Source: Steroidobacteraceae bacterium
GTDB taxonomy: Bacteria > Pseudomonadota > Gammaproteobacteria > Steroidobacterales > Steroidobacteraceae
Length of the DNA: 64,000 nt
Reading direction: 5' to 3'
Assembly (NCBI GenBank): GCA_019683695.1
Contig: JADGHX010000001.1
Coordinates: 62,001 to 126,000, forward strand
In this document: piece by piece, positions 1 through 64,000 of the stretch
Position numbering within the stretch: position 1 is the first letter of the stretch
How the letters are laid out: each line of letters starts with the position of its first letter
Made by a program: the position numbers and the translations under genes
Notes under the pieces: model-generated
Told to the model about the DNA's origin: nothing
Database searches by the model: none
What the model saw: the letters and a program-made list of their open reading frames with translations, nothing else

Positions 1-551
1 GCGGACAGCGGGCTCACCACGGGCATCAGGCCGTTGTCGAGGAGCTTGCGCAGCACCGTGGTATCCACGCCATCGATATCGCCGACGAAGCCGAAATCCA
101 CGAGCTCGCTGCTGCCATCGACCTTCACGGGCGGCCGCTTGTGAGCGCGCACGAGCCCCGCGTCCACGCCGCTGATGCCGATGGCATCGATGTTCAGATC
201 CCGGCAGATGCCGAGAATGCGCGTGTTGATGAGGCCATTCAGCACCATGGCGGTGACATCGATGGACTTTTCGTCCGTGACGCGCCGGCCCTGCACCATG
301 CGGCTCTGTACGCCGAGCGCTTCCTGCAATTCCGTCACCTGCGGACCGCCGCCGTGGACCATCACCACCCGCACGCCGAAGTAGTGCAGGATGGCGATCT
401 GCTCGATGAGCACGCGCGTGGAGTCCGTGTCCGCGAAGACACCGCCGCCGGCCTTCACCACGAAGGTCTTGCCCTTGTACATGCGGATGTACGGCGCGGC
501 GCTCTTCAAAGCGTGGATCGCCTGGGCCTGGTCGCCTCGATTCAAAATCAT
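1..551 (-). CDS. argB: Acetylglutamate kinase (N-acyl-glutamate kinase), C-terminus cut by window edge
   Basis: Phosphorylates N-acylglutamate, the second step of arginine synthesis, in the cytoplasm. Reading leftwards from ATG at 551 gives about 183 residues before the window ends. The start MILNRGDQAQ leads into FVVKAGGGVF and then the MVHGGGPQV loop, the glycine-rich nucleotide and substrate-binding segments of the amino-acid kinase fold. The segments GRRVTD and NGLINT follow as in ArgB. The start lies 3 bp after the stop of the carbamoyltransferase gene, so it is the distal visible member of the arginine operon. In Xanthomonas the kinase is fused to an acetyltransferase domain; the visible part cannot show whether that applies here. 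The family call is firm; the acyl group (acetyl or succinyl) is open. Confidence 0.9.
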   Translation of the reverse strand, partial: MILNRGDQAQAIHALKSAAPYIRMYKGKTFVVKAGGGVFADTDSTRVLIEQIAILHYFGVRVVMVHGGGPQVTELQEALGVQSRMVQGRRVTDEKSIDVTAMVLNGLINTRILGICRDLNIDAIGISGVDAGLVRAHKRPPVKVDGSSELVDFGFVGDIDGVDTTVLRKLLDNGLMPVVSPLS

Positions 552-554
552 CGT

Positions 555-1556
555 TTAGATTCCCTTGAGCAGCTTGTAGAGCACCGCCATCTGCACGGTC
601 AGGCGGTTGTAGGCTTCACGTTGCACGACGCTGCGCGGGCCGTCGAGCACTTCGTCGGCCACGGCAGTGTTTCGCCGCACGGGCAGGCAATGCATGAGGC
701 GGCAATCGAGTGCCGCGTGGGCGAACCAGTCGTTGCGCACGCACCAGTCGGTGAGCCGGGCGCGGAGCTCGCCGTCAGCCGCGGCGTCGCCGTAGTACGT
801 GGTCGAGCCCCATTCCTTCGCGTAGAGCACCTGCGCGCCCTCGAGCGCCTCGCGACGGTCGCTCGTTTCGCGCACGGAGCCGCCGGAGAGCGCGGCCGCG
901 GCGCGCGCCTTCTCCATGATCTGGGGCGGAAGCGCAAAGCCTTCCGGGCGCAGCACCACCACCTCCATGCCGCGCATCGCGGCCATGTGCGTGGTCGCAG
1001 CCGGCACCGCAAGCGGGAGCGCGCGCGGATGCCACACCCAGGAGAGCACGAACTTCGCGTTCCTCGGCACGCCGAGGTCGTCCATCGTCTTCCAGTCGGC
1101 GAGCGCCTGGCAGGGGTGGTTCACGGCCGACTCGAGGTTCACGAGCGGCTTGTCCACCACCGCAGCCATTGCGTTGAACGCGGTCTCGGCCAGGTCGTAG
1201 CGCAGATCCTTGCCGTCCGCGAAAGCACGGATGCCAAGGGCATCGCAGTAGGAGGCGAGCACGGGAATGCCTTCGCGCACGTGTTCTGCAGCGGCACCGT
1301 TCATCACGGCGCCGAGGCGCGTTTCGAGCTGCCACGTGCCCTGGCCCGGCGTGATCACGAACGAGGTGCCGCCGAGTTTCGCCATGCCCGCCTGGAAGGA
1401 GGCGAGCGTTCGCAGGGACGGGTTGAAGAAGACCATGCCGAGGATCTTGCCGGCCAGCGCCTGCGGCTCGGGGTGCGCTTCGAGCCGGCGGGCGAGGTCG
1501 AGCAACTCCTGCACCTCCTCGCGCTGCAGGTCTGCGAGATCGAGGAAGCGTTTCAT
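555..1556 (-). CDS. argF': N-acylornithine carbamoyltransferase (acetyl- or succinyl-ornithine type)
   Basis: Transfers carbamoyl phosphate to an N-acylated ornithine, giving N-acylcitrulline. The 333-residue protein starts MKRFLDLADL at an ATG that overlaps the argD stop as ATGA. The carbamoyl-phosphate loop reads FFNPSLRT (residues 43-50) where ordinary ornithine carbamoyltransferases have STRT. This, the TWQLETRLGAVMNG segment and the late HCLPVRRN motif are hallmarks of the AOTCase/SOTCase branch known from Xanthomonas and Bacteroides. At the site that separates the two (Glu92 in Xanthomonas, Pro90 in Bacteroides) this protein has Ala90, just before Glu91-His92. No ordinary argF is seen here. 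A deacylase for the product is expected, but none is encoded in the visible cluster. Confidence 0.88.
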   Translation of the reverse strand: MKRFLDLADLQREEVQELLDLARRLEAHPEPQALAGKILGMVFFNPSLRTLASFQAGMAKLGGTSFVITPGQGTWQLETRLGAVMNGAAAEHVREGIPVLASYCDALGIRAFADGKDLRYDLAETAFNAMAAVVDKPLVNLESAVNHPCQALADWKTMDDLGVPRNAKFVLSWVWHPRALPLAVPAATTHMAAMRGMEVVVLRPEGFALPPQIMEKARAAAALSGGSVRETSDRREALEGAQVLYAKEWGSTTYYGDAAADGELRARLTDWCVRNDWFAHAALDCRLMHCLPVRRNTAVADEVLDGPRSVVQREAYNRLTVQMAVLYKLLKGI

Positions 1557-2719
1557 GGGAGATGCGCCAGTGCGTCGCGCAGCAGATCCACGTGCTGCTC
1601 TTCGAGAATGTAGGGCGGCAGCAGGCGCAGGATGTTCGGGTCGGTGCTCGTGCCCGCGAGGATGCCGACCTCCAGCAGCTGCGCGTGAATCTCCCTGGCC
1701 GGGCGCTTCGTCCGCAGGCCGAGGAGGAAGCCTTCGCCCTGAAAACCGGTCACGGGCCCGACGGCGCAGGTTTCGCGAATGTACGCGGACACGCGTCGCA
1801 CCTGCTCGAGCAGCTTTTGCGACTCCACGGCCTCGATGAAGGCCTCCACGCAGGCGCACGCCATGGGGCCGCCGCCGTACGTCGTGCCGAGCGAATCGAG
1901 CTTGATGGCCTGCGACACCTTCGGCGAGGTGAGCAGCGCCGCGACCGGAAAGCCGTTCCCGAGCGCTTTCGCGGTGGTGATCATGTCCGGCTGCACGCCG
2001 TACAGGTTCGCCGCGAACGGATGGCCCACGCGGCCCATGCCGCACTGGACCTCATCGAAGACAAGCAGCGCACCGACCTCGTCGCATCGCTTGCGAAGCG
2101 CCTGCAGATACTCGGCACCCATGTCGAAGGCGCCCGCCAGGCCCTGCACCGGCTCGACGAACACGGCGGCGGTTTTTTCGGTGACGTGCTGCGCGATCGC
2201 GCCGATGTCGCGCCGGGGCATGAAGCTCACGTCGAAGGGCGTGCGCGGCAGGGCATACCACTTCTCCCGGGCGCCCCAGGTGAGCGTGCCAGCACCGGCC
2301 GTGCGGCCGTGAAAGCCGAACTCCATTGCCGCGACCTGGGAGCGGCCGGTGATGCGGAAGGCGAGCTTCAGGGCGTTCTCGTTCGCTTCCGCGCCGCTGT
2401 TCACGAAGAACACGCGATCGACGTTCAGGCCGGAGAAGCGCACGAGGCGCGCGGCCGCGCGTGAGCGCACGTCCATCGGCACCGCGTTACTTTGGAAGTT
2501 GCAGAGCAGAGCCTGCTCGGAGAGCGCCCGGGTCCAGGCGGGGTGACCGTATCCCAGCGCGGCGACCGCATGACCGCCATACAGGTCGAGCACGCGCTCG
2601 CCCCGGCGAGTCATGAGCCACACGCCTTCCGCGGACACGACGTCCACGGGGTACTGGGCGAAAACCGGGGCCAGGTAGTCCCGGGCCGGGGTGTCGGAGG
2701 GCATCGACTGGGCGTTCAT
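1553..2719 (-). CDS. argD: Acetylornithine aminotransferase
   Basis: PLP-dependent class III aminotransferase that makes N-acylornithine from the semialdehyde produced by ArgC. The 388-residue frame from ATG at 2719 (MNAQSMPSDT) has the NSGAEANENA segment (108-117), the cofactor-contacting FDEVQCGMGR (221-230) and the Schiff-base lysine K251 in ITTAKALGNG. An upstream in-frame ATG would add 22 Arg/Pro-rich residues without family similarity and is not preferred. The end overlaps the carbamoyltransferase start by 4 bp (ATGA), so the two are translationally coupled. ArgC ends 13 bp upstream. In this family N-succinyl substrates are often accepted too, which matters given the ambiguous carbamoyltransferase. 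Confidence 0.93.
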   Translation of the reverse strand: MNAQSMPSDTPARDYLAPVFAQYPVDVVSAEGVWLMTRRGERVLDLYGGHAVAALGYGHPAWTRALSEQALLCNFQSNAVPMDVRSRAAARLVRFSGLNVDRVFFVNSGAEANENALKLAFRITGRSQVAAMEFGFHGRTAGAGTLTWGAREKWYALPRTPFDVSFMPRRDIGAIAQHVTEKTAAVFVEPVQGLAGAFDMGAEYLQALRKRCDEVGALLVFDEVQCGMGRVGHPFAANLYGVQPDMITTAKALGNGFPVAALLTSPKVSQAIKLDSLGTTYGGGPMACACVEAFIEAVESQKLLEQVRRVSAYIRETCAVGPVTGFQGEGFLLGLRTKRPAREIHAQLLEVGILAGTSTDPNILRLLPPYILEEQHVDLLRDALAHLP

Positions 2720-2732
2720 GCGTGTATCGCTT

Positions 2733-3818
2733 TCAGGTCCACCCGGGCGCGGGTGTCGTGAGCCCCGCGGTTTCCGGCAGGCCATAGATCCGGTTCATCC
2801 ATTGCACGGCGCCACCCGCCGCGCCCTTGTTGAGGTTGTCCACCACGCACATCACGGCAACCGTGCGACCTGACGCCACAGCGGAAAGATGTGCGTAGTT
2901 GCTGGTGGCCACGTCCTTCACGCGCGGGGCGGAATCCGTCACGCGCACGAACGGCGCGCGCGCATAGAACTCGCGAAGTGCCGAGATCACACGCGCGGTA
3001 TCGGCCGGTGCCTTGAGGCGCGCTTGCACCGTCATGTGAATGCCGCGGGCGAACGGCCCGGAGTGCGGGACAAACGCAAACTCCGCCTCGACGCCCGATG
3101 CCGCCTTCGCGCAGGCGGCGATCTCAGGTGTGTGCCGGTGCGCCAGAGCGTTGTACGAGTACAGGTCGCTGTGCCGCACAGGGTGATGGGTTCCGTCCAC
3201 AGGCTTGCGCCCTGAGCCGGTGCTGCCCGTCACTCCACTCAGAAACAGTGTCGGCTCGACCAGATCCATTGCGAGCAGAGGAACCGACGCGAGAAGGGCA
3301 GAGGTGGCGAAGCACCCCGGATGCGCGACGTGCGGCGTGGTGAGCGTTTGCAAATGCTCGGAGAGCGCACACGTGAAGTCCCGAATGCGGTCGGGCGCAC
3401 CATGCGCATGCTTGTACACCGCCTCGTACGCCGCAGCGGAGCTGTAGCGATAGTCCGCCGAGATATCAACCACGCGCGGCTTCGTGTTCGCGCGTTCCGC
3501 CGCTTTCAGCAGCGAATCGATGAGCGCGTGCGAGACGCCGTGCGGAGCTGCGCCGAACACCGCGGATTGCGGCAACTCGGCGATGAGACGCTCCACCTCT
3601 GCCTGCGAGCTGAACTTTGTGCCGCCGTACACGCTGGCCAGATGGGGAAACGCCTTGCCGACGGGCTCACCCGGCTGACTGTCCGACAGAATGGCGGCGA
3701 GCTCGAAGTTCGGATGCCCGGCAATCAGGCGCAGCAGCTCCCCGGCCACGTAGCCCGTGCCGCCGAGCACGATTGCGGGGATTTTCGTGGAGGCCGATGC
3801 GGAAGCTGAGGCGCTCAT
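2733..3818 (-). CDS. argC: N-acetyl-gamma-glutamyl-phosphate reductase
   Basis: NADPH-dependent reduction of N-acylglutamyl phosphate to the semialdehyde. The 361-residue protein has the N-terminal nucleotide-binding motif GGTGYVAGE (19-27), the catalytic cysteine C169 in HPGCFATSAL, and the GVTGSTGSGRKP segment typical of ArgC. The Ser/Ala-rich first ten residues precede the family start; ATG at 3818 is chosen because it overlaps the stop of the upstream P-loop gene as ATGA. A longer frame extending to 4406 runs inside that P-loop gene and is an artefact. Fourth in order in the arginine operon. Confidence 0.94.
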   Translation of the reverse strand: MSASASASASTKIPAIVLGGTGYVAGELLRLIAGHPNFELAAILSDSQPGEPVGKAFPHLASVYGGTKFSSQAEVERLIAELPQSAVFGAAPHGVSHALIDSLLKAAERANTKPRVVDISADYRYSSAAAYEAVYKHAHGAPDRIRDFTCALSEHLQTLTTPHVAHPGCFATSALLASVPLLAMDLVEPTLFLSGVTGSTGSGRKPVDGTHHPVRHSDLYSYNALAHRHTPEIAACAKAASGVEAEFAFVPHSGPFARGIHMTVQARLKAPADTARVISALREFYARAPFVRVTDSAPRVKDVATSNYAHLSAVASGRTVAVMCVVDNLNKGAAGGAVQWMNRIYGLPETAGLTTPAPGWT

Positions 3819-4897
3819 GCCGCGGCTCCGTCTGCAACCGCGCGGTGCGCGGCGAGGCCAATGGCTTCGATCACGCGATCGCCGAGCGCTGCGCCGGCAC
3901 TCATCGCGTTGAACGCCGGAACGCCGAGCTGCTGCTCGATGATCTCGACACCAACGCTGTTGTCCGTGGCGGGGCCGGTGACGACGCAAGGCTCGATGCC
4001 GAAGCGCTCGCGCAGCAGCTTCACGCCACCCCAGGCCGCGACCGGATCGTTCGCGGAGAGCACGACGCCCGTCAGCGCCGAGCGCACGTCTTCCGCTTCG
4101 AGAATGGCGTCCACGCCATACGTGCCGAGGATGCCGTCGCCCAGCTCGAAGACGATGACGTCCGGCTTCCCGGCTGCCAGCTCCGTGAGCATGGTGCGCG
4201 TGAGCGCGGGCCCGCTCGCACGCGTGGTCGTGACGATGCCGAGGTCCGTGAAGATCATCGAGCGGCGCGCGCCGGCATCCTCCATCGCGAGGATGTCGCG
4301 GCGGAGCGAAACCCCGGTGGCCTTGAACGCATCGACGACGAGGCCTCGGTGCCGCATGCGACTCACGATGGCGCATGCGGCCGCGGTTTTGCCAGCTTCC
4401 ATGCACGTGCCCGCAAGAGCGACCACGGGCACGCCACGCGTGTCCAGCTTCGCGGCTGCATCGAGCTTGCGGCTGCCCACGCGCGCGGGAACGCCAATGC
4501 GCTCACCCAGATAAGGGAAGTGCAGGGCGACGCCGATCACGCGGCAGTCGAACGGCTTGCCCTTGTCGGGATTCACGGAGTCGCAGACGCCGAGCACGCC
4601 ACCAATGTTCAGCAACTGGATGACGTCTCCGGGCCGCACGGTTTTCGGAACGTGGCCGGAGTAGCCGAACAGCGCCTTGCGATGACCGAGCGCGCCGACG
4701 ACGATGTCGCCCTTGCCGACCTTCGCCATGCGCCCGCTCGTGAGCTCCAGCGTGTTGTAGGTGGACTTGTTGTTCAGCACTTCCACCACGAGCACCACGC
4801 CTTCCTCGGCCGGAATGTCTTCGGACACGCGCACCTCGCGCGAGAGGCCGCACGCCTGCGTGACCGAAGCAATCTTGTCCACCACAACCGTTCTCAT
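3815..4897 (-). CDS. Uncharacterised P-loop protein embedded in the arginine operon
   Basis: Function not recognised. The 360-residue product has a probable beta-rich N-terminal half (1-150, including GDIVVGALGHRKALFGYSG) and a C-terminal P-loop NTPase half. Walker A is GTCMEAGKT (163-171), followed by FKATG (191-195), FTDLG (216-220), VIVFELGDG (248-256) and a TGPATDN segment. This order recalls the DUF1611/DgcN and MobB/CobB-type P-loop proteins, though I would not assign it to one. DgcN is a D-glutamate N-acetyltransferase, so an acylglutamate-related job is conceivable (inference). The gene overlaps argC by 4 bp and follows argG after 99 bp, so co-expression with arginine synthesis is very likely. 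Confidence 0.8.
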   Translation of the reverse strand: MRTVVVDKIASVTQACGLSREVRVSEDIPAEEGVVLVVEVLNNKSTYNTLELTSGRMAKVGKGDIVVGALGHRKALFGYSGHVPKTVRPGDVIQLLNIGGVLGVCDSVNPDKGKPFDCRVIGVALHFPYLGERIGVPARVGSRKLDAAAKLDTRGVPVVALAGTCMEAGKTAAACAIVSRMRHRGLVVDAFKATGVSLRRDILAMEDAGARRSMIFTDLGIVTTTRASGPALTRTMLTELAAGKPDVIVFELGDGILGTYGVDAILEAEDVRSALTGVVLSANDPVAAWGGVKLLRERFGIEPCVVTGPATDNSVGVEIIEQQLGVPAFNAMSAGAALGDRVIEAIGLAAHRAVADGAAA

Positions 4898-4996
4898 CGC
4901 AGTGTCCTCACAAGCTGCGCCGGGAAAGTGCCGCCGGCCCGGAACGCGTGCCGTTCAGAAGAGGGCGCACGAAGCGCCGATGATGCGTGCATGGGT

Positions 4997-6235
4997 TCAC
5001 TTGCCCTTCGCCGCCTGCTCGCCCGCGCGGCGATGGAACACGCCCGTGAGGGCCACGATCTTGGAAAAGCCGAGCGCGTCCGTGGCGGTCCACTCGCCCG
5101 CGGCTTCCCCGTACACGCCCTTCGACGCCGTCATCAGGGAATACGGCGATTCCACGCCTTCCACGAAAAGGCTGCCCGGCCGGAAGAGCACGCGCACATC
5201 GCCGGTGACGCGCTCCTGGGAGGAGAGGAGCAGCGCCTCGATATCGCGGCACACCGGATCGAGCAGCTGGCCTTCGTGCACCAGATCCCCGTAGGGCTGT
5301 GCGACGAGCTCCTTGATGCGCTGCTGGCGCGGCGTCATCACGAGCTTCTCCAGCTCACGGTGCGCGGTGAGCAACGTTTCCGCCGCCGGTGCTTCGAACG
5401 CGACGCGGCCCTTGGTGCCGATGATGGTGTCGCCAAGGTGAATGCCCCGGCCGATGGCGAACGCACCGCCAATGGCTTCGAGCTGCTCGATGAGCTGCAC
5501 CGGCGTCATCGCCCGGCCGTCCAGCGCCACGGGGCGGCCCTTCTCGAAGGAGATGACGTGGCGCTCGGGCTCGCGCGGATTCGTGAACGCATCGCGCGAG
5601 AGCACCCATGCGCTCTCCGGAATGCTGCCGGACGACGTGAGCGTCTCCTTGCCGCCGATGGTGACACCCCACAGGCCGCGATTGATGGAATAGGCCGCGC
5701 CGAACGGCGGGATCGGCAGATTGCGCTTCTGCAGATACTCGAGCTCCTCCTGGCGCTTGAAGGCCTTGTCGCGCACGGGCGCGAGCACCTCGAGGTCCGG
5801 CGCGAGCGTGCGCAGCGCCACCTCGAACCGCACTTGGTCATTGCCGGCGGCCGTGCAGCCGTGCGCGATCATGCTGGTGCCCAGCTCCCGCGCCATGCGC
5901 GCGATGGTTTGCGCCTGCATCACGCGTTCCGCGCCGACGCACAGCGGATAAAGCTGGCCGCGACGCACGTTCCCCATGATGAGGAACCGCAGCACCTGCT
6001 CGAAATAGTCCGCGCGCGCGTCGATGATGTGATGCTGGATGGCGCCGAGCGCCCTGGAGCGTTCGGCCAGCGTGCGCGCCGCCTGCTCGTCGATGCCGCC
6101 CGTGTCGACGGTGACGGTGATGACCGGCCGGCCATAGTGCTCGGCCACCCAGGGCACGAGGAACGAGGTGTCGAGCCCGCCGGAGTAAGCGAGGACGATG
6201 GGCTTGGCGCCCGAAGCAGCAGCAGTGTTGGACAT
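4997..6235 (-). CDS. argG: Argininosuccinate synthase
   Basis: ATP-dependent condensation of citrulline and aspartate to argininosuccinate. The 412-residue protein begins with the N-type ATP pyrophosphatase loop AYSGGLDTS (16-24) and continues with the DTGGIDEQA and HGCTAAGNDQVRFE segments of ArgG. The ATG at 6235 lies 2 bp after the argR stop, so the two are cotranscribed. The upstream region shows no strong ribosome binding site, which fits coupling to argR translation. A 99-bp gap separates it from the P-loop gene downstream; I see no ARG box or clear promoter in that gap. Confidence 0.95.
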   Translation of the reverse strand: MSNTAAASGAKPIVLAYSGGLDTSFLVPWVAEHYGRPVITVTVDTGGIDEQAARTLAERSRALGAIQHHIIDARADYFEQVLRFLIMGNVRRGQLYPLCVGAERVMQAQTIARMARELGTSMIAHGCTAAGNDQVRFEVALRTLAPDLEVLAPVRDKAFKRQEELEYLQKRNLPIPPFGAAYSINRGLWGVTIGGKETLTSSGSIPESAWVLSRDAFTNPREPERHVISFEKGRPVALDGRAMTPVQLIEQLEAIGGAFAIGRGIHLGDTIIGTKGRVAFEAPAAETLLTAHRELEKLVMTPRQQRIKELVAQPYGDLVHEGQLLDPVCRDIEALLLSSQERVTGDVRVLFRPGSLFVEGVESPYSLMTASKGVYGEAAGEWTATDALGFSKIVALTGVFHRRAGEQAAKGK

Positions 6236-6237
6236 GA

Positions 6238-6690
6238 TCAGACCCGGAAGATGGAGCGCAGACGCTCGGTGAGCTCGGCCTGCGCGCGTGCGCCGTCCGT
6301 AGCGATGAAAATGGTGTCGTCACCCGAAATGGTGCCGACGACTTCGGGCCACGCGGCCCGATCGATGGCCACGGCGACGCTCTGCGCGGCGCCGATGGTG
6401 GTGCGGAGCACGGTGAGGCAGGGGCCAGCGTGCCGGATGCCGACCACGAAATGCGTGAGCGTGGCGAAGTCGCCGTTCGCGCGCGTGGCGTCTTCCGCCG
6501 GCAGGACGTAGCCGCCGCTCGCCTTCAACACGCCGAGGTCGCGCAGGTCCCGGCTCACGGAGGACTGGGTGACCTGATGGCCTTCCTTCTTCAGCAGGCG
6601 CACGAGGTCTTCCTGCTTGCGCACGCGGCCGCCGCGCAGGATGCGCATGATGGCTTCGCGGCGCTCGGCCTGCTGGCGGTCCATCAGCAT
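6238..6690 (-). CDS. argR: Arginine repressor
   Basis: Arginine-responsive transcriptional regulator. From ATG at 6690 the product is 150 residues: an N-terminal winged helix with [13 protein letters not shown] (41-53) as recognition region, and a C-terminal arginine-binding and oligomerisation domain with [10 protein letters not shown] (119-128), whose paired Asp124-Asp125 match the arginine-contacting residues of the family. An in-frame ATG at 6747 would place the operator inside the gene and add 19 residues foreign to the family, so it is rejected. ATG at 6684 is an equally possible start. It leads the arginine operon and is very probably autoregulated through the two boxes just upstream. 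Confidence 0.92.
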
Positions 6691-6711
6691 GGAAGGGATG
6701 TCCGGAGTGCG

Positions 6712-6746
6712 TGCATAAATTTGCATTAACTGTGCATAAAAATGCA
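6712..6746 (-). promoter_or_regulatory. Tandem ARG-box operator upstream of argR-argG
   Basis: Two TGCA-flanked AT-rich sites, tgcataaatttgca (6712-6725) and tgcataaaaatgca (6733-6746). Their centres are 21 bp apart, the spacing of paired ARG boxes bound by an ArgR hexamer. On the minus strand a perfect TTGACA lies at 6757-6752, directly upstream of the second box; no convincing -10 hexamer is placed. ArgR binding would cover the promoter of its own operon. Confidence 0.8.
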
Positions 6747-6856
6747 CCTGCTGTCAAGGTGATTTTCTGGCGGTATTCAGCGGTGCGCAGTCGGGGCCCG
6801 GGAGGATGTCGGCAATGCGGCGGGCGAGGTGGCCAGCAGGCGCTGGGCGAAGCGGA

Positions 6857-9800
6857 CTACTTCTCGATCGTGTAGACGAGATCGGCGCCGCGGGCCTGGC
6901 CGACTTCGGTCTTGACGGTCCAGCGGTCGCTCAGGGAGTAGCGCAGCTTCAGCGTGTTGATCTGCTCGGTGAAGCTGATTCCGTAGCTCACGTACAGCCG
7001 CGGCGAGAGGTACTTGCCGAGCACGAGCGAGGTCTCGTTCGCGAGGTTCGATTCGAGGCTCACATCCTCGATGCCCACGCGTGCACCGAGTTGCTGGGCG
7101 AGAATGGCGCTGCCCTGCGCGAGGGCCTCGTTGCCGGCCTGGTTGGGGTTGCTGCGGTTCTGCGCGGATTCCAGCGAACCGCCCGCGAGGATCAGCGACA
7201 CGATCTGCGATTGCGGAAGCGAAGGCTCGGAGAAAAACGAGAGCCGCGGCTGCAGGAGCGTGCCGCGCACGTTCACGCCGGCCTTCACGTCCGGGTATTC
7301 CTTCACCGCGCGAATATCCACGCCTGGGTTGTTCACGGGGCCGCCGCTGAAGACGAGGCGGCCGCGCTCGATGTCGAGCCGCCTTCCGTACGCGGTGTAC
7401 TTGCCATCCTGCACCGAGAGCTCGCCTGCGCCACGCGTCATGTCGTCGTTTCCTCCGCTGCGCAGCGTGATGGAGCCGGTGAGGCGCGCGGTGAGCCCGA
7501 GCGTATCGATGCTCACCTTGTCGCCGAGCGTGAGGGAGATTCCTGTGCTCACCTCGAAGCGCTTCGAGGGATCCGGCTCCTCCTGCCCCGCGACGATCTC
7601 GTCGGATGACGCACGCACCGCATTCGTGAGATCCGCCGGCGCGATGCGGGCGTACGGCACCTGCACGGCGCCCGTGACCTCGATGCGGCGGCCCTCGATG
7701 GTGAAGTCCAGGGCGGGCGAGGCGTCGATCTGTGCCTCGGGCACGTCCATGACGCGAAGGTTCTCGCCCTGCAGCCGGAACTTGCCGTAGGGCTTCGCAT
7801 CGCGCCACTCGAGGTGGCCGCCGGCGCTCACTGTACCGTCCCCCATGCGGGCGGAGCCCGTGAAATCGAGGCCGTTCTGCTGGAGCTGCGCTTCGAGCCG
7901 TGCGCCCCTCAGGGCGAGATTGACCTGATACAGATCCATCTCCGCATCGGACAGCTCCAGCTTGCCGTCGATGAGAGGCCTGCCCATCGTGCCGCTGACG
8001 GCCAGATCCGACACGAGTCTTCCCGCGAGCCGGTCGATGTCCGGCAGGTACAGCGCGATGAAACCCAGCTCCGCGGTTTCCGCATGCACCTCGCCAGTGA
8101 CTGGCATGTCTTGCCAGCGTGCGCTCGTGCGCTGGGCATTGAGGCGTGAGCGCACGGTGCCGACTTCACCCGCGTCCAGACTGACCGTGGCATTGATGGC
8201 GCTTGGTGAGGCATCCAGCGTCACGAGCCCCGTGCCCAGCGTGATGCGCTCCACGCGGCCACTCGCGAGCCGATGCGCTATGGCGGCATCGACGAGATCC
8301 GCGCGCACGGTGCCCTGAACCGGCTCCGCAGGGCCGCCGAACGCGCGCGCCATGACCGTGAGCCGGCCGCGATAGTTCACGGTCGGGCTGAGGCCGGACA
8401 TGAGCGTCCTCAACGGCAGGCCATTGGCATTGACGGTGGCGCTCCACCGGGCAGGGCTCCAGTCCGCATCCGCGCACACCCGCGCCGGCGCGCCATTCAG
8501 GCAGAACCAGTCGATGCGCATGCGTGCGTCCGAAAGCAGCACGTCCACCGGCGAATCGAGCTCCAGATGCAGCGATTCGCTGCCGTTGACGGTGAGCTTG
8601 CGCATCTGGCCGATCCACACGCCATGCGCAAAGACACCGGAGAGCTCCGAGTCCAGCGCAAGGTCCGGCGCTCTCGCCGTGATGTGCGCAACGTGATCGG
8701 CCGCTGCACCGTTCAACCCGATGGCCACCTCGTTCACCGTGCGCTTGCCCACCACGATGTTCTGAGCGCGGATATCCACGTCCGAGGGCTGTGCGCCGCT
8801 CGCGTCGAAGCGCACATCGGCCATGATGCTTTCGATGGCCACGCCGGCGTGCTGGATTCCCGAGCCGCGCAGGTCTGCGTCGATGATGGGATTGCGGGCC
8901 GTGCCTCGAAGCGTGCCCTGCGCGCGCAGGTTGCCGCGGCTATCGTTCGCGAGAACGCTCAGGTCGTCCGCGTCGATCGCGAACCGCAGATCCATCGTAT
9001 CGGCGACGCGACCATCCGCGGCGAGCTTTGTGCCCCCGAGCGTCAGGCGCAACTGAGAGAACTCCCACGCGCCGGCCGTTCGTGCGATCTGCCCACCTCC
9101 GCTTGCGGTTGTGCCGCGCAGGCGGCCGCGCAGATCGCGCACGCTCACCGCGAAATCCCCGTCACTGCCGAACCGGCTGCCGCCCGCCGTGAATGAAAAA
9201 TCCAGCTTGCCGGGAAGATCGCTCCGCAGGCTCTCGGGGTTCATGCCGGACACGTCGCCCGTGAGCGTCCAGCGCTGCTCGGGCGACCAGCCGACCTCTC
9301 CGGAGACATCGGCCTCTCCGTCGAACGCCTGGACATGGGCAGTGCTCACGAGGAACCGGTCGGTGGCGAGCTGACCTTCCATCTCCACCTGCATGGGCGG
9401 CAGAGGGCCGGGCGCCACCGTGCCGATGGCGCGCACGTTGAAGGGCCGAACGCCGCTCAACACGAATTCACCATGGGCGCTCTGCACAGCCACCGCGTCC
9501 CCGACCAGCGGCCAGCGGAAGTTGCTCCAGGTGCCGTGGAGATCGAGCTGCGGTCCATCGGGAACGATGCTGAGGGTTCCGCTGCCTTCAGCATGCGCGC
9601 CGGAGCCATGCGTGAGCTCGATGCGATCCGCCTTGAGCACCCGCTGGCTGTAGGAGCCTTCGAACACCGTCTGGAACGCGCCGGCCTTCAGCCCCTCCGG
9701 CGTGAGCGGCCCGCGCGCGGCGAAACCCGAGGCGTCGCCCCGAAGCGCAAGCTCACCCCAGATGCGCCCGAGCGCGCCGCCGCCACCCCAGGTCCGCAGA

Positions 9801-10582
9801 TCGAGGCTTTGAAGTTTCGCGTTTCCCGACCAGTGCCAGCCTCGCGTGAGGTCCTTCGCCTTGCCCGTGAACTCCGCCTGGAGCGGCGCGGTGAACTGCG
9901 CCGTGAGATCGAGCTGGTCGAGGTCGCCGCGGCCGGAAGCGGTGATGACCCATTGCGGCTGCCCCTCCCAGCGCAACAGCACGCGTGCATCTCCATCGAT
10001 CTCCATCGGGTCCGCGGCGTGCAGCGTCGCGTTTCCCGTGACCTGCATTGCGTTCTGCACGAAGCCGGCTTCGAAGAAGCGCAGCGTGCGATAACGCGCA
10101 ACGCCGGAGGTGCTCACGTCCGTGACATCGAAGCGGCGGCCGTTGGTGGCGATGAGGGTGCCCGCGTCGGCGCGTGCACGATCCACGCGGATGATGAGCC
10201 CCGGCGGCAGAAAGCGCGGCGTGTTCCTCGTGGCGGGTCGCTTGCGCCGGCGCACTTCGACGTACACGTTGCGCATGTGCACGTCGGACGCGTGGAGGGT
10301 TTGCCACAGGAGCGGGGCAAGCCGGAAATGACCCTCCACGCCCTCGAAGCGCAAGTGCACGCGCTCGTGCTCGGTTTCCAGCCGCTCGAGCGTGAAGCCG
10401 CCCGCCAGGGTGCCGCGTGCGCCGACGATCTCGAGCTGCGTGCGGCCGATGCGTTTCGGAATGTGGCGCACGATGAGCTGCAGGCCGGACTCGGTGTACG
10501 CCGCGTAGTACACCGCCACGGCGGGGATCGCGATGGCGATCGCGATCACGAGAGCGACGATGATGAGGACGCGCCGAGTCAT
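6857..10582 (-). CDS. tamB: Translocation and assembly module protein TamB
   Basis: Inner-membrane-anchored periplasm-spanning protein that partners TamA in outer-membrane protein or lipid transport. From ATG at 10582 (MTRRVLIIVALV) the product is 1241 residues. It has one N-terminal transmembrane anchor (about 4-25), a very long stretch of beta-rich AsmA/DUF490-like repeats, and a C-terminal TamB domain (about 900-1241) ending YGISFTEQINTLKLRYSLSDRW...DLVYTIEK. Length fits the family (about 1200-1300). An upstream in-frame start would add 31 residues before the anchor and overlap tamA. It starts 22 bp after the tamA stop, the usual tamA-tamB order. Confidence 0.93.
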   Translation of the reverse strand: MTRRVLIIVALVIAIAIAIPAVAVYYAAYTESGLQLIVRHIPKRIGRTQLEIVGARGTLAGGFTLERLETEHERVHLRFEGVEGHFRLAPLLWQTLHASDVHMRNVYVEVRRRKRPATRNTPRFLPPGLIIRVDRARADAGTLIATNGRRFDVTDVSTSGVARYRTLRFFEAGFVQNAMQVTGNATLHAADPMEIDGDARVLLRWEGQPQWVITASGRGDLDQLDLTAQFTAPLQAEFTGKAKDLTRGWHWSGNAKLQSLDLRTWGGGGALGRIWGELALRGDASGFAARGPLTPEGLKAGAFQTVFEGSYSQRVLKADRIELTHGSGAHAEGSGTLSIVPDGPQLDLHGTWSNFRWPLVGDAVAVQSAHGEFVLSGVRPFNVRAIGTVAPGPLPPMQVEMEGQLATDRFLVSTAHVQAFDGEADVSGEVGWSPEQRWTLTGDVSGMNPESLRSDLPGKLDFSFTAGGSRFGSDGDFAVSVRDLRGRLRGTTASGGGQIARTAGAWEFSQLRLTLGGTKLAADGRVADTMDLRFAIDADDLSVLANDSRGNLRAQGTLRGTARNPIIDADLRGSGIQHAGVAIESIMADVRFDASGAQPSDVDIRAQNIVVGKRTVNEVAIGLNGAAADHVAHITARAPDLALDSELSGVFAHGVWIGQMRKLTVNGSESLHLELDSPVDVLLSDARMRIDWFCLNGAPARVCADADWSPARWSATVNANGLPLRTLMSGLSPTVNYRGRLTVMARAFGGPAEPVQGTVRADLVDAAIAHRLASGRVERITLGTGLVTLDASPSAINATVSLDAGEVGTVRSRLNAQRTSARWQDMPVTGEVHAETAELGFIALYLPDIDRLAGRLVSDLAVSGTMGRPLIDGKLELSDAEMDLYQVNLALRGARLEAQLQQNGLDFTGSARMGDGTVSAGGHLEWRDAKPYGKFRLQGENLRVMDVPEAQIDASPALDFTIEGRRIEVTGAVQVPYARIAPADLTNAVRASSDEIVAGQEEPDPSKRFEVSTGISLTLGDKVSIDTLGLTARLTGSITLRSGGNDDMTRGAGELSVQDGKYTAYGRRLDIERGRLVFSGGPVNNPGVDIRAVKEYPDVKAGVNVRGTLLQPRLSFFSEPSLPQSQIVSLILAGGSLESAQNRSNPNQAGNEALAQGSAILAQQLGARVGIEDVSLESNLANETSLVLGKYLSPRLYVSYGISFTEQINTLKLRYSLSDRWTVKTEVGQARGADLVYTIEK

Positions 10583-10604
10583 CTGGATGGCATGCCCCGG
10601 CGCC

Positions 10605-12389
10605 TCACAGCTTCGGCGAGAAATTGATGTGCAGGCGCGGCCCGAGTCCCGATTCCGAGAGGGGCTGCGCCACATCGACGCCGAGCGTCACGACGGGCAG
10701 TCGCCAGCGGAAGCCGAGGCCCGCGGAGTATTCGAGCGGATCCCCGAACTTGTCGAAGGCGTTGCCGAAATCGAAGAACGTGGCCACGCCGAAGTTGCGC
10801 GGCAGATCGCGTACCACCTCGACCGTGCCGGTGAGCAGGTGCCTGCCGCCGACCCGGATGGTGCGTTCCGTGCCATCTGGGTTGGTTAGCACCTCGACCG
10901 GCGACAGCTCGTTGTAGCCGAACCCGCGGACGCTGCGATCGCCGCCTGCGAAGAAGCGCACCGTACCGGGAAGCTCGCTGAACTCCGCCACCAGACTCGC
11001 ACCGATCTCGCCGCGCAGGAGCAGATGCCAGTTTTGCGTGATGTCGAACACGCGCTCGGACTGGATATCGATCTGCAGGAAGTCCGAGTCCGACCCGAAC
11101 ACGTGATGCGAGCCCCGCAGCTCCGCATAGAGCGTGCGCGAGAACAGCGCCTCGCCGAGGTAGCCCTGCGGAATCGTCGCGACGCTGATGCCGGGAATCA
11201 ACAGAGTGTCCGTGCTGCTGCTGAGCTCGGAACGCGTGGTCGTGTTTGCGGCCGTGACGAAGTACACCCACTGCCAGCGCCCGGACACCTGCGTGATGCT
11301 CGGCTCGAAGCGGACATCTTCCGTATCGAGGTCCGCCAGCTCCTCCTGCGCGTACGTGGTCTCGAACGCCAGCTTCTCGAGCGCCGGATCGCCGATCGGC
11401 ACGATGTAGTGCGACTCGAGTGTCTTCTGCGGCTTCGAGGCGCGCAGCTCCACGTTGAAGCGGTGGCCGCTCGAATTGATGCGCCGGTCTTCCCATTGAA
11501 GCGTGCCGCGCACGCTCGTGTCCGTGCCGTAGCCGGCGCCGAACGAATAGCGGTGACGGCGGTTCGGGTCCGCCTCGATGCTGATGGGCACGATGTGTGC
11601 CTCGCGATCGGGATTGCCGGGCAGCACCTCCACCGTCGAGAAGTACTGGCTGTCGTCGAGCGCGAACTGCGTGCGAAGCAGCTCCGTCATGTCGAACGGC
11701 TCGTCCTGCTCATAGCGCATGTAGCGGCGCACAAGCGTATCGTCGATCACGTTCTGCTCGATGGTGGTGGGCCCGAACCGGTACCGCGAACCTGTCTCGA
11801 ACTCGAGAGTGGCCTGCGCGGTGTGCTGTTCCGGGTCCACGCGCAGCTCGCTCTTCAGCATGCGCGCATCCAGGTAGCCGTAGTTGGATGCGGTCCGTTG
11901 CAGGTCACCCTTGATCTTTTCGTATGCGGAGTGGCTCAGACGCTCGCCCGGATGCAGCGGCAGGTTGGACGTGATGCGCTGGAACAGCGGGTCGTCCGCC
12001 CCCGGGCCGGTCACGCGCACGTCCACGCGTTCCATGATGACGGGTTGTCCGGGGTCGATGTCGAGCGTGACGCGCCAGTTCCCATTGCCCAGGTCGCGCA
12101 GCTCCGTGCGCGTGCTCGGCGCGTAATAGCCGAACGGCTTGAGCGCGGCGGCGACCTCGCGCTCGACACGATTATGAAGGCGCTCGATCACATCCGGGCC
12201 CAGCTCCGTCTTGCGGTAACGGTCGAAGCTCAGATAAGCGAGCACGTTCGTGCGCAGCTCATCGTCCACACCCCGGATCTCGATCTCGACGTTCGCCCTT
12301 GCGGGCATCACGCCGAGCAGCAGGCACGCAGCAGCCAGCGTCGTACGGCGGAGCCGGAACGCTTCGAGGACTGATCTTCGCTGCGCCAT
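10605..12389 (-). CDS. tamA: Outer-membrane TamA (Omp85/BamA family)
   Basis: Omp85-family beta-barrel that works with TamB in the outer membrane. The 594-residue product from ATG at 12389 has a cleavable signal peptide (MAQRRSVLEAF... to VMPARA, about residue 32). Three POTRA-like modules follow (about 33-280), then a surface-antigen barrel with RFFAGGDRSVRGFGYNELSP near residue 490, the VRGF/RGY motif conserved in Omp85 loop 6. It ends in a C-terminal aromatic/basic strand (LHINFSPKL). The start is supported by an AGGG about 7 bp upstream; a frame reaching 12593 adds 68 residues lacking a signal sequence and is not used. Confidence 0.93.
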   Translation of the reverse strand: MAQRRSVLEAFRLRRTTLAAACLLLGVMPARANVEIEIRGVDDELRTNVLAYLSFDRYRKTELGPDVIERLHNRVEREVAAALKPFGYYAPSTRTELRDLGNGNWRVTLDIDPGQPVIMERVDVRVTGPGADDPLFQRITSNLPLHPGERLSHSAYEKIKGDLQRTASNYGYLDARMLKSELRVDPEQHTAQATLEFETGSRYRFGPTTIEQNVIDDTLVRRYMRYEQDEPFDMTELLRTQFALDDSQYFSTVEVLPGNPDREAHIVPISIEADPNRRHRYSFGAGYGTDTSVRGTLQWEDRRINSSGHRFNVELRASKPQKTLESHYIVPIGDPALEKLAFETTYAQEELADLDTEDVRFEPSITQVSGRWQWVYFVTAANTTTRSELSSSTDTLLIPGISVATIPQGYLGEALFSRTLYAELRGSHHVFGSDSDFLQIDIQSERVFDITQNWHLLLRGEIGASLVAEFSELPGTVRFFAGGDRSVRGFGYNELSPVEVLTNPDGTERTIRVGGRHLLTGTVEVVRDLPRNFGVATFFDFGNAFDKFGDPLEYSAGLGFRWRLPVVTLGVDVAQPLSESGLGPRLHINFSPKL

Positions 12390-12893
12390 CGCAACCCTGG
12401 TTCGTTGAAACAATCGCCCGCGGCCTTTCCGGGGCAACGCCTTCGCAGCCGCCGGGCCATACTCACTGCCTGATGCTCGGGGCCGACCTTTCCGGACATC
12501 GCCTTCCGGGCCGCTCGTCCGGCCCCGCACATCCCGCGCCGGGTGGCTGGTGCAAGACGGCCGGGCCGTGAGTCGGATGGGCAGCCAAGTCAAAGGAAAG
12601 CGATTCTAGAAGGAACAACGACGCCCCGCTCGAAGCTCTTTCTCAGAGCCGCATCGTGCGTAACGGTTCCGTTTGCGGCGCGCGCGCGTGCCCGAACGGA
12701 ATGTTGCGAATTCTGACGGCGATGCGAGCGACGGTGCGCTCACGCGGATGACCCGCCCCGGGTGAGCAGTCAGCGGGCGGGTGAGATCATCATGCGGTGA
12801 AGGAAGCTTCGATGCCTGCGCGGTGCTCGCGAGACCGCGGGCGGTGAAGACCTTGTCGCAGGGCACGCCGTGGAAGCGCATGCGCTTGCGGCG
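12390..12893. other. Intergenic region upstream of tamA
   Basis: About 500 bp between tamA and the NRDE gene (both minus strand). Short open frames here (for example 12606-12881 on the minus strand) have no domain, signal or ribosome site I can defend. There is a loose internal similarity around cctttccgg at about 12423 and 12488. The tamA promoter presumably lies here, but no -35/-10 pair is clear. Confidence 0.5.
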
Positions 12894-13670
12894 TCAGGGC
12901 CATTCACCTGCATTCAGGAAAAATTCAGTTTCGCCGGTGCGCTCACCGTTCGCATCGAAGCGCCGCTCGGCCATGATGGCCTGACCGGTTGGCTCGAGCA
13001 GCAGCACCGTCGAGGAACGCGTGCCGTACGTCGGATGCACGACAAACGGTGCAGACAAGATTCGCTCCCACTCTGGCGACACGCCGGGCATGGGCGGCCC
13101 GCCGGTCGCGGGCGTGCGGTCCGCGAGGAGGTTGAACAGCTCCTCCACCGGGTCGGCGGAGGGTCGGGCGAGCCACGCTTCGAACGCTTCGCGCGTGCGG
13201 CGCAGTTTCGGCCACGGTGAGTCGAGATATTCGTTGCTCAGGCCGTAGACGCCCGGCGGCAGCTGTCGCGCAAAGCGGTCGAGCCGGTTCGAGGCATACC
13301 AGAGCTGATCCGTGTCGCTGATCAGCAGGTTCATTCCCGAGTATCCCGGTGCGTCCGTCTCGAGCCGGGAGAGGAAAACCTCGGGCGGATCCTCCTGCGA
13401 CAGCCACGCGGGCACGAGCAGGCCGCGTGAAGGCGCCGAGCGGCGCGGCCGCTGCATCTCGCGAAAGTTCGTGACGACGCCGAAGCGGTGTTTGCGGTCG
13501 AGCCCCATCCAGGTGCCGCCGGCGCGCAGGTCCCGACCGGCGAGCAGGTCGTAAGGCGCGGGCCATTTCGAGAGCGGTGCCGTCGGCCGCTCGTGATACT
13601 CGTCGCGATTGGCCGCAACGATGAGACTGAATCGGGGGTGGCTGCGCCAGGCGAGTATCAGCAGGCACAT
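12894..13670 (-). CDS. NRDE (TANGO2-like) family protein
   Basis: Member of the NRDE/TANGO2 family, whose biochemical role is still unsettled (the eukaryotic members are linked to heme or lipid handling). The 258-residue product starts MCLLILAWRS with the conserved Cys2. It carries the family name motif NRDE at residues 21-24, then the LLAGRDLRAGGTWMGLD segment and VVTNFRE. Length matches the family. It starts 6 bp after the nudC stop, so the two are likely cotranscribed. No membrane segment or signal peptide is present, so a cytosolic location is inferred. Confidence 0.88.
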   Translation of the reverse strand: MCLLILAWRSHPRFSLIVAANRDEYHERPTAPLSKWPAPYDLLAGRDLRAGGTWMGLDRKHRFGVVTNFREMQRPRRSAPSRGLLVPAWLSQEDPPEVFLSRLETDAPGYSGMNLLISDTDQLWYASNRLDRFARQLPPGVYGLSNEYLDSPWPKLRRTREAFEAWLARPSADPVEELFNLLADRTPATGGPPMPGVSPEWERILSAPFVVHPTYGTRSSTVLLLEPTGQAIMAERRFDANGERTGETEFFLNAGEWP

Positions 13671-13676
13671 GGTGCG

Positions 13677-14633
13677 CTACCTTTCATCCGGCGGCAGGCC
13701 CAGCGCGGGGTTGGCGAGCCAGGTCGTGATGAGCCGGTACGAAATCGATTTCGAAGGCGGCAGAACGGGTGGCCCTTGCAGCAGTTCCTCGCGGCTGAAC
13801 CAGCGGGCATCCTCCAGCTCACCCGTTACGCGGACCGGCGCATTCGGCTCCGCGCTGGCATGAAACCCCACCATGAGAGACGACGGGAACGGCCACGGCT
13901 GCGAGGAGTGGTAGCACACATGCCGCACGCTCACTCCTGTTTCCTCGAGCACTTCGCGGGCAACGGCGTCCTCCAGACTCTCGCCGGGCTCGACGAAGCC
14001 CGCGATCGTCGAATACCGGCCCGGCGGCCACTCCGCCTGCCGGCCCAGCAACGCCCGCTCACCATCCGTGACGAGCACGATGATGGCCGGATCGATCCGC
14101 GGGAAGAAGTCGTTCCCGCACTGGGGACAGTGCATGACGTGACCCGCACGCTGGGGAACGAGCGGTGAGCCGCATACGCCGCAATAGCGATGCCGCGCGC
14201 GCCACACGGCCAGGGCGCGTGCATAAGCCAGCAACCCGCCTTCTTCCTGAGGCAGCGCATTCGAGAGCGGGCGCAGTTCCGAGAACCGGGCCCCCGGCAA
14301 CCACTCGATATCGGGAACGCGATCCGGATCCACGTCCACCAGCACCGTGCGCCAACCGCGGAACCAGCCCAGCAGCACGAGCTGGCGATCCGAGGCCTCG
14401 CGCACGAGTGTGTGCTCGTGCGTGACAAACGCGATGCGCGGCTCGGGCCCATCGAACACGAGCTGGGTGGTGCCGCGATTGAGGATGTAAAGCGTGGAAG
14501 GGTCCGCGCGCGCGGCCCGCGCCCAGTCCTCCGCGTCGCGTTGCTCCGCGCGGCGGTCCACATACGGGCCTGCGAAGAAGTTGGGTCGATGACGATCCGG
14601 GTCCATGCCCACACCGGGTTGCACCTCACCCAT
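13677..14633 (-). CDS. nudC: NAD(+) diphosphatase NudC (Nudix hydrolase)
   Basis: Hydrolyses NAD(H) to NMN(H) and AMP, and in E. coli removes NAD caps from RNA. The 318-residue product has an N-terminal domain (1-145), a zinc ribbon with C151/C154 and C169/C172, and the Nudix box beginning GFVEPGES (212-219) and ending REVLEETGV. The NudC signature SQPWPFP sits at 244-250. An alternative start at Met10 (14606) is possible. It heads a two-gene unit with the NRDE gene. About 200 bp upstream to the aldo/keto reductase stop holds no recognisable feature. Confidence 0.93.
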   Translation of the reverse strand: MGEVQPGVGMDPDRHRPNFFAGPYVDRRAEQRDAEDWARAARADPSTLYILNRGTTQLVFDGPEPRIAFVTHEHTLVREASDRQLVLLGWFRGWRTVLVDVDPDRVPDIEWLPGARFSELRPLSNALPQEEGGLLAYARALAVWRARHRYCGVCGSPLVPQRAGHVMHCPQCGNDFFPRIDPAIIVLVTDGERALLGRQAEWPPGRYSTIAGFVEPGESLEDAVAREVLEETGVSVRHVCYHSSQPWPFPSSLMVGFHASAEPNAPVRVTGELEDARWFSREELLQGPPVLPPSKSISYRLITTWLANPALGLPPDER

Positions 14634-14837
14634 TCTATTTCATCGGGGCGGGTGTTCCGGACGGCGCCGGGGAAAAATCGGACCGCGGCGGTCTTGCCGA
14701 AGCCCACTTCGTTGCCGCCGGGAACACGGCGCGTTTTCGCAGGCTCTTCCCCGCATCGGCGTTGGCGCGCGGTTTGCGGTCAACGCCTCGATGCCTTCGG
14801 AAACAGCGCTCGATGCCTTGCCGGCGGCAACGTCGCC

Positions 14838-15848
14838 TCAGCCGTTGAGCAGACGGAGCATGGCCTCGTTGTAGCGTCGGCCCGCCACGACGCCGGGCGG
14901 CGCGATCTGCTCGATGCGGTCGAGCTCCTGCGTCGTGAGCTCGATGTCCACGGACGCCGCGTTCTCTTCGAGGCGTTTGCTGCTGCTCGTGCCGGGAATC
15001 GGGATCACGTTCTGATGGCGAACGAGCAGCCACGCGAGCGCGAGTTGCGCCGGCGTGCAACGCTTCTCTGCCGCCAGCTCACGCAAGTGATCGGCGAGTG
15101 CGAGATTCTTCGCGAAGTTCTCGCCCTGGAATCGCGGATTGCCACGGCGCCAGTCGTTCGGCGCCAGATCCTCGGGCTTGCGGAAGCGCCCGGCGAGAAA
15201 GCCGCGGCCCAGCGGACTGTAGGCCACGAGCGCGATGCCCAGCTCATCGAGCACCGGCAGCAGCTCGTTCTCGGGCTCCCGGGTGAACAAGGAGTATTCG
15301 GTCTGGATGGCCGTCAACGGATGCACCTTGTGTGCGCGTCGGACCGTGTCCGGCGAGGGTTCGGACAAACCGATGTGCCGGACCTTTCCCTGCTTCACGA
15401 GATCCGCCATCGCGCCGACGGTCTCTTCGATCGGCGTCTTCGGATCCACTCTGTGGAGGTAATACAAGTCGATGTAATCGACGCCGAGTCGTGCGAGCGA
15501 CGCATCGCAGGCTTGCCGCACATACCGCGGGCTGCCGTCGATCATGTCGTCGGGCGCTTCGGCTCGCGCATTGGCGCTCACGCCCGTCTTGAACCCGAAC
15601 TTCGTCGCGAGCACCGCCTGTTCGCGACGCCCCTTGAGTGCCTTGCCGACCTGACGCTCCGAGTCGCCATAGATGTCGGCGGTGTCGAGCAGCGTGATGC
15701 CGAGGTCCAGTGCGCGATGAATGAGCGCTACGGCTTCGTCGTCGTTCGCCACACTGCTCGAGTAGGTATCGGCGATCCCGATGCTCATGCAACCGAGACC
15801 CAACGCGGAAACGCGCGGCCCTTGACGGCCCAGCTTGCGGTATTTCAC
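14838..15848 (-). CDS. Aldo/keto reductase
   Basis: NADPH-dependent oxidoreductase of the AKR superfamily (YajO/IolS-like branch; substrate unknown). I place the start at GTG 15848 (reading [10 protein letters not shown]), because a GGAGG ribosome site ends 5 bp upstream. The nearest in-frame ATGs add over 25 residues of non-homologous sequence. The 336-residue protein shows the catalytic tetrad Asp55 and Tyr60 ([12 protein letters not shown]), Lys83 (ATKFG) and His132 (YLHRVDP). The cofactor-binding tail includes [15 protein letters not shown]. It stands alone, with long non-coding DNA upstream. Confidence 0.9.
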
Positions 15849-16572
15849 AGACACCTCCGTGAGTGATGGATGCTCGCCGCCGCCAGGGTGGCGAGAAGGC
15901 GAATGTGCCAGCAACGCGGATACCTTTGGGCACATGGCCCTCTCCTGGGCGCGCAACCCTCTCTCATTGGTGATAACGCAGAGCGGCCTTTCGATGGAGG
16001 TGTCGCATGCGCGCAGGGTTCGCGCTAACGGCTGCATTCTGCGATCGGCGTAGCAACCGGACGCGGGCTAGGGCGCGAGCACTGGAGGCTCCATAGTGTT
16101 GTGAATCGGCTGCGGCCCGCACGAGGCGACACGCAATCACCTTCGGCGTTGCAACGTGCGCTGGCGCGTCGCGCCGGCGTGACGAACGGCTTCCTCTGGG
16201 CAGCGCCTTGCGAATGCCCAGCAGCGTCCGGCCAACAAAAAAGCCACTGCTGAACGCGAGGGTCTTTTGACTCACGGCCGCACGCATTCCCGATTCGCCC
16301 TTCCCGCGCAGCGGCACTTGCGGCGGAAGCGCGGACTCCGAATAAGTTCAAACAAGCGTGCTCGGCGGGCCGCCGCCCAATGCCTTCCGCGTGCCGACGC
16401 GCGATCGTGCCAGCACGTCCCCGCCGCTTCCCTGTGCACGCGCAGATGACGACCAACACGAAGTCGCCGCCGGGAACGGATACGGCGCAGCCGTATGCGA
16501 TCTCCCGATCGAGAGGCACGGGAGCGCGACTATGGCGCTCGTCGTGCCTCGCCAGCACCTGGGTGTGCCACG
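15849..16572. other. Non-coding stretch between the aldo/keto reductase and the FlhC-like gene
   Basis: About 720 bp in which several overlapping open frames on both strands give only Arg/Ala/Pro-rich sequence with no motif and no convincing ribosome site. No tRNA, repeat or terminator was recognised. The first ~100 bp should hold the reductase promoter. Confidence 0.5.
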
Positions 16573-17127
16573 TCAGGCGCGCGGATCCTGGAGCCCGGCG
16601 CAGCGAATGCAGCGGACGTCGCGAACGTCCAGCTTGTCCACCACGACGAGGCCTTCGCAGACGCTGCAGTCGCCGAGCCGGAGCTCCTCGCCTCGGGCGA
16701 GCTCGTTCACGAGCAGCACGGCGTGTTCAAACGTGATGTGCGCGCGGGGTACGAACATGAGAAACGCTTCGAACGCCTGACACAGCCGCTCGCCGCGCGC
16801 GACGCCCGGCACCGGGTGGTCGTGATCCACGACCACGTTGCTCGGAACCACGCCCAGCAGCGAGAACAGGCTCGCGAGCACAGACGCTTCCTGCTGAACG
16901 CGCGGACTCCGAACGAAGAAGCTCGCCTGACCCGGTGACTTGCCCCGATGACGGGCCACCTGCCCCGGCGCGCGGGTGAGATAGGAGCGATAGAGCTTGC
17001 GAATGCGGTCATCCGTGAGCCCCGTCCACTTGCGGATGGTGTGCGTGCGCGCCTCATGGCGCATGAAGCGCAAGGCGAGGTCGAGACGCAGGCGGTCCCG
17101 GGTATACCGGTCGTCGGAAATACGCAT
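16573..17127 (-). CDS. FlhC-like transcriptional regulator (orphan, non-flagellar context)
   Basis: The 184-residue product aligns by eye to FlhC, the zinc-containing half of the flagellar master activator. RLDLALRFMRHEAR (14-27) corresponds to the FlhC N-terminal helix. LTDDRIRKLYRSY (37-49) matches the FlhC segment around LSRGRLIKLYKEL. The C-terminal half carries C154-x2-C157 and C173-x2-C176, spaced like the FlhC zinc site (x15 here, x16 in E. coli). Start ATG at 17127 has GGAGG about 11 bp upstream. No flagellar, chemotaxis or canonical flhD gene occurs in this window. The gene is divergent from the FlhD-like gene at 17312. Family membership is fairly secure; its targets are unknown. Confidence 0.72.
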   Translation of the reverse strand: MRISDDRYTRDRLRLDLALRFMRHEARTHTIRKWTGLTDDRIRKLYRSYLTRAPGQVARHRGKSPGQASFFVRSPRVQQEASVLASLFSLLGVVPSNVVVDHDHPVPGVARGERLCQAFEAFLMFVPRAHITFEHAVLLVNELARGEELRLGDCSVCEGLVVVDKLDVRDVRCIRCAGLQDPRA

Positions 17128-17213
17128 GCCGAAAGAGCCTCCCTGTGGCTGGATGGGTCATCCCGTGGGCGCACTAGATAAAAGATGTCGCGCCAAACAG
17201 CCAGTCCCGAATT

Positions 17214-17263
17214 GGTCAAAAATTCCCAAATTCAGGGCATGCAATTTCGGGCCTATTTTTGCC
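17214..17263. promoter_or_regulatory. AT-rich imperfect dyad between the divergent FlhC-like and FlhD-like genes
   Basis: An AT-rich island in an otherwise GC-rich region, with approximate symmetry around gcatgc (17237-17242). The outer arms are ggtcaaaaat (17214-17223) and tatttttgcc (17254-17263); the inner arms are aaatt and aattt. It lies about 50 bp before the FlhD-like start and 87 bp before the FlhC-like start. A shared operator or UP-type element is inferred; no protein is assigned. Confidence 0.4.
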
Positions 17264-17311
17264 ACCATTGCCGCGCCCGAGGAAACAACAACACCATCAG
17301 GAGATCTGGCG

Positions 17312-18022
17312 ATGTCCATGCAATGGCCGATCGGCACCGGGGACGATCCTGTCGGCACCGAGCCGCCCGATATCAGCCGGGGGGAGCTGGATCAGGAGCG
17401 GCCGTGGGAAGCGCACAGCTGGCTGCGTGCGGAAACACTCGCGCATCTGGCCGAATACAACGAGGAGTGCCTGAACATGCTCGCGCTCCAGTATTCGGCG
17501 ACTCCGGTGAGCCAGATGCCGCCCCTCGTGCGCGAAGTGGGTCCGCTCCTGCGCATGATGGATGCGGATGCGCGTCACCGCGCGGCGGCGTGCCCGTTTC
17601 TGCTGTTCGATGCCGGCTTTGCCGACCAGCAACGCTGGACATGGGTGTCCGGCAACTACGTGCAGGATCTCGCACGCCCCACCGCACCTCCGTATTTCAC
17701 CGTGCAGCAAACGCGCTCCGTGCTGCTCGCCATCTTCACCTACGCGTGGCATCTCGCGCGCAGCCAGACTGCAGCGGCGCGTCTCCTGCTTGGCATGACG
17801 CCCCATTGCTCGCGCCTCATTGCCGTGTGCACGGTTCGCCAGATTCACGAGCTGGCCGAGGCGCATCCGGAATGGCTCGTGCCGCGCTGGCAGACACGCA
17901 CCCAGTTCTGGCGCGAGCTTCTCATCAGCGCGATGAAAGGGGACGCGGCCGCGATGGAGCAGGCGCGCCTCCGCGGCCTGCAGATCATGGCCGCTGAGAA
18001 TCGTGCGCGGAGTCGCACGTAG
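17312..18022 (+). CDS. FlhD-like protein with N-terminal extension, divergent from the FlhC-like gene
   Basis: A 236-residue protein from ATG at 17312, preceded by AGGAG about 8 bp upstream; a longer frame from 16997 lacks such a site. The C-terminal part (about 138-205) resembles E. coli FlhD by eye: LLLGMTPHCSRLIAVCTVR followed by QIHELAEAH corresponds to FlhD RLGINEEMATTLAALTLPQ followed by MVKLAET. FlhD is about 115 residues, so this is twice as long. The first half (about 75-110) has a weakly similar pattern, so an internal duplication of the FlhD fold is possible. No catalytic motif or membrane segment is seen. With its divergent FlhC-like neighbour it could form a hetero-oligomeric regulator (inference). 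Confidence 0.6.
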   Translation: MSMQWPIGTGDDPVGTEPPDISRGELDQERPWEAHSWLRAETLAHLAEYNEECLNMLALQYSATPVSQMPPLVREVGPLLRMMDADARHRAAACPFLLFDAGFADQQRWTWVSGNYVQDLARPTAPPYFTVQQTRSVLLAIFTYAWHLARSQTAAARLLLGMTPHCSRLIAVCTVRQIHELAEAHPEWLVPRWQTRTQFWRELLISAMKGDAAAMEQARLRGLQIMAAENRARSRT

Positions 18023-18187
18023 CTGCAGCGGAGTGCCTTGAAGAAGCGTGCGCGTGAGCGGCCGCCAGGAAGCTCTGGCAGGATACGCGTCGCGGCAGTC
18101 TGCGGCGGGGGCGAAGGGCGCACGAATCGCACTCCCTTCCGCCGACGCTCGCCGTACGGTGCGGCACGCAACTAAGCCGAAGACTCG

Positions 18188-18505
18188 ATGAAACTCAAGG
18201 TACGCCTCACAAAACGCGTAAAGACCCTGCGCAAGCGCCAAGGCAACCAGTGCTGCTGGTGTGGCCAGCCCATGCAGCGCACGGATCCGCAAGCCTGGGA
18301 CTACGAGACGCTCGAGCACCTCACGCCGCTGTCCAAAGGGGGCTCGCACCACATCTCGAACCTCGCGCTCGCGCATCGAAAATGCAATCAGGCGCGCGGA
18401 AGCGAAGATCGGCAGCCGCGGTATGCCGTCCGCACAGGCTCACGCGCCCCCGCGGAGGGCGCTGTGCCGGAGCCTTCGCCTGCTTCAGCGTGCGCGGCTA
18501 TTTGA
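18188..18505 (+). CDS. Small HNH endonuclease domain protein
   Basis: A 105-residue protein. Residues 21-26 (QCCWCG) give the first zinc-binding CxxC. ETLEHLTPLSKGG supplies the Glu-His pair of the HNH core, and NLALAHRKCNQARG supplies the conserved Asn, His and final Cys. This matches stand-alone HNH nucleases found in many bacteria, whose role is mostly unknown. Its last 8 bp overlap the end of the convergent pyruvate carboxylase gene. The Ala/Pro-rich C-terminal tail (75-105) lacks conservation and may simply be read-through to the next stop. No intron or intein sits nearby, so homing is not suggested. Confidence 0.8.
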   Translation: MKLKVRLTKRVKTLRKRQGNQCCWCGQPMQRTDPQAWDYETLEHLTPLSKGGSHHISNLALAHRKCNQARGSEDRQPRYAVRTGSRAPAEGAVPEPSPASACAAI

Positions 18506-21500
18506 AAACGACGAGCAGATCCTTCGCATCCACCGCCTGCTTCGGGCGCACGAGCACTTCGGCGACTTCGCCCGTCGCGTCCGCGCGAATGGCGGTTTCC
18601 ATCTTCATCGCCTCGAGCGTCACGAGCAGATCGCCACGCGCAACCTTCTGGCCCGCCGACACACTCACCGTGACAACCGTGCCCGGCATGGGGGCGGCGA
18701 CATGCTTGGGGTTTCCGAGCTCGGCCTTGCGCTGTGGCGGTCGGCGGGCCACCTGGCTGCGGTCCGGAACCCGCACCGAGCGAGGCTGGCCATTCAGCTC
18801 GAAGAACACGGTGCGCGTGCCATCGTCGTGCGGATCGCTCGTGGTCACGTATCGCACGATGAGTGTCTTGCCGCGCTCGAGATCGGCGCTGATTTCTTCT
18901 CCGGGCTGCATGCCGTAGAAGAACACGGGTGTTGGCAGGATCGACACGTCTCCGAATTGCTGCCGATCCTTCATGTAATCGCGCCACACTTGCGGATACA
19001 TGAGGTGAGACGCGAGATCGTCGTCCGTTACAACACGCGGCACGTGGTGCTGAATGCGCTCGCGCTCCGCCGCGAGATCCACGCGTGGAAGCGTGGCGCC
19101 GGGGCGCTCGCGCAGCGCGGGCGACCCTTTCAGCACCTTCCGCTGCAGCGCCTCGGGAAAGCCGCCGTCGGGCTGGCCCAGCTCGCCGCGAAAGAACTGC
19201 ACGACCGATGCGGGGAAGGCGATTTCGGTTCGCGGATCGAGCACCTTCTCGCGAGTGAGCCCGCTGGTCACCATGAGCAGCGCCATGTCGCCGACCACCT
19301 TCGAGGTCGGCGTGACCTTCACGATGTCTCCGAACATCTCGTTCACGTCCGCGTAGGCCTGCGCGACCTCGGGCCAGCGCGCGTCGTCGATGCCCAGCGC
19401 TCGCGCCTGCTCACGCAGGTTTGTGTACTGGCCGCCGGGCATGCCGTGCACATACACGTCCGAAGTGCCGGAGCGAATGTCGCTCTCGAACGCTCCGTAA
19501 AGTCGTCTCACCTGCTCCCAGTAGCTCGACACGCGGCGCAGCTGTGCTGGGTCGATGCCCGGATCGCGAGGGCCGAAGCGCAGGGCCTCGACGATCGACC
19601 CGAGGTTGGGCTGCGACGTGAGACCGCTCATGGCATCTACGGCGCCATCCACCGCGTCTGCACCAGCCTCGACGGCTGCAAGCACGCTTGCCGCGGAAAT
19701 GCCGCTCGTATCGTGCGTGTGAAAATGCACCGGCAGTCCGGTTTCGGCCTTGAGTGCCTGCACGAGCGTGTACGCCGCGCGTGGGCGGCAGAGGCCCGCC
19801 ATGTCCTTGATGCCGAGCACATGCGTGCCCGCGTGCTTCAGCTCGCGGGCGAGTTTCAGGTAATAGTCCAGCGTGTATTTCCGCTCTTGCGGATCGCTAA
19901 GGTTGCCGGTGTAGCAGATCGCCGCCTCGCACAGTCGCCCTGATTCCAGCACGGCGTCGATGGCGACGCGCATGTTCTCCACCCAGTTCAGCGAGTCGAA
20001 GATGCGAAACACGTCGACACCGCGCCGCGCGGCGTGCGCGACGAAGAACCGCACGACGTTGTCCGGATAGTTCGTGTATCCCACCGCGTTCGCGGATCGC
20101 AGCAGCATCTGGATCAACAGGTTCGGCATGCGCTCGCGCAGTTGCTCGAGCCGCTGCCACGGATCCTCCTTCAGGAACCTGAGCGCGACGTCGAAAGTGG
20201 CGCCACCCCAGCACTCGACGGAAAACAGCTGCGGCAGCAGTGACGCGTAGTACGGCGCGATGGTGACGAGATCGAACGTGCGCATGCGCGTGGCGAGCAG
20301 GGACTGGTGCGCGTCGCGCATCGTCGTGTCCGTGAGCAGCACGCGCGACTCATCCAGCATCCACTGGGCAAAGCGTTCCGGCCCCAGCGCGTCGAGCTTC
20401 TGCTTCGTGCCCGGTGGAGGCGCGGCATCCGGCCGGGGCGGCAGGTGAGGCGGCATCATGCGCTCCGGACGTGGCCGGTGCTTCACTTCCGCGTTGCCAT
20501 TGACGATCACGTCGCCGATGAAGCTCAGCACGCGCGTGGCCCGGTCCCGTCTTCGCGGCCAGCGGAACAGCTCGGGCGTTTCGTCGATGAAGCGCGTGGT
20601 GTACTCCCCGCGCGCAAAGCGCGGGTGCGTGATCACCTGATCGCAGAACCTCAGATTCGTCACGACGCCGCGAATGCGGAACTCCCACAGTGCGCGGTGC
20701 ATCCTCGCGATCGTCTCTTCGGGAGAGGGCGACCAGGCCGTCACCTTCACGAGCAGCGAATCGTAGGACCGTGTGATGATCGCGCCCGTGTAGGCCGTCC
20801 CCGCATCGAGCCGAATGCCGAACCCTGCGGGGCTGCGGTAGGCGGTGATCACGCCGTAGTCCGGAATGAATTGGTTCTCCGGGTCCTCGGTCGTCACGCG
20901 GCACTGCAGGGCATGCGCGCTGATGCGAATGTCTTCCTGCGGGGGCACTCCGCTTTCAGGTGTGCCGAGGCGCGCGCCTTCGGCAATGCGGATCTGCGCC
21001 TTCACGAGGTCGATGCCCGTAGCGCACTCGGTGACGGTGTGCTCGACCTGAATGCGGGGGTTCACTTCGATGAAGTAGAGCCGGCCCGTGTCGGCATCCT
21101 GCAGGAATTCCACCGTGCCTGCATTTCGGTACCGGGCCGCCCGGCCGATCGCGAGGGCATGACCGCAGAGTTCCGCGCGCTGTGCCTCGGTGAGGAACAC
21201 TGCCGGGGCGCGCTCGACCACCTTCTGATTGCGGCGCTGTACCGTGCAGTCCCGCTCGTACACGTGCACGAGGTTGCCGTGATGATCGCCGAGAATCTGC
21301 ACTTCCACGTGTCGCGCGCGCGGGACGAGCTTTTCGAGATACACCTCGTCGTTGCCGAATGCGGCCTTCGCTTCCCGTCGGGCAACCGGGAGAAGCTCCG
21401 CGAGCTGCGCGTCATTCTCGACCACGCGCATGCCGCGGCCGCCACCGCCCCAGCTCGCCTTGAGCATCACCGGGTAGCCGATGGCGTGCGCAAGCGGCAG

Positions 21501-21956
21501 GCACGCTTGCAAGTCGGCAGGCAACGGCCCGGTTGCGGGCATCACCGGAACGCCGGCGCTCGTCGCGAGATTCCGCGCAGCCACCTTGTTACCCAATGTG
21601 CGCATCGTCTCGGGCGCGGGGCCGATGAACACGATGCCGGCGCGCGCGCAGCCTTCGGCAAACTCCGGATTCTCGGAGAGGAACCCGTAGCCGGGATGGA
21701 TTGCGTCGGCGTGTGCTTCGCGTGCGATGCGGAGGATGTCCGCGATGTCCAGGTAGGCGGCGACCGGGTCCTTGTCGCGCCCGACGAGATAGGCTTCGTC
21801 GGCCTTGGTGCGGTGAAGGGAGAAGCGATCTTCCTGCGAATAGATCGCGACGGTGCGCAGCCCCAACTCATTGGCAGCCCTCATGATGCGGATGGCGATC
21901 TCTCCGCGATTCGCCACCAGAACGGAACGAACCGGCTGCGGCATGGCAGGTTTCAC
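18498..21956 (-). CDS. pyc: Pyruvate carboxylase
   Basis: Biotin-dependent anaplerotic enzyme converting pyruvate to oxaloacetate. The single 1152-residue chain has all domains. Biotin carboxylase comes first (from VRSVLVANRGEIAIRI, with GGGGRGMR and the EVNPRIQVEHTVTE core). The carboxyltransferase barrel (about 545-830) includes RDAHQSLLATRM and GGATFDVALRFL. The C-terminal biotinyl domain has EAMKMET with the biotinylated lysine at 1118. This is the alpha4 single-chain type. The start is either GTG at 21956 or ATG at 21944 (four codons later); the latter has AGAG upstream. It diverges from the peptidase gene at 22019 across only 62 bp. Confidence 0.95.
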   Translation of the reverse strand: MKPAMPQPVRSVLVANRGEIAIRIMRAANELGLRTVAIYSQEDRFSLHRTKADEAYLVGRDKDPVAAYLDIADILRIAREAHADAIHPGYGFLSENPEFAEGCARAGIVFIGPAPETMRTLGNKVAARNLATSAGVPVMPATGPLPADLQACLPLAHAIGYPVMLKASWGGGGRGMRVVENDAQLAELLPVARREAKAAFGNDEVYLEKLVPRARHVEVQILGDHHGNLVHVYERDCTVQRRNQKVVERAPAVFLTEAQRAELCGHALAIGRAARYRNAGTVEFLQDADTGRLYFIEVNPRIQVEHTVTECATGIDLVKAQIRIAEGARLGTPESGVPPQEDIRISAHALQCRVTTEDPENQFIPDYGVITAYRSPAGFGIRLDAGTAYTGAIITRSYDSLLVKVTAWSPSPEETIARMHRALWEFRIRGVVTNLRFCDQVITHPRFARGEYTTRFIDETPELFRWPRRRDRATRVLSFIGDVIVNGNAEVKHRPRPERMMPPHLPPRPDAAPPPGTKQKLDALGPERFAQWMLDESRVLLTDTTMRDAHQSLLATRMRTFDLVTIAPYYASLLPQLFSVECWGGATFDVALRFLKEDPWQRLEQLRERMPNLLIQMLLRSANAVGYTNYPDNVVRFFVAHAARRGVDVFRIFDSLNWVENMRVAIDAVLESGRLCEAAICYTGNLSDPQERKYTLDYYLKLARELKHAGTHVLGIKDMAGLCRPRAAYTLVQALKAETGLPVHFHTHDTSGISAASVLAAVEAGADAVDGAVDAMSGLTSQPNLGSIVEALRFGPRDPGIDPAQLRRVSSYWEQVRRLYGAFESDIRSGTSDVYVHGMPGGQYTNLREQARALGIDDARWPEVAQAYADVNEMFGDIVKVTPTSKVVGDMALLMVTSGLTREKVLDPRTEIAFPASVVQFFRGELGQPDGGFPEALQRKVLKGSPALRERPGATLPRVDLAAERERIQHHVPRVVTDDDLASHLMYPQVWRDYMKDRQQFGDVSILPTPVFFYGMQPGEEISADLERGKTLIVRYVTTSDPHDDGTRTVFFELNGQPRSVRVPDRSQVARRPPQRKAELGNPKHVAAPMPGTVVTVSVSAGQKVARGDLLVTLEAMKMETAIRADATGEVAEVLVRPKQAVDAKDLLVVFK

Positions 21957-22018
21957 TCTAAGATTCGCGCCCGCACAGTGCGAACATTCCGTTCCGTGCA
22001 GGACATCAGAGGGGACTC

Positions 22019-23185
22019 ATGAATCGCGCAAGGCATCGCCCGCGGCGTGCAAGTTTCACTCCCTGGCGCGTCCGCGGCATGCGGGCCGCCGCAACGGTTG
22101 CGCTGGCGTATGCGGCATTCGCCGCAACGCCCGCCTGCGCCGCGGATGCGCAGCCGATCGCCATCGTGATCCACGGCGGTGCAGGCGTGATCAACCGCAC
22201 CGAAATGACGCCCGAGCGCGAAGCCCGCTATCGCGCGGCGCTCGAGGCCGCGCGGGATGCGGGATACGCCGTGCTCGAGCGCGGGGGCACGAGTCTCGAT
22301 GCGGTGGTCGCCGCTGTGCGCGTGCTCGAGGACGATCCGATGTTCAACGCGGGGCGCGGCGCGGTGCTGAACCGTGACGGCGACGTCGAGCTGGACGCCT
22401 CGATCATGGAGGGCAGAACGTTGCGCGCGGGGGCTGTCGCGGGCCTGAGGCACGTGAAGAATCCGATCGAGCTGGCCAGGCTCGTCATGGAAAAGTCCTC
22501 ACACGTGATGCTGGTGGGCGCGGGCGCAGAGGAGTTCGCTCTGTCCCAGGGTGTCACGCTCGTGCCCAACACCTACTTCCAGACGGAAATGCGCCTGCGC
22601 CAGCTGGAGCGCGCGAAAAAGGCGGCCAGCGAGAAGGCCTCCGGGAAGCAGGAGACGAGTGCAACGCAGGCGCCGCGTGGCGGCATCATCGGTGAGGGTG
22701 AGTCGGCACCGCCACGTGTCGTCGCCCCTGCGCCTACGAACGCGAGCCGCTTCGCGGAAATCGGTGCGACGGGCACTGTCGGCGCCGTCGCGCTCGATCG
22801 CAACGGTCATCTCGCCGCCGCGACCTCCACAGGAGGCATGACGAACAAGCTTCCCGGGCGCGTCGGCGATTCCCCCATCATCGGCGCAGGCACCTACGCG
22901 AACGACGAATCCTGCGCGGTGTCCGCCACGGGCGATGGCGAGTTCTTCATCCGGACCGTCGTCGCGCACGACGTATGTGCGCTCGTGGCGTACCGGAAAA
23001 TGCCGCTCGCGGAGGCCGCGCACGAGGTCATTCACGAAAAGGTCGGCGCGTTGAAGGCGACGGGCGGTGTCATCGCGCTCGATCGTCAGGGCACCATCGT
23101 CATGGAGTTCAACAGCGAAGGCATGTTTCGCGCCGCGCGGGATTCTCGTGGCCGCAGGGATGTCGCCATCTACGCAGATCGCTGA
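22019..23185 (+). CDS. Isoaspartyl peptidase / type-2 L-asparaginase, exported form
   Basis: Ntn-hydrolase that removes isoaspartyl residues or hydrolyses asparagine. The 388-residue precursor has a signal peptide (hydrophobic stretch about 22-37, cleavage near ACA-AD at 41), so the mature enzyme is periplasmic. IHGGAGVI (51-58) is the conserved N-terminal motif. Self-cleavage is expected before Thr253 in TGTVGAVALD, freeing the nucleophile, and STGGMTNK follows. A long Lys/Ala-rich linker (about 195-245) precedes the cleavage site. The ribosome site GAGGGGA sits 4-5 bp before the ATG. It is followed after 11 bp by a second, cytosolic paralogue. Confidence 0.9.
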   Translation: MNRARHRPRRASFTPWRVRGMRAAATVALAYAAFAATPACAADAQPIAIVIHGGAGVINRTEMTPEREARYRAALEAARDAGYAVLERGGTSLDAVVAAVRVLEDDPMFNAGRGAVLNRDGDVELDASIMEGRTLRAGAVAGLRHVKNPIELARLVMEKSSHVMLVGAGAEEFALSQGVTLVPNTYFQTEMRLRQLERAKKAASEKASGKQETSATQAPRGGIIGEGESAPPRVVAPAPTNASRFAEIGATGTVGAVALDRNGHLAAATSTGGMTNKLPGRVGDSPIIGAGTYANDESCAVSATGDGEFFIRTVVAHDVCALVAYRKMPLAEAAHEVIHEKVGALKATGGVIALDRQGTIVMEFNSEGMFRAARDSRGRRDVAIYADR

Positions 23186-23196
23186 GGAACACACCG

Positions 23197-24192
23197 ATGT
23201 ATGCCATTGCGGTTCACGGGGGCGCCGGCGCGCTGCCGGCCGAGCTCGTCTCGTCAGAAAAGCGCGCGCGTTACGTTCAGGGTCTGTCCCTCGCTGTGGA
23301 TGCGGGTTACGCGATCCTGGAAGCGGGCGGTTCCAGCCTCGATGCCGTTGCTGCCGCCGTGCGCGTGCTCGAGGACGATCCGCTCTTCAATGCCGGCTGC
23401 GGGGCGGCGCTCACGCGTGAAGGGTGGGCCGAGCTCGACGCCGCGATCATGGACGGGAAGGAGCAACGTGCCGGCGCGGTGGCTTCGGTGCGGCACGTGC
23501 GCAATCCCGTCGATCTCGCGCGGCGGGTCATGGAGAAATCGCGGCACGTTCTGCTCGTCGGCGCGGGCGCGGAGGAGTTCGCGCTCGAGGAAGGTCTTCC
23601 GCTCGTCGCCAACACGTACTTCCGCACTGAGGAGCGGCGGTTCCAGCTGGCAGCCGCTCAGAAGGGGCGGGAGGTGTCGGAGCTGATGCCTGATGCTCGC
23701 GGGTCTCGCGGCGTAGAGGGAGCGAGTTCCTCCGGGCCTGCGCCGATCGGTTCGCAAGGCACCGTAGGTGCTGTCGCGCTGGATGGGCGGGGCAATCTCG
23801 CCGCGGCCACGTCCACCGGGGGCCTCACGAACAAGCGTCAGGGTCGGGTGGGCGACTCACCCATCATTGGTGCGGGCACGTATGCGAAGAACGGCGTGTG
23901 CGCCGTATCTGCAACGGGACATGGCGAATCCTTCATTCGCGCCGTGGCAGCCCATCACATTGCCTGTGCGGTGGAGTACCGCCACCTCACGCTCGAAGCC
24001 GCTGTGCGGGAGCTGATCCATTCGCGCATCCCCGCGTTGGGCGGAAGTGGCGGGGTGATCGCTGTGGGTCCGTCGGGCGAAGTCGTCATGGACTTCAACA
24101 CGCAGGGCATGTTCCGCGCGGCGCGCAGCTCATCGGGATGGCGGCAGGTGGCCATTTCCGCGAGCGCGGAGACTGAAACCCGCAGCGCCTAA
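23197..24192 (+). CDS. Isoaspartyl peptidase / type-2 L-asparaginase, cytosolic paralogue
   Basis: Second member of a tandem pair. From ATG at 23197 (MYAIAVHGGAGALPAE) with GAGGA upstream, the product is 331 residues and has no signal peptide. Processing is expected before Thr189 in SQGTVGAVALD, and STGGLTNKRQGRVGDSP matches the paralogue almost residue for residue. The two proteins share most of the segment from LDAV to the HVLLVGAGAEEFAL motif, so a local duplication followed by gain or loss of the export signal is likely. They are probably cotranscribed (11-bp gap). Substrates may be isoaspartyl dipeptides or asparagine; the sequence does not decide. Confidence 0.9.
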   Translation: MYAIAVHGGAGALPAELVSSEKRARYVQGLSLAVDAGYAILEAGGSSLDAVAAAVRVLEDDPLFNAGCGAALTREGWAELDAAIMDGKEQRAGAVASVRHVRNPVDLARRVMEKSRHVLLVGAGAEEFALEEGLPLVANTYFRTEERRFQLAAAQKGREVSELMPDARGSRGVEGASSSGPAPIGSQGTVGAVALDGRGNLAAATSTGGLTNKRQGRVGDSPIIGAGTYAKNGVCAVSATGHGESFIRAVAAHHIACAVEYRHLTLEAAVRELIHSRIPALGGSGGVIAVGPSGEVVMDFNTQGMFRAARSSSGWRQVAISASAETETRSA

Positions 24193-24299
24193 ACACGCTA
24201 TCGCGGGATCGCTTGGCCGGCCACGTAGCACGCGCACGCTGCGTGAGCCACGGAAATGGTGGAGCTCACACGCGGAAGATACTTTGCCCGAAGGAACCG

Positions 24300-26003
24300 T
24301 CAGACCGATTTTCTTCGCGATCCCGAAACGCGCACTCTCAACGTCACGCTGCTGAGGCCGAGCAGCAAGGCAAGCAGAGCGACATCGACGCGTCCACCGC
24401 CGCCGCCACTACCACCGCCTCCGCCGCCGGTGCTGCTCGTGCCGCCGGTGGCAGGCGGCTCGGGCGAGGCGAGGGGTTCGGTTGTCGCGGTCACCTCGAT
24501 CGTGCCGCTGTCGTTGTCGACATTCGCGTCGTTCGATGAATCGACTGCGAGGTCGACAGCGGCGGTGCCCGCCTGCGTCGGCGTGAGGCTCAGGTCCACG
24601 CGCCGCACTTCGCCCTTCAGGAGCGTGCCGAGATCGCATGTGACACTGCCCGTGCCGGGGGAACAGGTTCCGCCGTTCGTCGACGCGGATTGAACGGTGA
24701 GACTCGCGGGCAGCATGGCAACCACACTCACGTCGTTCGACGTGTCGCCGCCCACCGCGCGCACGGTGAAGGACAGCGTGAACGCAGTGTCCACCACGGC
24801 CTGCACCGACGTGCTCGCCAGCTCGAGGCTGACATCCGGCGGCTCATAATCCACGAGACACCGCGCGCTGGAGAGCATCGGCTGAATCTGCGCGACGCTG
24901 CACGCGGAGAACCGGTCGCTGCCGTTGAGCCTCGGCGCCATCAGGAACGTCTGCGGCGTGCTCGCGCAGGCCCCTTCGCCGTCATGAGGCGCATTGAAGT
25001 TGTGACCGATCTCGTGCGCGGCGATGAGCGCGGATTGCGTGGTCGAGCGTCGGCCCTCCGAGAGACTCGCGGCATTCGAGCTCTCGCAAAGTGTGCCGAT
25101 GTAGGCGATGCCCACGGTGTCGCCGTCGAGGTCACGCCCGGTCATCAGATGAGTGAGTCCCAACGCGCGCTGAGTGGCGGAGCTGCGTCGAAAGGCACCC
25201 ACTTCCTTCAGCAGGTCTGACGCCGCCGACTTCGAGAACGGATCCGCAGGCGTGCGGAACAGCACGGGGGGTGCAAGTGACACCTTCACGCCAAGCTGCG
25301 TCATGAAGATGCCGTCGACGATATTCATGCGCGCAACGATGGCATCTCGCGCGGCGGATTCGGACCCGAATTGGTTGTAGAACTCGAAGTCGCCGACGAC
25401 CCCCACCTGCACCTGCCTCGCAGTGGCAAGCGCGGCGGCTTGCGCCTGCAACTCGTGACTGATCTGCTCGAAGGCCTGATCCGCGGTGGATTGCGCCTCC
25501 GGCTGCGCGACTTCGCACGACATCGCATCGAGCGGCAGCAACGCATCGGAAAGCCTGTACACCACCGGTTCGGAGCCGGCGGCATCCAGCGGCTGCACGG
25601 CCACGTCGGCGATGTCTGCCGCGGGCTCGATGGCGTAGAGCTCCTGCCCATCGAAGATCATCCCGCGCCATCCGCTCGCACTGCGCGTGATGCGCACCCA
25701 GGATCCCGGAAGCCCGTCCACCGCGCCTTCGAATGGCTCGGGGTTGGCCGCCCCGGAGCCGATCGCGCGCCGGATGCGCTCGTTGGGCGAGAGTTTCAGC
25801 GCGAATCGTTTTCCGTACGCGTCGAAGGTGACGCGCTCACTCGCGTCCGCGCCCGGACTACTGCGAAGCTGCACGGGCTCGTGGTGGAGAACACGAAATG
25901 CGCGCTCCCCTGCAGAAGCGTCCCGGGTTGCAGCGAGTGCGAGAAGCGTCGCCGCGAATGCAAAGCATGCCGCGGCTGGACGCGCGTACAGCGTATTTGT
26001 CAT
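24300..26003 (-). CDS. Secreted reprolysin-like zinc metalloprotease with GlyGly-CTERM-like tail
   Basis: A 567-residue precursor from ATG at 26003. It has a signal peptide (about 1-31), a pro-region, and an M12B-like catalytic domain with HEIGHNFNAPHD (330-341: zinc ligands His330, His334, His340; base Glu331). A domain resembling DUF11/CARDB beta-sandwiches follows (about 410-515). The C-terminus is Gly/Ser-rich, then a hydrophobic helix (VALLALLLGLSSVTL) and a basic end. That tripartite tail matches GlyGly-CTERM sorting signals, which rhombosortase processes in some gammaproteobacteria. An earlier in-frame start would put 63 residues before the signal peptide. It is convergent with the peptidase pair; no partner genes are near. 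Confidence 0.85.
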   Translation of the reverse strand: MTNTLYARPAAACFAFAATLLALAATRDASAGERAFRVLHHEPVQLRSSPGADASERVTFDAYGKRFALKLSPNERIRRAIGSGAANPEPFEGAVDGLPGSWVRITRSASGWRGMIFDGQELYAIEPAADIADVAVQPLDAAGSEPVVYRLSDALLPLDAMSCEVAQPEAQSTADQAFEQISHELQAQAAALATARQVQVGVVGDFEFYNQFGSESAARDAIVARMNIVDGIFMTQLGVKVSLAPPVLFRTPADPFSKSAASDLLKEVGAFRRSSATQRALGLTHLMTGRDLDGDTVGIAYIGTLCESSNAASLSEGRRSTTQSALIAAHEIGHNFNAPHDGEGACASTPQTFLMAPRLNGSDRFSACSVAQIQPMLSSARCLVDYEPPDVSLELASTSVQAVVDTAFTLSFTVRAVGGDTSNDVSVVAMLPASLTVQSASTNGGTCSPGTGSVTCDLGTLLKGEVRRVDLSLTPTQAGTAAVDLAVDSSNDANVDNDSGTIEVTATTEPLASPEPPATGGTSSTGGGGGGSGGGGGRVDVALLALLLGLSSVTLRVRVSGSRRKSV

Positions 26004-26764
26004 TAGATGTTGTTTTATCCCTAGCGGAGCGCGTGTTTGTAGCTGAGCAGGAAAATTCTTGCCGGTGCGCGTGTCACATTCCGGCCGAATGTGCGGCGAA
26101 ACGAACGGCCCGCGTGTGACAGAACATGGTTCAGAGGACCGGCCGGGTTGTTCGTCCTGATTTCGTTTTGCGGCGACTCGGAGCATGAGCACTTCTCGTG
26201 AGGAGTCACGCGTCGCTCAGCATGTTCGGTGCCGCTACCGTTCTCGCACATCACAGTCGCATACGCGCGATGCGCTCGCCACCGCCGCGGATGGGATTGC
26301 GCACAAAGAGATTTGCTCAGCGCGTTGGAGAGACGGTGAGCCGCCGCATCAGGCGAGTTAGGGGCGGGCGTGCTGCCGCATTTCGCGAGTTGATGCGGCG
26401 TCGACATTGTTTACATGCCCTGCGCGTCGTCGCCGGCCGATGCGGCGAAGCTGGTTGTCATAAGCAGCGCGCTCTGAAGGAAATGACGCATCTTGGTATG
26501 GTGCCACCGCACACGAGACCGACGTCGGGAGGGCGGCCACCAGCGCGAGACAGATCTCGTTTCGAGAGGCTGCGGAGGATCTGGCGAGTGGACCCTTGCG
26601 AGCGCGTTGTTACGCAGCGCGCGGGCAAACGTCACGAGCCGGAAGCCCGGCCGCGTGTCGTCGCCCACAGCCGGCGACTCACACGGCTACGCTGACGATG
26701 TTCTTTTTCTGCGTCAGCGGCCGGGTCGCGAGCCGACCCTGGTTTCGCCAGCGGGCGCAAGGAG
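26004..26764. other. Non-coding region upstream of the metalloprotease
   Basis: About 760 bp without a supportable gene. Overlapping open frames on both strands read as Arg/His/Ser-rich sequence with no motif. The protease promoter must lie near 26010-26200. Weak matches to the ~40-bp repeat described next can be argued back to about 26420, but they are too poor to annotate. Confidence 0.5.
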
Positions 26765-27148
26765 CAATCACAGCGGCTCGCAAGCGGCGGCAAGGCGTTC
26801 GTGTGCATCGCCCGACTCAGCAAGCCGTGGGAACCGCAGACCGCGCGCACGACGTCGGCTCCGCGGCGAGCAGGGAGAAGGGGTCATGTCGCCGCCGCAA
26901 GCAGCAAAGCAGCTGCGCGCATGATGCCGGCTTGGTGAGTGGTGAGAACTGACGGCGCGCCTGATGCGGAGTCGACAAGTGGCCGAGAGCAGGCCGCACG
27001 TATCACGCCGGTTCAGCAAACGATGGCAAAGCGGTCGTACGCATCACGCCGGCTCAGCAAGCGGTGCGAACCGTGTATGTCGTCGGCCCTTACAAGCAGC
27101 GGTAAGCAGGCTGCACGCATCACGCCGGCTGCGCACCATGGGTGGGCA
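26765..27148. repeat. Degenerate ~40-bp tandem repeat array
   Basis: About ten imperfect direct copies of a unit whose best core is GCATCACGCCGGCTCAGCAA followed by gcggtg-gaa. Taking the second base of the cat-like triplet as anchor, copies fall at about 26767, 26807, 26849, 26886, 26921, 26962, 27002, 27043, 27077 and 27119, a period of 34-42 bp, mostly 40-41. The clearest copies are at 26997-27028, 27036-27072 and 27112-27130. The period is not a multiple of three and stops interrupt every frame, so it is not a protein repeat. The last copy abuts the NtrC-like sites of glnK. Function unknown. Confidence 0.6.
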
Positions 27149-27180
27149 GATGCCTGCCGGCCTCGCGCCAGAATGGTGCA
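27132..27180 (+). promoter_or_regulatory. Paired NtrC-like enhancer sites for glnK
   Basis: The strong site cgcgccagaatggtgca (27164-27180) matches the NtrC pattern TGCACCA-N3-TGGTGCA at 12 of 14 fixed positions. A weaker site (27132-27148) matches 10 of 14. The centres are 32 bp apart and lie about -106 and -138 from the start point predicted by the sigma-54 promoter, close to the layout at E. coli glnAp2. Confidence 0.68.
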
Positions 27181-27251
27181 GCTGCGGCGCGGGCGCGCGT
27201 ATCATCACGCGAAGCCCCTGATTCTTCAGCATGCAGCGCAACCCGAGGCGG

Positions 27252-27267
27252 TGGCATGATTACTGCA
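27252..27267 (+). promoter_or_regulatory. Sigma-54 (-24/-12) promoter of glnK
   Basis: tggcatgattactgca fits the sigma-54 consensus TGGCACG-N4-TTGCA with two substitutions and exact spacing between the GG (-24) and GC (-12) elements. The predicted transcription start is near 27278, giving an 80-nt leader before glnK. With the upstream NtrC-like sites it implies nitrogen-limitation control. Confidence 0.78.
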
Positions 27268-27295
27268 AATCGCCGATGCCGGAACAGGTGGCTGA

Positions 27296-27697
<402 letters not shown>

Positions 27698-27717
27698 CGT
27701 TCAGCCCGCTTCACCTC

Positions 27718-27750
27718 ACGGGGCCCGCGTGCCGAAGCAGCGGGCCCCGT
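27718..27750 (+). terminator. Hairpin after glnK
   Basis: Perfect 11-bp inverted repeat, acggggcccgc (27718-27728) and gcgggccccgt (27740-27750), around an 11-nt loop. No T-run follows, so termination may be atypical or need help, but position and stem strength fit a terminator. Confidence 0.7.
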
Positions 27751-27827
27751 CCGCTTCAGGCGCCTGAAAATGCCCCGCGACCGCCGGGTTTGGCCTGCGG
27801 GAGGCAAACCGGTACAGTCCGCGGCCC

Positions 27828-28190
27828 ATGACAGACTTTGCCTCCCCCGAGAAGGTGGCCGACGGGCTGCGCATCGGCCGCATGCGCCGGCACATCTTCC
27901 TCTGCACCCATGGCGACTGCGCTCCCGCGGCGGAAGCGCTCGACTCCTGGAAATTCCTGAAGCTGCGGCTCAAGCAGCTCGGCCTTGCGGATGCCGAGCG
28001 CGGCGTGCTGCGCACGAAGGCGGATTGCCTGCGCATCTGCACGGCCGGCCCGATCGCAGTGGTGTATCCGGATGGCGTCTGGTACCGCCGCTGCACGCCG
28101 GAAAACCTCGAACGCATCATTCAGGAGCACCTGATCGGCGGACAGGTCGTCGAGGACCTGGCCTTCGTGAAGGCGCCGCTCGGCGGCTGA
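27828..28190 (+). CDS. Thioredoxin-like [2Fe-2S] ferredoxin
   Basis: A 120-residue protein of the thioredoxin-like 2Fe-2S family. The candidate ligands are C26 and C31 ([10 protein letters not shown]) and C67 and C71 ([10 protein letters not shown]), followed by the family segment [22 protein letters not shown]. Such proteins carry a Shethna-type cluster and transfer electrons or regulate; the partner is unknown. No signal peptide, so cytosolic. It follows glnK after a terminator and is probably independent. The 140 bp after it, convergent with the transporter gene, hold nothing definite. Confidence 0.85.
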
Positions 28191-28332
28191 GCGGCACGCT
28201 CGCGCCGGCCATCCGTCGTCACTCCTGACCCCAACGCAGCGGTACAGCCGCTGAGCTTCGCGTTCGGCCGGCCAAAGCGAACATCGCGATCCCGGGAATC
28301 ACCCGACGCGATGGGTTCTCAGCCCGCAGCGC

Positions 28333-29265
28333 TCAACCCGCGGCGGGGCTCGAGAGCGCCTTGTCCTGCCGATACACCTGCCGCTCGCGCCAGATCAGAA
28401 ACAGCCCGCTCGCGATGACGAGCCCGCCGCCCCAGAGCACGCGGGCGGAGGGCAACGCATTCCAGATCACCCAGTCCAGCAGCACGCCCCACGGGAGCGC
28501 GGTGTACTCGAATGGCGCGACCAGCGATGCGGGTGCCGCGCGGAATGCCTCCGTCAGCATGCGGGTGGCGAGTGCACCCACGGCACCGATGGCGGCAATC
28601 CATCCCCAGTGCTCCAGGCGAATGGGAACCCATTGGAAGGTGGCAATTCCGCCCATCACCAGCACCATCACCACCATCTGCCAAAGCGTGATGCTTGCCG
28701 AGGTTTCCGTGCGAGTGAGCACGCGCAGGCTGATGACGTTCAGCGCGTATCCGACAGCTGCGGCGAGTGCGGCCACGGCCCCCATGGTGAGCAGCCCCGT
28801 GCCCGACGGACGAAGCATCACCAGCACACCGCACATCCCCACAGCGATGGCCGTCCACCGTCGCCACCCGACGTGCTCCTTCAGAAGCGGCACGGAGAGC
28901 GCGGTCACGATGAGCGGCGCGGAAAGGAAGATCGCGTACGTGTCGGCAAGCGATAGCACGCGCAGCGCATAGATGAATGTGGCCATCACGAACACCATCA
29001 TCAGCCCGCGCATCACATGCCACTGCCATCGTCTGGGCCTCAGCACGTGCGCGTTCCCCGTGAGCAGCGCGGGAAGCGCAAGGAATGGAAGGGACGCTGC
29101 GCCCCGCATCGCCCCAACCTGAAACGGCGGGTAGTGCTGGGCGAGCAGCTTGAGCAGCGTATCGAGGAGCGCGAACGAGCCTACCGCGACGAGCATGGCA
29201 CCGATGCCGCGAAGACGGGCCGCATGCGGTGCGGTTGTGGAGGGCGGTTCCGGCGCGTTTACCAC
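28333..29265 (-). CDS. EamA-family (DMT superfamily) transporter
   Basis: A 310-residue inner-membrane protein with about ten hydrophobic helices in two EamA repeats. The first starts at [18 protein letters not shown]; the second follows about residue 150. I choose GTG 29265 because it overlaps the end of gloA (stop at 29261-29259) and gives a 23-residue cytosolic lead before helix 1. ATG at 29196, nearer helix 1, is the alternative. A longer frame runs inside gloA. Substrate unknown; the family exports amino acids and other metabolites. As third gene of ilvI-gloA-eamA it might handle a branched-chain or overflow metabolite (inference). Confidence 0.85.
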
Positions 29266-29678
29266 TGCCCGACGTTGGGCATGGACTTCCAGGGCTCCGC
29301 GGGCGGCAGCGGGTTCCCCTTCTGCAGCAGCTCGATGGAAATGTTGTCGGGCGAGCGGACGAAGGCCATGTGCCCGTCCCGCGGCGGCCGGTTGATCGTG
29401 ACGCCGTGATCGACCAGCCGCTGGCACGCGGCGTAGATGTCGTCCACCTGATACGCGAGATGACCGAAGTTGCGGCCGCCTGTGTAGGTTTCCGGATCCC
29501 AGTTGTACGTGAGCTCGACCTGTGCGTTCTCGTCCCCTGGCGCCGCGAGGAACACGAGTGTGAAGCGGCCCTGCGGCACTTCCTTCCGGTTCACCTCACG
29601 CAGCCCCAGGGCGTCGCAATAGAACCGCAGCGAGGCGTCCAGATCCGAGACGCGCACCATCGTGTGCAGGTATTTCAT
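29259..29678 (-). CDS. gloA: Lactoylglutathione lyase (glyoxalase I)
   Basis: Isomerises the methylglyoxal-glutathione hemithioacetal to S-lactoylglutathione. The 139-residue product has the four metal ligands of bacterial (nickel-type) GloA: His5 (KYLHTMVRV), Glu55 (QVELTYNW), His73 ([10 protein letters not shown]) and Glu116 (SIELLQKG). [17 protein letters not shown] is the family opening. Its ATG shares one base with the ilvI stop and its end overlaps the transporter start by 7 bp, so translation of all three genes is linked. A gluconate-free, single-domain VOC enzyme; assignment is firm. Confidence 0.92.
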
Positions 29679-31525
29679 CAGAACATCTCCGACGGACCGG
29701 GTGTCTTGATGTCCACCTTGTGACGCGAGGGGATGTGATCGCCGGTGATCATCTCGTCGTACGTCTGACCGGGGCCCACCATCGGGTACACACCCGCGTC
29801 ACGGTCGATCATCACCTCGAGGAATGCCGGGCCGGGGTAGCTGATGAACTCGGCGATCACGCGCGGCACGTCCTCCTTGCGCTCGAGGCGCTGCGCGAAA
29901 CCGAACCCATCGGCCTGCGCGGTGCGCACGAAATCCTTCTTGTGGAGGGAGCGGTCGCTGGCGGAGAGGCGGCCCTTGAAGAACAGCTTCTGCCACTGCT
30001 TCACCATGCCGTCGCCGAAGTTGTTGAGCACCACCACCTTCACCGGCAGATCGTAGGTGGTGACGGTTTCCAGCTCGCCGATGTTCATGCGGATGCTGGA
30101 ATCGCCGTCGATGTCGATGACCAGCCGGTTCGGATGCGCGATCTGCGCGCCGATGGCGGCCGGCAGGCCGAAGCCCATGGTGCCCATGCTGCCGGACGTG
30201 AGCCACAGGCGCGGCGCGCGGAAATCGCAGTACTGCGCGGCCCACATCTGATGCTGGCCCACGCCGGTGCTGATGATGGCCTGCCCCTTCGTGTGCCGGT
30301 TGATCTCCTCGATCACGTAATAGGGCTGGATCAGCGGGCTGTTGCGGTCGTAGTTCATGGCGTACGTGCGCTTGAGCTCCGCAAGCTCGGCGTGCCACTC
30401 GCCCCAGTCCCGCTGGAACTTCTCGCGCTTGCCGTATGCCGTGAGCGCGCGCAGCGCATCCGGCAACGAGCCGATGTGGCTCCACTGCACGCGCTTGACC
30501 TTGTTCACCTCCGCGCGGTCGATGTCGAGATGCGCGATGCGCTTGGCGTTCTTGGCGAACTTCGCCGGAACGCCGGCCACGCGATCGTCGAAACGCGAGC
30601 CGACGGCGATGAGGAAATCGCAATCATCGACCGCGTAATTCGCGAAGGCCGCCCCGTGCATGCCGAGCATGCGCATGGAAAGCGGATGCGTGGTGTCGAA
30701 CGCACCGATGCCCATGAGCGTGGTGACCACGGGAATGCCGAACGTGAGGCACAGCTCGCTCAGCTCGCTGGCCGCATTGCCGTTGATGACACCGCCACCG
30801 GCATAGATGAGCGGGCGCTTCGCTTCGCCCAGCATCTCGAAGAACCGGGCAGCTTCGGCATCATCGACCGAGCGCTCGGCCAGCTCGTTCATGCGCCGCC
30901 GGTAGCCGGGAATGGGCAGCATGCCCGTGCCCTGGTAGATGCCTTCCCAGTTCTGCACGTCCTTCGGCACGTCCACGACCACCGGGCCGGGCCGGCCGGT
31001 GCGGGCGATCTCGAACGCTGTCCGCACCGTGGCTTCGAGCTTGGTGGGGTCGGTGACGAGGAAGACGTGCTTCGCGACCGCGCCCATGATCGACGGCACG
31101 GGCGCTTCCTGGAATGCATCCGTTCCGATCATGGCCGTGGGCACCTGGCCGCAGATGACCACGATGGGCACGGAATCGGCCATGCAGTCGCGGACCGGCG
31201 TGACCGTGTTGGTGGCCCCGGGGCCCGAGGTCACGAGGCACACGCCCACGCGCCCGCTCGAGCGCGCATAGCCCGCCGCCATGAAGCCCGCGCCCTGCTC
31301 GTTCGCGGGCACGATGAGCGGAATCTGCCGCCCGCCAGTGCGCGCCTGCTCCTCGTTGTAGAGGAACACGGCATCGTAGGTGGGCAGGATCGCCCCGCCG
31401 CTGTAGCCGAAGATAGCCGTTACACCCTCATCCGCGACCACCTGCATGATCATCTGGGCGCCAGTCATGCGCTGACCGGCGAGCGGATGGCCCATGGGGC
31501 GAGGCTGGATGACGGTATCGCTCAT
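29678..31525 (-). CDS. ilvI: Acetolactate synthase, large (catalytic) subunit
   Basis: ThDP-dependent condensation of two pyruvates (or pyruvate and 2-oxobutyrate), first common step of branched-chain amino-acid synthesis. The 615-residue protein has the N-terminal pyrimidine domain with [13 protein letters not shown], where the catalytic Glu of the family is replaced in the written motif by its position slightly downstream. It also has [17 protein letters not shown], a central FAD-type domain, and the ThDP-binding [15 protein letters not shown] ending in [11 protein letters not shown]. Its small subunit gene lies on the opposite strand at 31651. The downstream genes gloA and eamA overlap. 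No attenuator peptide was recognised in the 125-bp leader. Confidence 0.93.
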
Positions 31526-31650
31526 TGGTGGAGATCGAGTCGGAGATGCCCGGCTTTCGGGCGGGGGCTAACGAGACTAGCAGCTTGGCGACGATGCGCA
31601 AACCGCGTCCGCGACGGATATGATCGCCGGTCCGAAATCTCGCCAAAGCC

Positions 31651-32151
31651 ATGCGTCACATCATCGCCATACTGCTGCAGAACGAAGCGGGCGCCCTGAG
31701 CCGGGTGGCCGGGCTCTTTTCCACTCGCGGGTACAACATCGAGTGCCTGTCCGTGGCCCCCACGGACGATCCGACGGTCTCGCGCATCACGCTGGTCACC
31801 ACGGGCTCGGACGCCGTGATCCAGCAGATCCTCAATCAGCTCAACAAGCTGGTAGATGTGGTCAGCGCCGAGGACATGACGCTCGGCGAGCATCTCGAAC
31901 GCGAGCTCGTGCTCCTGAAGCTGAAGGTGCGCCCCGAGCAGACGGACGTCGTGCGTGGTTATGTGGTGCGCACGGGCGGGCGCGTGCTCGACCCCGCGAC
32001 CGACTGCTTCATCGTCGAGCTGACGGCGAGCGAGCCGGAGGTCAACGCGTTCATTGGAGATCTGGCCCGGCAGGCCACGCTGCTCGAGGTGGTTCGCAGC
32101 GGCGCGCTCGGCATCGGCCGCAGCGGTCGCGGCCTGCGCGTCGTGCGGTAG
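31651..32151 (+). CDS. ilvH: Acetolactate synthase, small (regulatory) subunit
   Basis: The 166-residue regulatory subunit confers valine feedback on the catalytic subunit. The N-terminal ACT domain begins MRHIIAILLQNEAGALSRVA and includes STRGYNIECLSVAPTDDP. The second half (about 80-160) is the family's C-terminal ferredoxin-like domain with RELVLLKLKV. Length is normal. Instead of following the catalytic gene it is transcribed away from it, the two starts being 125 bp apart. Coordinated expression would then need a bidirectional promoter region. No downstream partner on the same strand. Confidence 0.93.
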   Translation: MRHIIAILLQNEAGALSRVAGLFSTRGYNIECLSVAPTDDPTVSRITLVTTGSDAVIQQILNQLNKLVDVVSAEDMTLGEHLERELVLLKLKVRPEQTDVVRGYVVRTGGRVLDPATDCFIVELTASEPEVNAFIGDLARQATLLEVVRSGALGIGRSGRGLRVVR

Positions 32152-32240
32152 GGGCGGGCCGCTCGCCGCGGCGGAGCCTGACACCGGGCTGGCGTTCTCG
32201 CCCGGAAAACCGCCACAGGCGCGCGTCTTGCCCGCGAGGG

Positions 32241-32450
32241 TCAATGCGTCGTGGAGGTTCCGGCCAACGCGTTTGCCCTCTGCAGCGTCACCTGCTCGCG
32301 CAGCAGTTTCGAAGCTCTCGCCACCTTCAACGCCAGCTCGTCCAGCTGGTCCACACAGGCTTCGATGCGCTGGGTGGTGCGGTCGATGTCCTCCTCGATC
32401 TCATCGACCATCTGGTTGATGCGATCGATTTCGTCCGCCAACTGTGCCAT
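32241..32450 (-). CDS. Small coiled-coil protein (69 residues)
   Basis: Not a recognised family. ATG at 32450 is preceded by aaggaggtga, a near-perfect ribosome site, with correct spacing, which is the main reason to accept it. The product begins MAQLADEIDRINQMVDEIEED and continues with heptad-like Leu/Ile/Val spacing to about residue 60, predicting one or two amphipathic helices; it ends GTSTTH. The acidic start and lack of signal peptide suggest a cytosolic oligomer. The frame can be extended upstream into the quinone oxidoreductase gene, but the ribosome site fixes the start. It may be cotranscribed with that gene, whose stop is 77 bp upstream. Confidence 0.7.
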   Translation of the reverse strand: MAQLADEIDRINQMVDEIEEDIDRTTQRIEACVDQLDELALKVARASKLLREQVTLQRANALAGTSTTH

Positions 32451-32527
32451 GACGCTCACCTCCTTCCGCCCCGCGGGGCAGCAAGGAAGGTGCCGAGCGG
32501 GGCCTGCCGCCTGCGCCGGCAACGGCG

Positions 32528-33502
32528 TCAGGGGAGCAGCACGGTCGATCCGGTGGTGCGGCGGGCTTCGAGATCCCGGTGGGCTTCGGCGGCATCCTTC
32601 AGCGCATACGTCTGGCCGATGCGCACGCGCACGGCCTTGCTCTTCACGGCCGCGAACAGCTCGCGCGCGGTGGCCACGAGGTCCTCGCGCTTCGCCACAT
32701 AGTTGAAGAGCGTGGGTCGGGTGAGGAACAGCGAGCCTCGCTTGCTCAGTTCCAGAGGACTGATGGCAGGCGGCGGACCCGACGCATTGCCATAGGACAC
32801 CATCATCCCGAGCGGACGCAGGCAGTCCAGGGATTCCATGAAGGTGTCCTTGCCCACGGCATCGTAGACAACCGCGACGCCCACGTTTTTCGTCAGGCGC
32901 TTCACGCTCGGCACGAGCTCGTCGCGCCCTGAGATGAGCACGTGCTTGCAGCCGTGCTTTCGCGCCAGCTCCGCTTTCGCGTCGCTTCCCACCACGCCGA
33001 TGACGGTGGCGCCGAGCGCCTTGGCCCACTGGCACAGAATCAGGCCGACCCCGCCGGCGGCAGCGTGGACGAGCACCACATCCCCGCGCTTCACGCGATA
33101 TGTGCGACGGAGCAGGTACTGCGCGGTCATGCCCTTCAGCATGAGAGCAGCCGCCTGCTCGTTCGAGATTCCGCGCGGGATCTTCACGACGCGATCGGCT
33201 GGCACGTTCCTCAGTTCTGTGTACGCGCCCGGTTTTGGCAGCGCGTACGCGACGCGGTCGCCCACCTTCAGGTCCCGCACCTTTCGTCCCTTTGCGTGCA
33301 CGACGCCGGTGGCCTCACGACCGAGCACGCACGGGAGCTGCACCGGGTAGAGCCCGGTGCGGTCGTAAACGTCGATGTAGTTCACACCGATGGCGGTGTG
33401 GCGCACCTGCACCTCGTCCGGACCCGGAGCGGGGATGTCCACCTCCTCGAGGCGCAGCACCTCGGGACCGCCGTATTCGTGAATCTGGATGGCCTGGGGC
33501 AT
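32528..33502 (-). CDS. Quinone oxidoreductase (zinc-free MDR family)
   Basis: NADPH-dependent quinone reductase of the QOR type. From ATG at 33502 (MPQAIQIHEYGGPEVL) the product is 324 residues. It has the GroES-like N-terminal half with NYIDVYDRTGLYP, and the Rossmann half with VHAAAGGVGLILCQWAKALG, where the GxGxxG variant AAGGVG is typical. The structural-zinc cysteines of alcohol dehydrogenases are absent. The protein ends RTTGSTVLLP, as family members do. A longer frame to 33661 adds 53 unrelated residues. It is divergent from the EAL gene at 33686. Confidence 0.9.
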   Translation of the reverse strand: MPQAIQIHEYGGPEVLRLEEVDIPAPGPDEVQVRHTAIGVNYIDVYDRTGLYPVQLPCVLGREATGVVHAKGRKVRDLKVGDRVAYALPKPGAYTELRNVPADRVVKIPRGISNEQAAALMLKGMTAQYLLRRTYRVKRGDVVLVHAAAGGVGLILCQWAKALGATVIGVVGSDAKAELARKHGCKHVLISGRDELVPSVKRLTKNVGVAVVYDAVGKDTFMESLDCLRPLGMMVSYGNASGPPPAISPLELSKRGSLFLTRPTLFNYVAKREDLVATARELFAAVKSKAVRVRIGQTYALKDAAEAHRDLEARRTTGSTVLLP

Positions 33503-33685
33503 GAGCTCGCTTTCTTCAACAGAACGCGTGCCGTGCTCGGGCACGCGGGCGATGTGACTCGTCTCGCAAATCCGGGACGAGGGCCCGCGATGATACGGTC
33601 TGCCGTCCGGAGAGCGAACCGCGTTCCAGCGCAGGCCGGGGCCTGCGACTAAAGTCTGCATCTCCTGTTCGCACAGCGCTCATCC

Positions 33686-35503
33686 ATGGACGTCCCAGCG
33701 TTGCAAGTGGCTGTTGACTTGCCCGGGCAGGCTGGCCCCTCCGGCATGCCGGCGCGCGAGTTGTCGGCGGCGTTGCGGGACGCGGCGACCGCAATGAGCG
33801 CATCGGTCGTCGGCGTCACGCGCGCACAGGGCGGAGTGCCGAAGTACTTCACGCGAAGCGCGGCCGCGGCGCAGTTTTTCGAGGACGTGTGCGCCGGCGA
33901 TCTGGCGCAACTCACCACGGAGAGCCAAGCCAACGGGGGCGTCTTCGGAACGAACCGCGTGCGCGCGGAAAAGGATGGTCCGATACGCGGCAGGCTGCTC
34001 GCTGTCGCACTACGGGATGCGCAGGGTACGCCGCTGGGCACGCTGATCGCCGGACGTCTTCCGGAAGAGCCGAAATTCGTTCCTCGCGACTCCCGCAACC
34101 TGCTCGCATTCGCTCCGCGATTCGTCGCGCTCTTGCAGACGCCTGCAGGGGCATCGTCGAGTGCACATGCCGAGCCGCACGCGCCTGCTTCAGGACACGA
34201 TCGTTCCGCTTCCGATCCGCCGAAGCGCCGGGCGCTCGCGACGCTGCTGGGATGGACGGAGTTCGAGCGCACGATCCGCATCCGCGAATCCATGGAGCGC
34301 CTGCCGGGCTGCGTGCTGTACGGCGATATCGATCAGCTGCACGTGTTGAACAAGCTTGCAGGCTTTGCCGCCGGCGACCAGGCGATTTCCCTGGTCGGCA
34401 GCGTGCTGCAGACGATCGAGCTTCCGGCAGGCTCCTGCGCTTGCCACCTCTCGGGTGATCGCTACACCGTGTACGTGCCCTCCACGACGCTCGCGCAGGC
34501 GATGCGAGTCGCGGAACTGATCACCCAACGCGTGAGCTCGCTCTCCATCCCGGTGCAGGGGGTGCCGACACGACTGTCCATTTCGTTCGGCGCGGCGCTC
34601 ATTCCGGCGAACGAGGGTGGGCTGAGCCACGCGCTCGCCGCAGCCGAAGCGGCCTGCAAAGCCGCCAAGGATCGCGGGCGCGGACGCGTCGAGGTGTATC
34701 AGGACGCGGATCAGAGCATCGTCCGCCGCAATGACGACGTGCTCGTGGCGGATCGACTCCGGCACGCCCTGCAGGACGGGCGCTTCGATGTGTTCGTGCA
34801 ACCCATCGTGCGCCTGAACGGCGATGACGCGGTCAGTCGCCATGAAGTGCTCGTGCGGCTGATCGGTGAGGGCGGGGCGTATCTCTCGCCCACGTGGTTC
34901 ATGTCGGCCGCAACGCGCTATCGCATGCTCATCGAGCTGGATCGGGCGGTGATCGGCCACGTGCTGCAGAAGCTCGAAGCGCAGCGCGCCATGCTGACCG
35001 AGCGAAAGATGCGCTTCTCGGTCAATCTCTCCGGCCCGACGATCGGCGATGCGGATTTCCTCGAGTGGCTCGCGTCCCGCATCGGCGGCGCGGGCGTTCC
35101 CGGCGATTGTTTGCAATTCGAGATCACGGAGACGGCCGCCGTCGCGAACATCGCGCAGACGCAGGCGATGATCCGCCGCCTGCGCGCGCGTGGCGTGCGG
35201 TTCGCGCTCGATGACTTCGGCACCGGCGTGAGCTCGTTTGCCTACCTCAAGTTCCTCGACGTGCAGATGCTGAAACTCGACGGCGCGTTCGTGCGCGATC
35301 TGCTGAGCAACCCGCGCGCCGAATCGCTCGTCCGCGGCATCGCGCAGCTCGGGCGCGGCATGAACATTGAGACTGTGGCGGAGTGCGTGGAGACGGAAGC
35401 TGTGCGTGTGCGGCTGACGGAGCTGGGGATCGACTGCGCACAAGGCTTCCTCTTCGGCAAGCCGCGTCCCATCGACGAGCTGCTGGCACGACCGGGGCTC
35501 TGA
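33686..35503 (+). CDS. Degenerate GGDEF / EAL-domain cyclic-di-GMP phosphodiesterase
   Basis: The 605-residue protein has an N-terminal GAF-like region (about 25-155), a GGDEF-type domain whose active loop is degenerate (LSGDRYTVY, about 254-262, in place of GGDEF), and a C-terminal EAL domain (about 350-600). The EAL domain keeps the catalytic residues: HEVLVR (EVL in place of EAL), VNLSG, FEITET, the paired Asp in LDDFGTG, Lys in MLKLDG, AECVET and QGFLFGKP. So it probably hydrolyses c-di-GMP, with the GGDEF domain as a nucleotide sensor (inference). No membrane segments. Transcribed alone, divergent from the oxidoreductase gene. Confidence 0.88.
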   Translation: MDVPALQVAVDLPGQAGPSGMPARELSAALRDAATAMSASVVGVTRAQGGVPKYFTRSAAAAQFFEDVCAGDLAQLTTESQANGGVFGTNRVRAEKDGPIRGRLLAVALRDAQGTPLGTLIAGRLPEEPKFVPRDSRNLLAFAPRFVALLQTPAGASSSAHAEPHAPASGHDRSASDPPKRRALATLLGWTEFERTIRIRESMERLPGCVLYGDIDQLHVLNKLAGFAAGDQAISLVGSVLQTIELPAGSCACHLSGDRYTVYVPSTTLAQAMRVAELITQRVSSLSIPVQGVPTRLSISFGAALIPANEGGLSHALAAAEAACKAAKDRGRGRVEVYQDADQSIVRRNDDVLVADRLRHALQDGRFDVFVQPIVRLNGDDAVSRHEVLVRLIGEGGAYLSPTWFMSAATRYRMLIELDRAVIGHVLQKLEAQRAMLTERKMRFSVNLSGPTIGDADFLEWLASRIGGAGVPGDCLQFEITETAAVANIAQTQAMIRRLRARGVRFALDDFGTGVSSFAYLKFLDVQMLKLDGAFVRDLLSNPRAESLVRGIAQLGRGMNIETVAECVETEAVRVRLTELGIDCAQGFLFGKPRPIDELLARPGL

Positions 35504-35719
35504 GCAGACTCCGGCGGCTCGATGGCCACCGTGAGTCCCCAGCCGACGCGCAACTCCAGAGGCTCCTCGAGCCCCTCACGCGCCCGGCGCCGGAAGATTC
35601 CCGCGACCTGCCCGCGCGTTGCGGCCGTGCAGTTCCCGGCCGCGCCGGAGAGCGGCCGGCAAGACAGGCCGCGGCGCCGAAGCGCCGTCAGCCCCGCGCA
35701 GCTTTCGCCGCGTGCAACC

Positions 35720-37756
35720 TCAACGCGCGCCCGGCTCCACGTACTGCGCGATCCACTCCCGGACCGTGCGGTACCAGAACAGGGAGTTCTGAGGCTTCAG
35801 CACCCAGTGATTCTCGTCCGGGAAGTAGACGAGCTTGCTGCGAACGCCCTTGCTCTGAAGCGTATTGAACAACTCGATGCCGTGGTTCACGGGCACGCGC
35901 AGGTCCATCTGCCCGTGCACGATGAGCGTCGGCGTCTTGAAGTTGGCCGCGTGCGTGTGCGGCGAGATGCGCGCGAATTCTTCGGGATTTTCCCAGTAGT
36001 GATAGAAGCGAGGCTTCTCGGCGCCGTAGTCCGAGGCGATCTGCGTGTATTCGTTGTACACGGCGGCGTGGGCCACCAGCGTCTTGAACGGGTGCTCACG
36101 CCCGAGCAGTGTGGCTGCCAAAAAACCGCCGTAGCTGCCGCCGCCGGCGGCCATGCGGTCCTTGTCCACGAAGGGCTGCGCCATGAGCCATTGCGCGGCC
36201 TTGATCGTGTCCTCATAGGGCAGCGTCACCCAGTCCGGATTGATGGAGTCGGCAAACGCCTGGCCGAATCCGCTCGAGCCGTGGAAGTTGTGCCACGTGA
36301 CGATGTAGCCCCAGTTGGCGAACACGTGCGCGTTCCAGCGCCACTGCACGCTGTCGACCATGGCGTTGTGCGGGCCGCCGTGCAGGAGCATGTACACCGG
36401 ATACTTCTTCGAGGGATCGAAGTCCGCCGGGTACACGACGAACATCTGGATGTCGTCGTTGCGGGCGCCCTTGTACGTCACGCTCTCCACCTTGCCGAAC
36501 GCGAAGCGCGCAAGCTTCGCGTCGTTGAACGTCGAGAGTGCAGTGGCCTTGCCCGATGCGACGTCCACTCGCACGAGCGTCGGCGGCTCCGTGAAGCTCT
36601 GCCGCAGGGCGACGGCGGTGTTGTGGCGGCCCAGGGCGAGCCCGCTGAAGCTCGGTGAGGTCGTTACGGCCCGGGGTGTGCCGCCGGAGAGATCGAAGCG
36701 GTACAGACGGTAGGTGGCCGCATCATCGACGGCGGCAATGAGGCCCCGGCTGTCGGGCAGCCAGATCGCGTTGCTCACGGATCGATCCCAGTCTTCCGTG
36801 AGCTTGCGGACCGCTCCGCTCTTGCGGTCGAGCACCATGAGGCGCGCGCGGTCCGCATAGAAGCGGGGGATGCGCTGCTGCGAGAAGGCGAGCCAGCGGC
36901 CATCCGGGCTGTAGCGCGGGCTGCCATCGTCGGCCGGGTTGTCCGCCGTGATGTTGCGTGCCGGCTTGCACCCGCAGGACGGCAGGACGATGACGTCGAA
37001 GTTCGCTTCGATGCCGGACTTGTCGACGTTCGCCACGAAGGCGACCTCGGTGCCATCCGGAGAGATGTCGTACGAGAACGCATCGACGTCGGCGTTCGAC
37101 AGCGCATACCCGGATTGCCGCGTGATCGCCACGGGCTCGCCGCCGTTCACGTCGATGGCGAACAGGTGCCGCTCCCGATCATCGAGAAAGTGGTCCCAGT
37201 ACGCGATCGGCGCCTTCTCCCACACGCGAGCCGTCATGCGGGATTCCTGCCGTTCCTTGAGCCGAGCCGCCTGGTCTTCCCACCGGACGAGGTCGGTCCA
37301 GATGGGCGTCACGAACGCGAGGCGGTGGCCGTCCGGAAACCAGCGGGGGAGGTCTGCGCCAGTCGGCACCTGCGTCACGCGCCGCGCCTCGCCCCCGTCC
37401 ACGGCAATCACGTAAATCTGATTCTCCTTGTCCTCGCCGCGCCGGGAGACGAAGGCGATCCACTTGCCGTCGGGGCTGAAGGCCGGCTGTGTGTCCGGCG
37501 CCGGATCGCTCGTGAGCTGGCGCGCGGGCCCGCCGCTTGTCGGGATGAGCCACAGGTCTGTGAAGCCCGTGTTGGCCGCCACGTCGTACCGCGTGACCGG
37601 AACCACGGCCAGCCGGCCGTCCGGGGAGAGTGCCGGCTCACCGAGCCGGTCGAGGCTCCACATCGCTTCGGCCGTGAACGGTTCGGGCCGGGCGAAGGGG
37701 GTGGCGGCGAAGGACAGGGTCAGCAGGGCAAACAGGACTCGCAGCGCATGAAGCAT
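35720..37756 (-). CDS. S9-family peptidase (prolyl oligopeptidase / acylaminoacyl peptidase type), exported
   Basis: A 678-residue serine peptidase from ATG at 37756 with TGAGG upstream. The signal peptide spans about 1-22 (to ATPFA). Residues about 35-400 form a beta-propeller with repeated LSPDGR, FSPDGKWIAF and YSPDGRWLAF (TolB/WD40-like). The C-terminal alpha/beta-hydrolase domain has the nucleophile Ser about 540 in GGGSYGGF, with Asp618 (GQMDLRV) and His650 (DENHWVL). It probably degrades peptides in the periplasm or outside. A frame reaching 37960 would bury the signal peptide. The ~215 bp downstream, convergent with the EAL gene, show only weak hairpins. Confidence 0.9.
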   Translation of the reverse strand: MLHALRVLFALLTLSFAATPFARPEPFTAEAMWSLDRLGEPALSPDGRLAVVPVTRYDVAANTGFTDLWLIPTSGGPARQLTSDPAPDTQPAFSPDGKWIAFVSRRGEDKENQIYVIAVDGGEARRVTQVPTGADLPRWFPDGHRLAFVTPIWTDLVRWEDQAARLKERQESRMTARVWEKAPIAYWDHFLDDRERHLFAIDVNGGEPVAITRQSGYALSNADVDAFSYDISPDGTEVAFVANVDKSGIEANFDVIVLPSCGCKPARNITADNPADDGSPRYSPDGRWLAFSQQRIPRFYADRARLMVLDRKSGAVRKLTEDWDRSVSNAIWLPDSRGLIAAVDDAATYRLYRFDLSGGTPRAVTTSPSFSGLALGRHNTAVALRQSFTEPPTLVRVDVASGKATALSTFNDAKLARFAFGKVESVTYKGARNDDIQMFVVYPADFDPSKKYPVYMLLHGGPHNAMVDSVQWRWNAHVFANWGYIVTWHNFHGSSGFGQAFADSINPDWVTLPYEDTIKAAQWLMAQPFVDKDRMAAGGGSYGGFLAATLLGREHPFKTLVAHAAVYNEYTQIASDYGAEKPRFYHYWENPEEFARISPHTHAANFKTPTLIVHGQMDLRVPVNHGIELFNTLQSKGVRSKLVYFPDENHWVLKPQNSLFWYRTVREWIAQYVEPGAR

Positions 37757-38010
37757 CGAAACCTCACCAGGCAGGCATGTCGCGTGAATCGGGCGGCGGG
37801 GATTGTGACGGTGAGGCACCGGCACCAGCAACGCGACGTCGTTCGGAACGCCGTGCGCGCCACTCCATCGGCCGCAGACGTGCGCTCGTGAAGTTTTTCT
37901 CGCGATGTCGGCCGCGCGGCTATTTACTCTGACTCGCGGCGGTGGAGAATGGCGCCGCATTGTCTTCGCGTTCGTTCGAGCACCCGCTCATCCACAACAA
38001 GGAAACCGTC

Positions 38011-39327
38011 ATGAGCAATGCCGATCCCCGGGGGAGATTCGTCTGGCACGAGCTGCTCACCACCGACGCGGCCGCGGCCACAGCCTTCTACCCCAAAGTG
38101 GTTCCATGGAAGCCGCAGGCCTGGGAACGTGATCCCAAATACACGCTCTGGGTTGCGAACGGCGTTCCGATTGGAGGGCTCGCCACGCTGACCGATGAGT
38201 CCGCCACCTCTCGCTGGGTGGCGTACGTGGCAGTGGACGATGTCCCCGCCACCGTTGCCCGCGCGCGCGCCCTCGGTGCAACGGTCGTCAGGGACGCGAC
38301 GGACATTCCGGACGTGGGCACCTACGCCATGCTCAAGGATCCTCAGGGCGCCGAGTTCGCGATCTACAAGTCCGCCACGGAAGGCAGCGCGCCGCGCTCG
38401 GGGCCGGGCACGTTCTCCTGGCACGAGCTCTGCACCACGGATGCAGAGGCAGCCCTGCACTTCTACACCGAGCTCTTCGGGTGGAAGGAGGGCGCGAAGC
38501 ACGACATGGGTGAGGCGCACGGTGTGTATCACCTGTTCCAGCACGACGGCGCCGACTACGGCGGCATCTATCAGATGGCGAACGTGCCGGCCGCCTGGAT
38601 GTGCTACGTGAAGGTGGCGGATGCGGGCAAGGCAGCGTCCGCGGCAAAGGCGGCAGGCGGGCGGGTGATCAATGGTCCGATGGAAGTGCCGGGCGGGAGC
38701 TGGATCGCGCAGATCCTCGATCCGGTCGGTGTCGGCTTCGCCGTGCACGAGGAAAAGGCCGCTGCGCAGGCGAAATCCGCAGCCGCGAAGAAGGCCAAGG
38801 CGCCGAAGACGGCGGCCGCGGCCACCGAATCCGTTGGCGCGTCGGGCTCCGCGGCCTCCGCCCCGTCAGATGGCGAAGAGGCTCCGGCTTCGCGAGCGCC
38901 GGCAAAGAAGTCCCGCAACACGTCCACCGCGGCGGGTGCCACGACGGAAATGCCTGCGCCCGAAGAATCTGCTGCCGGGGAAGAGGAAGCCGCTGCGCCG
39001 GCACGCCGGAGCACGGGTGGCAGCCGGGCTGCGAAACGGGAGAAGACCGCCGGACGCAAGGCCGCGGGCAAAAAGAAGGCGCCTGCGAAAAAGGCCGCAC
39101 GCAAGAAAGCCGCGAGCAAGGGCGGTGCTCGGCGCAAGACGACCGCGGGGCGTGGCGCCAGAACAGCGGGCCGAAAGTCCGCGCGGCGCAGTGCTGCGAA
39201 AGGGGGGAAGACCGCCCGTCGGTCCGCAGGACGCAAGCCGGCTGCGAAACGGCCTGCCGCGAAAAAGGGACGGCGCGCGGCGGGGCGCAGTGCCCGCGGC
39301 CGTGGCGGCCGCAGGTCCGGTCGCTGA
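38011..39327 (+). CDS. Two-domain VOC protein fused to a histone-H1-like Lys/Arg/Ala tail
   Basis: From ATG at 38011 with AAGGA upstream the product is 438 residues. Two glyoxalase-like VOC domains come first: RFVWHELLTTD (about 9-19) opens one and FSWHELCTTD (about 136-145) opens the next, each with its HEL motif, as in CFP-30B/27-kDa-antigen type proteins. From about residue 247 the chain becomes an extremely basic low-complexity tail: KKAKAPKT, an acidic/Ala linker, then repeated KKAxAKKA, GRKxAxR and RRSxxR motifs to the end (GRGGRRSGR). Such tails resemble histone H1 and AlgP/Hc1-type proteins and would bind nucleic acid. The enzymatic substrate is unknown. A strong hairpin follows. Confidence 0.82.
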   Translation: MSNADPRGRFVWHELLTTDAAAATAFYPKVVPWKPQAWERDPKYTLWVANGVPIGGLATLTDESATSRWVAYVAVDDVPATVARARALGATVVRDATDIPDVGTYAMLKDPQGAEFAIYKSATEGSAPRSGPGTFSWHELCTTDAEAALHFYTELFGWKEGAKHDMGEAHGVYHLFQHDGADYGGIYQMANVPAAWMCYVKVADAGKAASAAKAAGGRVINGPMEVPGGSWIAQILDPVGVGFAVHEEKAAAQAKSAAAKKAKAPKTAAAATESVGASGSAASAPSDGEEAPASRAPAKKSRNTSTAAGATTEMPAPEESAAGEEEAAAPARRSTGGSRAAKREKTAGRKAAGKKKAPAKKAARKKAASKGGARRKTTAGRGARTAGRKSARRSAAKGGKTARRSAGRKPAAKRPAAKKGRRAAGRSARGRGGRRSGR

Positions 39328-39333
39328 ACGCCG

Positions 39334-39370
39334 CGACGCCGGTCGGACAACACGGTTCCGACCGGCGTCG
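39334..39370. terminator. Bidirectional hairpin between convergent genes
   Basis: Perfect 14-bp inverted repeat, cgacgccggtcgga (39334-39347) and tccgaccggcgtcg (39357-39370), with a 9-nt loop. It lies 6 bp after the VOC gene and 35 bp from the stop of the opposing lipoprotein gene. No clear T-run on either side. Confidence 0.75.
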
Positions 39371-39405
39371 GGCGAGCCCCCCCTGATAACGCGTTTGCGG
39401 CTGGC

Positions 39406-39624
39406 TTACTCGGTCGCCTCGTCGATCGCCCTACGCTGCTCTGCCGCGGCCTCCTGCGCGTCCTGAATGCCCTGCTCGATGCGGGCCTTCGTTTCCGTGG
39501 CGGCCTTGGCGGCCTGTGCCTCCGATTCCGCGACGGCGGTGGCGGTCGCGGCCGTTTCGCCCAGACCGCAGCCACTCGTGAGCGCAAGAATCAGCACCGG
39601 AGCGAGATAGCGAGTCACGTGCAT
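39406..39624 (-). CDS. Small lipoprotein with helical Ala/Glu-rich body
   Basis: A 72-residue product from ATG at 39624. The lipobox LTSGC gives acylated Cys19 after a hydrophobic stretch (YLAPVLILALTSG). The rest, from about residue 24, is Ala/Glu/Lys-rich with a predicted continuous helix (AESEAQAAKAATETKARIEQ), reminiscent of Lpp/OsmE-type small envelope proteins without a clear match. The sorting residue after Cys is Gly-Leu, not Asp, so outer-membrane delivery is expected. A frame to 39747 adds 41 Arg-rich residues and hides the signal peptide. Confidence 0.72.
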   Translation of the reverse strand: MHVTRYLAPVLILALTSGCGLGETAATATAVAESEAQAAKAATETKARIEQGIQDAQEAAAEQRRAIDEATE

Positions 39625-39788
39625 GGATGACGTGTCCGAAGATCGCCGCCTGCCGATTTTTCCCATCAACCTCGCCGGCAGGCAAGCGTGCCGACGCTTT
39701 CCGTATACTGCGTGCCGACGACGCATGCGTGGCGCAGACTGACTCACAAAATTGCCGGCCCGCGCGCGTCGCGCTTTCCGGAGCCTCC

Positions 39789-40427
39789 ATGTCCAAGGGA
39801 ACCGTCTCGACCCGTCAGCCAGTCCGCGAGCCCCGCGTGCGCCGGGGATATTTCGAGTGCCGCTATGGACAGCTTCATGTCCACAACGCCATTCCGCCCG
39901 GGGGCGGATTCGAGGAGGGCACCGCGCTTTTGTGTGTGCACGGCGCCGGCCAGACGGGCCGCGCGTTCCAGCGCGTGCTGCCGGTCATCGGGCGCGACCG
40001 CTCCGTCTACGCTCCGGATCTGCCGGGATGCGGGGAATCCGATGGTCCCGCGGCGCGTGCGAGCGCGAGCGACGTGGCCGCCGCGCTCGGCGATTTCCTC
40101 GACACCATGCGGTTCCGGCACATCGATGTGCTCGGCTTTCACTCCGGGTGCCTCATCGCGGCGGAGCTGGCGATTGCGCGCCCCCAGCAGGTGCGTCGCG
40201 TCGTGCTGATGGGCATCCCGTCGGGTGCGGAAGTCGAACGGTTGCGACAGATCGGGCAGCCGCTGCTGGTGGCACGTGCCAGGGACGAAACGTGGGAGTC
40301 CACGGGCCGTGCGCGGGAATTCCTGCCGCGCGCGCGGGTGCTGGATCTGCCCCAGCAGGGTGCCGGGGTGCTGGAAACCGCGGCGGATGTGCTCGTTCCA
40401 CCGCTTCGGGAATTTCTCGGTCACTGA
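39789..40427 (+). CDS. Alpha/beta-hydrolase fold protein lacking the usual Ser nucleophile
   Basis: A 212-residue product from ATG at 39789. The fold is clear: LLCVHGAGQTGRAF (47-60) is the oxyanion loop, YAPDLPGCGES (74-84) follows, and DVLGFHSGCLIAAELA (113-128) is the nucleophile elbow. There the elbow reads G-F-H-S-G, so the nucleophile position is His118 rather than Ser; Ser119 is one residue late. The cap domain is missing, since the chain passes directly from MGIPSG to the next strand. The usual catalytic His near the end is replaced by PQQGAG. It may be a noncanonical enzyme or a binding protein. It runs alone, divergent from the lipoprotein gene. Confidence 0.75.
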   Translation: MSKGTVSTRQPVREPRVRRGYFECRYGQLHVHNAIPPGGGFEEGTALLCVHGAGQTGRAFQRVLPVIGRDRSVYAPDLPGCGESDGPAARASASDVAAALGDFLDTMRFRHIDVLGFHSGCLIAAELAIARPQQVRRVVLMGIPSGAEVERLRQIGQPLLVARARDETWESTGRAREFLPRARVLDLPQQGAGVLETAADVLVPPLREFLGH

Positions 40428-40706
40428 AGCTCGTGGCAGCCCGGCCACGGGTCGCGCTTATGTCAGTTCGTTTCGCCGGCCTGTCCGCGCGCCGCAGCTG
40501 ACCGCACTCGCGCTCTGCCGTGTTTCACGGCGGCGCGCTTTCGAAAGCAACGCGAGCGCATGGCGGTGCATCTCGCGATTCTTCACATTTCGGGTGTGAC
40601 TCCCGCGCGGCAAGTGACAGTGCACGTTATATTCGGAAAAAATAGCCCCACGCCCGCTGCAGCGTCATAGCCGGCACGACTTGCGCCTGTACCGGGGGAA
40701 ACGACC

Positions 40707-42749
40707 ATGAGCGTGCAACGCCAATCAGCGCCCACCTCGCCGGACTCCGATCTCGAAGCCACCGCAGAGCTGCCCGTGCTCGATGTTGCGGCGTATGAGG
40801 AGCAGTCGGGGAGCACGGACACATGGCACATGCCGGCGCTGCAGACGCCGGCATCCGAATCCGCCGCAGCACGGCCCGCGGACGCGCGCAGTCGGCAGCT
40901 CGAAATCGATCTGCACCTGCTCTCCGAAAACCTGCGCGATGTGGAGGAGCGCCTCACCCGCAAGGGTGAGCGGCTGGCCGAGCTGGAGCGTGAGCTGGCG
41001 AGTGCTCGCGCCGAGCGCGTGGCTGCGGACGAGCGCGCCGCCGCCGAGCTCGCCATGGCACAAGAGCGTGCCCGCAGCGAGCTCGCTGCGGCCGAAGAGC
41101 GTGCGGCTGCGCGCGTTCGGGCCGCAGAGGAAAAGGCTGCCGCGCTTGCCGCCGAACTGAACGCTGCACGTGCCGAGCTGGCAGAGGAGCAATCCCGCAC
41201 GGCTCAGCTGCAGACGCGTGTTGAAACTTACGAAGCGACGGTACGTGCGCATCAAACTCGCGATTACGAGCGTGCGAAGCTCCTCGCGCAGCGGGATCAG
41301 GAGCTCGCGCACGCTCGCCGGGATATCGGCGATCTGATGGCGCGCGTTGCGCATTATCTGGAAACGCTCCAGACACTCGAAGGCCGGCGCGTCATCTTCG
41401 ATGGGCAGCTGCTGACGCTGGATGAGGAGGTCGGGCGACGGGATGCCGAGCTCGAGAAGCTCCGCGAAGCGCTTGCGGCAGCGACTCAGCGCGAACAGAA
41501 CCTCACGAGCGAGCTGCACCGGGCGCGGGAACGCATCGAGGTGCTCGAACGCGAGGTGACTGCGCTTTCCGGGTCGCTCGCCGCGCGAAACCTCGCGCTC
41601 GAGAGAGCTCAGCAGGAGAACGACAGTCTCGAGCGCACGATCGCCGAGCTGAGGCGAACCACTGCTGCGCAACTCGAACGGATCGGCGCCCTCGAAGCCG
41701 CTGCGAACGATCAGAGCACCTCGCTTCAGGCGCGTCAGCAGGAATTCGAGCGCGCAACCCGTGAGCGCGAGGCGATCTCGTTGCAGATTTCCGAGCTGGA
41801 GGCGTCTGTCGCCGCTTTGGAGAAGGCTGTCGCTGAGAAGGACCGGGAGCTCGCAGCCGTTCGGGCCGAGAAGGACGCGGCGCTGGCACGTGCGGGAGAC
41901 AACGAAGCGGCACTGGAAAAGCGCGCAGAAGCCGCGCAACTGCGTGCGCAGGATCTGGAGCGTGATCTAGCGATCGCCCGTGCCGAGGTCATCGAACGTA
42001 CGGCGGCCATGCGCGGCATGGAAACGGCGCGAGACGAGCAGACGAGGCTTCTCGCGGCGGCGGAGGCGCGCGCAGTGGAGCTGCAGCGCCAGGCGGAAGA
42101 TCTCGAAGAGAACGTTCGGCTTCTGCAGGAGGAGCTGCGCGCAAGTCTCAACCGGGGCACCGAGCTGGAAGGGGATCTGCGTGCCGCGGAAGACGCGCTT
42201 CTGCGTCTGGAGGCGGAGCTGCGGACGAAGAGCTCGAAGCTCGAGGAGCTCACCCGCACGCAGGAAGAGTGGCGGCAGACGATCGACTCGGCGCGCGAAT
42301 CCCTGGCGCAGCGGGACTCACTGATCCGCCGTCTCGAAACCGAGGCCGCGCAAAGCGCCGCGCTGCTCGGGAACATCCAGAAGAGCATCAGTCGGCTCGA
42401 CCCGGCCGCCGAGAGCGGCTCGCACGAGATCGCGCCCGAAGGCCCCGTGCGGCTGCTCATTCGCATGGACGGCGACACCGAGGTGGTGCACGTGCTCGGC
42501 CGCAAGACGACGGTCGGACGCACGCCCGACAATGATCTGCAGATCGACGCCAAGTTCATCAGCCGCAATCACGCCGTGATCCTCGCCGGCCCGAATCACA
42601 CCATCATCGAGGACCTGAACAGCACCAACGGCGTGGCGGTGAATGGCCGGAAGATCTCACGCCACACGCTGCGCGATGGCGATGTGGTGTCGATCGGCAA
42701 GACCACGTTCCGCTTCGCCACGCGCCCCGTCGCGACGGAACGTCGCTAG
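40707..42749 (+). CDS. Long coiled-coil protein with C-terminal FHA domain
   Basis: The 680-residue product has a disordered Ser/Thr/Ala-rich start (1-60), a very long coiled coil (about 62-560) dominated by Glu/Ala/Arg/Leu heptads, and a C-terminal FHA domain. The FHA motifs are VGRTPDNDLQI, ISRNHAVI and DLNSTNGVAVNG (about 595-650), the phosphothreonine-binding loops. No signal peptide or membrane helix. FHA domains usually read Ser/Thr-kinase targets; a kinase lies 20 kb away at 61376, but no link is shown. The 279-bp upstream region contains tatatt (40628-40633), without a matching -35. It ends 3 bp from the convergent nucleotidyltransferase gene. Confidence 0.85.
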   Translation: MSVQRQSAPTSPDSDLEATAELPVLDVAAYEEQSGSTDTWHMPALQTPASESAAARPADARSRQLEIDLHLLSENLRDVEERLTRKGERLAELERELASARAERVAADERAAAELAMAQERARSELAAAEERAAARVRAAEEKAAALAAELNAARAELAEEQSRTAQLQTRVETYEATVRAHQTRDYERAKLLAQRDQELAHARRDIGDLMARVAHYLETLQTLEGRRVIFDGQLLTLDEEVGRRDAELEKLREALAAATQREQNLTSELHRARERIEVLEREVTALSGSLAARNLALERAQQENDSLERTIAELRRTTAAQLERIGALEAAANDQSTSLQARQQEFERATREREAISLQISELEASVAALEKAVAEKDRELAAVRAEKDAALARAGDNEAALEKRAEAAQLRAQDLERDLAIARAEVIERTAAMRGMETARDEQTRLLAAAEARAVELQRQAEDLEENVRLLQEELRASLNRGTELEGDLRAAEDALLRLEAELRTKSSKLEELTRTQEEWRQTIDSARESLAQRDSLIRRLETEAAQSAALLGNIQKSISRLDPAAESGSHEIAPEGPVRLLIRMDGDTEVVHVLGRKTTVGRTPDNDLQIDAKFISRNHAVILAGPNHTIIEDLNSTNGVAVNGRKISRHTLRDGDVVSIGKTTFRFATRPVATERR

Positions 42750-42752
42750 CGC

Positions 42753-43556
42753 TCAGTCAATCGCCGCCGTCCACTGCGCGACTTCATCGTCGCTCATGCA
42801 GCCTTTCGGGCCGAGGCGCGCATCGGCGTATCCCCACTGCGCGATGTCGATGAGGTACTGCGCGCGCGAGATGAGCGGCCCGTTGCACACGCGCCGCCCT
42901 TCACGTGGCGGCTCGGCCAGTTCCTTCTGCAATCGTCCCAGCAACTCCTCCATCACCCACGCGGGAATGCACGTTCGGTCGTCGGGATACACGAAGCCGA
43001 ACGTGATGAGGTGTGACAGCAGAATGCGCCAGTGCGGCCCGAACCGGCGCAGCAGTCGCGGCCAGTCGAGGACCGTTCCGCGCCGGAGCAGCAGATGCAT
43101 GACATCCGCGCCGTCGTACCGCTCGCGCTCCATGATGAACGCCTTCGACCAGATCATTTCTTCCGCCGGCGAGAGTTTCACCAGCCTGCCGAGCACGTCG
43201 GTCACTGGCGCATGCGCGAACCATTCGTCATCGACGGTCGCCACGGCATTCCCGGAGCTGAAGATGATGTCCACGAAGTCATCGCCGCACACCGCCTTGC
43301 CGAGCCAGTGCGGATACGTGAGCTCGGTGCGGCAGTCCCCGCTTTCGAGCGCCGCGAGCGCACGCTCGAGGTCTTCACGACGCAGGAAGATGTCGAAGTC
43401 CTTCGTGTTGCGCCCGATGCCGGAGTAGAACGCCAGCGCGTACGCGCCCCCGACCAGAAAGGGCACCCCGGCATCCTCGAGACGCGACATCACACTTCGA
43501 TAGAAGGCGTACGTAATCCCGTTTGCGCCTTCGACCGCGGACTTACCCGTGGGCAT
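42753..43556 (-). CDS. Nucleotidyltransferase-fold protein
   Basis: A 267-residue product from ATG at 43556, chosen because GGCGGAG lies 8 bp upstream; ATG at 43583 is the alternative. The nucleotidyltransferase core is FLVGGAYALAFYSGIGRNTK followed by DFDIFL (about 33-58), giving the hG-G motif and the paired Asp53 and Asp55 expected to bind metal. The remainder (ERYDGADVMHLLLRRG and so on) resembles the DUF6036/AbiEii-like nucleotidyltransferases. Not evidently a toxin, since no antitoxin partner is adjacent. It diverges from the metallophosphoesterase at 43598 by only 41 bp. Confidence 0.75.
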   Translation of the reverse strand: MPTGKSAVEGANGITYAFYRSVMSRLEDAGVPFLVGGAYALAFYSGIGRNTKDFDIFLRREDLERALAALESGDCRTELTYPHWLGKAVCGDDFVDIIFSSGNAVATVDDEWFAHAPVTDVLGRLVKLSPAEEMIWSKAFIMERERYDGADVMHLLLRRGTVLDWPRLLRRFGPHWRILLSHLITFGFVYPDDRTCIPAWVMEELLGRLQKELAEPPREGRRVCNGPLISRAQYLIDIAQWGYADARLGPKGCMSDDEVAQWTAAID

Positions 43557-43597
43557 GTCAATTGCTCCGCCTGGCCGGGCCAAGCTGGGAACCTCCG

Positions 43598-44401
43598 ATG
43601 ACCCATCAGCAAGCTGTGCGCCTGGCCGCGGTCGGGGACCTGCACGTCAAGAAAACCTCTCAAGGGCGGCTCGCGCCGTTGCTCGCGAACGTGAACGAGC
43701 GCGCGGACGTGCTGCTCCTCTGCGGCGACCTCACCGACTACGGCCTGCCGGAGGAAGCACACATCCTCGCGAAGGAACTGTCGGCCGCCGTGCGCATCCC
43801 GATCGTCGCGGTGCTCGGCAACCATGATTACGAGTCCAACCAGCAGGGCGAGATCTGCCGGATCCTCGTGGAGGCGCAGGTGAAAGTGCTGGACGGCGAA
43901 GCCGCCGAGATTGGCGGCGTGGGGTTCGCCGGAGTGAAGGGCTTCGCCGGCGGCTATGGCCGCGGCACGCTCGGCGCGTGGGGCGAGCCGGCCGTCAAGC
44001 GCTTCGTGCAGGCGGCGATCGACGAGGCGCTGAAGCTGGAATCCGCACTCGCCCGGCTGCGCACGCCCCAGCGCGTGGCGGTGCTGCACTACTCGCCCGT
44101 GAGGGAAACGGTGGAAGGCGAGCCTCACGAGATCTATCCGTACCTCGGCACCAGCCGCCTGGAGGAACCCCTCAACCGCTACCCCGTGAACGTGGTGTTC
44201 CACGGCCATGCGCATCACGGCGCGCTGGAAGGGCGCACGGCCCGGGGCACGCCCGTGTTCAACGTGGCGATGCCGCTGCTGCTCCAGAAGTTTCCGAACC
44301 GCCCGCCCTACCGGGTATTCGAGATGCCGGCGGTGGACTATGCCGAGGGATCCATACTCGAACCCTCCGGCGAGCCTGCACGCGTGCTCGAGAATGGCTA
44401 A
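43598..44401 (+). CDS. Calcineurin-like metallophosphoesterase
   Basis: A 267-residue cytosolic phosphoesterase. All metal-binding blocks are present: GDLHVKK (13-19), CGDLTDYG, LGNHDYES and FHGHAHHGALEG, providing the Asp, Asn and His ligands of a dinuclear centre, with an HYSPVRET block between. The substrate cannot be read from sequence. ATG at 43598 is preceded by a GGGA; a frame from 43523 lacks support. It is followed 36 bp later by ilvA and probably shares its transcript. Confidence 0.88.
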   Translation: MTHQQAVRLAAVGDLHVKKTSQGRLAPLLANVNERADVLLLCGDLTDYGLPEEAHILAKELSAAVRIPIVAVLGNHDYESNQQGEICRILVEAQVKVLDGEAAEIGGVGFAGVKGFAGGYGRGTLGAWGEPAVKRFVQAAIDEALKLESALARLRTPQRVAVLHYSPVRETVEGEPHEIYPYLGTSRLEEPLNRYPVNVVFHGHAHHGALEGRTARGTPVFNVAMPLLLQKFPNRPPYRVFEMPAVDYAEGSILEPSGEPARVLENG

Positions 44402-44437
44402 GCTCCGCGCTCCCCTGACGAGGAATCGGGAGCGGAA

Positions 44438-45955
44438 GTGGCGAGTCCCTACATCGAGCGGATTCTGAAGGCGCGCGTCTACGACGTGGCGATCGAATCC
44501 CCGCTCGAGCATGCCGCGCGCCTGTCGCGCCGGCTCGGCAATCACGTGCGCCTCAAGCGCGAGGACCTGCAGGAGGTCTTCTCGTTCAAGCTGCGCGGCG
44601 CGTACAACAAGATCGCGCATCTGGCGGAGAGCGCCGCGCGACGCGGAGTGATCTGCGCCTCCGCCGGCAACCATGCCCAGGGAGTGGCGCTCGCCGCGCG
44701 CAAGCGGGGTATCCCTGCGCTGATCGTCATGCCGGAGACCACGCCGCAGATCAAAGTGCAGGCGGTGGCCGATCTCGGCGCGGAGATCGTGCTGCACGGA
44801 AATGAGTACGACAGCGCCTACGATCACGCGCTCACGCTCGCGCGCGAGCGCAACCTGGTGTTCGTCCATCCCTTCGACGATCCGGATGTGATCGCCGGGC
44901 AGGGGACCATTGGCATGGAGATTCTCCGCCAGAGCGGCGGGAACCTGGACGCCATCTTCGTGCCGATCGGCGGCGGCGGGCTCATGGCCGGCATCGCCGT
45001 GTTCGTCAAGTACCTGCATCCGAATGTGAAGATCATCGGCGTGGAGCCGGAAGACGCCGCGGCGATGTACGAGTCGCTGCGCGCGGGCCGGCGCGTGACG
45101 CTCGACCGGGTCGGCATCTTCGCCGACGGCGTTGCCGTCAAGCGCGTGGGCGAGGAAACGTTCAACCTCTGCCGCCAGTACGTCGATGAGGTGCTGCTCG
45201 TGGACACCGACGAGATCTGCGCGGCCATCCAGTCGGTGTTCGAAGACACCCGCTCGATCGTCGAGCCCGCCGGCGCGCTCGCGGTGGCGGGCCTGCAGAA
45301 ATGGGTGGAGCGCGAGGGCTGGAAGGACAAGCGTCTCGTCGCCGTGAACACCGGCGCGAACATGAACTTCGACCGGCTGCGCCACGTGGCCGAGCGCGCG
45401 GATCTGGGCGGTGAGCGCGAGGCGTTGCTGGCGGTGGAGATCCCCGAGGAGCGCGGCAGCTTCCTGCGTTTCTGCGAGCGGCTCGGCCGGCGCAGCATCA
45501 CCGAGTTCAACTATCGCTACGAGGCCGGGCGCGCGGCGCAGATCTTCGTGGGCTTCGCCCTTTCCCGGGGTCGGGGCGAGCGCGACAGCGTGGTGGCCGA
45601 GCTCCGGGCTGCGGGCTATCCGGTGACGGACATGACGGACAACGAGATGGCCAAGCTGCACGTGCGCTACATGGTGGGCGGCCACGCACGCGGCATCGAG
45701 AACGAGCTGCTCTACCGCTTCGAGTTTCCCGAAAGGCCCGGCGCGCTGCTGCGCTTTCTGCAGGCCGTGGGCTCACGCTGGAACATCACGCTGTTCCACT
45801 ACCGCAATCACGGGTCCGACTACGGCCGCGTCATGGCGGGCATCCAGGTGCCGCCGGCCGAGCGCACGGAGTTCATGGAACACCTGCAGGATCTGCACTA
45901 CGCGTACACGGAGGAGACGGCAAACCCCGCCTACCGCATCTTTCTCGGTGGTTGA
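44438..45955 (+). CDS. ilvA: Threonine dehydratase, biosynthetic
   Basis: PLP enzyme deaminating threonine to 2-oxobutyrate for isoleucine synthesis. The 505-residue product starts at GTG 44438 behind a GGGAGCGG ribosome site; no closer ATG fits. Lys51 in SFKLRGA binds PLP, ASAGNHAQG is the substrate loop, and PIGGGGLMAG is the phosphate-binding loop. The C-terminal ~170 residues hold two ACT-like regulatory modules (from LLAVEIPEERGSF and from LYRFEFPERPGAL), so isoleucine feedback is expected. With ilvI and ilvH it gives the window three branched-chain genes at separate sites. Confidence 0.95.
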   Translation: MASPYIERILKARVYDVAIESPLEHAARLSRRLGNHVRLKREDLQEVFSFKLRGAYNKIAHLAESAARRGVICASAGNHAQGVALAARKRGIPALIVMPETTPQIKVQAVADLGAEIVLHGNEYDSAYDHALTLARERNLVFVHPFDDPDVIAGQGTIGMEILRQSGGNLDAIFVPIGGGGLMAGIAVFVKYLHPNVKIIGVEPEDAAAMYESLRAGRRVTLDRVGIFADGVAVKRVGEETFNLCRQYVDEVLLVDTDEICAAIQSVFEDTRSIVEPAGALAVAGLQKWVEREGWKDKRLVAVNTGANMNFDRLRHVAERADLGGEREALLAVEIPEERGSFLRFCERLGRRSITEFNYRYEAGRAAQIFVGFALSRGRGERDSVVAELRAAGYPVTDMTDNEMAKLHVRYMVGGHARGIENELLYRFEFPERPGALLRFLQAVGSRWNITLFHYRNHGSDYGRVMAGIQVPPAERTEFMEHLQDLHYAYTEETANPAYRIFLGG

Positions 45956-45995
45956 ATCGCGCGGCCGGCGGCTCCACGTGAGCGCGCCGTTCGCC

Positions 45996-46388
45996 TCACT
46001 TCACGACGCGAACTGTGATCGGATACTTGTAGTGGATACCTTCACTCGCGCGGATGGCCGCCACCAGCGTCATCACGAGCCAGAAGACCAGCAATGCTGC
46101 GCCCAGCAGAATGCCTATGAAGATGAACATCAGCAGCACGCACACGGCATAGGCGGCGAGCACGGCGAGGTTGAAGTTGATGGCTTCCCGGGCCGCTTCG
46201 CTCACGAATGCGGAGGAATCCTTCTTCGCAAGCCACACGACCAGGGGCCCGATGACACCGCCCACGGGCGGCAGCACGAAGAAGGCAAGCGCGGACAGAT
46301 GGGCGATCATGGCCCAGGTGCGCTCTTCTGTGCGCTGCGCTTGCGGCCCGTCCTGTGGCGCACTGGACGGCGAATCAGACGCGTTCAT
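45996..46388 (-). CDS. DUF4870 membrane protein
   Basis: A 130-residue product from ATG at 46388. The signature is ERTWAMIAHLSALAFFVLPP, where the AHLSALA segment recurs in DUF4870, followed by GGVIGPLVVWLAKK (membrane helices 1-2). Then come FVSEAAREAINFNL and two more helices (AVLAAYAVCVLLMFIFIGIL and LVFWLVMTLVAAI). This Tic20-like topology is typical of the family, whose function is unknown. A disordered N-terminal 25 residues precede it. Frames reaching 46496 add Arg-rich sequence and are not preferred. It converges with ilvA over 40 bp. Confidence 0.85.
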   Translation of the reverse strand: MNASDSPSSAPQDGPQAQRTEERTWAMIAHLSALAFFVLPPVGGVIGPLVVWLAKKDSSAFVSEAAREAINFNLAVLAAYAVCVLLMFIFIGILLGAALLVFWLVMTLVAAIRASEGIHYKYPITVRVVK

Positions 46389-46486
46389 GGCCCCTTCCCG
46401 GCGCGGCCGGCGATGCGGCGTCGCCGCCATGATCGCCCCCTTCTGGTGGAGCGCGCAATGTGTGTCTGCACGGCGACTTGAGGCCC

Positions 46487-47404
46487 ATGAGCCCACTGCA
46501 GCGGCGGCAGCCGCGTCATGAAACGCTTGTTCTGAGAGGTCTCCGCCACCGCATCACCTGGTGGGGTGAGCGCACGGATTCGCCTGTGGTGCTGCTCCAC
46601 GGGTGGGGTGATTCCAGCGAGACCTGGCAATTCCTGGTGGACTGCCTGCCCGAGCATCACTCGTTCGTCGCGCTCGACTGGCGCGGGTTCGGCGGAACGG
46701 AGTGGTCGCAGCAGGGATACTGGTTCGCGGACTACTTCGCGGATCTCGAAGCGTTCCTGGATGTGGTGCATGCGGGCACGCCCGCACGCATCATCGCGCA
46801 CAGCATGGGTGCGAACGTCGCATCGATGTACGGCGGCATCCGGCCATCGCGCATCGCGTGGCTCGTGAATCTCGAAGGCATCGGCCTGCCGCCCACGGAT
46901 GCGGAAGATGCACCGGGCCGATATGCCGAGTGGCTGGATCAGTTGCGCGACCCGCCACGCGAGCGGCGCTACACCAATTTGGACGTGCTCGTGAACTTCA
47001 TCGTCGCGCGCAACCCGGCCATGCCGCGCGATCGCGCGGAGTTCCTCGCGCGCGCCTGGAGTGCCGAAGACGCGGATGGCGCATTGAGGCTCACGTTCGA
47101 TCCGCGCCATCGGTACGTCAATCCCGTGCTCTTCCGGCGCGCCGAAGCCGAGGCGTGCTGGCGGCGGTTCACGGCGCCGATGCTCCTGCTGCTGGCCGAA
47201 GATTCAGAGATGCGCAGGCGCATCGCACCGGAGCACGGCACCGAAGCGTACTTTCGTTCGCTGTATCAGAATCTGCGCATCGTCACGCTGAGCGGCGTGG
47301 GCCACATGATGCATGTGGAAGCGCCTGAGACAATCGCGCAGCACATTACAGAATTCGAGCAAGCGGTGGCGGCACGGCGGTTGCTCACATCCGCGCTCGA
47401 TTGA
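46487..47404 (+). CDS. Alpha/beta hydrolase
   Basis: A 305-residue cytosolic hydrolase. VVLLHGWGDSSETW (34-47) is the oxyanion loop, ALDWRGFGGTEW follows, and the nucleophile Ser106 sits in AHSMGANVA. The catalytic His lies in GVGHMMHVEAPE near residue 279. Substrate unknown. ATG at 46487 with GAGG close upstream is chosen over an earlier GTG at 46460. It is followed within 14 bp by a small membrane protein gene, with which it may form an operon. It diverges from the DUF4870 gene. Confidence 0.87.
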   Translation: MSPLQRRQPRHETLVLRGLRHRITWWGERTDSPVVLLHGWGDSSETWQFLVDCLPEHHSFVALDWRGFGGTEWSQQGYWFADYFADLEAFLDVVHAGTPARIIAHSMGANVASMYGGIRPSRIAWLVNLEGIGLPPTDAEDAPGRYAEWLDQLRDPPRERRYTNLDVLVNFIVARNPAMPRDRAEFLARAWSAEDADGALRLTFDPRHRYVNPVLFRRAEAEACWRRFTAPMLLLLAEDSEMRRRIAPEHGTEAYFRSLYQNLRIVTLSGVGHMMHVEAPETIAQHITEFEQAVAARRLLTSALD

Positions 47405-47418
47405 CTTCAACCAAGCCA

Positions 47419-47673
47419 ATGCTCCACGACGGACATCCTCTCGTCATCACGTACAAATGGGCCCGGCGCATCGCCATCGCGATTGTCGGTTTCAGTGTGC
47501 TCGCGGTGGGTATCGCCATGCTGGTGCTGCCCGGGCCCGCGTTCGTCGTCATCCCCGTGGGGCTGGGCATTCTGAGCCTCGAGTTCGCGTGGGCGCGGCA
47601 CTGGCTGCACAAGGTCAAGGAAAGCGGCGCAGCCGTAGTAGGTTCCATCAAGCGCCGAAGCGGTTCGGGTTGA
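47419..47673 (+). CDS. Small PGPGW-type transmembrane protein
   Basis: An 84-residue protein (ATG 47419; an upstream TTG at 47401 overlapping the hydrolase stop is possible). [20 protein letters not shown] forms a first membrane helix. [20 protein letters not shown] is the signature of the PGPGW family, here with PGPAF, and forms a second helix; a basic tail ([13 protein letters not shown]) follows. Function unknown. Probably in the inner membrane with both ends inside. Confidence 0.75.
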
Positions 47674-47761
47674 ATTGCCCGTGGCCGGTGCCCGGGCGTA
47701 GGCTCTGAGCCCTTCCGGTCCGGACGCCGCGACTCTCTCCGGGCCTGCGTGCGAGGTCGGG

Positions 47762-48517
47762 ATGGGTCGAGGCGCTCACCGATTCGGATCTGGAGCGGCC
47801 GCACTGGCTGCCGCAGCGCTTGCGCTGACCTGCGTTTCGCAGGCTGGCGCGGCTCCGCCGTTGGAGGGCTCGCGGCTCAGCTTCGATCTGGCCCTCACAT
47901 CCGATCACGTCGTTCATGGGGTGACGCGCTCGCAGGGCGAGCCGGCCGCGCAGGCGCACCTCGGCCTGAGCCGCGATTCCGGGTGGCTCATGGGCGTCTG
48001 GCTCTCGACCGTGGACTTCGGGTTCAGCGAGCCGCGCTACGAGATCGATCCGAGCATCGGCAAGCGCTGGCTGGTCGGTCGCGACTGGTCCGTGCGCGCG
48101 GATCTCACGCGCTACCTCTTCCGCCCGCGCTCGCAGTGGCAGGACTACGACTACACCGAGCTGCGCGGTTCCGTGGCATTCCGGGATGCGCTGGAGATGG
48201 CGGTCTCGTGGGCACCGGACTACACCGGCTATTCCTGGCTCGGCCCGGCCTACGACAGCCGGATGCTCACCTACGAGGCCTCTGCCCGCTTTCCCACCAG
48301 GCGCTGGCTCACGCTGACCGCGGGCGCCGGGCGGCGGGACCTGCAGGATGCCTTCGGCGCAAGCTACTGGTACTGGAGCGCCGGCACCGAGGCCGCCACG
48401 GAGCGGCTGAGCTTCGCAGTCACCTACATCGGCACGAGCCGGAAGGCGGAAGACCTGTATGGGCATGAGGATGCCGGCGACCGGGTGGTCGCCACCCTGG
48501 CGTTCCGCGTGAAGTGA
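47762..48517 (+). CDS. TorF-family putative porin
   Basis: A 251-residue outer-membrane protein with a signal peptide (about 1-30, to SQAGA). The mature part begins RLSFDLALTSDHVVHGVTRS, the typical opening of the TorF/Gcw_chp (TIGR02001) family, and continues as alternating beta strands rich in aromatic residues, ending TLAFRVK. About ten to twelve strands are plausible. The transported substrate is unknown. It lies 40 bp upstream of the sigma-factor gene on the same strand, and a transcriptional link is possible. Confidence 0.82.
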   Translation: MGRGAHRFGSGAAALAAAALALTCVSQAGAAPPLEGSRLSFDLALTSDHVVHGVTRSQGEPAAQAHLGLSRDSGWLMGVWLSTVDFGFSEPRYEIDPSIGKRWLVGRDWSVRADLTRYLFRPRSQWQDYDYTELRGSVAFRDALEMAVSWAPDYTGYSWLGPAYDSRMLTYEASARFPTRRWLTLTAGAGRRDLQDAFGASYWYWSAGTEAATERLSFAVTYIGTSRKAEDLYGHEDAGDRVVATLAFRVK

Positions 48518-48557
48518 ACCCCCGGCCGGGGCCGCGGAACCCACGGCGGGAAAAACC

Positions 48558-49160
48558 ATGAGCTCGCCACGCTTTCATCCGGATTCCAGCCCGTCCTCCG
48601 CGGACGAGCCGGCCCTGCTGGCTCGCGTCGCGGAGGGAGACCGGGAAAGCTTCCGGCGCCTGTACGTTCACTACCACCGCCGCCTGCATCGTTTTCTGAT
48701 GCGGATCACCCGTGAGCCCCACGTCTGCGAGGAAATCATCAACGACACGATGATGGTCGTCTGGCGCCACGCGGGGGATTTCCGGGGGGACTCGCAAGTC
48801 TCCACCTGGATCATGGGGATTGCCTATCGCCGGGCGCTGAAAACGTTGCAGCGAAACCGGACTGCGCGCGCTCAGCCGATCATGGTTATGCCGGACCCTG
48901 CAGCCGGGCACGTGACGCTCGATGCGCTCGTGAACGGGGCCGAGATGCACGACTGGGTGGGCGCAGCGCTCGATCGCCTGAGTCCCGAGCACCGGCTGGT
49001 GCTGGAGCTCGCGTACTTCATGGGGCTCTCGTGCGAGGAGATCGCATCCATCGCCGGGTGCCCGGTGGGCACGGTGAAAACACGCATGTTCTACGGGCGT
49101 GAGCGGCTGCGCGACGCCCTGCAGGCCGTGGCTTTGCCGCGCGGCGAGGCGGCGACATGA
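48558..49160 (+). CDS. ECF RNA polymerase sigma factor
   Basis: A 200-residue sigma-70-family factor lacking regions 1 and 3. Region 2 is seen in FRRLYVHYHRRLHRFLMRI and EEIINDTMMVVWRHA (about 34-75). Region 4 has LSPEHRLVLELAYFMGLSCE leading into the helix-turn-helix IAGCPVGTVKTRMFYGRERL (about 160-185). The gene overlaps the anti-sigma gene by 4 bp (ATGA), the usual ECF arrangement. The target promoters are not known; autoregulation is typical. The outer residues are Ser/Pro-rich at the N-terminus (1-16). Confidence 0.92.
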   Translation: MSSPRFHPDSSPSSADEPALLARVAEGDRESFRRLYVHYHRRLHRFLMRITREPHVCEEIINDTMMVVWRHAGDFRGDSQVSTWIMGIAYRRALKTLQRNRTARAQPIMVMPDPAAGHVTLDALVNGAEMHDWVGAALDRLSPEHRLVLELAYFMGLSCEEIASIAGCPVGTVKTRMFYGRERLRDALQAVALPRGEAAT

Positions 49161-49843
49161 CTCGCAGTGTCCGAACGCGCGAGTGCGACGCCATCGGCGA
49201 GCTGATCGCCTGGTATGTGAATGGAACGCTCGATCCCGCGGGCTGCGCTCGCGTGGAGGCGCACACCAGCGCGTGCGAGCGGTGCCGCATCACGCTCGCG
49301 ATGGAAACGCGCGTGGCGGAAGCCATGCGCGCTCCGGCGGACAACGTGGAGCACTCCCCGCACGCGGGCTGGCAGAAGATGCTCGCGCGGCTCGATGCCG
49401 AAGAGGAAGCGGGAGTGCCCCGGCCCGTGCGCCGCGCCGCAGCCCGGCGGAAATTCAACTGGCCCGTGGCGATGGGTATTGCCGTTGCGGTTCAGGCGGC
49501 CGCCATCGTGGTGCTCGCCATCGCGCTCGTTCAGGGCCGCCAGCAGGCCGAGGCGCCGCGATATCGCACGCTCTCGAATGTGGATGCCACGCTCGCTGCC
49601 CGCGGATCGCTGGTTCGTATTGCGTTCGATGCCACGGTGGATGAACGCACCGTGCGGGCGCTTGCGCAGCGCGTGGAAGGGCGCGTGCTCGCGGGCCCGA
49701 GCCCCGAAAACGTCTACACGTTCGTTTTTGACGACGCGGACAGCGCCGCCCAGATCGAAGATCGGGTTCGCGCGCTGCGCAGGGAGCCTCACGTGCTTCT
49801 GGTCGAGCCAGTCGTGCTCGGCCCCGCAGACGCTTCCGGGTGA
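49157..49843 (+). CDS. Zinc-finger anti-sigma factor with propeptide-like outer domain
   Basis: A 228-residue single-pass membrane protein. The N-terminal anti-sigma domain has the zinc signature H36-x3-C40-x2-C43 (VEAHTSACERC). A membrane helix spans about 102-125 (MGIAVAVQAAAIVVLAIALV). The periplasmic part (about 135-228) ends VYTFVFDDADSAAQIEDRVR and HVLLVEPV, a pattern like the end of I9-type subtilisin propeptides. The S8 protease encoded 6 bp downstream carries a similar region itself. Sequestration of the ECF factor is expected; involvement of the protease in release is inference. Confidence 0.85.
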   Translation: MTRSVRTRECDAIGELIAWYVNGTLDPAGCARVEAHTSACERCRITLAMETRVAEAMRAPADNVEHSPHAGWQKMLARLDAEEEAGVPRPVRRAAARRKFNWPVAMGIAVAVQAAAIVVLAIALVQGRQQAEAPRYRTLSNVDATLAARGSLVRIAFDATVDERTVRALAQRVEGRVLAGPSPENVYTFVFDDADSAAQIEDRVRALRREPHVLLVEPVVLGPADASG

Positions 49844-49849
49844 ACGCAC

Positions 49850-51331
49850 ATGCTGCGCATCGTTCTGATCGCGCTGCTGATTGCCTTCGCAGGTTGTGCG
49901 AACACAGCCCGCATCGTGCAGTCGCCGGTGCTCGTGAAGCGCGCTGTGCCGAAAAGCGGGGCGGAGCGGCAGCTGGTGATCACGATACGCGAGAGGCAGG
50001 GCGGGCTGCGTGCCACACCGGGCTCCTCCGCGCGCGCCTATGCTGAGCCGCCGGCCTATCAGGCCTCCGCCTACACACGACGAGTGATCGCCTCACTCGA
50101 GCACGACTATCCGATTGAATGGATCGACGGCTGGCACATCGAGGTGCTCGGCGTGCATTGCGCCGTGTTCGAAGTGCGCGATCGCACAGCGCGTGACGCT
50201 CTGCTCACCCGTCTCCGCAATGACGCACGGGTGGAATCGGCGCAGCCGATGAACACTTTCACCACGAGTGCGCGCTCGGCCGCCTACAACGACCCCTATT
50301 TCTCGCTGCAGAAGGGTGTGGAGGCGATGCGTGTGCCGGAGGCGCATCGCTGGGCGCGCGGGCGCGGCGTCACCGTGGCGATCATCGACACCGGCGCGGA
50401 TACGGAACATCCGGAACTGAGCGGACGCATTCTCCTGTCGCGCAATTTCGTGGATGACGACACCGAGCGCTTCCGCATGGATCGGCATGGCACGGCGGTC
50501 GCGGGCGTCATCGCGGCCCTCACGAACAATCGCGAAGGCATCGTGGGCGTGGCGCCCGCTGCGGAGCTGATGGTGCTGAAGGCCTGCTGGGAAGAGCGGC
50601 CCGACGCGCCCGCCGTGTGCAACACACTCACTCTCGCGGAGGCGCTCGCCTTTGCGATCCAGCGGCGCGCCCGGATCATCAATCTCAGTCTCACCGGGCC
50701 GAGTGACCCGCTTCTCTCCCGGCTCGTGGATCGCGCGCTTTCACAGGGGACGCTTGTGCTGGGCGCCGCCGCGAACGCGTTCCCGGGGCGCAGCCTCGCA
50801 AGCACGAAGCTCGATGGATTTCCACTTGGCATCCCGGGCGTGATTGCGGTGGCGGACGCGAGCGTGACACCCGCCATCGCACGCAATCAGAGCACCGGCG
50901 TGATGCCTGCTGCTCAACGGGGCGAGACGGACGCCGTCCTTCAGAGAACGGCGAGCGCTGGTCATGAAATGCAGGCCTTGAGCGAGGCGCGCAGCAGCGC
51001 CACGCCGCCACACGCAGCCGTTGCCGGGCCCGCTCTGCTCGCCGCACCGGGCAGCGAAGTGCTCACGCTGGCGCCGGGTGGGCGCTATGACTACGTGTCC
51101 GGCGCATCGATCTCGGTGGCGATGGTGAGTGGCGTCGTGGCTCTGCTCCTCGAGCATGGGCAGGGGCTCACCAGCGCAGGTGTGCGTGCGGTACTGGAAC
51201 ACACGAGTATTCCCGATGAGGACAGCGGCACACGCATCGTGGACGCGTGCGACGCTGTCGCATCAATTGTGCAAACCGCGGACTGCGGCAATCCGGGCCC
51301 GCGCACCGCAGCCGATTCCTCACATCGCTGA
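49850..51331 (+). CDS. S8 (subtilisin-like) serine protease, lipoprotein
   Basis: A 493-residue protein with a lipobox (IAFAGC, Cys16), so it is anchored in the envelope. Residues about 95-145 look like an I9-type propeptide ending ARVESAQPMN. The catalytic domain follows: Asp in VAIIDTGADTEHPEL (about 177-191), His in MDRHGTAVAGVIAA (about 208-221), and Ser in SGASISVAMVSGVV (about 408-421), where the common GTSxAxP motif reads GASISVA. A low-complexity insert (about 350-385) precedes it. It is the third gene of the sigma/anti-sigma operon. It may be the output or the sensor of that system. Confidence 0.85.
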   Translation: MLRIVLIALLIAFAGCANTARIVQSPVLVKRAVPKSGAERQLVITIRERQGGLRATPGSSARAYAEPPAYQASAYTRRVIASLEHDYPIEWIDGWHIEVLGVHCAVFEVRDRTARDALLTRLRNDARVESAQPMNTFTTSARSAAYNDPYFSLQKGVEAMRVPEAHRWARGRGVTVAIIDTGADTEHPELSGRILLSRNFVDDDTERFRMDRHGTAVAGVIAALTNNREGIVGVAPAAELMVLKACWEERPDAPAVCNTLTLAEALAFAIQRRARIINLSLTGPSDPLLSRLVDRALSQGTLVLGAAANAFPGRSLASTKLDGFPLGIPGVIAVADASVTPAIARNQSTGVMPAAQRGETDAVLQRTASAGHEMQALSEARSSATPPHAAVAGPALLAAPGSEVLTLAPGGRYDYVSGASISVAMVSGVVALLLEHGQGLTSAGVRAVLEHTSIPDEDSGTRIVDACDAVASIVQTADCGNPGPRTAADSSHR

Positions 51332-51414
51332 TTGCCCTCGCGCCGCTGCCGGTGCTCGCAAACGTGCTCCCCGCGGGGACTGAGCGCCTCACGGACGCAC
51401 GGTGGGCGCAGGCA

Positions 51415-53232
51415 TCACTTCCCGATCGGGAGATCGAACATCAGCTCCCGCACGTACCGCACCGGTGGCGAGCCATACGACAGCACGGCGTCGTGGTAGC
51501 GCTTGAGCGAGAAGCTCGTGCCCCAGCGCTTCTGCGCTTCTTCCCGCAAGGCCATGTGTTCCTGAAAGCCCACGAAGTACGTGGGAAGCTGCGCCGAAGT
51601 GAGCTGCGCGCGCGTCCACTTTCCCGCCGCTTCGCGCTCTTCCTGGAAGGTGTCGTGCATCATGAGATGCATCGCCTGCTCGCGCGTCATGCCGTCCACG
51701 TGCACGCCCTGGTCGAGCAGGGCGTTCGCGATCGTGCGCAGGTACCACTTGAGCTGAATGAGCTGCATGAGCGGATCGCCGTTCAGGTAGCCCTGCTCCA
51801 GCATCAGGCGTTCCGTATAGACGGCCCAGCCTTCGATGAACGTGCCCGACCCAAGCGCCGCTCGCAGCACCGAGTCGTAGCGGTTCGAGTGCATGAGCTG
51901 CAGGTAGTGGCCGGGCATGGCCTCGTGGATGGTGAGGTTGTTGATCGAGCGCAGGTTGTATTCGCGCAGGAAGGAATCCACCTGCGCATCCGTCCAGCTC
52001 TTCGGGATGGGCGAGACGGCAAAGAACGTCTTCTGTCCCTTTTCCAGCGGGCCCGGCGGATCGCAGTAGGCGAGGGCCACGCCCTGCCGGAATTCCGGCA
52101 TGGGGACGATATCGAGAGGGTCGTCATACACGGTGACAAGGTCGTGCGCGCGCACGAAAGCGAGCGCATCCTCGTAGGACTTGCGTGCGGCTTCGAACAC
52201 GTGCTCGCGCGGTGGCCGCTCGGCATATGCGAGCTCGAGTGCCGCGACGATGGCTCTCTGCTGTGCCTGCTCATCTGGTGCATCGGGAAGCGACGGAGCG
52301 CCGGGCCTGCCCTTCAGCACGTTGCGTGCAAGCTCATACATCTGCGCCCGCGTGCGGGCGAGCTCGCGCTCGGCGCGCTCGCGAATCTCCTGGCGCGTGA
52401 GGGGCGAATCGAGCGCGAACTGCAATTTGCGGTCGTACAGCTGCGCGCCGATGCGAAAGTCGCCCTTGGCTTGCGGGATCAGGCGCTTTTCGAGCCAGGT
52501 CTGCTGTTGCGAGACCGCTTCGCGTGCCCGCTCGATGGTGGCACGCAGCTGCGCCTGATCCGTTTCCGGCAGCGCCGCGAGCTGGGGCACGACGAGCTCG
52601 TCGATCAACGACAGCACGCCACCGTTTTGCTTCGCCGCCGTTTCGGCGTGGATGCGCGGAACGCGCGCAGGCTCGAGCCCGTCCCGCATCTGCGAAAACA
52701 GTCGCGGCAGCATCGCGAGTCGCTTCCCGACGTTGCGCAGCCGCTCGGGCAGTGGAGCGAAGTCGCGCGCCATGAGCGTATACACGCTGTCGCCCGCGAG
52801 ACCGACATAGAGCAACGGATCCCAGCGCCAGTCCTGCAACTCCTCCATCCGCCATATGTCGTACTCGAGCTGGCTGGCGAGCAGCTGCGCATCCACCTGA
52901 TGCGCGCGCGAGAGCTGCGCAGAATCGATCGCGGCGAGCGCATCGAGCAGCGATCGTCGCACGGCGACGGAATGCGCGCGCGCCTCGGCGCTCATGTCAT
53001 CGAGCTGGTCGTCGAAGCGGTGGTCGCCGAGCGAGGTGGCGCTGACTGGCGACAGTGGCACGACTTCATTGAAGTAGCGTTCACTTACCGTCTGGAACGC
53101 AAGGTCGGCGGTGCTCGGCGTGTTCATCGTGGGCTCGCTGGGCGGCTCGGGTGCACAGGCCGTGAGAAGTGCCACCAGGCAGATCCAGATCGAGCGTAGA
53201 AGGGCTGGGTGCGTCGGGTTCGTTGTTGTCAT
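51415..53232 (-). CDS. DUF885 family lipoprotein (putative metallo-carboxypeptidase)
   Basis: A 605-residue protein with a lipoprotein signal (VALLTAC, Cys26) and an N-terminal Pro/Ser linker. The family motif THEAMPGHYLQ places His-Glu...His as in the HExxPGHH box of DUF885, and a downstream EGWAVYTERL segment supplies a further Glu. This supports a zinc-peptidase-like fold, though few members have been tested. ATG at 53232 is chosen for the signal peptide; the frame to 53709 is not coding. It converges with the S8 protease gene over about 80 bp. Confidence 0.85.
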   Translation of the reverse strand: MTTTNPTHPALLRSIWICLVALLTACAPEPPSEPTMNTPSTADLAFQTVSERYFNEVVPLSPVSATSLGDHRFDDQLDDMSAEARAHSVAVRRSLLDALAAIDSAQLSRAHQVDAQLLASQLEYDIWRMEELQDWRWDPLLYVGLAGDSVYTLMARDFAPLPERLRNVGKRLAMLPRLFSQMRDGLEPARVPRIHAETAAKQNGGVLSLIDELVVPQLAALPETDQAQLRATIERAREAVSQQQTWLEKRLIPQAKGDFRIGAQLYDRKLQFALDSPLTRQEIRERAERELARTRAQMYELARNVLKGRPGAPSLPDAPDEQAQQRAIVAALELAYAERPPREHVFEAARKSYEDALAFVRAHDLVTVYDDPLDIVPMPEFRQGVALAYCDPPGPLEKGQKTFFAVSPIPKSWTDAQVDSFLREYNLRSINNLTIHEAMPGHYLQLMHSNRYDSVLRAALGSGTFIEGWAVYTERLMLEQGYLNGDPLMQLIQLKWYLRTIANALLDQGVHVDGMTREQAMHLMMHDTFQEEREAAGKWTRAQLTSAQLPTYFVGFQEHMALREEAQKRWGTSFSLKRYHDAVLSYGSPPVRYVRELMFDLPIGK

Positions 53233-53425
53233 CGCGATCGAGCTTGTCCTTGTGGGTGGGCCGATCATGAGCCAGGCGCACCCGGGAAGCGATATCCGGT
53301 GGTCGCGATACGACCACGCACCGGCGCGTTGCCGCGCGGAAACCCGGGGGATGGCCGTTCGTTCAGGACTGCAGTGAGCTGAAGGGAGAAGAGCCATCGC
53401 TACCTCGGCCGGCATCACGCACGAC

Positions 53426-55447
53426 ATGCAGCAGCTCGCTGAGGCGAACGGACGTCTCACGTTCCTTCTTGCCCTCGCAAGGGAGCTCGCCCGCATTCGC
53501 AGCCCGCAGGAGGTGGTCTGCACCGCGATGGTTCGCTTGCGCGAACGTCTCGGGGTTGCGGGCGTGATGCTCGCGGAGGTGGATGAGACGCTGCGTGAGG
53601 CGATCGTGCTGAGGGAGTCCGGCGGTGCGCAGTCGCGCATCGAAGTGTCGAGCGTTCCGCTCGAACGGCTGGCGCAGCTTGCGGCACAGTCCCGCGACGG
53701 GCGACCCATCGTGGTGACCGATGCGCGCGCGGATGCAGGCGCGGCGCGCCTGTTCGAGGATGCTTTCTCAACGCAGGGGGAGGGCGCGTTTCTTTGCGCG
53801 CCCGTGCTCGAGCGCGGCAGGCTCGTGGCGATCCTCTCCGTCGTGCATGCCGAGGCGCGCCGATGGAGCGAAGGCGAGATCGAGCTCGTCCGTCATGTGG
53901 CAGATATCCTGTGGCCGGCCCTGGACAAGGCCCGCGCCGACCGCCGGCTCACCATGGGCGAGGAGCGGCTGCGGCTCGCCCAGAGCGTTGCGCTGATCGG
54001 CACGTGGGACTGGGATCCCGAGACGCGCGCCATGTATCTCTCGCCCGAGTGCTCGGAGCTTCTCGGCCTCACGGGTGAGGAACAGCAGGTGCGCGCCGAG
54101 TGGCAGGCGCGGATCGATCCTCATCACCTCCAGTCCGTCACGTCGATGCTCGAACAGGTGGTCACCTGCGGCATGGGCGAGATCGAGTATCGCTATCACC
54201 ATCCGCAACGAGGCCCGATGTGGATCTACAGCAAGGCCGGCCTCGTCGAGCACGGAGGGCATCGACATGTGGTGGGCATCAGCCTGGACGTGACCAGTCG
54301 CCGCCAGGCCGAGGAAGAGCTGAAGCAGGTGAATCAGCGCAAGGATGAGTTCCTCGCGATGCTCGCGCACGAGCTGCGCAACCCGCTCGCGCCGATACGC
54401 AATGCCGCGCAATTACTTTCCGCGCACGGCGCCGATCGGCCTGAAATCGAATGGGCCCGCGCGGTCATCGAGCGTCAGACCGGGCAGCTCGTGCGGCTCG
54501 TCGATGACTTGCTCGACGTCTCGAGGATGCTGCGCGGGCAGATCACGCTGCAGAAGTCGCCCGTGACGCTCGGTGAGGTGATCCATCACGCTCTCGAGAC
54601 TTCCCGGCCGGCCATTCGTCGCCGCAAGCATCATCTCTCGGTGCAGGTGCCGGAGCAGCCGGTGCAGCTCGAAGGTGATCTCACGCGCCTCGTTCAGGTC
54701 ATCGCCAATCTGCTCGACAACGCGGCGAAGTACACCGACGAAGGTGGCCAGATCCGGCTGGAGGCGGAGCTCGAAGGCGCAAGCGTGGTGATCCGCGTGC
54801 GCGATACCGGCCTGGGGATCGCGCCCGAGCTCTTGCCGCACGTGTTCGATGTGTTCACGCAGGCGGATCAGACCGTGGATCGTGCGGAGGGTGGGCTCGG
54901 CATCGGGCTCACGCTCGTGAAGCGGCTCGTCGAGATGCACGGCGGGGCCGTGGAGGCGCACAGCGAAGGGCTCGGTCGCGGCGCGGAGTTCGTGGTGCGC
55001 TTGCCTGTGATTGGGCCGGCGGCGCCGACCGTAAGTGTGCCGACAGCGCGGCCCGCTGACGTTGCGCGGGAGGCTCGACAAAGCCTGCGGGTTCTCATCG
55101 TGGATGACAACGTGGATGCGGCGGACAGCGTCGCGATGCTGCTCGACATGGAAGGGCACCAGACCCGCACGGTGAATACCGCGCGCGCGGCGCTGCTCGC
55201 GGCGCCGGAGTTCAAGCCGGAAGTCGTGCTGCTCGATATCGGGCTGCCCGAGATGGATGGCTACGAGGTGGCCCGACGCCTGCGCGCGCAGGATGAGGCG
55301 CGGTCGATGCGGCTCGTGGCCGTGACAGGCTATGGCCAGCCGGCGGATCGGGAGCGCGCGCGCGAGGCCGGGTTCGATGAGCACATGGTGAAGCCGGTGG
55401 AGCCGGCAGTGTTGCAGGAGTTCCTGCAGTCTGTGCGGCGAACGTAA
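53426..55447 (+). CDS. Hybrid sensor histidine kinase / response regulator
   Basis: A 673-residue cytosolic hybrid kinase. Domains: GAF (about 15-165), PAS (about 180-290, with GTWDWDPETRAMYLSPE), HisKA with the phospho-acceptor His in MLAHELRNPLAP, HATPase with NLLDNAAKY and GGLGIGLTLVK, and a C-terminal receiver (about 553-670) with the phospho-acceptor Asp in VVLLDIGLPEMDGYE. The start used is ATG 53426, which has no ribosome site. A strong GGGAGAAGAG lies just before an in-frame ATC at 53396, so the true start may be there. No DNA-binding output domain; a phosphorelay partner lies elsewhere. Confidence 0.9.
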   Translation: MQQLAEANGRLTFLLALARELARIRSPQEVVCTAMVRLRERLGVAGVMLAEVDETLREAIVLRESGGAQSRIEVSSVPLERLAQLAAQSRDGRPIVVTDARADAGAARLFEDAFSTQGEGAFLCAPVLERGRLVAILSVVHAEARRWSEGEIELVRHVADILWPALDKARADRRLTMGEERLRLAQSVALIGTWDWDPETRAMYLSPECSELLGLTGEEQQVRAEWQARIDPHHLQSVTSMLEQVVTCGMGEIEYRYHHPQRGPMWIYSKAGLVEHGGHRHVVGISLDVTSRRQAEEELKQVNQRKDEFLAMLAHELRNPLAPIRNAAQLLSAHGADRPEIEWARAVIERQTGQLVRLVDDLLDVSRMLRGQITLQKSPVTLGEVIHHALETSRPAIRRRKHHLSVQVPEQPVQLEGDLTRLVQVIANLLDNAAKYTDEGGQIRLEAELEGASVVIRVRDTGLGIAPELLPHVFDVFTQADQTVDRAEGGLGIGLTLVKRLVEMHGGAVEAHSEGLGRGAEFVVRLPVIGPAAPTVSVPTARPADVAREARQSLRVLIVDDNVDAADSVAMLLDMEGHQTRTVNTARAALLAAPEFKPEVVLLDIGLPEMDGYEVARRLRAQDEARSMRLVAVTGYGQPADRERAREAGFDEHMVKPVEPAVLQEFLQSVRRT

Positions 55448-55621
55448 GCACCAGGCCGGGCGGCGCTGAGGTCATTGCCGTGTCGCGTGCCTGATGGCCG
55501 CAGCAGAGTCGCCTCACACTCGCACGTCCATCCGGCTGTCTCCATCGAGTGATGGTTCGCGCGTGAGGCGCACGGTAAGCTCCGCGCCACACATGGGATT
55601 TACAGCGTTGTTACCGCCCGC

Positions 55622-56893
55622 ATGAGCGAGGCGGGTGGGTCGGTCGCGCGCGCGTCGTCGGGCAATCGTGCCCTTGCAGCGCTGAGGTACCGGGATTTTG
55701 CCGTCTTCGTGGTGGCGAGGTTTCTGACCACGTGGTCGTGGCAGATCCTGGGGGCCGCGGTGGGCTGGCAAGTGTGGCAGCTCACGCACAATCCCCTGGC
55801 CATTGCCTACATCGGGCTCGCGCAATTCCTGCCCTTCTTCCTGCTCGTGCTCTTTGCCGGACACGTTGCGGATCGGTCCGATCGACGGGTCGTGCTCGCG
55901 GTGGCGTACAGCGTCGAAGCTGCATGCGCGCTGATGCTCCTCTGGTTCACCCTGTCGGGCATCCAGTCGGTGTGGCCCGTGTTCGTGGCGATGACGCTGT
56001 TCGGCGCGGGCCGCGCGTTCTGGATGCCGACGGGCCAGGCCATCACGCCGAATCTCGTTCCACGCGAGGTCTTCCCGGGCGCGGTCGCGGTGAACTCCGC
56101 GTCGTTTCAGACGGCGGTCGTGACCGGCCCCGCGCTCGGCGGGCTGTTGCTCATGATCGGTCCGCAGGCGGCGTACGGAACGGTGTCCGTGCTGCTCACC
56201 CTCGCGGTGCTGCTCATTTCCAGCATCCGGCCGGTGCGTGCGCACGCGCAGGGCACAGCCTTCAGGTTCCGGGATGTGCTCGAAGGCCTGCGATTCGTGA
56301 TTCGGCGACGAACGGTCCTCGGCGCCATCTCGCTCGATCTTTTTGCCGTGCTCTTCGGAGGCGCCACGGCAATGATGCCGATCTATGCGAGCGACGTGCT
56401 ACACGTGAGCCCCGTAGGCTACGGCTTCCTGCGCTCAGCGCCTGGTGTCGGCGCGGCCGTCATGGCCGCGGTGCTCGCGTTCTCACCCCTGCAGCGGAAT
56501 ATCGGGCGCTGGATGTTCGGTGGCGTGGCGCTCTTTGGCGTGTCCACTATCGTGTTCGGCATCTCGAAGGTGTTCTGGGTGTCCTTCATCGCGCTGTTCC
56601 TGCTCGGACTCGGAGACATGATCAGCGTGTTCGTGCGGCAGCTGCTCGTGCAGCTCGAGACGCCGGATGCGATCCGCGGTCGCGTGAGCGCCGTCAGCTC
56701 CATGTTCGTCGGCGCATCGAACGAGCTCGGTGAAGCGGAGTCCGGATTCGCTGCGTGGCTGGTGGGGCTCGTGCCCTCTGTCGTGCTTGGAGGCGTGGCC
56801 ACACTGCTGGTCGTTGCCGGTTACATGAAGCTGTTCCCCGAGCTGCGCCGCATGGATCACTTCCCGTACGCGCAGGAGCGCTTTACCCGCTGA
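55622..56893 (+). CDS. MFS transporter (EntS-like)
   Basis: A 423-residue inner-membrane protein with about twelve hydrophobic helices. The first helix follows RYRDFAVFVVARFLTTWSWQ. The MFS signature between helices 2 and 3 is GHVADRSDRRVVL. The central loop (about 195-220) includes VRAHAQGTAFRFRDVLEGLR, as in the PF05977 (EntS/YbdA) exporters. The substrate is unknown; family members export siderophores or drugs. It ends 23 bp before the radical SAM gene and may share its transcript. Confidence 0.87.
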   Translation: MSEAGGSVARASSGNRALAALRYRDFAVFVVARFLTTWSWQILGAAVGWQVWQLTHNPLAIAYIGLAQFLPFFLLVLFAGHVADRSDRRVVLAVAYSVEAACALMLLWFTLSGIQSVWPVFVAMTLFGAGRAFWMPTGQAITPNLVPREVFPGAVAVNSASFQTAVVTGPALGGLLLMIGPQAAYGTVSVLLTLAVLLISSIRPVRAHAQGTAFRFRDVLEGLRFVIRRRTVLGAISLDLFAVLFGGATAMMPIYASDVLHVSPVGYGFLRSAPGVGAAVMAAVLAFSPLQRNIGRWMFGGVALFGVSTIVFGISKVFWVSFIALFLLGLGDMISVFVRQLLVQLETPDAIRGRVSAVSSMFVGASNELGEAESGFAAWLVGLVPSVVLGGVATLLVVAGYMKLFPELRRMDHFPYAQERFTR

Positions 56894-56916
56894 CTGTATA
56901 CGCGTACAGTGCGCGC

Positions 56917-58002
56917 GTGACACGGGCGATCATCGGCAAGGCGGCATACAAGGGGCGTGGCGCGCTTTCGAATCCGAGAGGGCGCTTCGATCGCACGGGC
57001 CTCGATGCATTCGATGACGGGTGGTATCGGGAAGAAGGCCCCGAGAGCATCGCCACCAGCGTGCAGCCGGAGCACGCTCGCAGCGTCATCAGCACCAACG
57101 ACTCTCCCGACGTCGGCTTCGAATACTCCATCAATCCCTACCGCGGCTGCGAGCACGGGTGCATCTACTGTTACGCTCGTTCGAGCCACGCATACATGGG
57201 CCTCTCGTCGGGTCTCGAATTCGAAACGAAACTCTTTTACAAGGCCGACGTCGCTCGCGTGCTGCGCGCCGAGCTCGCACGCCCCGGCTACACGTGCAAG
57301 ACCATCATGCTCGGCGCGAACACCGACCCGTATCAGCCTGTCGAGCGCCGGCTTCAGGTGACGCGCGCCATCCTCGAGACGCTGTCCGCCTGTCATCACC
57401 CCGTGGCAATCATTACGAAGAGTGTCGGAGTTGCACGGGATATCGACCTTCTTGCCAACCTCGCGCGGCGGAATCTCACGAGTGTGATCATCAGCATCAC
57501 CACGCTCGATGCCGAAACGAAGCGCACACTGGAACCGCGAGCGGCGTCACCTGAGGCGCGGCTCAGAACCGTACGGGCCCTTGCGGAGGCGGGCATTCCG
57601 GTGGGCGTGCTTGTCGCACCGATCGTGCCGGCCATCACGGATCACGAGCTGGAACGCATTCTCGAAGCAGCCGCGCAGGCGGGCGCCACCAGCGCCGGAT
57701 ATGTGTTGTTGCGTCTTCCGTACGAGGTGAAGGATCTCTTCCGGGAGTGGCTGGAGCAGCATTATCCGCAGCGTGCGCGACATGTGATGTCGCTCGTTCG
57801 CGACGCGCGCGGCGGACGCGACAATGATCCGAACTTCGGTACGCGCATGCGAGGCACCGGTCCGTATGCGGAAGCGATTCGCGCGCGCTTTCGCGTCGCC
57901 GCGCGCCGGCTCGGTCTCGACCAGCCGCGTGCGCGGGCGCTCGTTACCACGCTCTTCCGGCCCCCGCGGCCGGACTCGCCGCAACTCCAGCTCGAGCTCT
58001 GA
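56917..58002 (+). CDS. PA0069-family radical SAM protein
   Basis: A 361-residue product starting at GTG 56917 (MTRAIIGKAAYKGRGA). The radical SAM cluster motif is GCEHGCIYCYAR (CxxxCxxC; about 84-95). Segments GFEYSINPYRGCEHG and MLGANTDPYQPVE are typical of the PA0069/SplB-related family. The latter is related to spore photoproduct lyase, but the function of PA0069 proteins is unknown. The frame extends further upstream inside the MFS gene and is ignored. No maturation partner is adjacent. Confidence 0.87.
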   Translation: MTRAIIGKAAYKGRGALSNPRGRFDRTGLDAFDDGWYREEGPESIATSVQPEHARSVISTNDSPDVGFEYSINPYRGCEHGCIYCYARSSHAYMGLSSGLEFETKLFYKADVARVLRAELARPGYTCKTIMLGANTDPYQPVERRLQVTRAILETLSACHHPVAIITKSVGVARDIDLLANLARRNLTSVIISITTLDAETKRTLEPRAASPEARLRTVRALAEAGIPVGVLVAPIVPAITDHELERILEAAAQAGATSAGYVLLRLPYEVKDLFREWLEQHYPQRARHVMSLVRDARGGRDNDPNFGTRMRGTGPYAEAIRARFRVAARRLGLDQPRARALVTTLFRPPRPDSPQLQLEL

Positions 58003-58140
58003 GCGGAAAGCTGCGGCTGCGTCCCGGCATCCGGGAACCGGATATGCAACATGCGGTCATAAACCCGGTCGCGTCGGTGGCATACTCGTCACGACCTTGT
58101 GGTCACGGCTCTCCCGCACGGCACTCGCAGGGACATCACC

Positions 58141-58881
58141 ATGAACACCATGAAAGTCGGGTCTCGTTCTGCCGTTTCCCTTTCCCTTGCCGCTTGCCTC
58201 CCCGCAGTGCTGTTGTCGGGATGCATGCAGGCGCGTGTGGAGGAATCACGCGAGATGCCCACGCACATCGCCAAGGGCGAAGCGGTGGTCATTCTCGCCA
58301 AACCGCAGGTGGAAGGTGCCGGCGCCGAGGACGCCTTCATGGACTGCGTGAGCAACGAGCTGAAGGGTGGCAAGGCGAACATCATCGTCCACGGCAACGA
58401 CGAATTCGTTGACGCGATGTTTCCCTGGTTCGAGCCGGGAACGGCCCCTGCTAAACCCGAGGCGGTGACCGCCCTGCTGACGCGCCCCGGCGTGAGCGAA
58501 AAGGTTGCCGCCTCCGGCGTGCGTTATGTCGTTTGGCTCGATGGCAGCACGCAGAAGACGGACGGTGGTGGCAGCATCGCCTGCGGAGCCGCGCCGGGCG
58601 CCGCCGGATGCATTGGCTTCGGGTGGTGGGAGAAGGAATCCGCGTACGAAGCCACTGTCTGGGACCTGAAACAAGCCAAAACGGCGGGCAGCGTGGGCAC
58701 GAACGTTACCGGGACGTCCGCGATCATCGGCGCAGTCGTGCCCCTGCCGTTCATCGCGCGCGTGCAGAGTGCCGCGTGCAATCGCATGGCGGACCAGTTG
58801 CGCTCCTTCTTCACCGGTGATGGTGAGGCGCCTGCCGAAGCCGTGGCGACCACGACCACAGCCAAGGGAGCCGAGCCATGA
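58141..58881 (+). CDS. Uncharacterised lipoprotein 1 of the kinase operon
   Basis: A 246-residue lipoprotein: ATG at 58141 with AGGGA upstream, hydrophobic signal and lipobox LLSGC (Cys28). The mature part starts with a short segment, then EAVVILAKPQVEGAGAED, resembling the nucleotide-independent fold of CsgG/LpoB-like envelope lipoproteins in pattern only. Later come RYVVWLDGSTQK and a Cys-containing loop (IACGAAPGAAGCIGFGWW, Cys pair possibly disulfide-bonded). It ends Ala/Thr-rich. The last 4 bp overlap the next gene as ATGA. Not a family I recognise. Confidence 0.78.
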   Translation: MNTMKVGSRSAVSLSLAACLPAVLLSGCMQARVEESREMPTHIAKGEAVVILAKPQVEGAGAEDAFMDCVSNELKGGKANIIVHGNDEFVDAMFPWFEPGTAPAKPEAVTALLTRPGVSEKVAASGVRYVVWLDGSTQKTDGGGSIACGAAPGAAGCIGFGWWEKESAYEATVWDLKQAKTAGSVGTNVTGTSAIIGAVVPLPFIARVQSAACNRMADQLRSFFTGDGEAPAEAVATTTTAKGAEP

Positions 58882-59936
58882 ATGCCATCCCCGGGCGTGA
58901 TTCACCACGCCTCATCCGGTGCGTCGTGTCCGCCGCGGTGGCGAGCGCGCTGCTGATCGCTGCGGGTTGCCAGACGAGCTCGGGAGGAGGCAGACCTTCA
59001 CCGAGCACGCCCACCAGTTCCGGCTCCGAAAGCAGCACGGGCTCCGAGAGCAGCAGCAGCGGCTCACAGGGCAGCAGCGGCTCCCAGAGCACGAGCGGCT
59101 CCGAAAGCAGCGGCTCGCAGCAAGGCGCGCCGAGCACCTCGGGGAGCGAGTCCAGCTCACCCGGCGGAACGAACGGTTCGAGTGGCACGGCCGGCGCGCC
59201 GGTGCCGTCGAACACCGGCTCCGGCACGCCCTCGGGCACGGGCTCCGCGCCAGGGCAGCCGTCCACGCCGGCCGGCTCGTCTGAACCCGGCATCCCTTCG
59301 CCCTCCACTCATTCAGGTACGCAGGGCGGAGGCTCGGCGGGCGGCTTGCCGCAGCCGAGCGGGTCGCAGCAGTCCGGCACGGCGGGTGGGTCCGCTTCGG
59401 GCACGGCCCAGCCGGGCGGCGCTCAGCCGGGCGGGGGAGCGCAAACGCCAGAGGAGCGGCGTGCGGCAATCGATCGCAGGCTCGATGAGTCGCTCGGCAA
59501 GCTGGATGAGCAGATCCGTCGCGAGCAGGAGCGTACCGCGCAGGAGCGCGATGCACGTGCGGCCAGCGGCAGTGCCGCCAACCCGGCCAGTGATACGGAT
59601 GCCGACGGCAATGGGAGTGAGGCGGCTGCCGGCACGGCGGAAACCGAGGTGCCTGGCGCGGCGGGCGAGGGCACGGGTCCGAAGGACGACGAGGGACGAC
59701 CGAGCCGCCCCGGCGATCTGAAATCGGACAAGCAACGCAAGGCTGAAGGCAGCGCCAGCGGCAGCAGCGGCGGCGCGCAGGGTTCCGGTGCCACGGCCAC
59801 CGAGATTCCGGACGGCAGCGACGATGACATCGTGGCACGCCGTCTGCGCAAGGCGGCCGAGCAGGAAACCGATCCGGAGCTCAAGGAGAAGCTCTGGAAG
59901 GAATACATCGAGTACAAGAAGAACGCGGGCAAGTAA
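58878..59936 (+). CDS. Low-complexity Ser/Gly-rich lipoprotein 2 of the kinase operon
   Basis: A 352-residue protein with lipobox IAAGC (Cys31). Residues about 35-190 are an unstructured Ser/Gly/Thr/Pro-rich linker with repeats such as SGSES, SGSQ and GAQPGG. Then follows a charged helix (EERRAAIDRRLDESLGKLDE, about 192-215), another disordered Gly/Asp/Glu stretch, and a conserved-looking helical end (RRLRKAAEQETDPELKEKLW). The linker could span the periplasm or reach the surface. Overlaps lipoprotein 1 by 4 bp. Function unknown. Confidence 0.75.
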   Translation: MNAIPGRDSPRLIRCVVSAAVASALLIAAGCQTSSGGGRPSPSTPTSSGSESSTGSESSSSGSQGSSGSQSTSGSESSGSQQGAPSTSGSESSSPGGTNGSSGTAGAPVPSNTGSGTPSGTGSAPGQPSTPAGSSEPGIPSPSTHSGTQGGGSAGGLPQPSGSQQSGTAGGSASGTAQPGGAQPGGGAQTPEERRAAIDRRLDESLGKLDEQIRREQERTAQERDARAASGSAANPASDTDADGNGSEAAAGTAETEVPGAAGEGTGPKDDEGRPSRPGDLKSDKQRKAEGSASGSSGGAQGSGATATEIPDGSDDDIVARRLRKAAEQETDPELKEKLWKEYIEYKKNAGK

Positions 59937-60029
59937 GCGCGACAGACAGGCGCCCGGGGAGGGGCCGTGCAGGCTGCGGGGCACGCTGACGAGGTGTCCA
60001 GGGTCGACGCGAGGAAAAAGGTGAACAAC

Positions 60030-61379
60030 ATGATGCGGCAAGCACTCATTGCGCTCGTTGGCGCAGCCGTCGTGAGCCAGCTCGGCGGCTGCATGGTCAG
60101 CGAGACCAAGCCCCTGCCCAAGATCAACCCGGTGCAGGCCAAGGTGCAGATTCCCGAGGACGAGCTGCTGGACGTCGGCGTCCAGGAGTTCGATCCGAGC
60201 ATCCCCGAAGAGATTGCGAACGACCCGGAAGCCCTCGCCAAGAAGCGCATCTATCCGGATATCCGCAAGGCGGAAGCGCGGTACATCCCGACGCTGCTCC
60301 GCTCGACCCTCGAGTCCTCCGGCCAGTGGGGCGCGGTGCGCGTCGTGCCCGCCAACCTCGAATTCATCGATGTCATCGTGTCGGGAAAGATCATCGAGTC
60401 CACGGGAGCGAAGCTTGCTGTTGAGGTCTCGGTCACGGATTCCACGGGGCGCGCCTGGATCAGCCACAAGCGCTACGAGAGCCCTGCGGATACCGGGTCG
60501 TACAAGACGGACAACGCCCTGCGGGCACGGGATCCTTTCCAGAACGTGTACTCACAGATCGCGAACGACATGGTGGCGGCCCGCGATGCGCTCCTCGCGC
60601 AGGATCGGCGTGAGATCCGGCGCGTCACCGAGCTGCGCTTCGCGCAGGACCTCGCGCCTGCCGCCATGAGCGGCTATCTGCAGAAGGACGAAAAGGGGCT
60701 CTTGAAGGTGGCCCGCCTGCCCGCCGAGAACGATCCGTTCACCACGCGTATCGATCGCATCCGCGAGCGCGACGCCGGTGTCGTGGATACCGTGAACGGC
60801 TACTACGCCAACTTCTCGGAGGCGATGCGCGATTCGTACGGCAACTGGCGCCGCACGAGCTTCGATGAGATCGAGAAGGAAACCCGCGCGCGCAATCAGG
60901 CGCGCACGCGCACCTTCCTGGGCGCCGCCGCCGTGCTGGCGAGCGTGTTCGTGCCCGGCCAGTGCGCGTCATACGACTACAACTGCCGCCGCATCGAGAG
61001 CGCGGCGCGCACGGCCGGTGCCATCGGCGGCACCGCTGCCGTGCTCTCGGGATTGAAGAAGTATTCAGACGCCCGGGTGCATGCCCAGGCGTTGAAAGAG
61101 CTGTCGGAAAGCTTCCAGAACGAAGTGCAGCCGCAGGTGGTGGATGTGGAAGGCCGCACGCTGCGCCTCACCGGCACCGCCGATGAGCAGTACCGCGAGT
61201 GGCGCAAGCTCCTGCACGAGCTGTATCTGGAAGAGAACGGCACCGACGGGCGCCCCGCCCCCGCGACAGCGGCGCCGGCTCCCGCCACGACGGACAGTGC
61301 CCCGGCCACGGAGGGCAGCGCGACAGCTCCGGTCAAGCTTGCGACTGAACAGCCCGCTTCCACTCCAGTGAGGCCATGA
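60030..61379 (+). CDS. Uncharacterised lipoprotein 3 of the kinase operon
   Basis: A 449-residue lipoprotein from ATG at 60030 with AAGGTGA upstream (alternatives GTG 60021 and ATG 60033). The lipobox is QLGGC (Cys21). The mature domain (about 25-230) has VQIPEDELLDVGVQEFDP and AVRVVPANLEFIDVIVSGK, alternating strands and helices. A helical part with a Gly/Ala-rich hydrophobic stretch (TFLGAAAVLASVFVPG, about 290-305, possibly membrane-associated) follows, and the tail is Ala/Thr/Pro-rich. No family recognised. It overlaps the kinase gene by 4 bp (ATGA), which ties them functionally. Confidence 0.78.
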   Translation: MMRQALIALVGAAVVSQLGGCMVSETKPLPKINPVQAKVQIPEDELLDVGVQEFDPSIPEEIANDPEALAKKRIYPDIRKAEARYIPTLLRSTLESSGQWGAVRVVPANLEFIDVIVSGKIIESTGAKLAVEVSVTDSTGRAWISHKRYESPADTGSYKTDNALRARDPFQNVYSQIANDMVAARDALLAQDRREIRRVTELRFAQDLAPAAMSGYLQKDEKGLLKVARLPAENDPFTTRIDRIRERDAGVVDTVNGYYANFSEAMRDSYGNWRRTSFDEIEKETRARNQARTRTFLGAAAVLASVFVPGQCASYDYNCRRIESAARTAGAIGGTAAVLSGLKKYSDARVHAQALKELSESFQNEVQPQVVDVEGRTLRLTGTADEQYREWRKLLHELYLEENGTDGRPAPATAAPAPATTDSAPATEGSATAPVKLATEQPASTPVRP

Positions 61380-64000
61380 CCGAAGCCGTTATTGCCAATT
61401 CGGGAGGAATGCTCTCCTCGCGCTACACGCTGCTCGAGAAGCTCGGGACCGGCGGCCAGGCCGAGGTCTGGCGCGCACGGGACGAAACGGCCGGCATCGA
61501 GGTGGCGCTCAAGATCCTGAGCCCGGCTCATGCCCATGACGAGGGCGCGTGGGCGGCGCTCGTGCGCGAGCACGCCATTGCGAGCAAGCTCGATCATCCG
61601 GCTATCCTCAAGGTGTACCCGCCCCATCGGGAGGGCGATTTCGTCGCGCTGCCCATGGAGCTGGCCTCCGGCGGCGATCTGCGGCGCCTGCGGGGCAAGA
61701 GCTATCTCGATGTCGTCCCCGTGCTCATCGACATTGCGCAGGGGCTCGAGTACGCGCACGAGCACGGCGTCATCCATCGCGATCTGAAGCCGGGCAATAT
61801 TCTTTTCGATGCGCGCGGGCGCGTGCGCATTGCGGATTTCGGCATCGCCGGCGTGCCGGGTGAGGTGCCGCCGGCGGGCACGCGGCCCGGGCTGTCTCCG
61901 TTCACCGCGAGCCCGGAGCAGTTGCGCGGCGAACCGCCGGCCATCTCGGATGACATCTATGGCCTCGGCGCGCTCGCGTACGAGCTGCTTTCCGGGTATC
62001 CGCCGTACTACCCGCGCTTCGAGGTGAAGCGCGTGCTGGAAGAGCCGGTGCCTGACCTGAAGCCGGCGCACATCATGCCCCGGCAGCTCGTCAGCACCGT
62101 GATGCGCATGCTCTCGAAGCGCGCCGCGCACCGGCCGCGCACGATGCGCGAAGTGATCGACGAGCTCGACGCAGCGCTCAACGACACGCTGGCGTTCGAG
62201 TTCGAGCCGGTGGACGAGCCTGACGGCCCGACCGCCGCCATGAAGCGGGATGCGGCCGTGATCGCCGCGGCGGAAGCCGCGCGACGCGGCAGTGCGTCCC
62301 CGGGGGCCTCCGCCGGTCCGGGCGTTCCCGCAAGCCGGGATCCCGGCGCCCCTGCGCCGGCCCCTCGCCTGGAAGCCCCCGGCGTGCCGTACGGATCGAA
62401 TACGGTCCGTCCGGTTGCGTATGCGCCCACATTTGACGCGTCGGAGAAACAATCCAGGCCAGCAATCGCGCGATCCGTGGAGAACCCGCGGAGCCGGCCC
62501 GGCAAGCCGGCGAGTGCGGGGATCTCGCCACCGCCCGCGACCTACGGGGCCACGTACGGGCTCGATTCCCCCACGATCCCCGGCTTCCAGCCGGAGGAGT
62601 CCGCGCCCGCCGTCATGGACATGGCGCCCCCACCGTCCGATCCGCCCATCCTGGCGGAACGACGGGGCGAGAACGGCAGTGTGCTCGCGGCCGCTGCGGA
62701 AGCCGTGCGCGAGGAAGCCCCTCATCTCGTGGCTGCCCGCGCGGTGCCCACGTACTGGGATCAGGCGCGTCTGCGCGCACAGCCCTCCATGCAGTACCTG
62801 CGCACCCGAGGGCAACGTCGGCGCAGCTGGCCCTGGGTGGTGCTGAGTGCGCTCGTTGCGGGGGCGGCGGTCGTGTTTGTCGTGCTGCCGAAGTATGGCG
62901 TGCCGAATCTTCCGTTTGATACGGAAGCCCTGCGCGCCCGCGTGCTTGATTCCCTGCCCCGGCCCGCCGCCCCAACCGAGGCGCCAGCGGAAAAGGGCTC
63001 GGAAAGCACCGCGGCGAAGGTCAAGGCGGCCGGCGAAAAGCCTGCGGCAATGGCTAGCGCGAATGTGCCGGCGCCACGCGCGGGAAGTGCCGAACCCGAG
63101 GATGCGAAAGCTCGAGCCGAGCGTGAGGAACGCCTGAAACAGGCGCGTGCCACGTACCAGCAGCGCCTGGACGCACTCGAGGCGCGCGGCGCGGGTGTGT
63201 GGGGCGGCGCCGACTTCGCCACGGCCAAGACACGCGCGGCGGAATCTGTCGGGGCGCACGATGCCGGCAGCATTGAGCTCGCGGAGCAGCGTTTGAACGA
63301 GGCCCTGCGTCTGCTCGGCGTGGTCGAATCACGCGCCAGCCAGACGCTCGCCAATCAGCTCGCGGCGGGCGAGCGGGCCCTCGCCGCCGGTCAGGCCGAA
63401 GTGGCTCGACAGGCGTTCGAATCCGCACGTCGCATCGATCCCGACAACGCCCGCGCGAGGGAAGGGCTGCAGCGCGTTCGCAATCTCGGCGGCGTGCTGC
63501 CGCTGCTCGCCGATGCCGAGAATGCGGAAGCGGAAAAGGACTGGTCGCGGGCCGTGCAGGACTACAGTCAGGCGCTGTCGCTGGACCCGGGAAATACCAG
63601 AGCACGCGCCGGGCTCAATCGCGCGAATGCTGCGCTCGGCGAAGACACTTACGCGAAAGCCGTCGGCGCGGGATTCGCGGCGCTCGGCGTGGGCCGGCTC
63701 GAGGAGGCGCGCGAGGCGTTCGAGAAAGCACGCCGCATTCGTCCGAATGGCGAGGAGGCGCGCAACGGCCTCTCGCAAGTGAATGCAGCGCTGCGGGCTC
63801 GTGGGTTTGCCAGTGCCCGGCAGCGCGCCGTCGCGCTCGAAGCCGAGGAGCGCTGGGCCGATGCCGTGAAGGCGTACGACGAGGCGCTGAAGATCGATCC
63901 GTCCCTGGTCTTCGCGCAGCAGGGGCGCGCTCGCGCCCAGGCTCGGGCGGATCTCGCGGAGCGACTGCAGTCGCTGATCGATCGGCCGGAGCGTCTGGCG
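61376..64000 (+). CDS. Transmembrane Ser/Thr protein kinase with TPR-like outer region, cut by window edge
   Basis: At least 875 residues visible. The kinase domain (about 16-275) has the glycine loop GTGGQAEVW (24-32), catalytic Lys46 (VALKIL), HRDLKPGN (134-141, Asp136, Asn141) and DFG (154-156), so it should be active. A Pro/Ala/Ser-rich juxtamembrane region (about 290-480) leads to one membrane helix (about 485-505, WVVLSALVAGAAVVFVV). Outside, a coiled segment and repeats with TPR-like spacing follow (GQAEVARQAFESARRIDPDN, then EKDWSRAVQDYSQALSLDPG). The repeats presumably sense envelope partners such as the three lipoproteins upstream, whose last gene overlaps this one. Confidence 0.92.
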   Translation, partial: MTEAVIANSGGMLSSRYTLLEKLGTGGQAEVWRARDETAGIEVALKILSPAHAHDEGAWAALVREHAIASKLDHPAILKVYPPHREGDFVALPMELASGGDLRRLRGKSYLDVVPVLIDIAQGLEYAHEHGVIHRDLKPGNILFDARGRVRIADFGIAGVPGEVPPAGTRPGLSPFTASPEQLRGEPPAISDDIYGLGALAYELLSGYPPYYPRFEVKRVLEEPVPDLKPAHIMPRQLVSTVMRMLSKRAAHRPRTMREVIDELDAALNDTLAFEFEPVDEPDGPTAAMKRDAAVIAAAEAARRGSASPGASAGPGVPASRDPGAPAPAPRLEAPGVPYGSNTVRPVAYAPTFDASEKQSRPAIARSVENPRSRPGKPASAGISPPPATYGATYGLDSPTIPGFQPEESAPAVMDMAPPPSDPPILAERRGENGSVLAAAAEAVREEAPHLVAARAVPTYWDQARLRAQPSMQYLRTRGQRRRSWPWVVLSALVAGAAVVFVVLPKYGVPNLPFDTEALRARVLDSLPRPAAPTEAPAEKGSESTAAKVKAAGEKPAAMASANVPAPRAGSAEPEDAKARAEREERLKQARATYQQRLDALEARGAGVWGGADFATAKTRAAESVGAHDAGSIELAEQRLNEALRLLGVVESRASQTLANQLAAGERALAAGQAEVARQAFESARRIDPDNARAREGLQRVRNLGGVLPLLADAENAEAEKDWSRAVQDYSQALSLDPGNTRARAGLNRANAALGEDTYAKAVGAGFAALGVGRLEEAREAFEKARRIRPNGEEARNGLSQVNAALRARGFASARQRAVALEAEERWADAVKAYDEALKIDPSLVFAQQGRARAQARADLAERLQSLIDRPERLA

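Follow-up and report, generated by a model that had tools for sequence, protein, structure and literature searches.

A divergent chromosomal FlhC-like/FlhD-like gene pair with a probable double-FlhD subunit, found in relatives with and without flagellin

FlhDC is a textbook master regulator, known to be used for flagella and, on mobile elements, for conjugation. Its FlhD subunit is usually a single domain of about 105-120 aa. According to PMC3510510, the four FlhD chains of E. coli FlhD4C2 occupy unlike positions, two internal and two peripheral, and DNA is reported to wrap around FlhC and not around FlhD. In the PDB copy of this complex one FlhD chain comprises 104 residues (2avu_B) and another 76 (2avu_A). 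FlhDC relatives redeployed outside flagella are already known: AcaCD of IncC plasmids and SetCD of SXT/R391 ICEs are used for conjugation, and PMC4605294 states that their DNA motifs are unrelated to each other and to the flagellar motif, the AcaCD site GCCCTAAAAGGGC being an inverted repeat around an A-rich centre. In ICEclc (PMC7423338), the FlhC-like protein BisC acts with BisD, a ParB-domain protein without a detected FlhD domain.

We analysed a window of 64 kb, bases 62001-126000 of contig 281 in a 5.18 Mb assembly (312 contigs, 97.65% complete), which carries two divergent genes that we call C and D (Table 1). As in FlhDC of E. coli, Salmonella and Cupriavidus necator (2avu, 8j56), the C model has the FlhC fold and the protein carries a four-cysteine motif, residues 129-236 of the D model have the FlhD fold, and the two genes occur together. 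Unlike in FlhDC, D has double length with a second FlhD-like half, the genes are divergent and not in tandem, their occurrence is independent of flagellin, a palindrome is conserved in their own promoter region, and nudC is usually found after C. Since neither the tandem order nor the single-domain FlhD is found here, we do not place C/D among the flagellar master regulators. The pair would share with AcaCD, SetCD and the FlhDC of SGI1 the status of an FlhDC-family regulator outside flagella, but those lie on mobile elements and drive conjugation or excision, whereas C/D is chromosomal and widespread in an order. Its palindrome is, like the AcaCD site, an inverted repeat with an A-rich centre, although the motif itself differs. 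BisDC of ICEclc likewise combines an FlhC-like protein with a second subunit outside flagella, but that subunit is of ParB type, the system is ICE-borne and the bis genes are consecutive. Finally, in short FlhD/FlhC-like pairs of other Gammaproteobacteria (L145, L147-L149, L152-L154) the FlhD-like gene also adjoins an FlhC-like gene (weak in L154), but D is there a single domain of about 100 aa and both genes are on the same strand. The short FlhD-like proteins of all these loci carry a WWW stretch; L145, L153 and L154 all belong to one genome, G392, which has three FlhD-like copies.

Two samples were used to follow the pair. The first consisted of 148 related genomes from 48 genera and 16 families (families tallied by hand from the table), with at least 150 C places among the matches listed. 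The second consisted of 80 named loci, those whose C relatives are nearest (best 80 of 151; L061-L140), all of them MAGs labelled Gammaproteobacteria, Proteobacteria, Pseudomonadota or Steroidobacteraceae, with one Nevskiaceae. These labels suggest a Steroidobacteraceae-like host (Gammaproteobacteria, Steroidobacterales), and the order in which the pair is widespread would be the Steroidobacterales.

Table 1. Coordinates of the C/D pair, its parts and its neighbours within the window
Feature	Position	Strand	Basis
Gene C, FlhC-like subunit, 184 aa	16573..17127	-	ORF; FlhC by profile and fold; relatives in 131/148 genomes
Putative zinc-site motif CxxC-x15-CxxC of C, residues 154-176	16600..16668	-	four Cys invariant; aligned with FlhC CxxC pairs
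N-terminal helical, DNA-binding-like part of C, residues 4-58	16954..17118	-	weak structural rows: TrpR Z 7.1, DeoR DNA-binding domain Z 4.7
Candidate operator GAATTGG-N10-CCAAATT	17209..17232 (core pattern 17211-17230)	.	unique in window; conserved place in relatives
Gene D, double-FlhD-like subunit, 236 aa	17312..18022	+	ORF, AGGAG upstream; profile; fold
Divergent FlhD-like N-terminal half of D (residues 36-128), lacking the C-terminal arm	17417..17695	+	profile A3; hhalign
C-terminal half of D (residues 129-236), armed FlhD domain	17696..18019	+	2avu_B 5-106, Z 7.3; profile A4, E 1e-6
Aldo/keto reductase gene	14838-16037	-	in the window, separates C from nudC
nudC-like NADH pyrophosphatase	13677..14633	-	Pfam NUDIX and Zn_ribbon_NUD; usual next gene after C in relatives
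TANGO2-family gene	12894..13670	-	Pfam; homologue in 42/80 named loci
tamA-like Omp85/POTRA gene	10605..12593	-	Pfam; homologue in 53/80 named loci
tamB-like gene	6857..10675	-	Pfam; homologue in 50/80 named loci

Searches with the single proteins against Pfam and NCBIfam were too weak to decide on the nature of C and D, and it was the family profiles that settled the relationship. Alone, C matched the Pfam FlhC model (PF05280) at E 0.075 and 13.2 bits, below the cut-off of 27; 30 of the 32 aligned C members matched this model at E up to 1, the best at 3.2e-6. When the profile of these 32 sequences was compared with the PDB, FlhC chains came out on top (8j56_C, 3.3e-7; 2avu_E, 3.1e-5), the next chain being at 0.21. 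The AlphaFold model of C (pLDDT 87.3, pTM 0.83) retrieved FlhC in Foldseek with E-values of 2.6e-6 to 1.3e-5, and structural alignment of this predicted model identified the FlhC fold, with Z 16.7 for 8j56_C (150 aligned) and 16.0 for 2avu_E (147 aligned), followed by an entry at Z 7.1. A sequence-only reading of this DNA had called the minus-strand protein FlhC-like with a CxxC-x15-CxxC pattern, and profile and fold agree with it, as does the invariance of C154, C157, C173 and C176 in 32 of 32 aligned sequences. By profile, predicted fold and cysteine motif, C is FlhC-like. The motif, a putative zinc site, coincides in the alignment with the FlhC cysteines, and residues ~4-58 may contact DNA.

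For D, the single sequence gave no match in Pfam. The Pfam FlhD model (PF05247) was matched by 13 of 35 D sequences at E up to 1 (best 5.7e-7), the D of the window not being among them. The profile of these 35 sequences found FlhD in the PDB (8j56_A, 3.3e-6), aligned through the C-terminal half. In the AlphaFold model (pLDDT 88.2, pTM 0.81) this half superposed on 2avu_B over 102 residues with an rmsd of 2.9 (Table 1), that is, with the FlhD fold over the whole FlhD length; the five best rows of this alignment were all FlhD entries, followed by Z 2.9. Foldseek gave poor E-values, with FlhD best at 0.61 and rank 4. We also took 73 non-redundant D proteins and built a separate alignment for each half. 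The resulting C-half profile (A4) alone retrieved FlhD from the PDB (Table 1), its hhalign probability being 94% against 13 FlhD-like proteins and 24% against four FlhDs (L141-L144), and the profile of the 13 FlhD-like proteins matched D, in this half, in 78 of 83 single sequences. On profile and modelled fold, the C-terminal half of D is FlhD-related; the alignment by eye that first suggested it is thus backed by a profile search that relates the 236-aa protein to FlhD.

Both genes travel together. C was present in 131 of the 148 genomes, in 42/48 genera and 13/16 families. D was found in 105 genomes by single sequence and in 129 by the C-half profile, 130 in union. In all, 130 genomes have both genes, one has C alone (G107), none has D alone and 17 have neither; the co-occurrence that the sequence-only reading had proposed to check is therefore found in 130 of the 131 relatives having C. 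The start codons are 184 bp apart in the window, matching the estimate of about 180 bp, and the survey of relatives showed this divergence to be conserved: among the matches listed, 111 of 119 D places from the single-sequence search share a contig with a C place from which they diverge, and do not show the flhD-flhC tandem order, with gaps between matched segments of 127-568 bp (median 223). The remaining D places are on the same strand (2), on a contig without C (5) or far from C (1). The exceptional same-strand arrangements are at G003:C7:677681-678928 and G043:C4:669728-670957. In the named loci D was found in 77/80 and faced away from C in 76 of those 77. Of 14 FlhD loci fetched from outside the order, 13 have an adjacent FlhC match in the same orientation as FlhD (weak in L154; L150 has none). 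A class-wide search with the C profile gave matches in 4/274 genomes (three of the order and G415), a number that is no proof of restriction to the order because this first pass appears to miss FlhC genes detected by a local profile search; the class-wide FlhD search gave matches in 12/274.

The surroundings of C are conserved as well. Of 73 eligible named loci, 59 have a nudC-like gene as the next one after C in the same orientation. The gap was taken to end at the first start codon in frame beyond the stop of C and so is a lower bound; it is 7-53 bp in 48 of the 59. Together with the FlhD-like extra half of D and the conserved palindrome, this gene order goes beyond what the first reading contained. 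An argR homologue is also common after C (39/80 named loci). In the window, the aldo/keto reductase gene and about 535 bp separate C from nudC, unlike in most eligible relatives. On the other side, 37 named loci have, downstream of D and in its orientation, an ORF that by eye resembles an ABC-transporter ATPase; 65 loci have more than 2 kb of sequence there. At this place, just downstream of D, the window has a gene for an HNH-endonuclease-like protein of 105 aa (18188-18505, plus strand).

The regions between C and D, when read, revealed AATTTGG-N10-CCAAATT, a palindrome with an A-rich centre. In a scan allowing spacers of 6 to 16, a score of at least 12/14 was reached in 48 of 83 distinct intergenic sequences and in 0/83 shuffled ones; the 10-base spacer was best in 40/83, and the palindrome of the window scored 12/14. 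With up to one mismatch allowed, the window contains a single match to the pattern WTTGGNNNAAANNNNCCAAW (0.04 expected), at the core position given in Table 1. A scan for sigma-70 promoters and terminators between 17100 and 17330 found none. In the 80 named loci (1.27 Mb) the exact pattern had 54 matches in 45 loci, and its reversed control had 0. All but one of them (53) fall 8-90 bp ahead of the C match; the exception, in L072, is 1354 bp before it, beside D. The matches in L103 and L116 were flagged as outside the D-C limits, yet they precede the C match by 30 and 65 bp; we take the flag to be due to the overlong D ORFs called there. Two copies of the pattern 34-36 bp apart occupy the D-C gap in nine loci (L061, L070, L078, L080, L087, L090, L101, L104, L114), and a wider-spaced AATTTGACARAAATTAATCACAAAGT-like element replaces the usual palindrome in 12/83 regions (L124, L125, L127, L128, L130-L132, L134-L137, L140).

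Elsewhere the pattern is scarce. The own genome has one exact core-pattern match, the C/D site, and at one mismatch one further place, on contig C221 and reported twice with overlap. By eye, the ORF whose start this place overlaps looks antitoxin-like, and we regard the match as chance. Across the 148 genomes there were 48 core-pattern matches in 42 genomes, the reversed control giving 13 (summed from the table). While 27 of the 48, in 25/148 genomes, are at the C start, 21 are not near it; one of these (G106:C261) is beside the D of that genome on a split contig, which leaves 20 off-locus matches, 9 of them in C-less genomes and 11 in genomes that have C. A BLASTP comparison at 1e-5 of seven of these 11 places and the C221 place found no common gene. 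With almost no further strong sites, the regulon would seem to be small, as far as sequence matches can tell, since weaker sites would escape. One could argue that the palindrome belongs to another regulator and that the C/D pair acts elsewhere on degenerate sites, as FlhDC-type sites often are, all the more as the link between protein and site is one that we infer. But the palindrome tracks the divergent C/D promoter region and elsewhere stays near the control level, with the 20 off-locus matches against 13 reversed ones in 148 genomes, and we consider it unlikely that it serves a different regulator. C/D itself remains the candidate that we favour for binding it.

We then considered the N-terminal half of D. 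With 236 aa against 111-116 aa for FlhD chains in the PDB, D does not have the length of a single-domain FlhD, and the earlier remark that it is about twice as long holds. The profile of this half (A3), searched against 177,635 distinct PDB sequences, had FlhD as its three best matches (8j56_A, 7e-4; 5hxg_B, 0.058; 1g8e_A, 0.21), followed by ribosomal L29 at 0.26; the first alone is significant by itself, and the FlhD matches span most of the FlhD core, leaving out the C-terminal arm. In hhalign, the 73-sequence profile of the half against the 13 FlhD-like proteins gave E 2.2e-4, score 27.9 and a probability of 45%, with a shuffle maximum of 12.5 and 0/60 column shuffles as good; built from 35 sequences, it gave E 2.1e-4 and 46%, with 0/100 shuffles as good. 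Against the four most canonical FlhDs (L141-L144) the score was 26.1 (probability 32%), and against six short FlhD-like proteins 15.7 (1.6%; shuffle maximum 14.1). The helices predicted for this half (H40-63, H71-82, H85-92, followed by E99-100) lie at the places that the profile alignment assigns to FlhD helices.

Since the N-terminal half searched alone also retrieves FlhD first, D probably consists of two fused FlhD domains, the N-terminal one without the arm and the C-terminal one complete; on the sequence profiles we would put good odds on this. The half could instead be an unrelated helical sensor domain feeding a signal to an ordinary FlhD. Such a reading would fit the hhalign probabilities (45% or less, apart from the 46% just given) and the match between the two halves of D, which is marginal with 73 sequences (score 15.04 against a shuffle maximum of 14.98) and absent with 35 (57/100 shuffles as good). 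It would fit too that the profile of FlhD-like proteins matches the N-terminal half in 1/83 single D sequences, and that its mean column identity is lower, 35% against 52% in the C-terminal half. Against a sensor domain stand an all-PDB search that ranks three FlhD entries first, the best of them alone significant, and a profile comparison that outscores all 60 shuffles; it seems to us a rather unlikely origin for this half. The double FlhD is the form of D that we favour.

The occurrence of the C/D pair is not tied to flagellin. Flagellin matches were found in 73 of the 148 related genomes; 67 of the 73 have C, as do 64 of the 75 flagellin-negative genomes (Fisher p 0.30, no association); conversely, 6 of the 17 genomes without C have flagellin. 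Because the pair is kept with or without flagellin matches, it probably controls something other than swimming. A contrary view is that C/D is the flagellar master regulator of the order, merely retained in lineages that lost flagella. Its nearest solved relatives are indeed flagellar FlhDC, and the own genome has four flagellin matches (among the matches listed, three are on contigs 167 and 239) and no match to PF05280 (FlhC, E up to 1) or PF05247 (FlhD, E up to 10); as these searches miss even the C/D pair, the models are too insensitive to prove the absence of a canonical FlhDC. A search for FleQ, as an alternative flagellar regulator, gave many matches in open frames of ~210 aa, read as response-regulator-like, and the evidence for FleQ in the own genome is a single match below the cut-off. 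On the other hand, the presence of C in flagellin-negative genomes and of flagellin in C-less ones speaks against a flagellar role, as do the usual neighbours, which are nudC and tamAB and not motility genes, and an own genome without any other operator-like site at ≤1 mismatch save one place, weaker sites being liable to escape. We therefore regard a flagellar master regulator as improbable.

These data also qualify two claims of the sequence-only reading. That no motility genes are nearby stands for the identified neighbours, the part of the 64 kb that was covered, and since the flagellins of the own genome are on other contigs (C167 and C239 for the three listed), "without flagellar genes" holds locally only. 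The idea of redeployment outside motility gains from the 64 of 75 flagellin-negative relatives with C; the genome itself is not flagellin-free, though, and such redeployment of FlhDC relatives was known before. Although FlhDC relatives govern the transfer of IncC plasmids and SXT elements, it is most improbable that C/D represents an AcaCD/SetCD-type activator domesticated from a mobile element, given that C has no match in 72,556 plasmid records, that its chromosomal neighbours and gene order are stable, and that it is spread over 42/48 genera.

Computation shows homology and fold, an FlhD signal in each half of D, the co-occurrence and divergence of the genes, the conserved palindrome and the gene order, and the whole is best explained, with a probability that we put at roughly two in three (0.66), if C/D is a flagellum-independent, self-regulating heteromeric regulator of the FlhDC superfamily, with a double-FlhD D subunit and perhaps a D2C2 assembly, that acts through the palindrome on its own divergent promoters and a C-nudC operon. 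C and D would then be the two subunits of a chromosomal transcription factor. An arm-less and an armed FlhD in one D chain may occupy one internal and one peripheral FlhD place, which makes it possible that two D and two C chains rebuild the FlhD4C2 ring as D2C2. Zinc site and DNA contact would both come from C. Between the genes, the complex would bind AATTTGG-N10-CCAAATT and regulate, with a sign and targets that are conjectural, both divergent units, D on one side and C with its usual downstream nudC (and TANGO2, tamA and tamB) on the other. Some observations weigh against this reading: besides the low probabilities for the N-terminal half of D, the poor Foldseek E-values and the Pfam score of C, the exact core is present in 45 of 80 named loci and, at the locus, in 25 of 148 genomes, and in the window the aldo/keto reductase gene intervenes between C and nudC. 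A bolder version, to which we give somewhat less than even odds, would have most of the order run a flagellum-independent FlhDC whose FlhD is a single-chain pseudo-dimer fixing the internal and peripheral positions as D2C2, and which is nearly single-target, acting on its own divergent promoters and on a nudC-TANGO2-tamAB operon.

A literature search, with most subscription journals outside its coverage, turned up neither the C/D pair nor any duplicated or fused FlhD. Apparently new are the probable double FlhD, the divergent arrangement conserved together with a palindrome of its own, and the broad distribution on chromosomes irrespective of flagellin. That a chromosomal relative is kept by most of the order, whether or not flagellin is found, suggests that the FlhDC architecture has one more use. 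If real, the fused FlhD would offer a natural experiment on the need of FlhD4C2 for four non-equivalent FlhD copies, and the conserved palindrome opens an immediate route to binding and target experiments.

Follow-up and report, generated by a model that had tools for sequence, protein, structure and literature searches.

The three lipoprotein genes and the transmembrane Ser/Thr kinase gene at the 3′ end of the window, a stretch of 64,000 nucleotides from a Steroidobacteraceae bacterium, are quite probably the 5′ genes of a conserved operon that encodes a trans-envelope machine driven by the proton-motive force. The preliminary description of the window had recognized lip1, lip2, lip3 and the kinase gene as a unit with two ATGA overlaps and short gaps, and this is borne out by the open reading frames: the four genes lie tightly together on one strand, an ATGA overlap joins lip1 and lip2, the lip3 stop codon (61377-61379) overlaps the kinase start codon (ATG 61376) in the same manner, and the lip2-lip3 gap comprises 84-96 bp, depending on whether lip3 starts with GTG 60021 or with ATG 60030/60033. 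The kinase gene crosses the edge of the window. As had been suggested, we followed the sequence past 64000: the kinase gene extends to 64342, and behind it lie six further genes in the same orientation, separated by 0-24 bp or slightly overlapping (contig C281 of genome G000; Table 1). The complete operon has 13 kb, and since the window stops inside the kinase gene, the preliminary description covered only about 40% of it. The membrane-anchored 87-aa protein encoded between the FGE-fold and Hsp70-like genes was detected in close relatives only. Just beyond lip4, a convergent TPR gene is found on the minus strand (L009:15459-17552), and the C-terminus of its product resembles a TonB-type domain.

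Table 1. Features of the operon in the window and its continuation (L009 positions are locus coordinates)
Feature	Position	Strand	Description
lip1	58141..58881	+	246 aa lipoprotein; lipobox LSGC-MQ, Cys28
lip2	58878..59936	+	352 aa lipoprotein; lipobox AAGC; long Ser/Gly linker
lip2 conserved C-terminal segment	59817..59933	+	DDDIVARRLRKAAEQETDPELKEKLWKEYIEYKK
lip3	60021..61379	+	452 aa lipoprotein; lipobox LGGC-MV; operon marker
lip3 globular domain, weakly TolB-N-like	60153..60710	+	Foldseek on AF2 model
lip3 long helical hairpin	60735..61124	+	AF2 helices 239-309 and 320-368
Transmembrane Ser/Thr kinase-TPR protein	61376..64000, on to 64342 (L009:5377-8343)	+	988 aa; Pfam
Kinase domain (VALK, HRDLKPGN, DFG)	61424..62137	+	Pfam; lineage-specific add-on
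Kinase protein transmembrane helix	62834..62893	+	sequence reading
Periplasmic TPR region, conserved part of kinase protein	63113..63955	+	Pfam
1st gene after kinase			826 aa; FHA-like N-terminus, one TM, 4 PEGA, FGE-sulfatase fold
2nd gene after kinase	L009:10849-11112		87 aa, membrane-anchored
3rd gene after kinase			453 aa; Hsp70/actin-like and FHA
4th and 5th genes after kinase			vwa1, vwa2; vWA proteins
6th gene after kinase			lip4; fourth lipoprotein

Within the order, about 40 loci share the gene arrangement, and it is kept in the class-level loci, some of which are truncated or degraded, and in five loci outside the class, which belong to a family there. The marker gene lip3 was found in 61 of the 98 genomes that represent the family and order and in 27 of 369 genomes of the class, and strong lip3 matches were obtained in 16 of 398 genomes of the phylum; strong matches to vwa2 occurred in exactly the same 16 phylum genomes. 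The linkage is neither strain-specific nor a matter of chance, as it is repeated in about 40 genomes in the order and outside it, which answers the question of neighborhood conservation raised by the preliminary description. The core that is held across many families and beyond the class has the order lip2-lip3-TPR-FGE-exbA-(Hsp70)-vwa1-vwa2. The upstream neighborhood is conserved as well, since many genomes of the family have MFS transporter and radical-SAM genes (window 55622-58002) 5′ of lip1.

It is the content of this core, with its TolQ-like channel and its pair of TolR-like vWA proteins, that argues for a motor and not for a sensor. Between the FGE-fold and Hsp70-like genes, relatives have about 1 kb of extra sequence for the TolQ/ExbB-type channel exbA, which matches Pfam MotA_ExbB (E 1.9e-15 for the L010 protein, 2.3e-12 for the copy of the window's own genome) and has weak similarity to TolQ of the PDB (E 0.004); Thr208 and Thr241 of its ion ring are invariant (23/23). 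The vwa1 and vwa2 proteins are homologous, with 26% identity, and their genes are adjacent in every operon locus that is long enough to hold both. Each begins with an ExbD/TolR-like inner-membrane helix (FLD-xxx-C-xx-G), whose Asp17 is invariant in 55/55 and 56/56 sequences, respectively, and the MIDAS motif D-x-S-x-S of the vWA domain is kept in 56/56. According to Pfam, the operon proteins of the window's genome include no tolR/exbD product. Most relatives have the TolQ-family gene beside the vWA genes, and exactly one exbA gene was found per operon genome in all tested genomes. In the window's genome and in genus g10, this single copy is unlinked: the window's genome has one divergent copy on a 9.7-kb contig (C213, 8713-9501, L093), and in the one-contig genome G009, which has the operon without exbA, the sole copy is located about 1.45 Mb away (C1:593048-593824, L112). 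In a quick tree, the unlinked copies form a single clade (SH-aLRT 98) beside a genome with exbA at the operon end; a displacement of the original copy, possibly by transfer, is therefore probable in these two genera. With an exbA that is both unlinked and from a divergent branch, pairing with vwa1/vwa2 is presumed for the window's genome. With a MotA/TolQ-type channel and B subunits, the operon could also be read as an anti-phage defense motor of the Zorya kind, and the kinase does match PADLOC kinase models. These matches are spread over many unrelated kinase models and are therefore generic, no other tested protein had a PADLOC match, vwa2 was not found on plasmids by tblastn, and the operon is stable across families, so that we consider a defense motor extremely improbable. 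Membership in Zorya itself was rejected, as there was no PADLOC Zorya match and ZorA-ZorD were not found.

To our knowledge, there are only few 5:2 motors driven by the proton-motive force for which the job is known (Mot, Tol, Ton, Gld, Agl). Another type was predicted in 2025, when TPH-vWA pairs encoded beside TolQ-like genes were modeled as 5:2 motor complexes (Mol Biol Evol 2025, Fig. 4c-d; msaf138, PMC12204202), and the function of the vWA transducers was stated to be unknown in that study. The operon shares with these motors a TolQ-like gene and a heterologous vWA pair with a TolR-like Asp helix, in the absence of tolR/exbD, and by its sequence it appears to possess every testable feature of TPH-vWA motors as described there, with exbA being unlinked in the window's genome. 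Unlike the published motors, it adds a kinase, FHA, Hsp70-like and PEGA/FGE proteins, and lipoproteins; the msaf138 section on TPH-vWA motors names none of these as partners, and the word kinase is absent from the main text. For the orphan class of TPH-vWA motors, the operon supplies a list of parts with a conserved core, along with predicted partners in the outer membrane and a candidate phospho-switch, and thereby makes the function testable by ordinary deletions.

The kinase was described in the preliminary account as having intact catalytic motifs and an outer TPR-like region, and both stand: VALK, HRDLKPGN and DFG are present in the window's copy, Pfam recognizes Pkinase (E 3.7e-36) and TPR (E 1.7e-13), and the outer part consists of TPR and a weakly PEGA-like tail. 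A PASTA kinase (PknB/Stk1) was rejected, as there are no PASTA repeats outside the membrane and the NF033483 score of 185 lies below the cut-off of 450. The same account had seen an envelope-sensing system in which the lipoproteins report to the kinase, and in its full form this alternative is an envelope-stress sensor in which signals pass from the lipoproteins to the TPR region, the kinase and cytosolic FHA proteins, with the motor-like genes as ancillary components. The intact motifs agree with it, as do the two FHA or FHA-like proteins encoded downstream and the position of the kinase, which, where split off or moved, is still within or close to the operon: in L073 and L074 it is an open reading frame of its own directly upstream, and in L061 it lies about 1.2 kb beyond vwa2. 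However, most loci at the class level and all loci of other classes have no kinase domain but keep lip2, lip3, TPR, FGE, exbA and vWA genes. The orthologues from there have about 500 aa and mostly consist of a transmembrane helix and TPR, and TPR matches were also obtained for the kinase-less orthologues L114 and L150. In the operon tree, kinase-bearing loci occur in a single clade only, which comprises 35 loci and within which the kinase apparently was lost several times. On this sequence evidence, the kinase is a lineage-specific add-on and not part of the operon core. A conserved, seemingly co-transcribed envelope system thus remains of the earlier proposal, but not the kinase as its sensor center, and with lipoproteins that are predicted to reside in the outer membrane (see below), we regard the sensor as unlikely.

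Kinase and FHA domains tend to go together. A strong FHA domain is present in 30/30 kinase-bearing loci and missing in 16-18 of the 19 kinase-less ones, which corresponds to a Fisher p of about 1e-10 to 1e-12 for 49 loci that are related by descent. As the loci are related, there are only five independent pairs on the tree, three of them concordant and none discordant (p 0.25), and the association, which is not significant after this correction, is suggestive. The FHA domain of the 453-aa protein accompanies an Hsp70-like region (E 1.6e-4). In the 826-aa protein, the N-terminal FHA-like region is a reading of the sequence, and several orthologues are weakly matched by the FHA profile. The latter protein is not an active formylglycine-generating enzyme: Cys is absent from the last 50 residues in 63/63 sequences, and the C-terminal catalytic Cys pair is therefore lacking.

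The lipoproteins had been noted as belonging to no recognized family, and profile searches agree, as lip1, lip2 and lip3 had no Pfam or NCBIfam match above cut-off; sequence searches of the PDB gave no match for lip3 and none of note for lip1. A suggested CsgG-type relationship of lip1 holds at the level of the modeled fold. The AF2 model (pLDDT 81.4) is predicted to contain a PelC/CsgG-like alpha/beta domain, with PelC as closest structure (5t0z, E 1.3e-6), followed by FlgT and CsgG in Foldseek, and this likeness is one of predicted fold, as the sequence does not match the CsgG or PelC families. The alignment of 25 lip1 orthologues has 34 invariant columns, which include four Cys besides the lipobox. 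From the lip1 model, the FGE-fold domain that resembles the one of GldK, and the encoded motor, one could deduce an export apparatus with a ring or pore of PelC/CsgG-like lipoproteins in the outer membrane, which the motor opens for a polymer or protein, similar to Pel, curli or T9SS systems. This seems quite improbable to us, since no barrel, cargo or synthase gene was recognized in the operon, lip1 is missing from many loci, and the Foldseek results for the lip1 model show that its fold is also common to many non-pore lipoproteins (LptE, HpaA). The Ser/Gly-rich character ascribed to lip2 is evident at about residues 30-185, and conservation across families is mainly found in the last ~35 residues (39 tails compared); lip2 adjoins lip3 in nearly all loci. 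Ten columns are invariant among 44 lip3 orthologues, and in the AF2 model of lip3 (pLDDT 87.5) the globular domain weakly resembles TolB-N (4r40, probability 0.99, E 8.4e-3, low TM-score), with further TolB entries matched by Foldseek.

In E. coli, Asp at position +2 results in inner-membrane retention of lipoproteins. None of the lip1, lip3 and lip4 orthologues with a recognized lipobox has Asp at this position, so that inner-membrane retention is not predicted, which speaks against lipoproteins that report to the kinase at the inner membrane; by the E. coli rule alone, lip1, lip3 and lip4 are predicted outer-membrane lipoproteins. In the window's family, lip1 and lip4 flank the operon, in several other families they form a separate pair on the opposite strand, and in some class-level genomes they are found at the operon end. 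They are accessory and not core components.

For the proton-driven machine that we favor, we infer complex formation, stoichiometry, motion, membrane location and phospho-control as follows. A pentamer of the TolQ-like exbA in the inner membrane would enclose the two TolR-like helices of a vwa1/vwa2 heterodimer, and protons passing the invariant Asp in either helix would cause the periplasmic coiled coils and vWA heads to turn or move. A periplasmic frame, which PEGA may anchor to peptidoglycan, would be made up of the TPR protein together with the PEGA/FGE-fold protein. At the predicted outer-membrane end, lip3, lip1 and lip4 would receive the motion, and the long linker of lip2 could connect the frame or the motor with the conserved segment at the lip2 C-terminus. 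In this lineage, with a Ser/Thr kinase fused to the TPR protein and FHA fused to an Hsp70-like cytosolic protein, the kinase/FHA layer may confer phosphorylation-dependent assembly or on/off control. Our best guess for the role is a force transduction that is similar to that of Tol or Glt; the task it serves may be envelope maintenance, surface transport, or the handling of adhesins or polymers. With Tol-Pal, the operon shares a TolQ-like channel, TolR-like helices, the weakly TolB-N-like domain of lip3 and the trans-envelope layout, but vWA replaces the periplasmic domain of TolR, and kinase, FHA and PEGA are added. An identity with Tol-Pal was rejected, as Pfam detected no TolA, TolB beta-propeller or Pal domains in the operon proteins. 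In its plan, the operon resembles the Agl-Glt machine of Myxococcus (PMC3169522), by analogy of one TolQ-like and two TolR-like subunits (AglR, AglQ and AglS), TPR proteins, the FHA-TM-periplasmic protein GltG and an outer-membrane lipoprotein; AglQ and AglS, however, are ExbD/TolR family proteins without vWA, and GltG has a TonB domain. An FGE-fold protein alongside a motor driven by the proton-motive force is also known from GldK-GldLM of the Bacteroidetes T9SS, and the FGE-fold protein hits NCBIfam GldK below the cut-off (E 4e-32). Unlike here, where the FGE domain is part of an FHA-like/TM/PEGA protein, GldK is a lipoprotein, and the motor subunits differ.

More tentatively, and with less than even confidence, we propose that the TPR-fused kinase phosphorylates a partner in the motor and that FHA domains, one of them linked to Hsp70, read this mark to switch the motor on or off, the kinase having been added to an older, kinase-less motor. 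If true, a proton-driven rotary or pulling motor that acts on outer-membrane lipoproteins would be under the control of eukaryotic-type Ser/Thr phosphorylation. The operon illustrates how a kinase/FHA pair may be grafted onto an existing envelope machine.

Beyond the main loci, genomes of family f9 have a second, minimal paralogous operon (L082, L083) with neither kinase nor Hsp70-like gene, which the tree puts together with distant loci; one of these genomes (G067) has it in addition to a full version (L070). The lip3 and TPR genes of L124 (G280) are in pieces and other operon genes were not found nearby, which looks like a decaying operon copy. Extra lip3-like genes are present at L081 and L084, where no other operon gene was detected in the vicinity.
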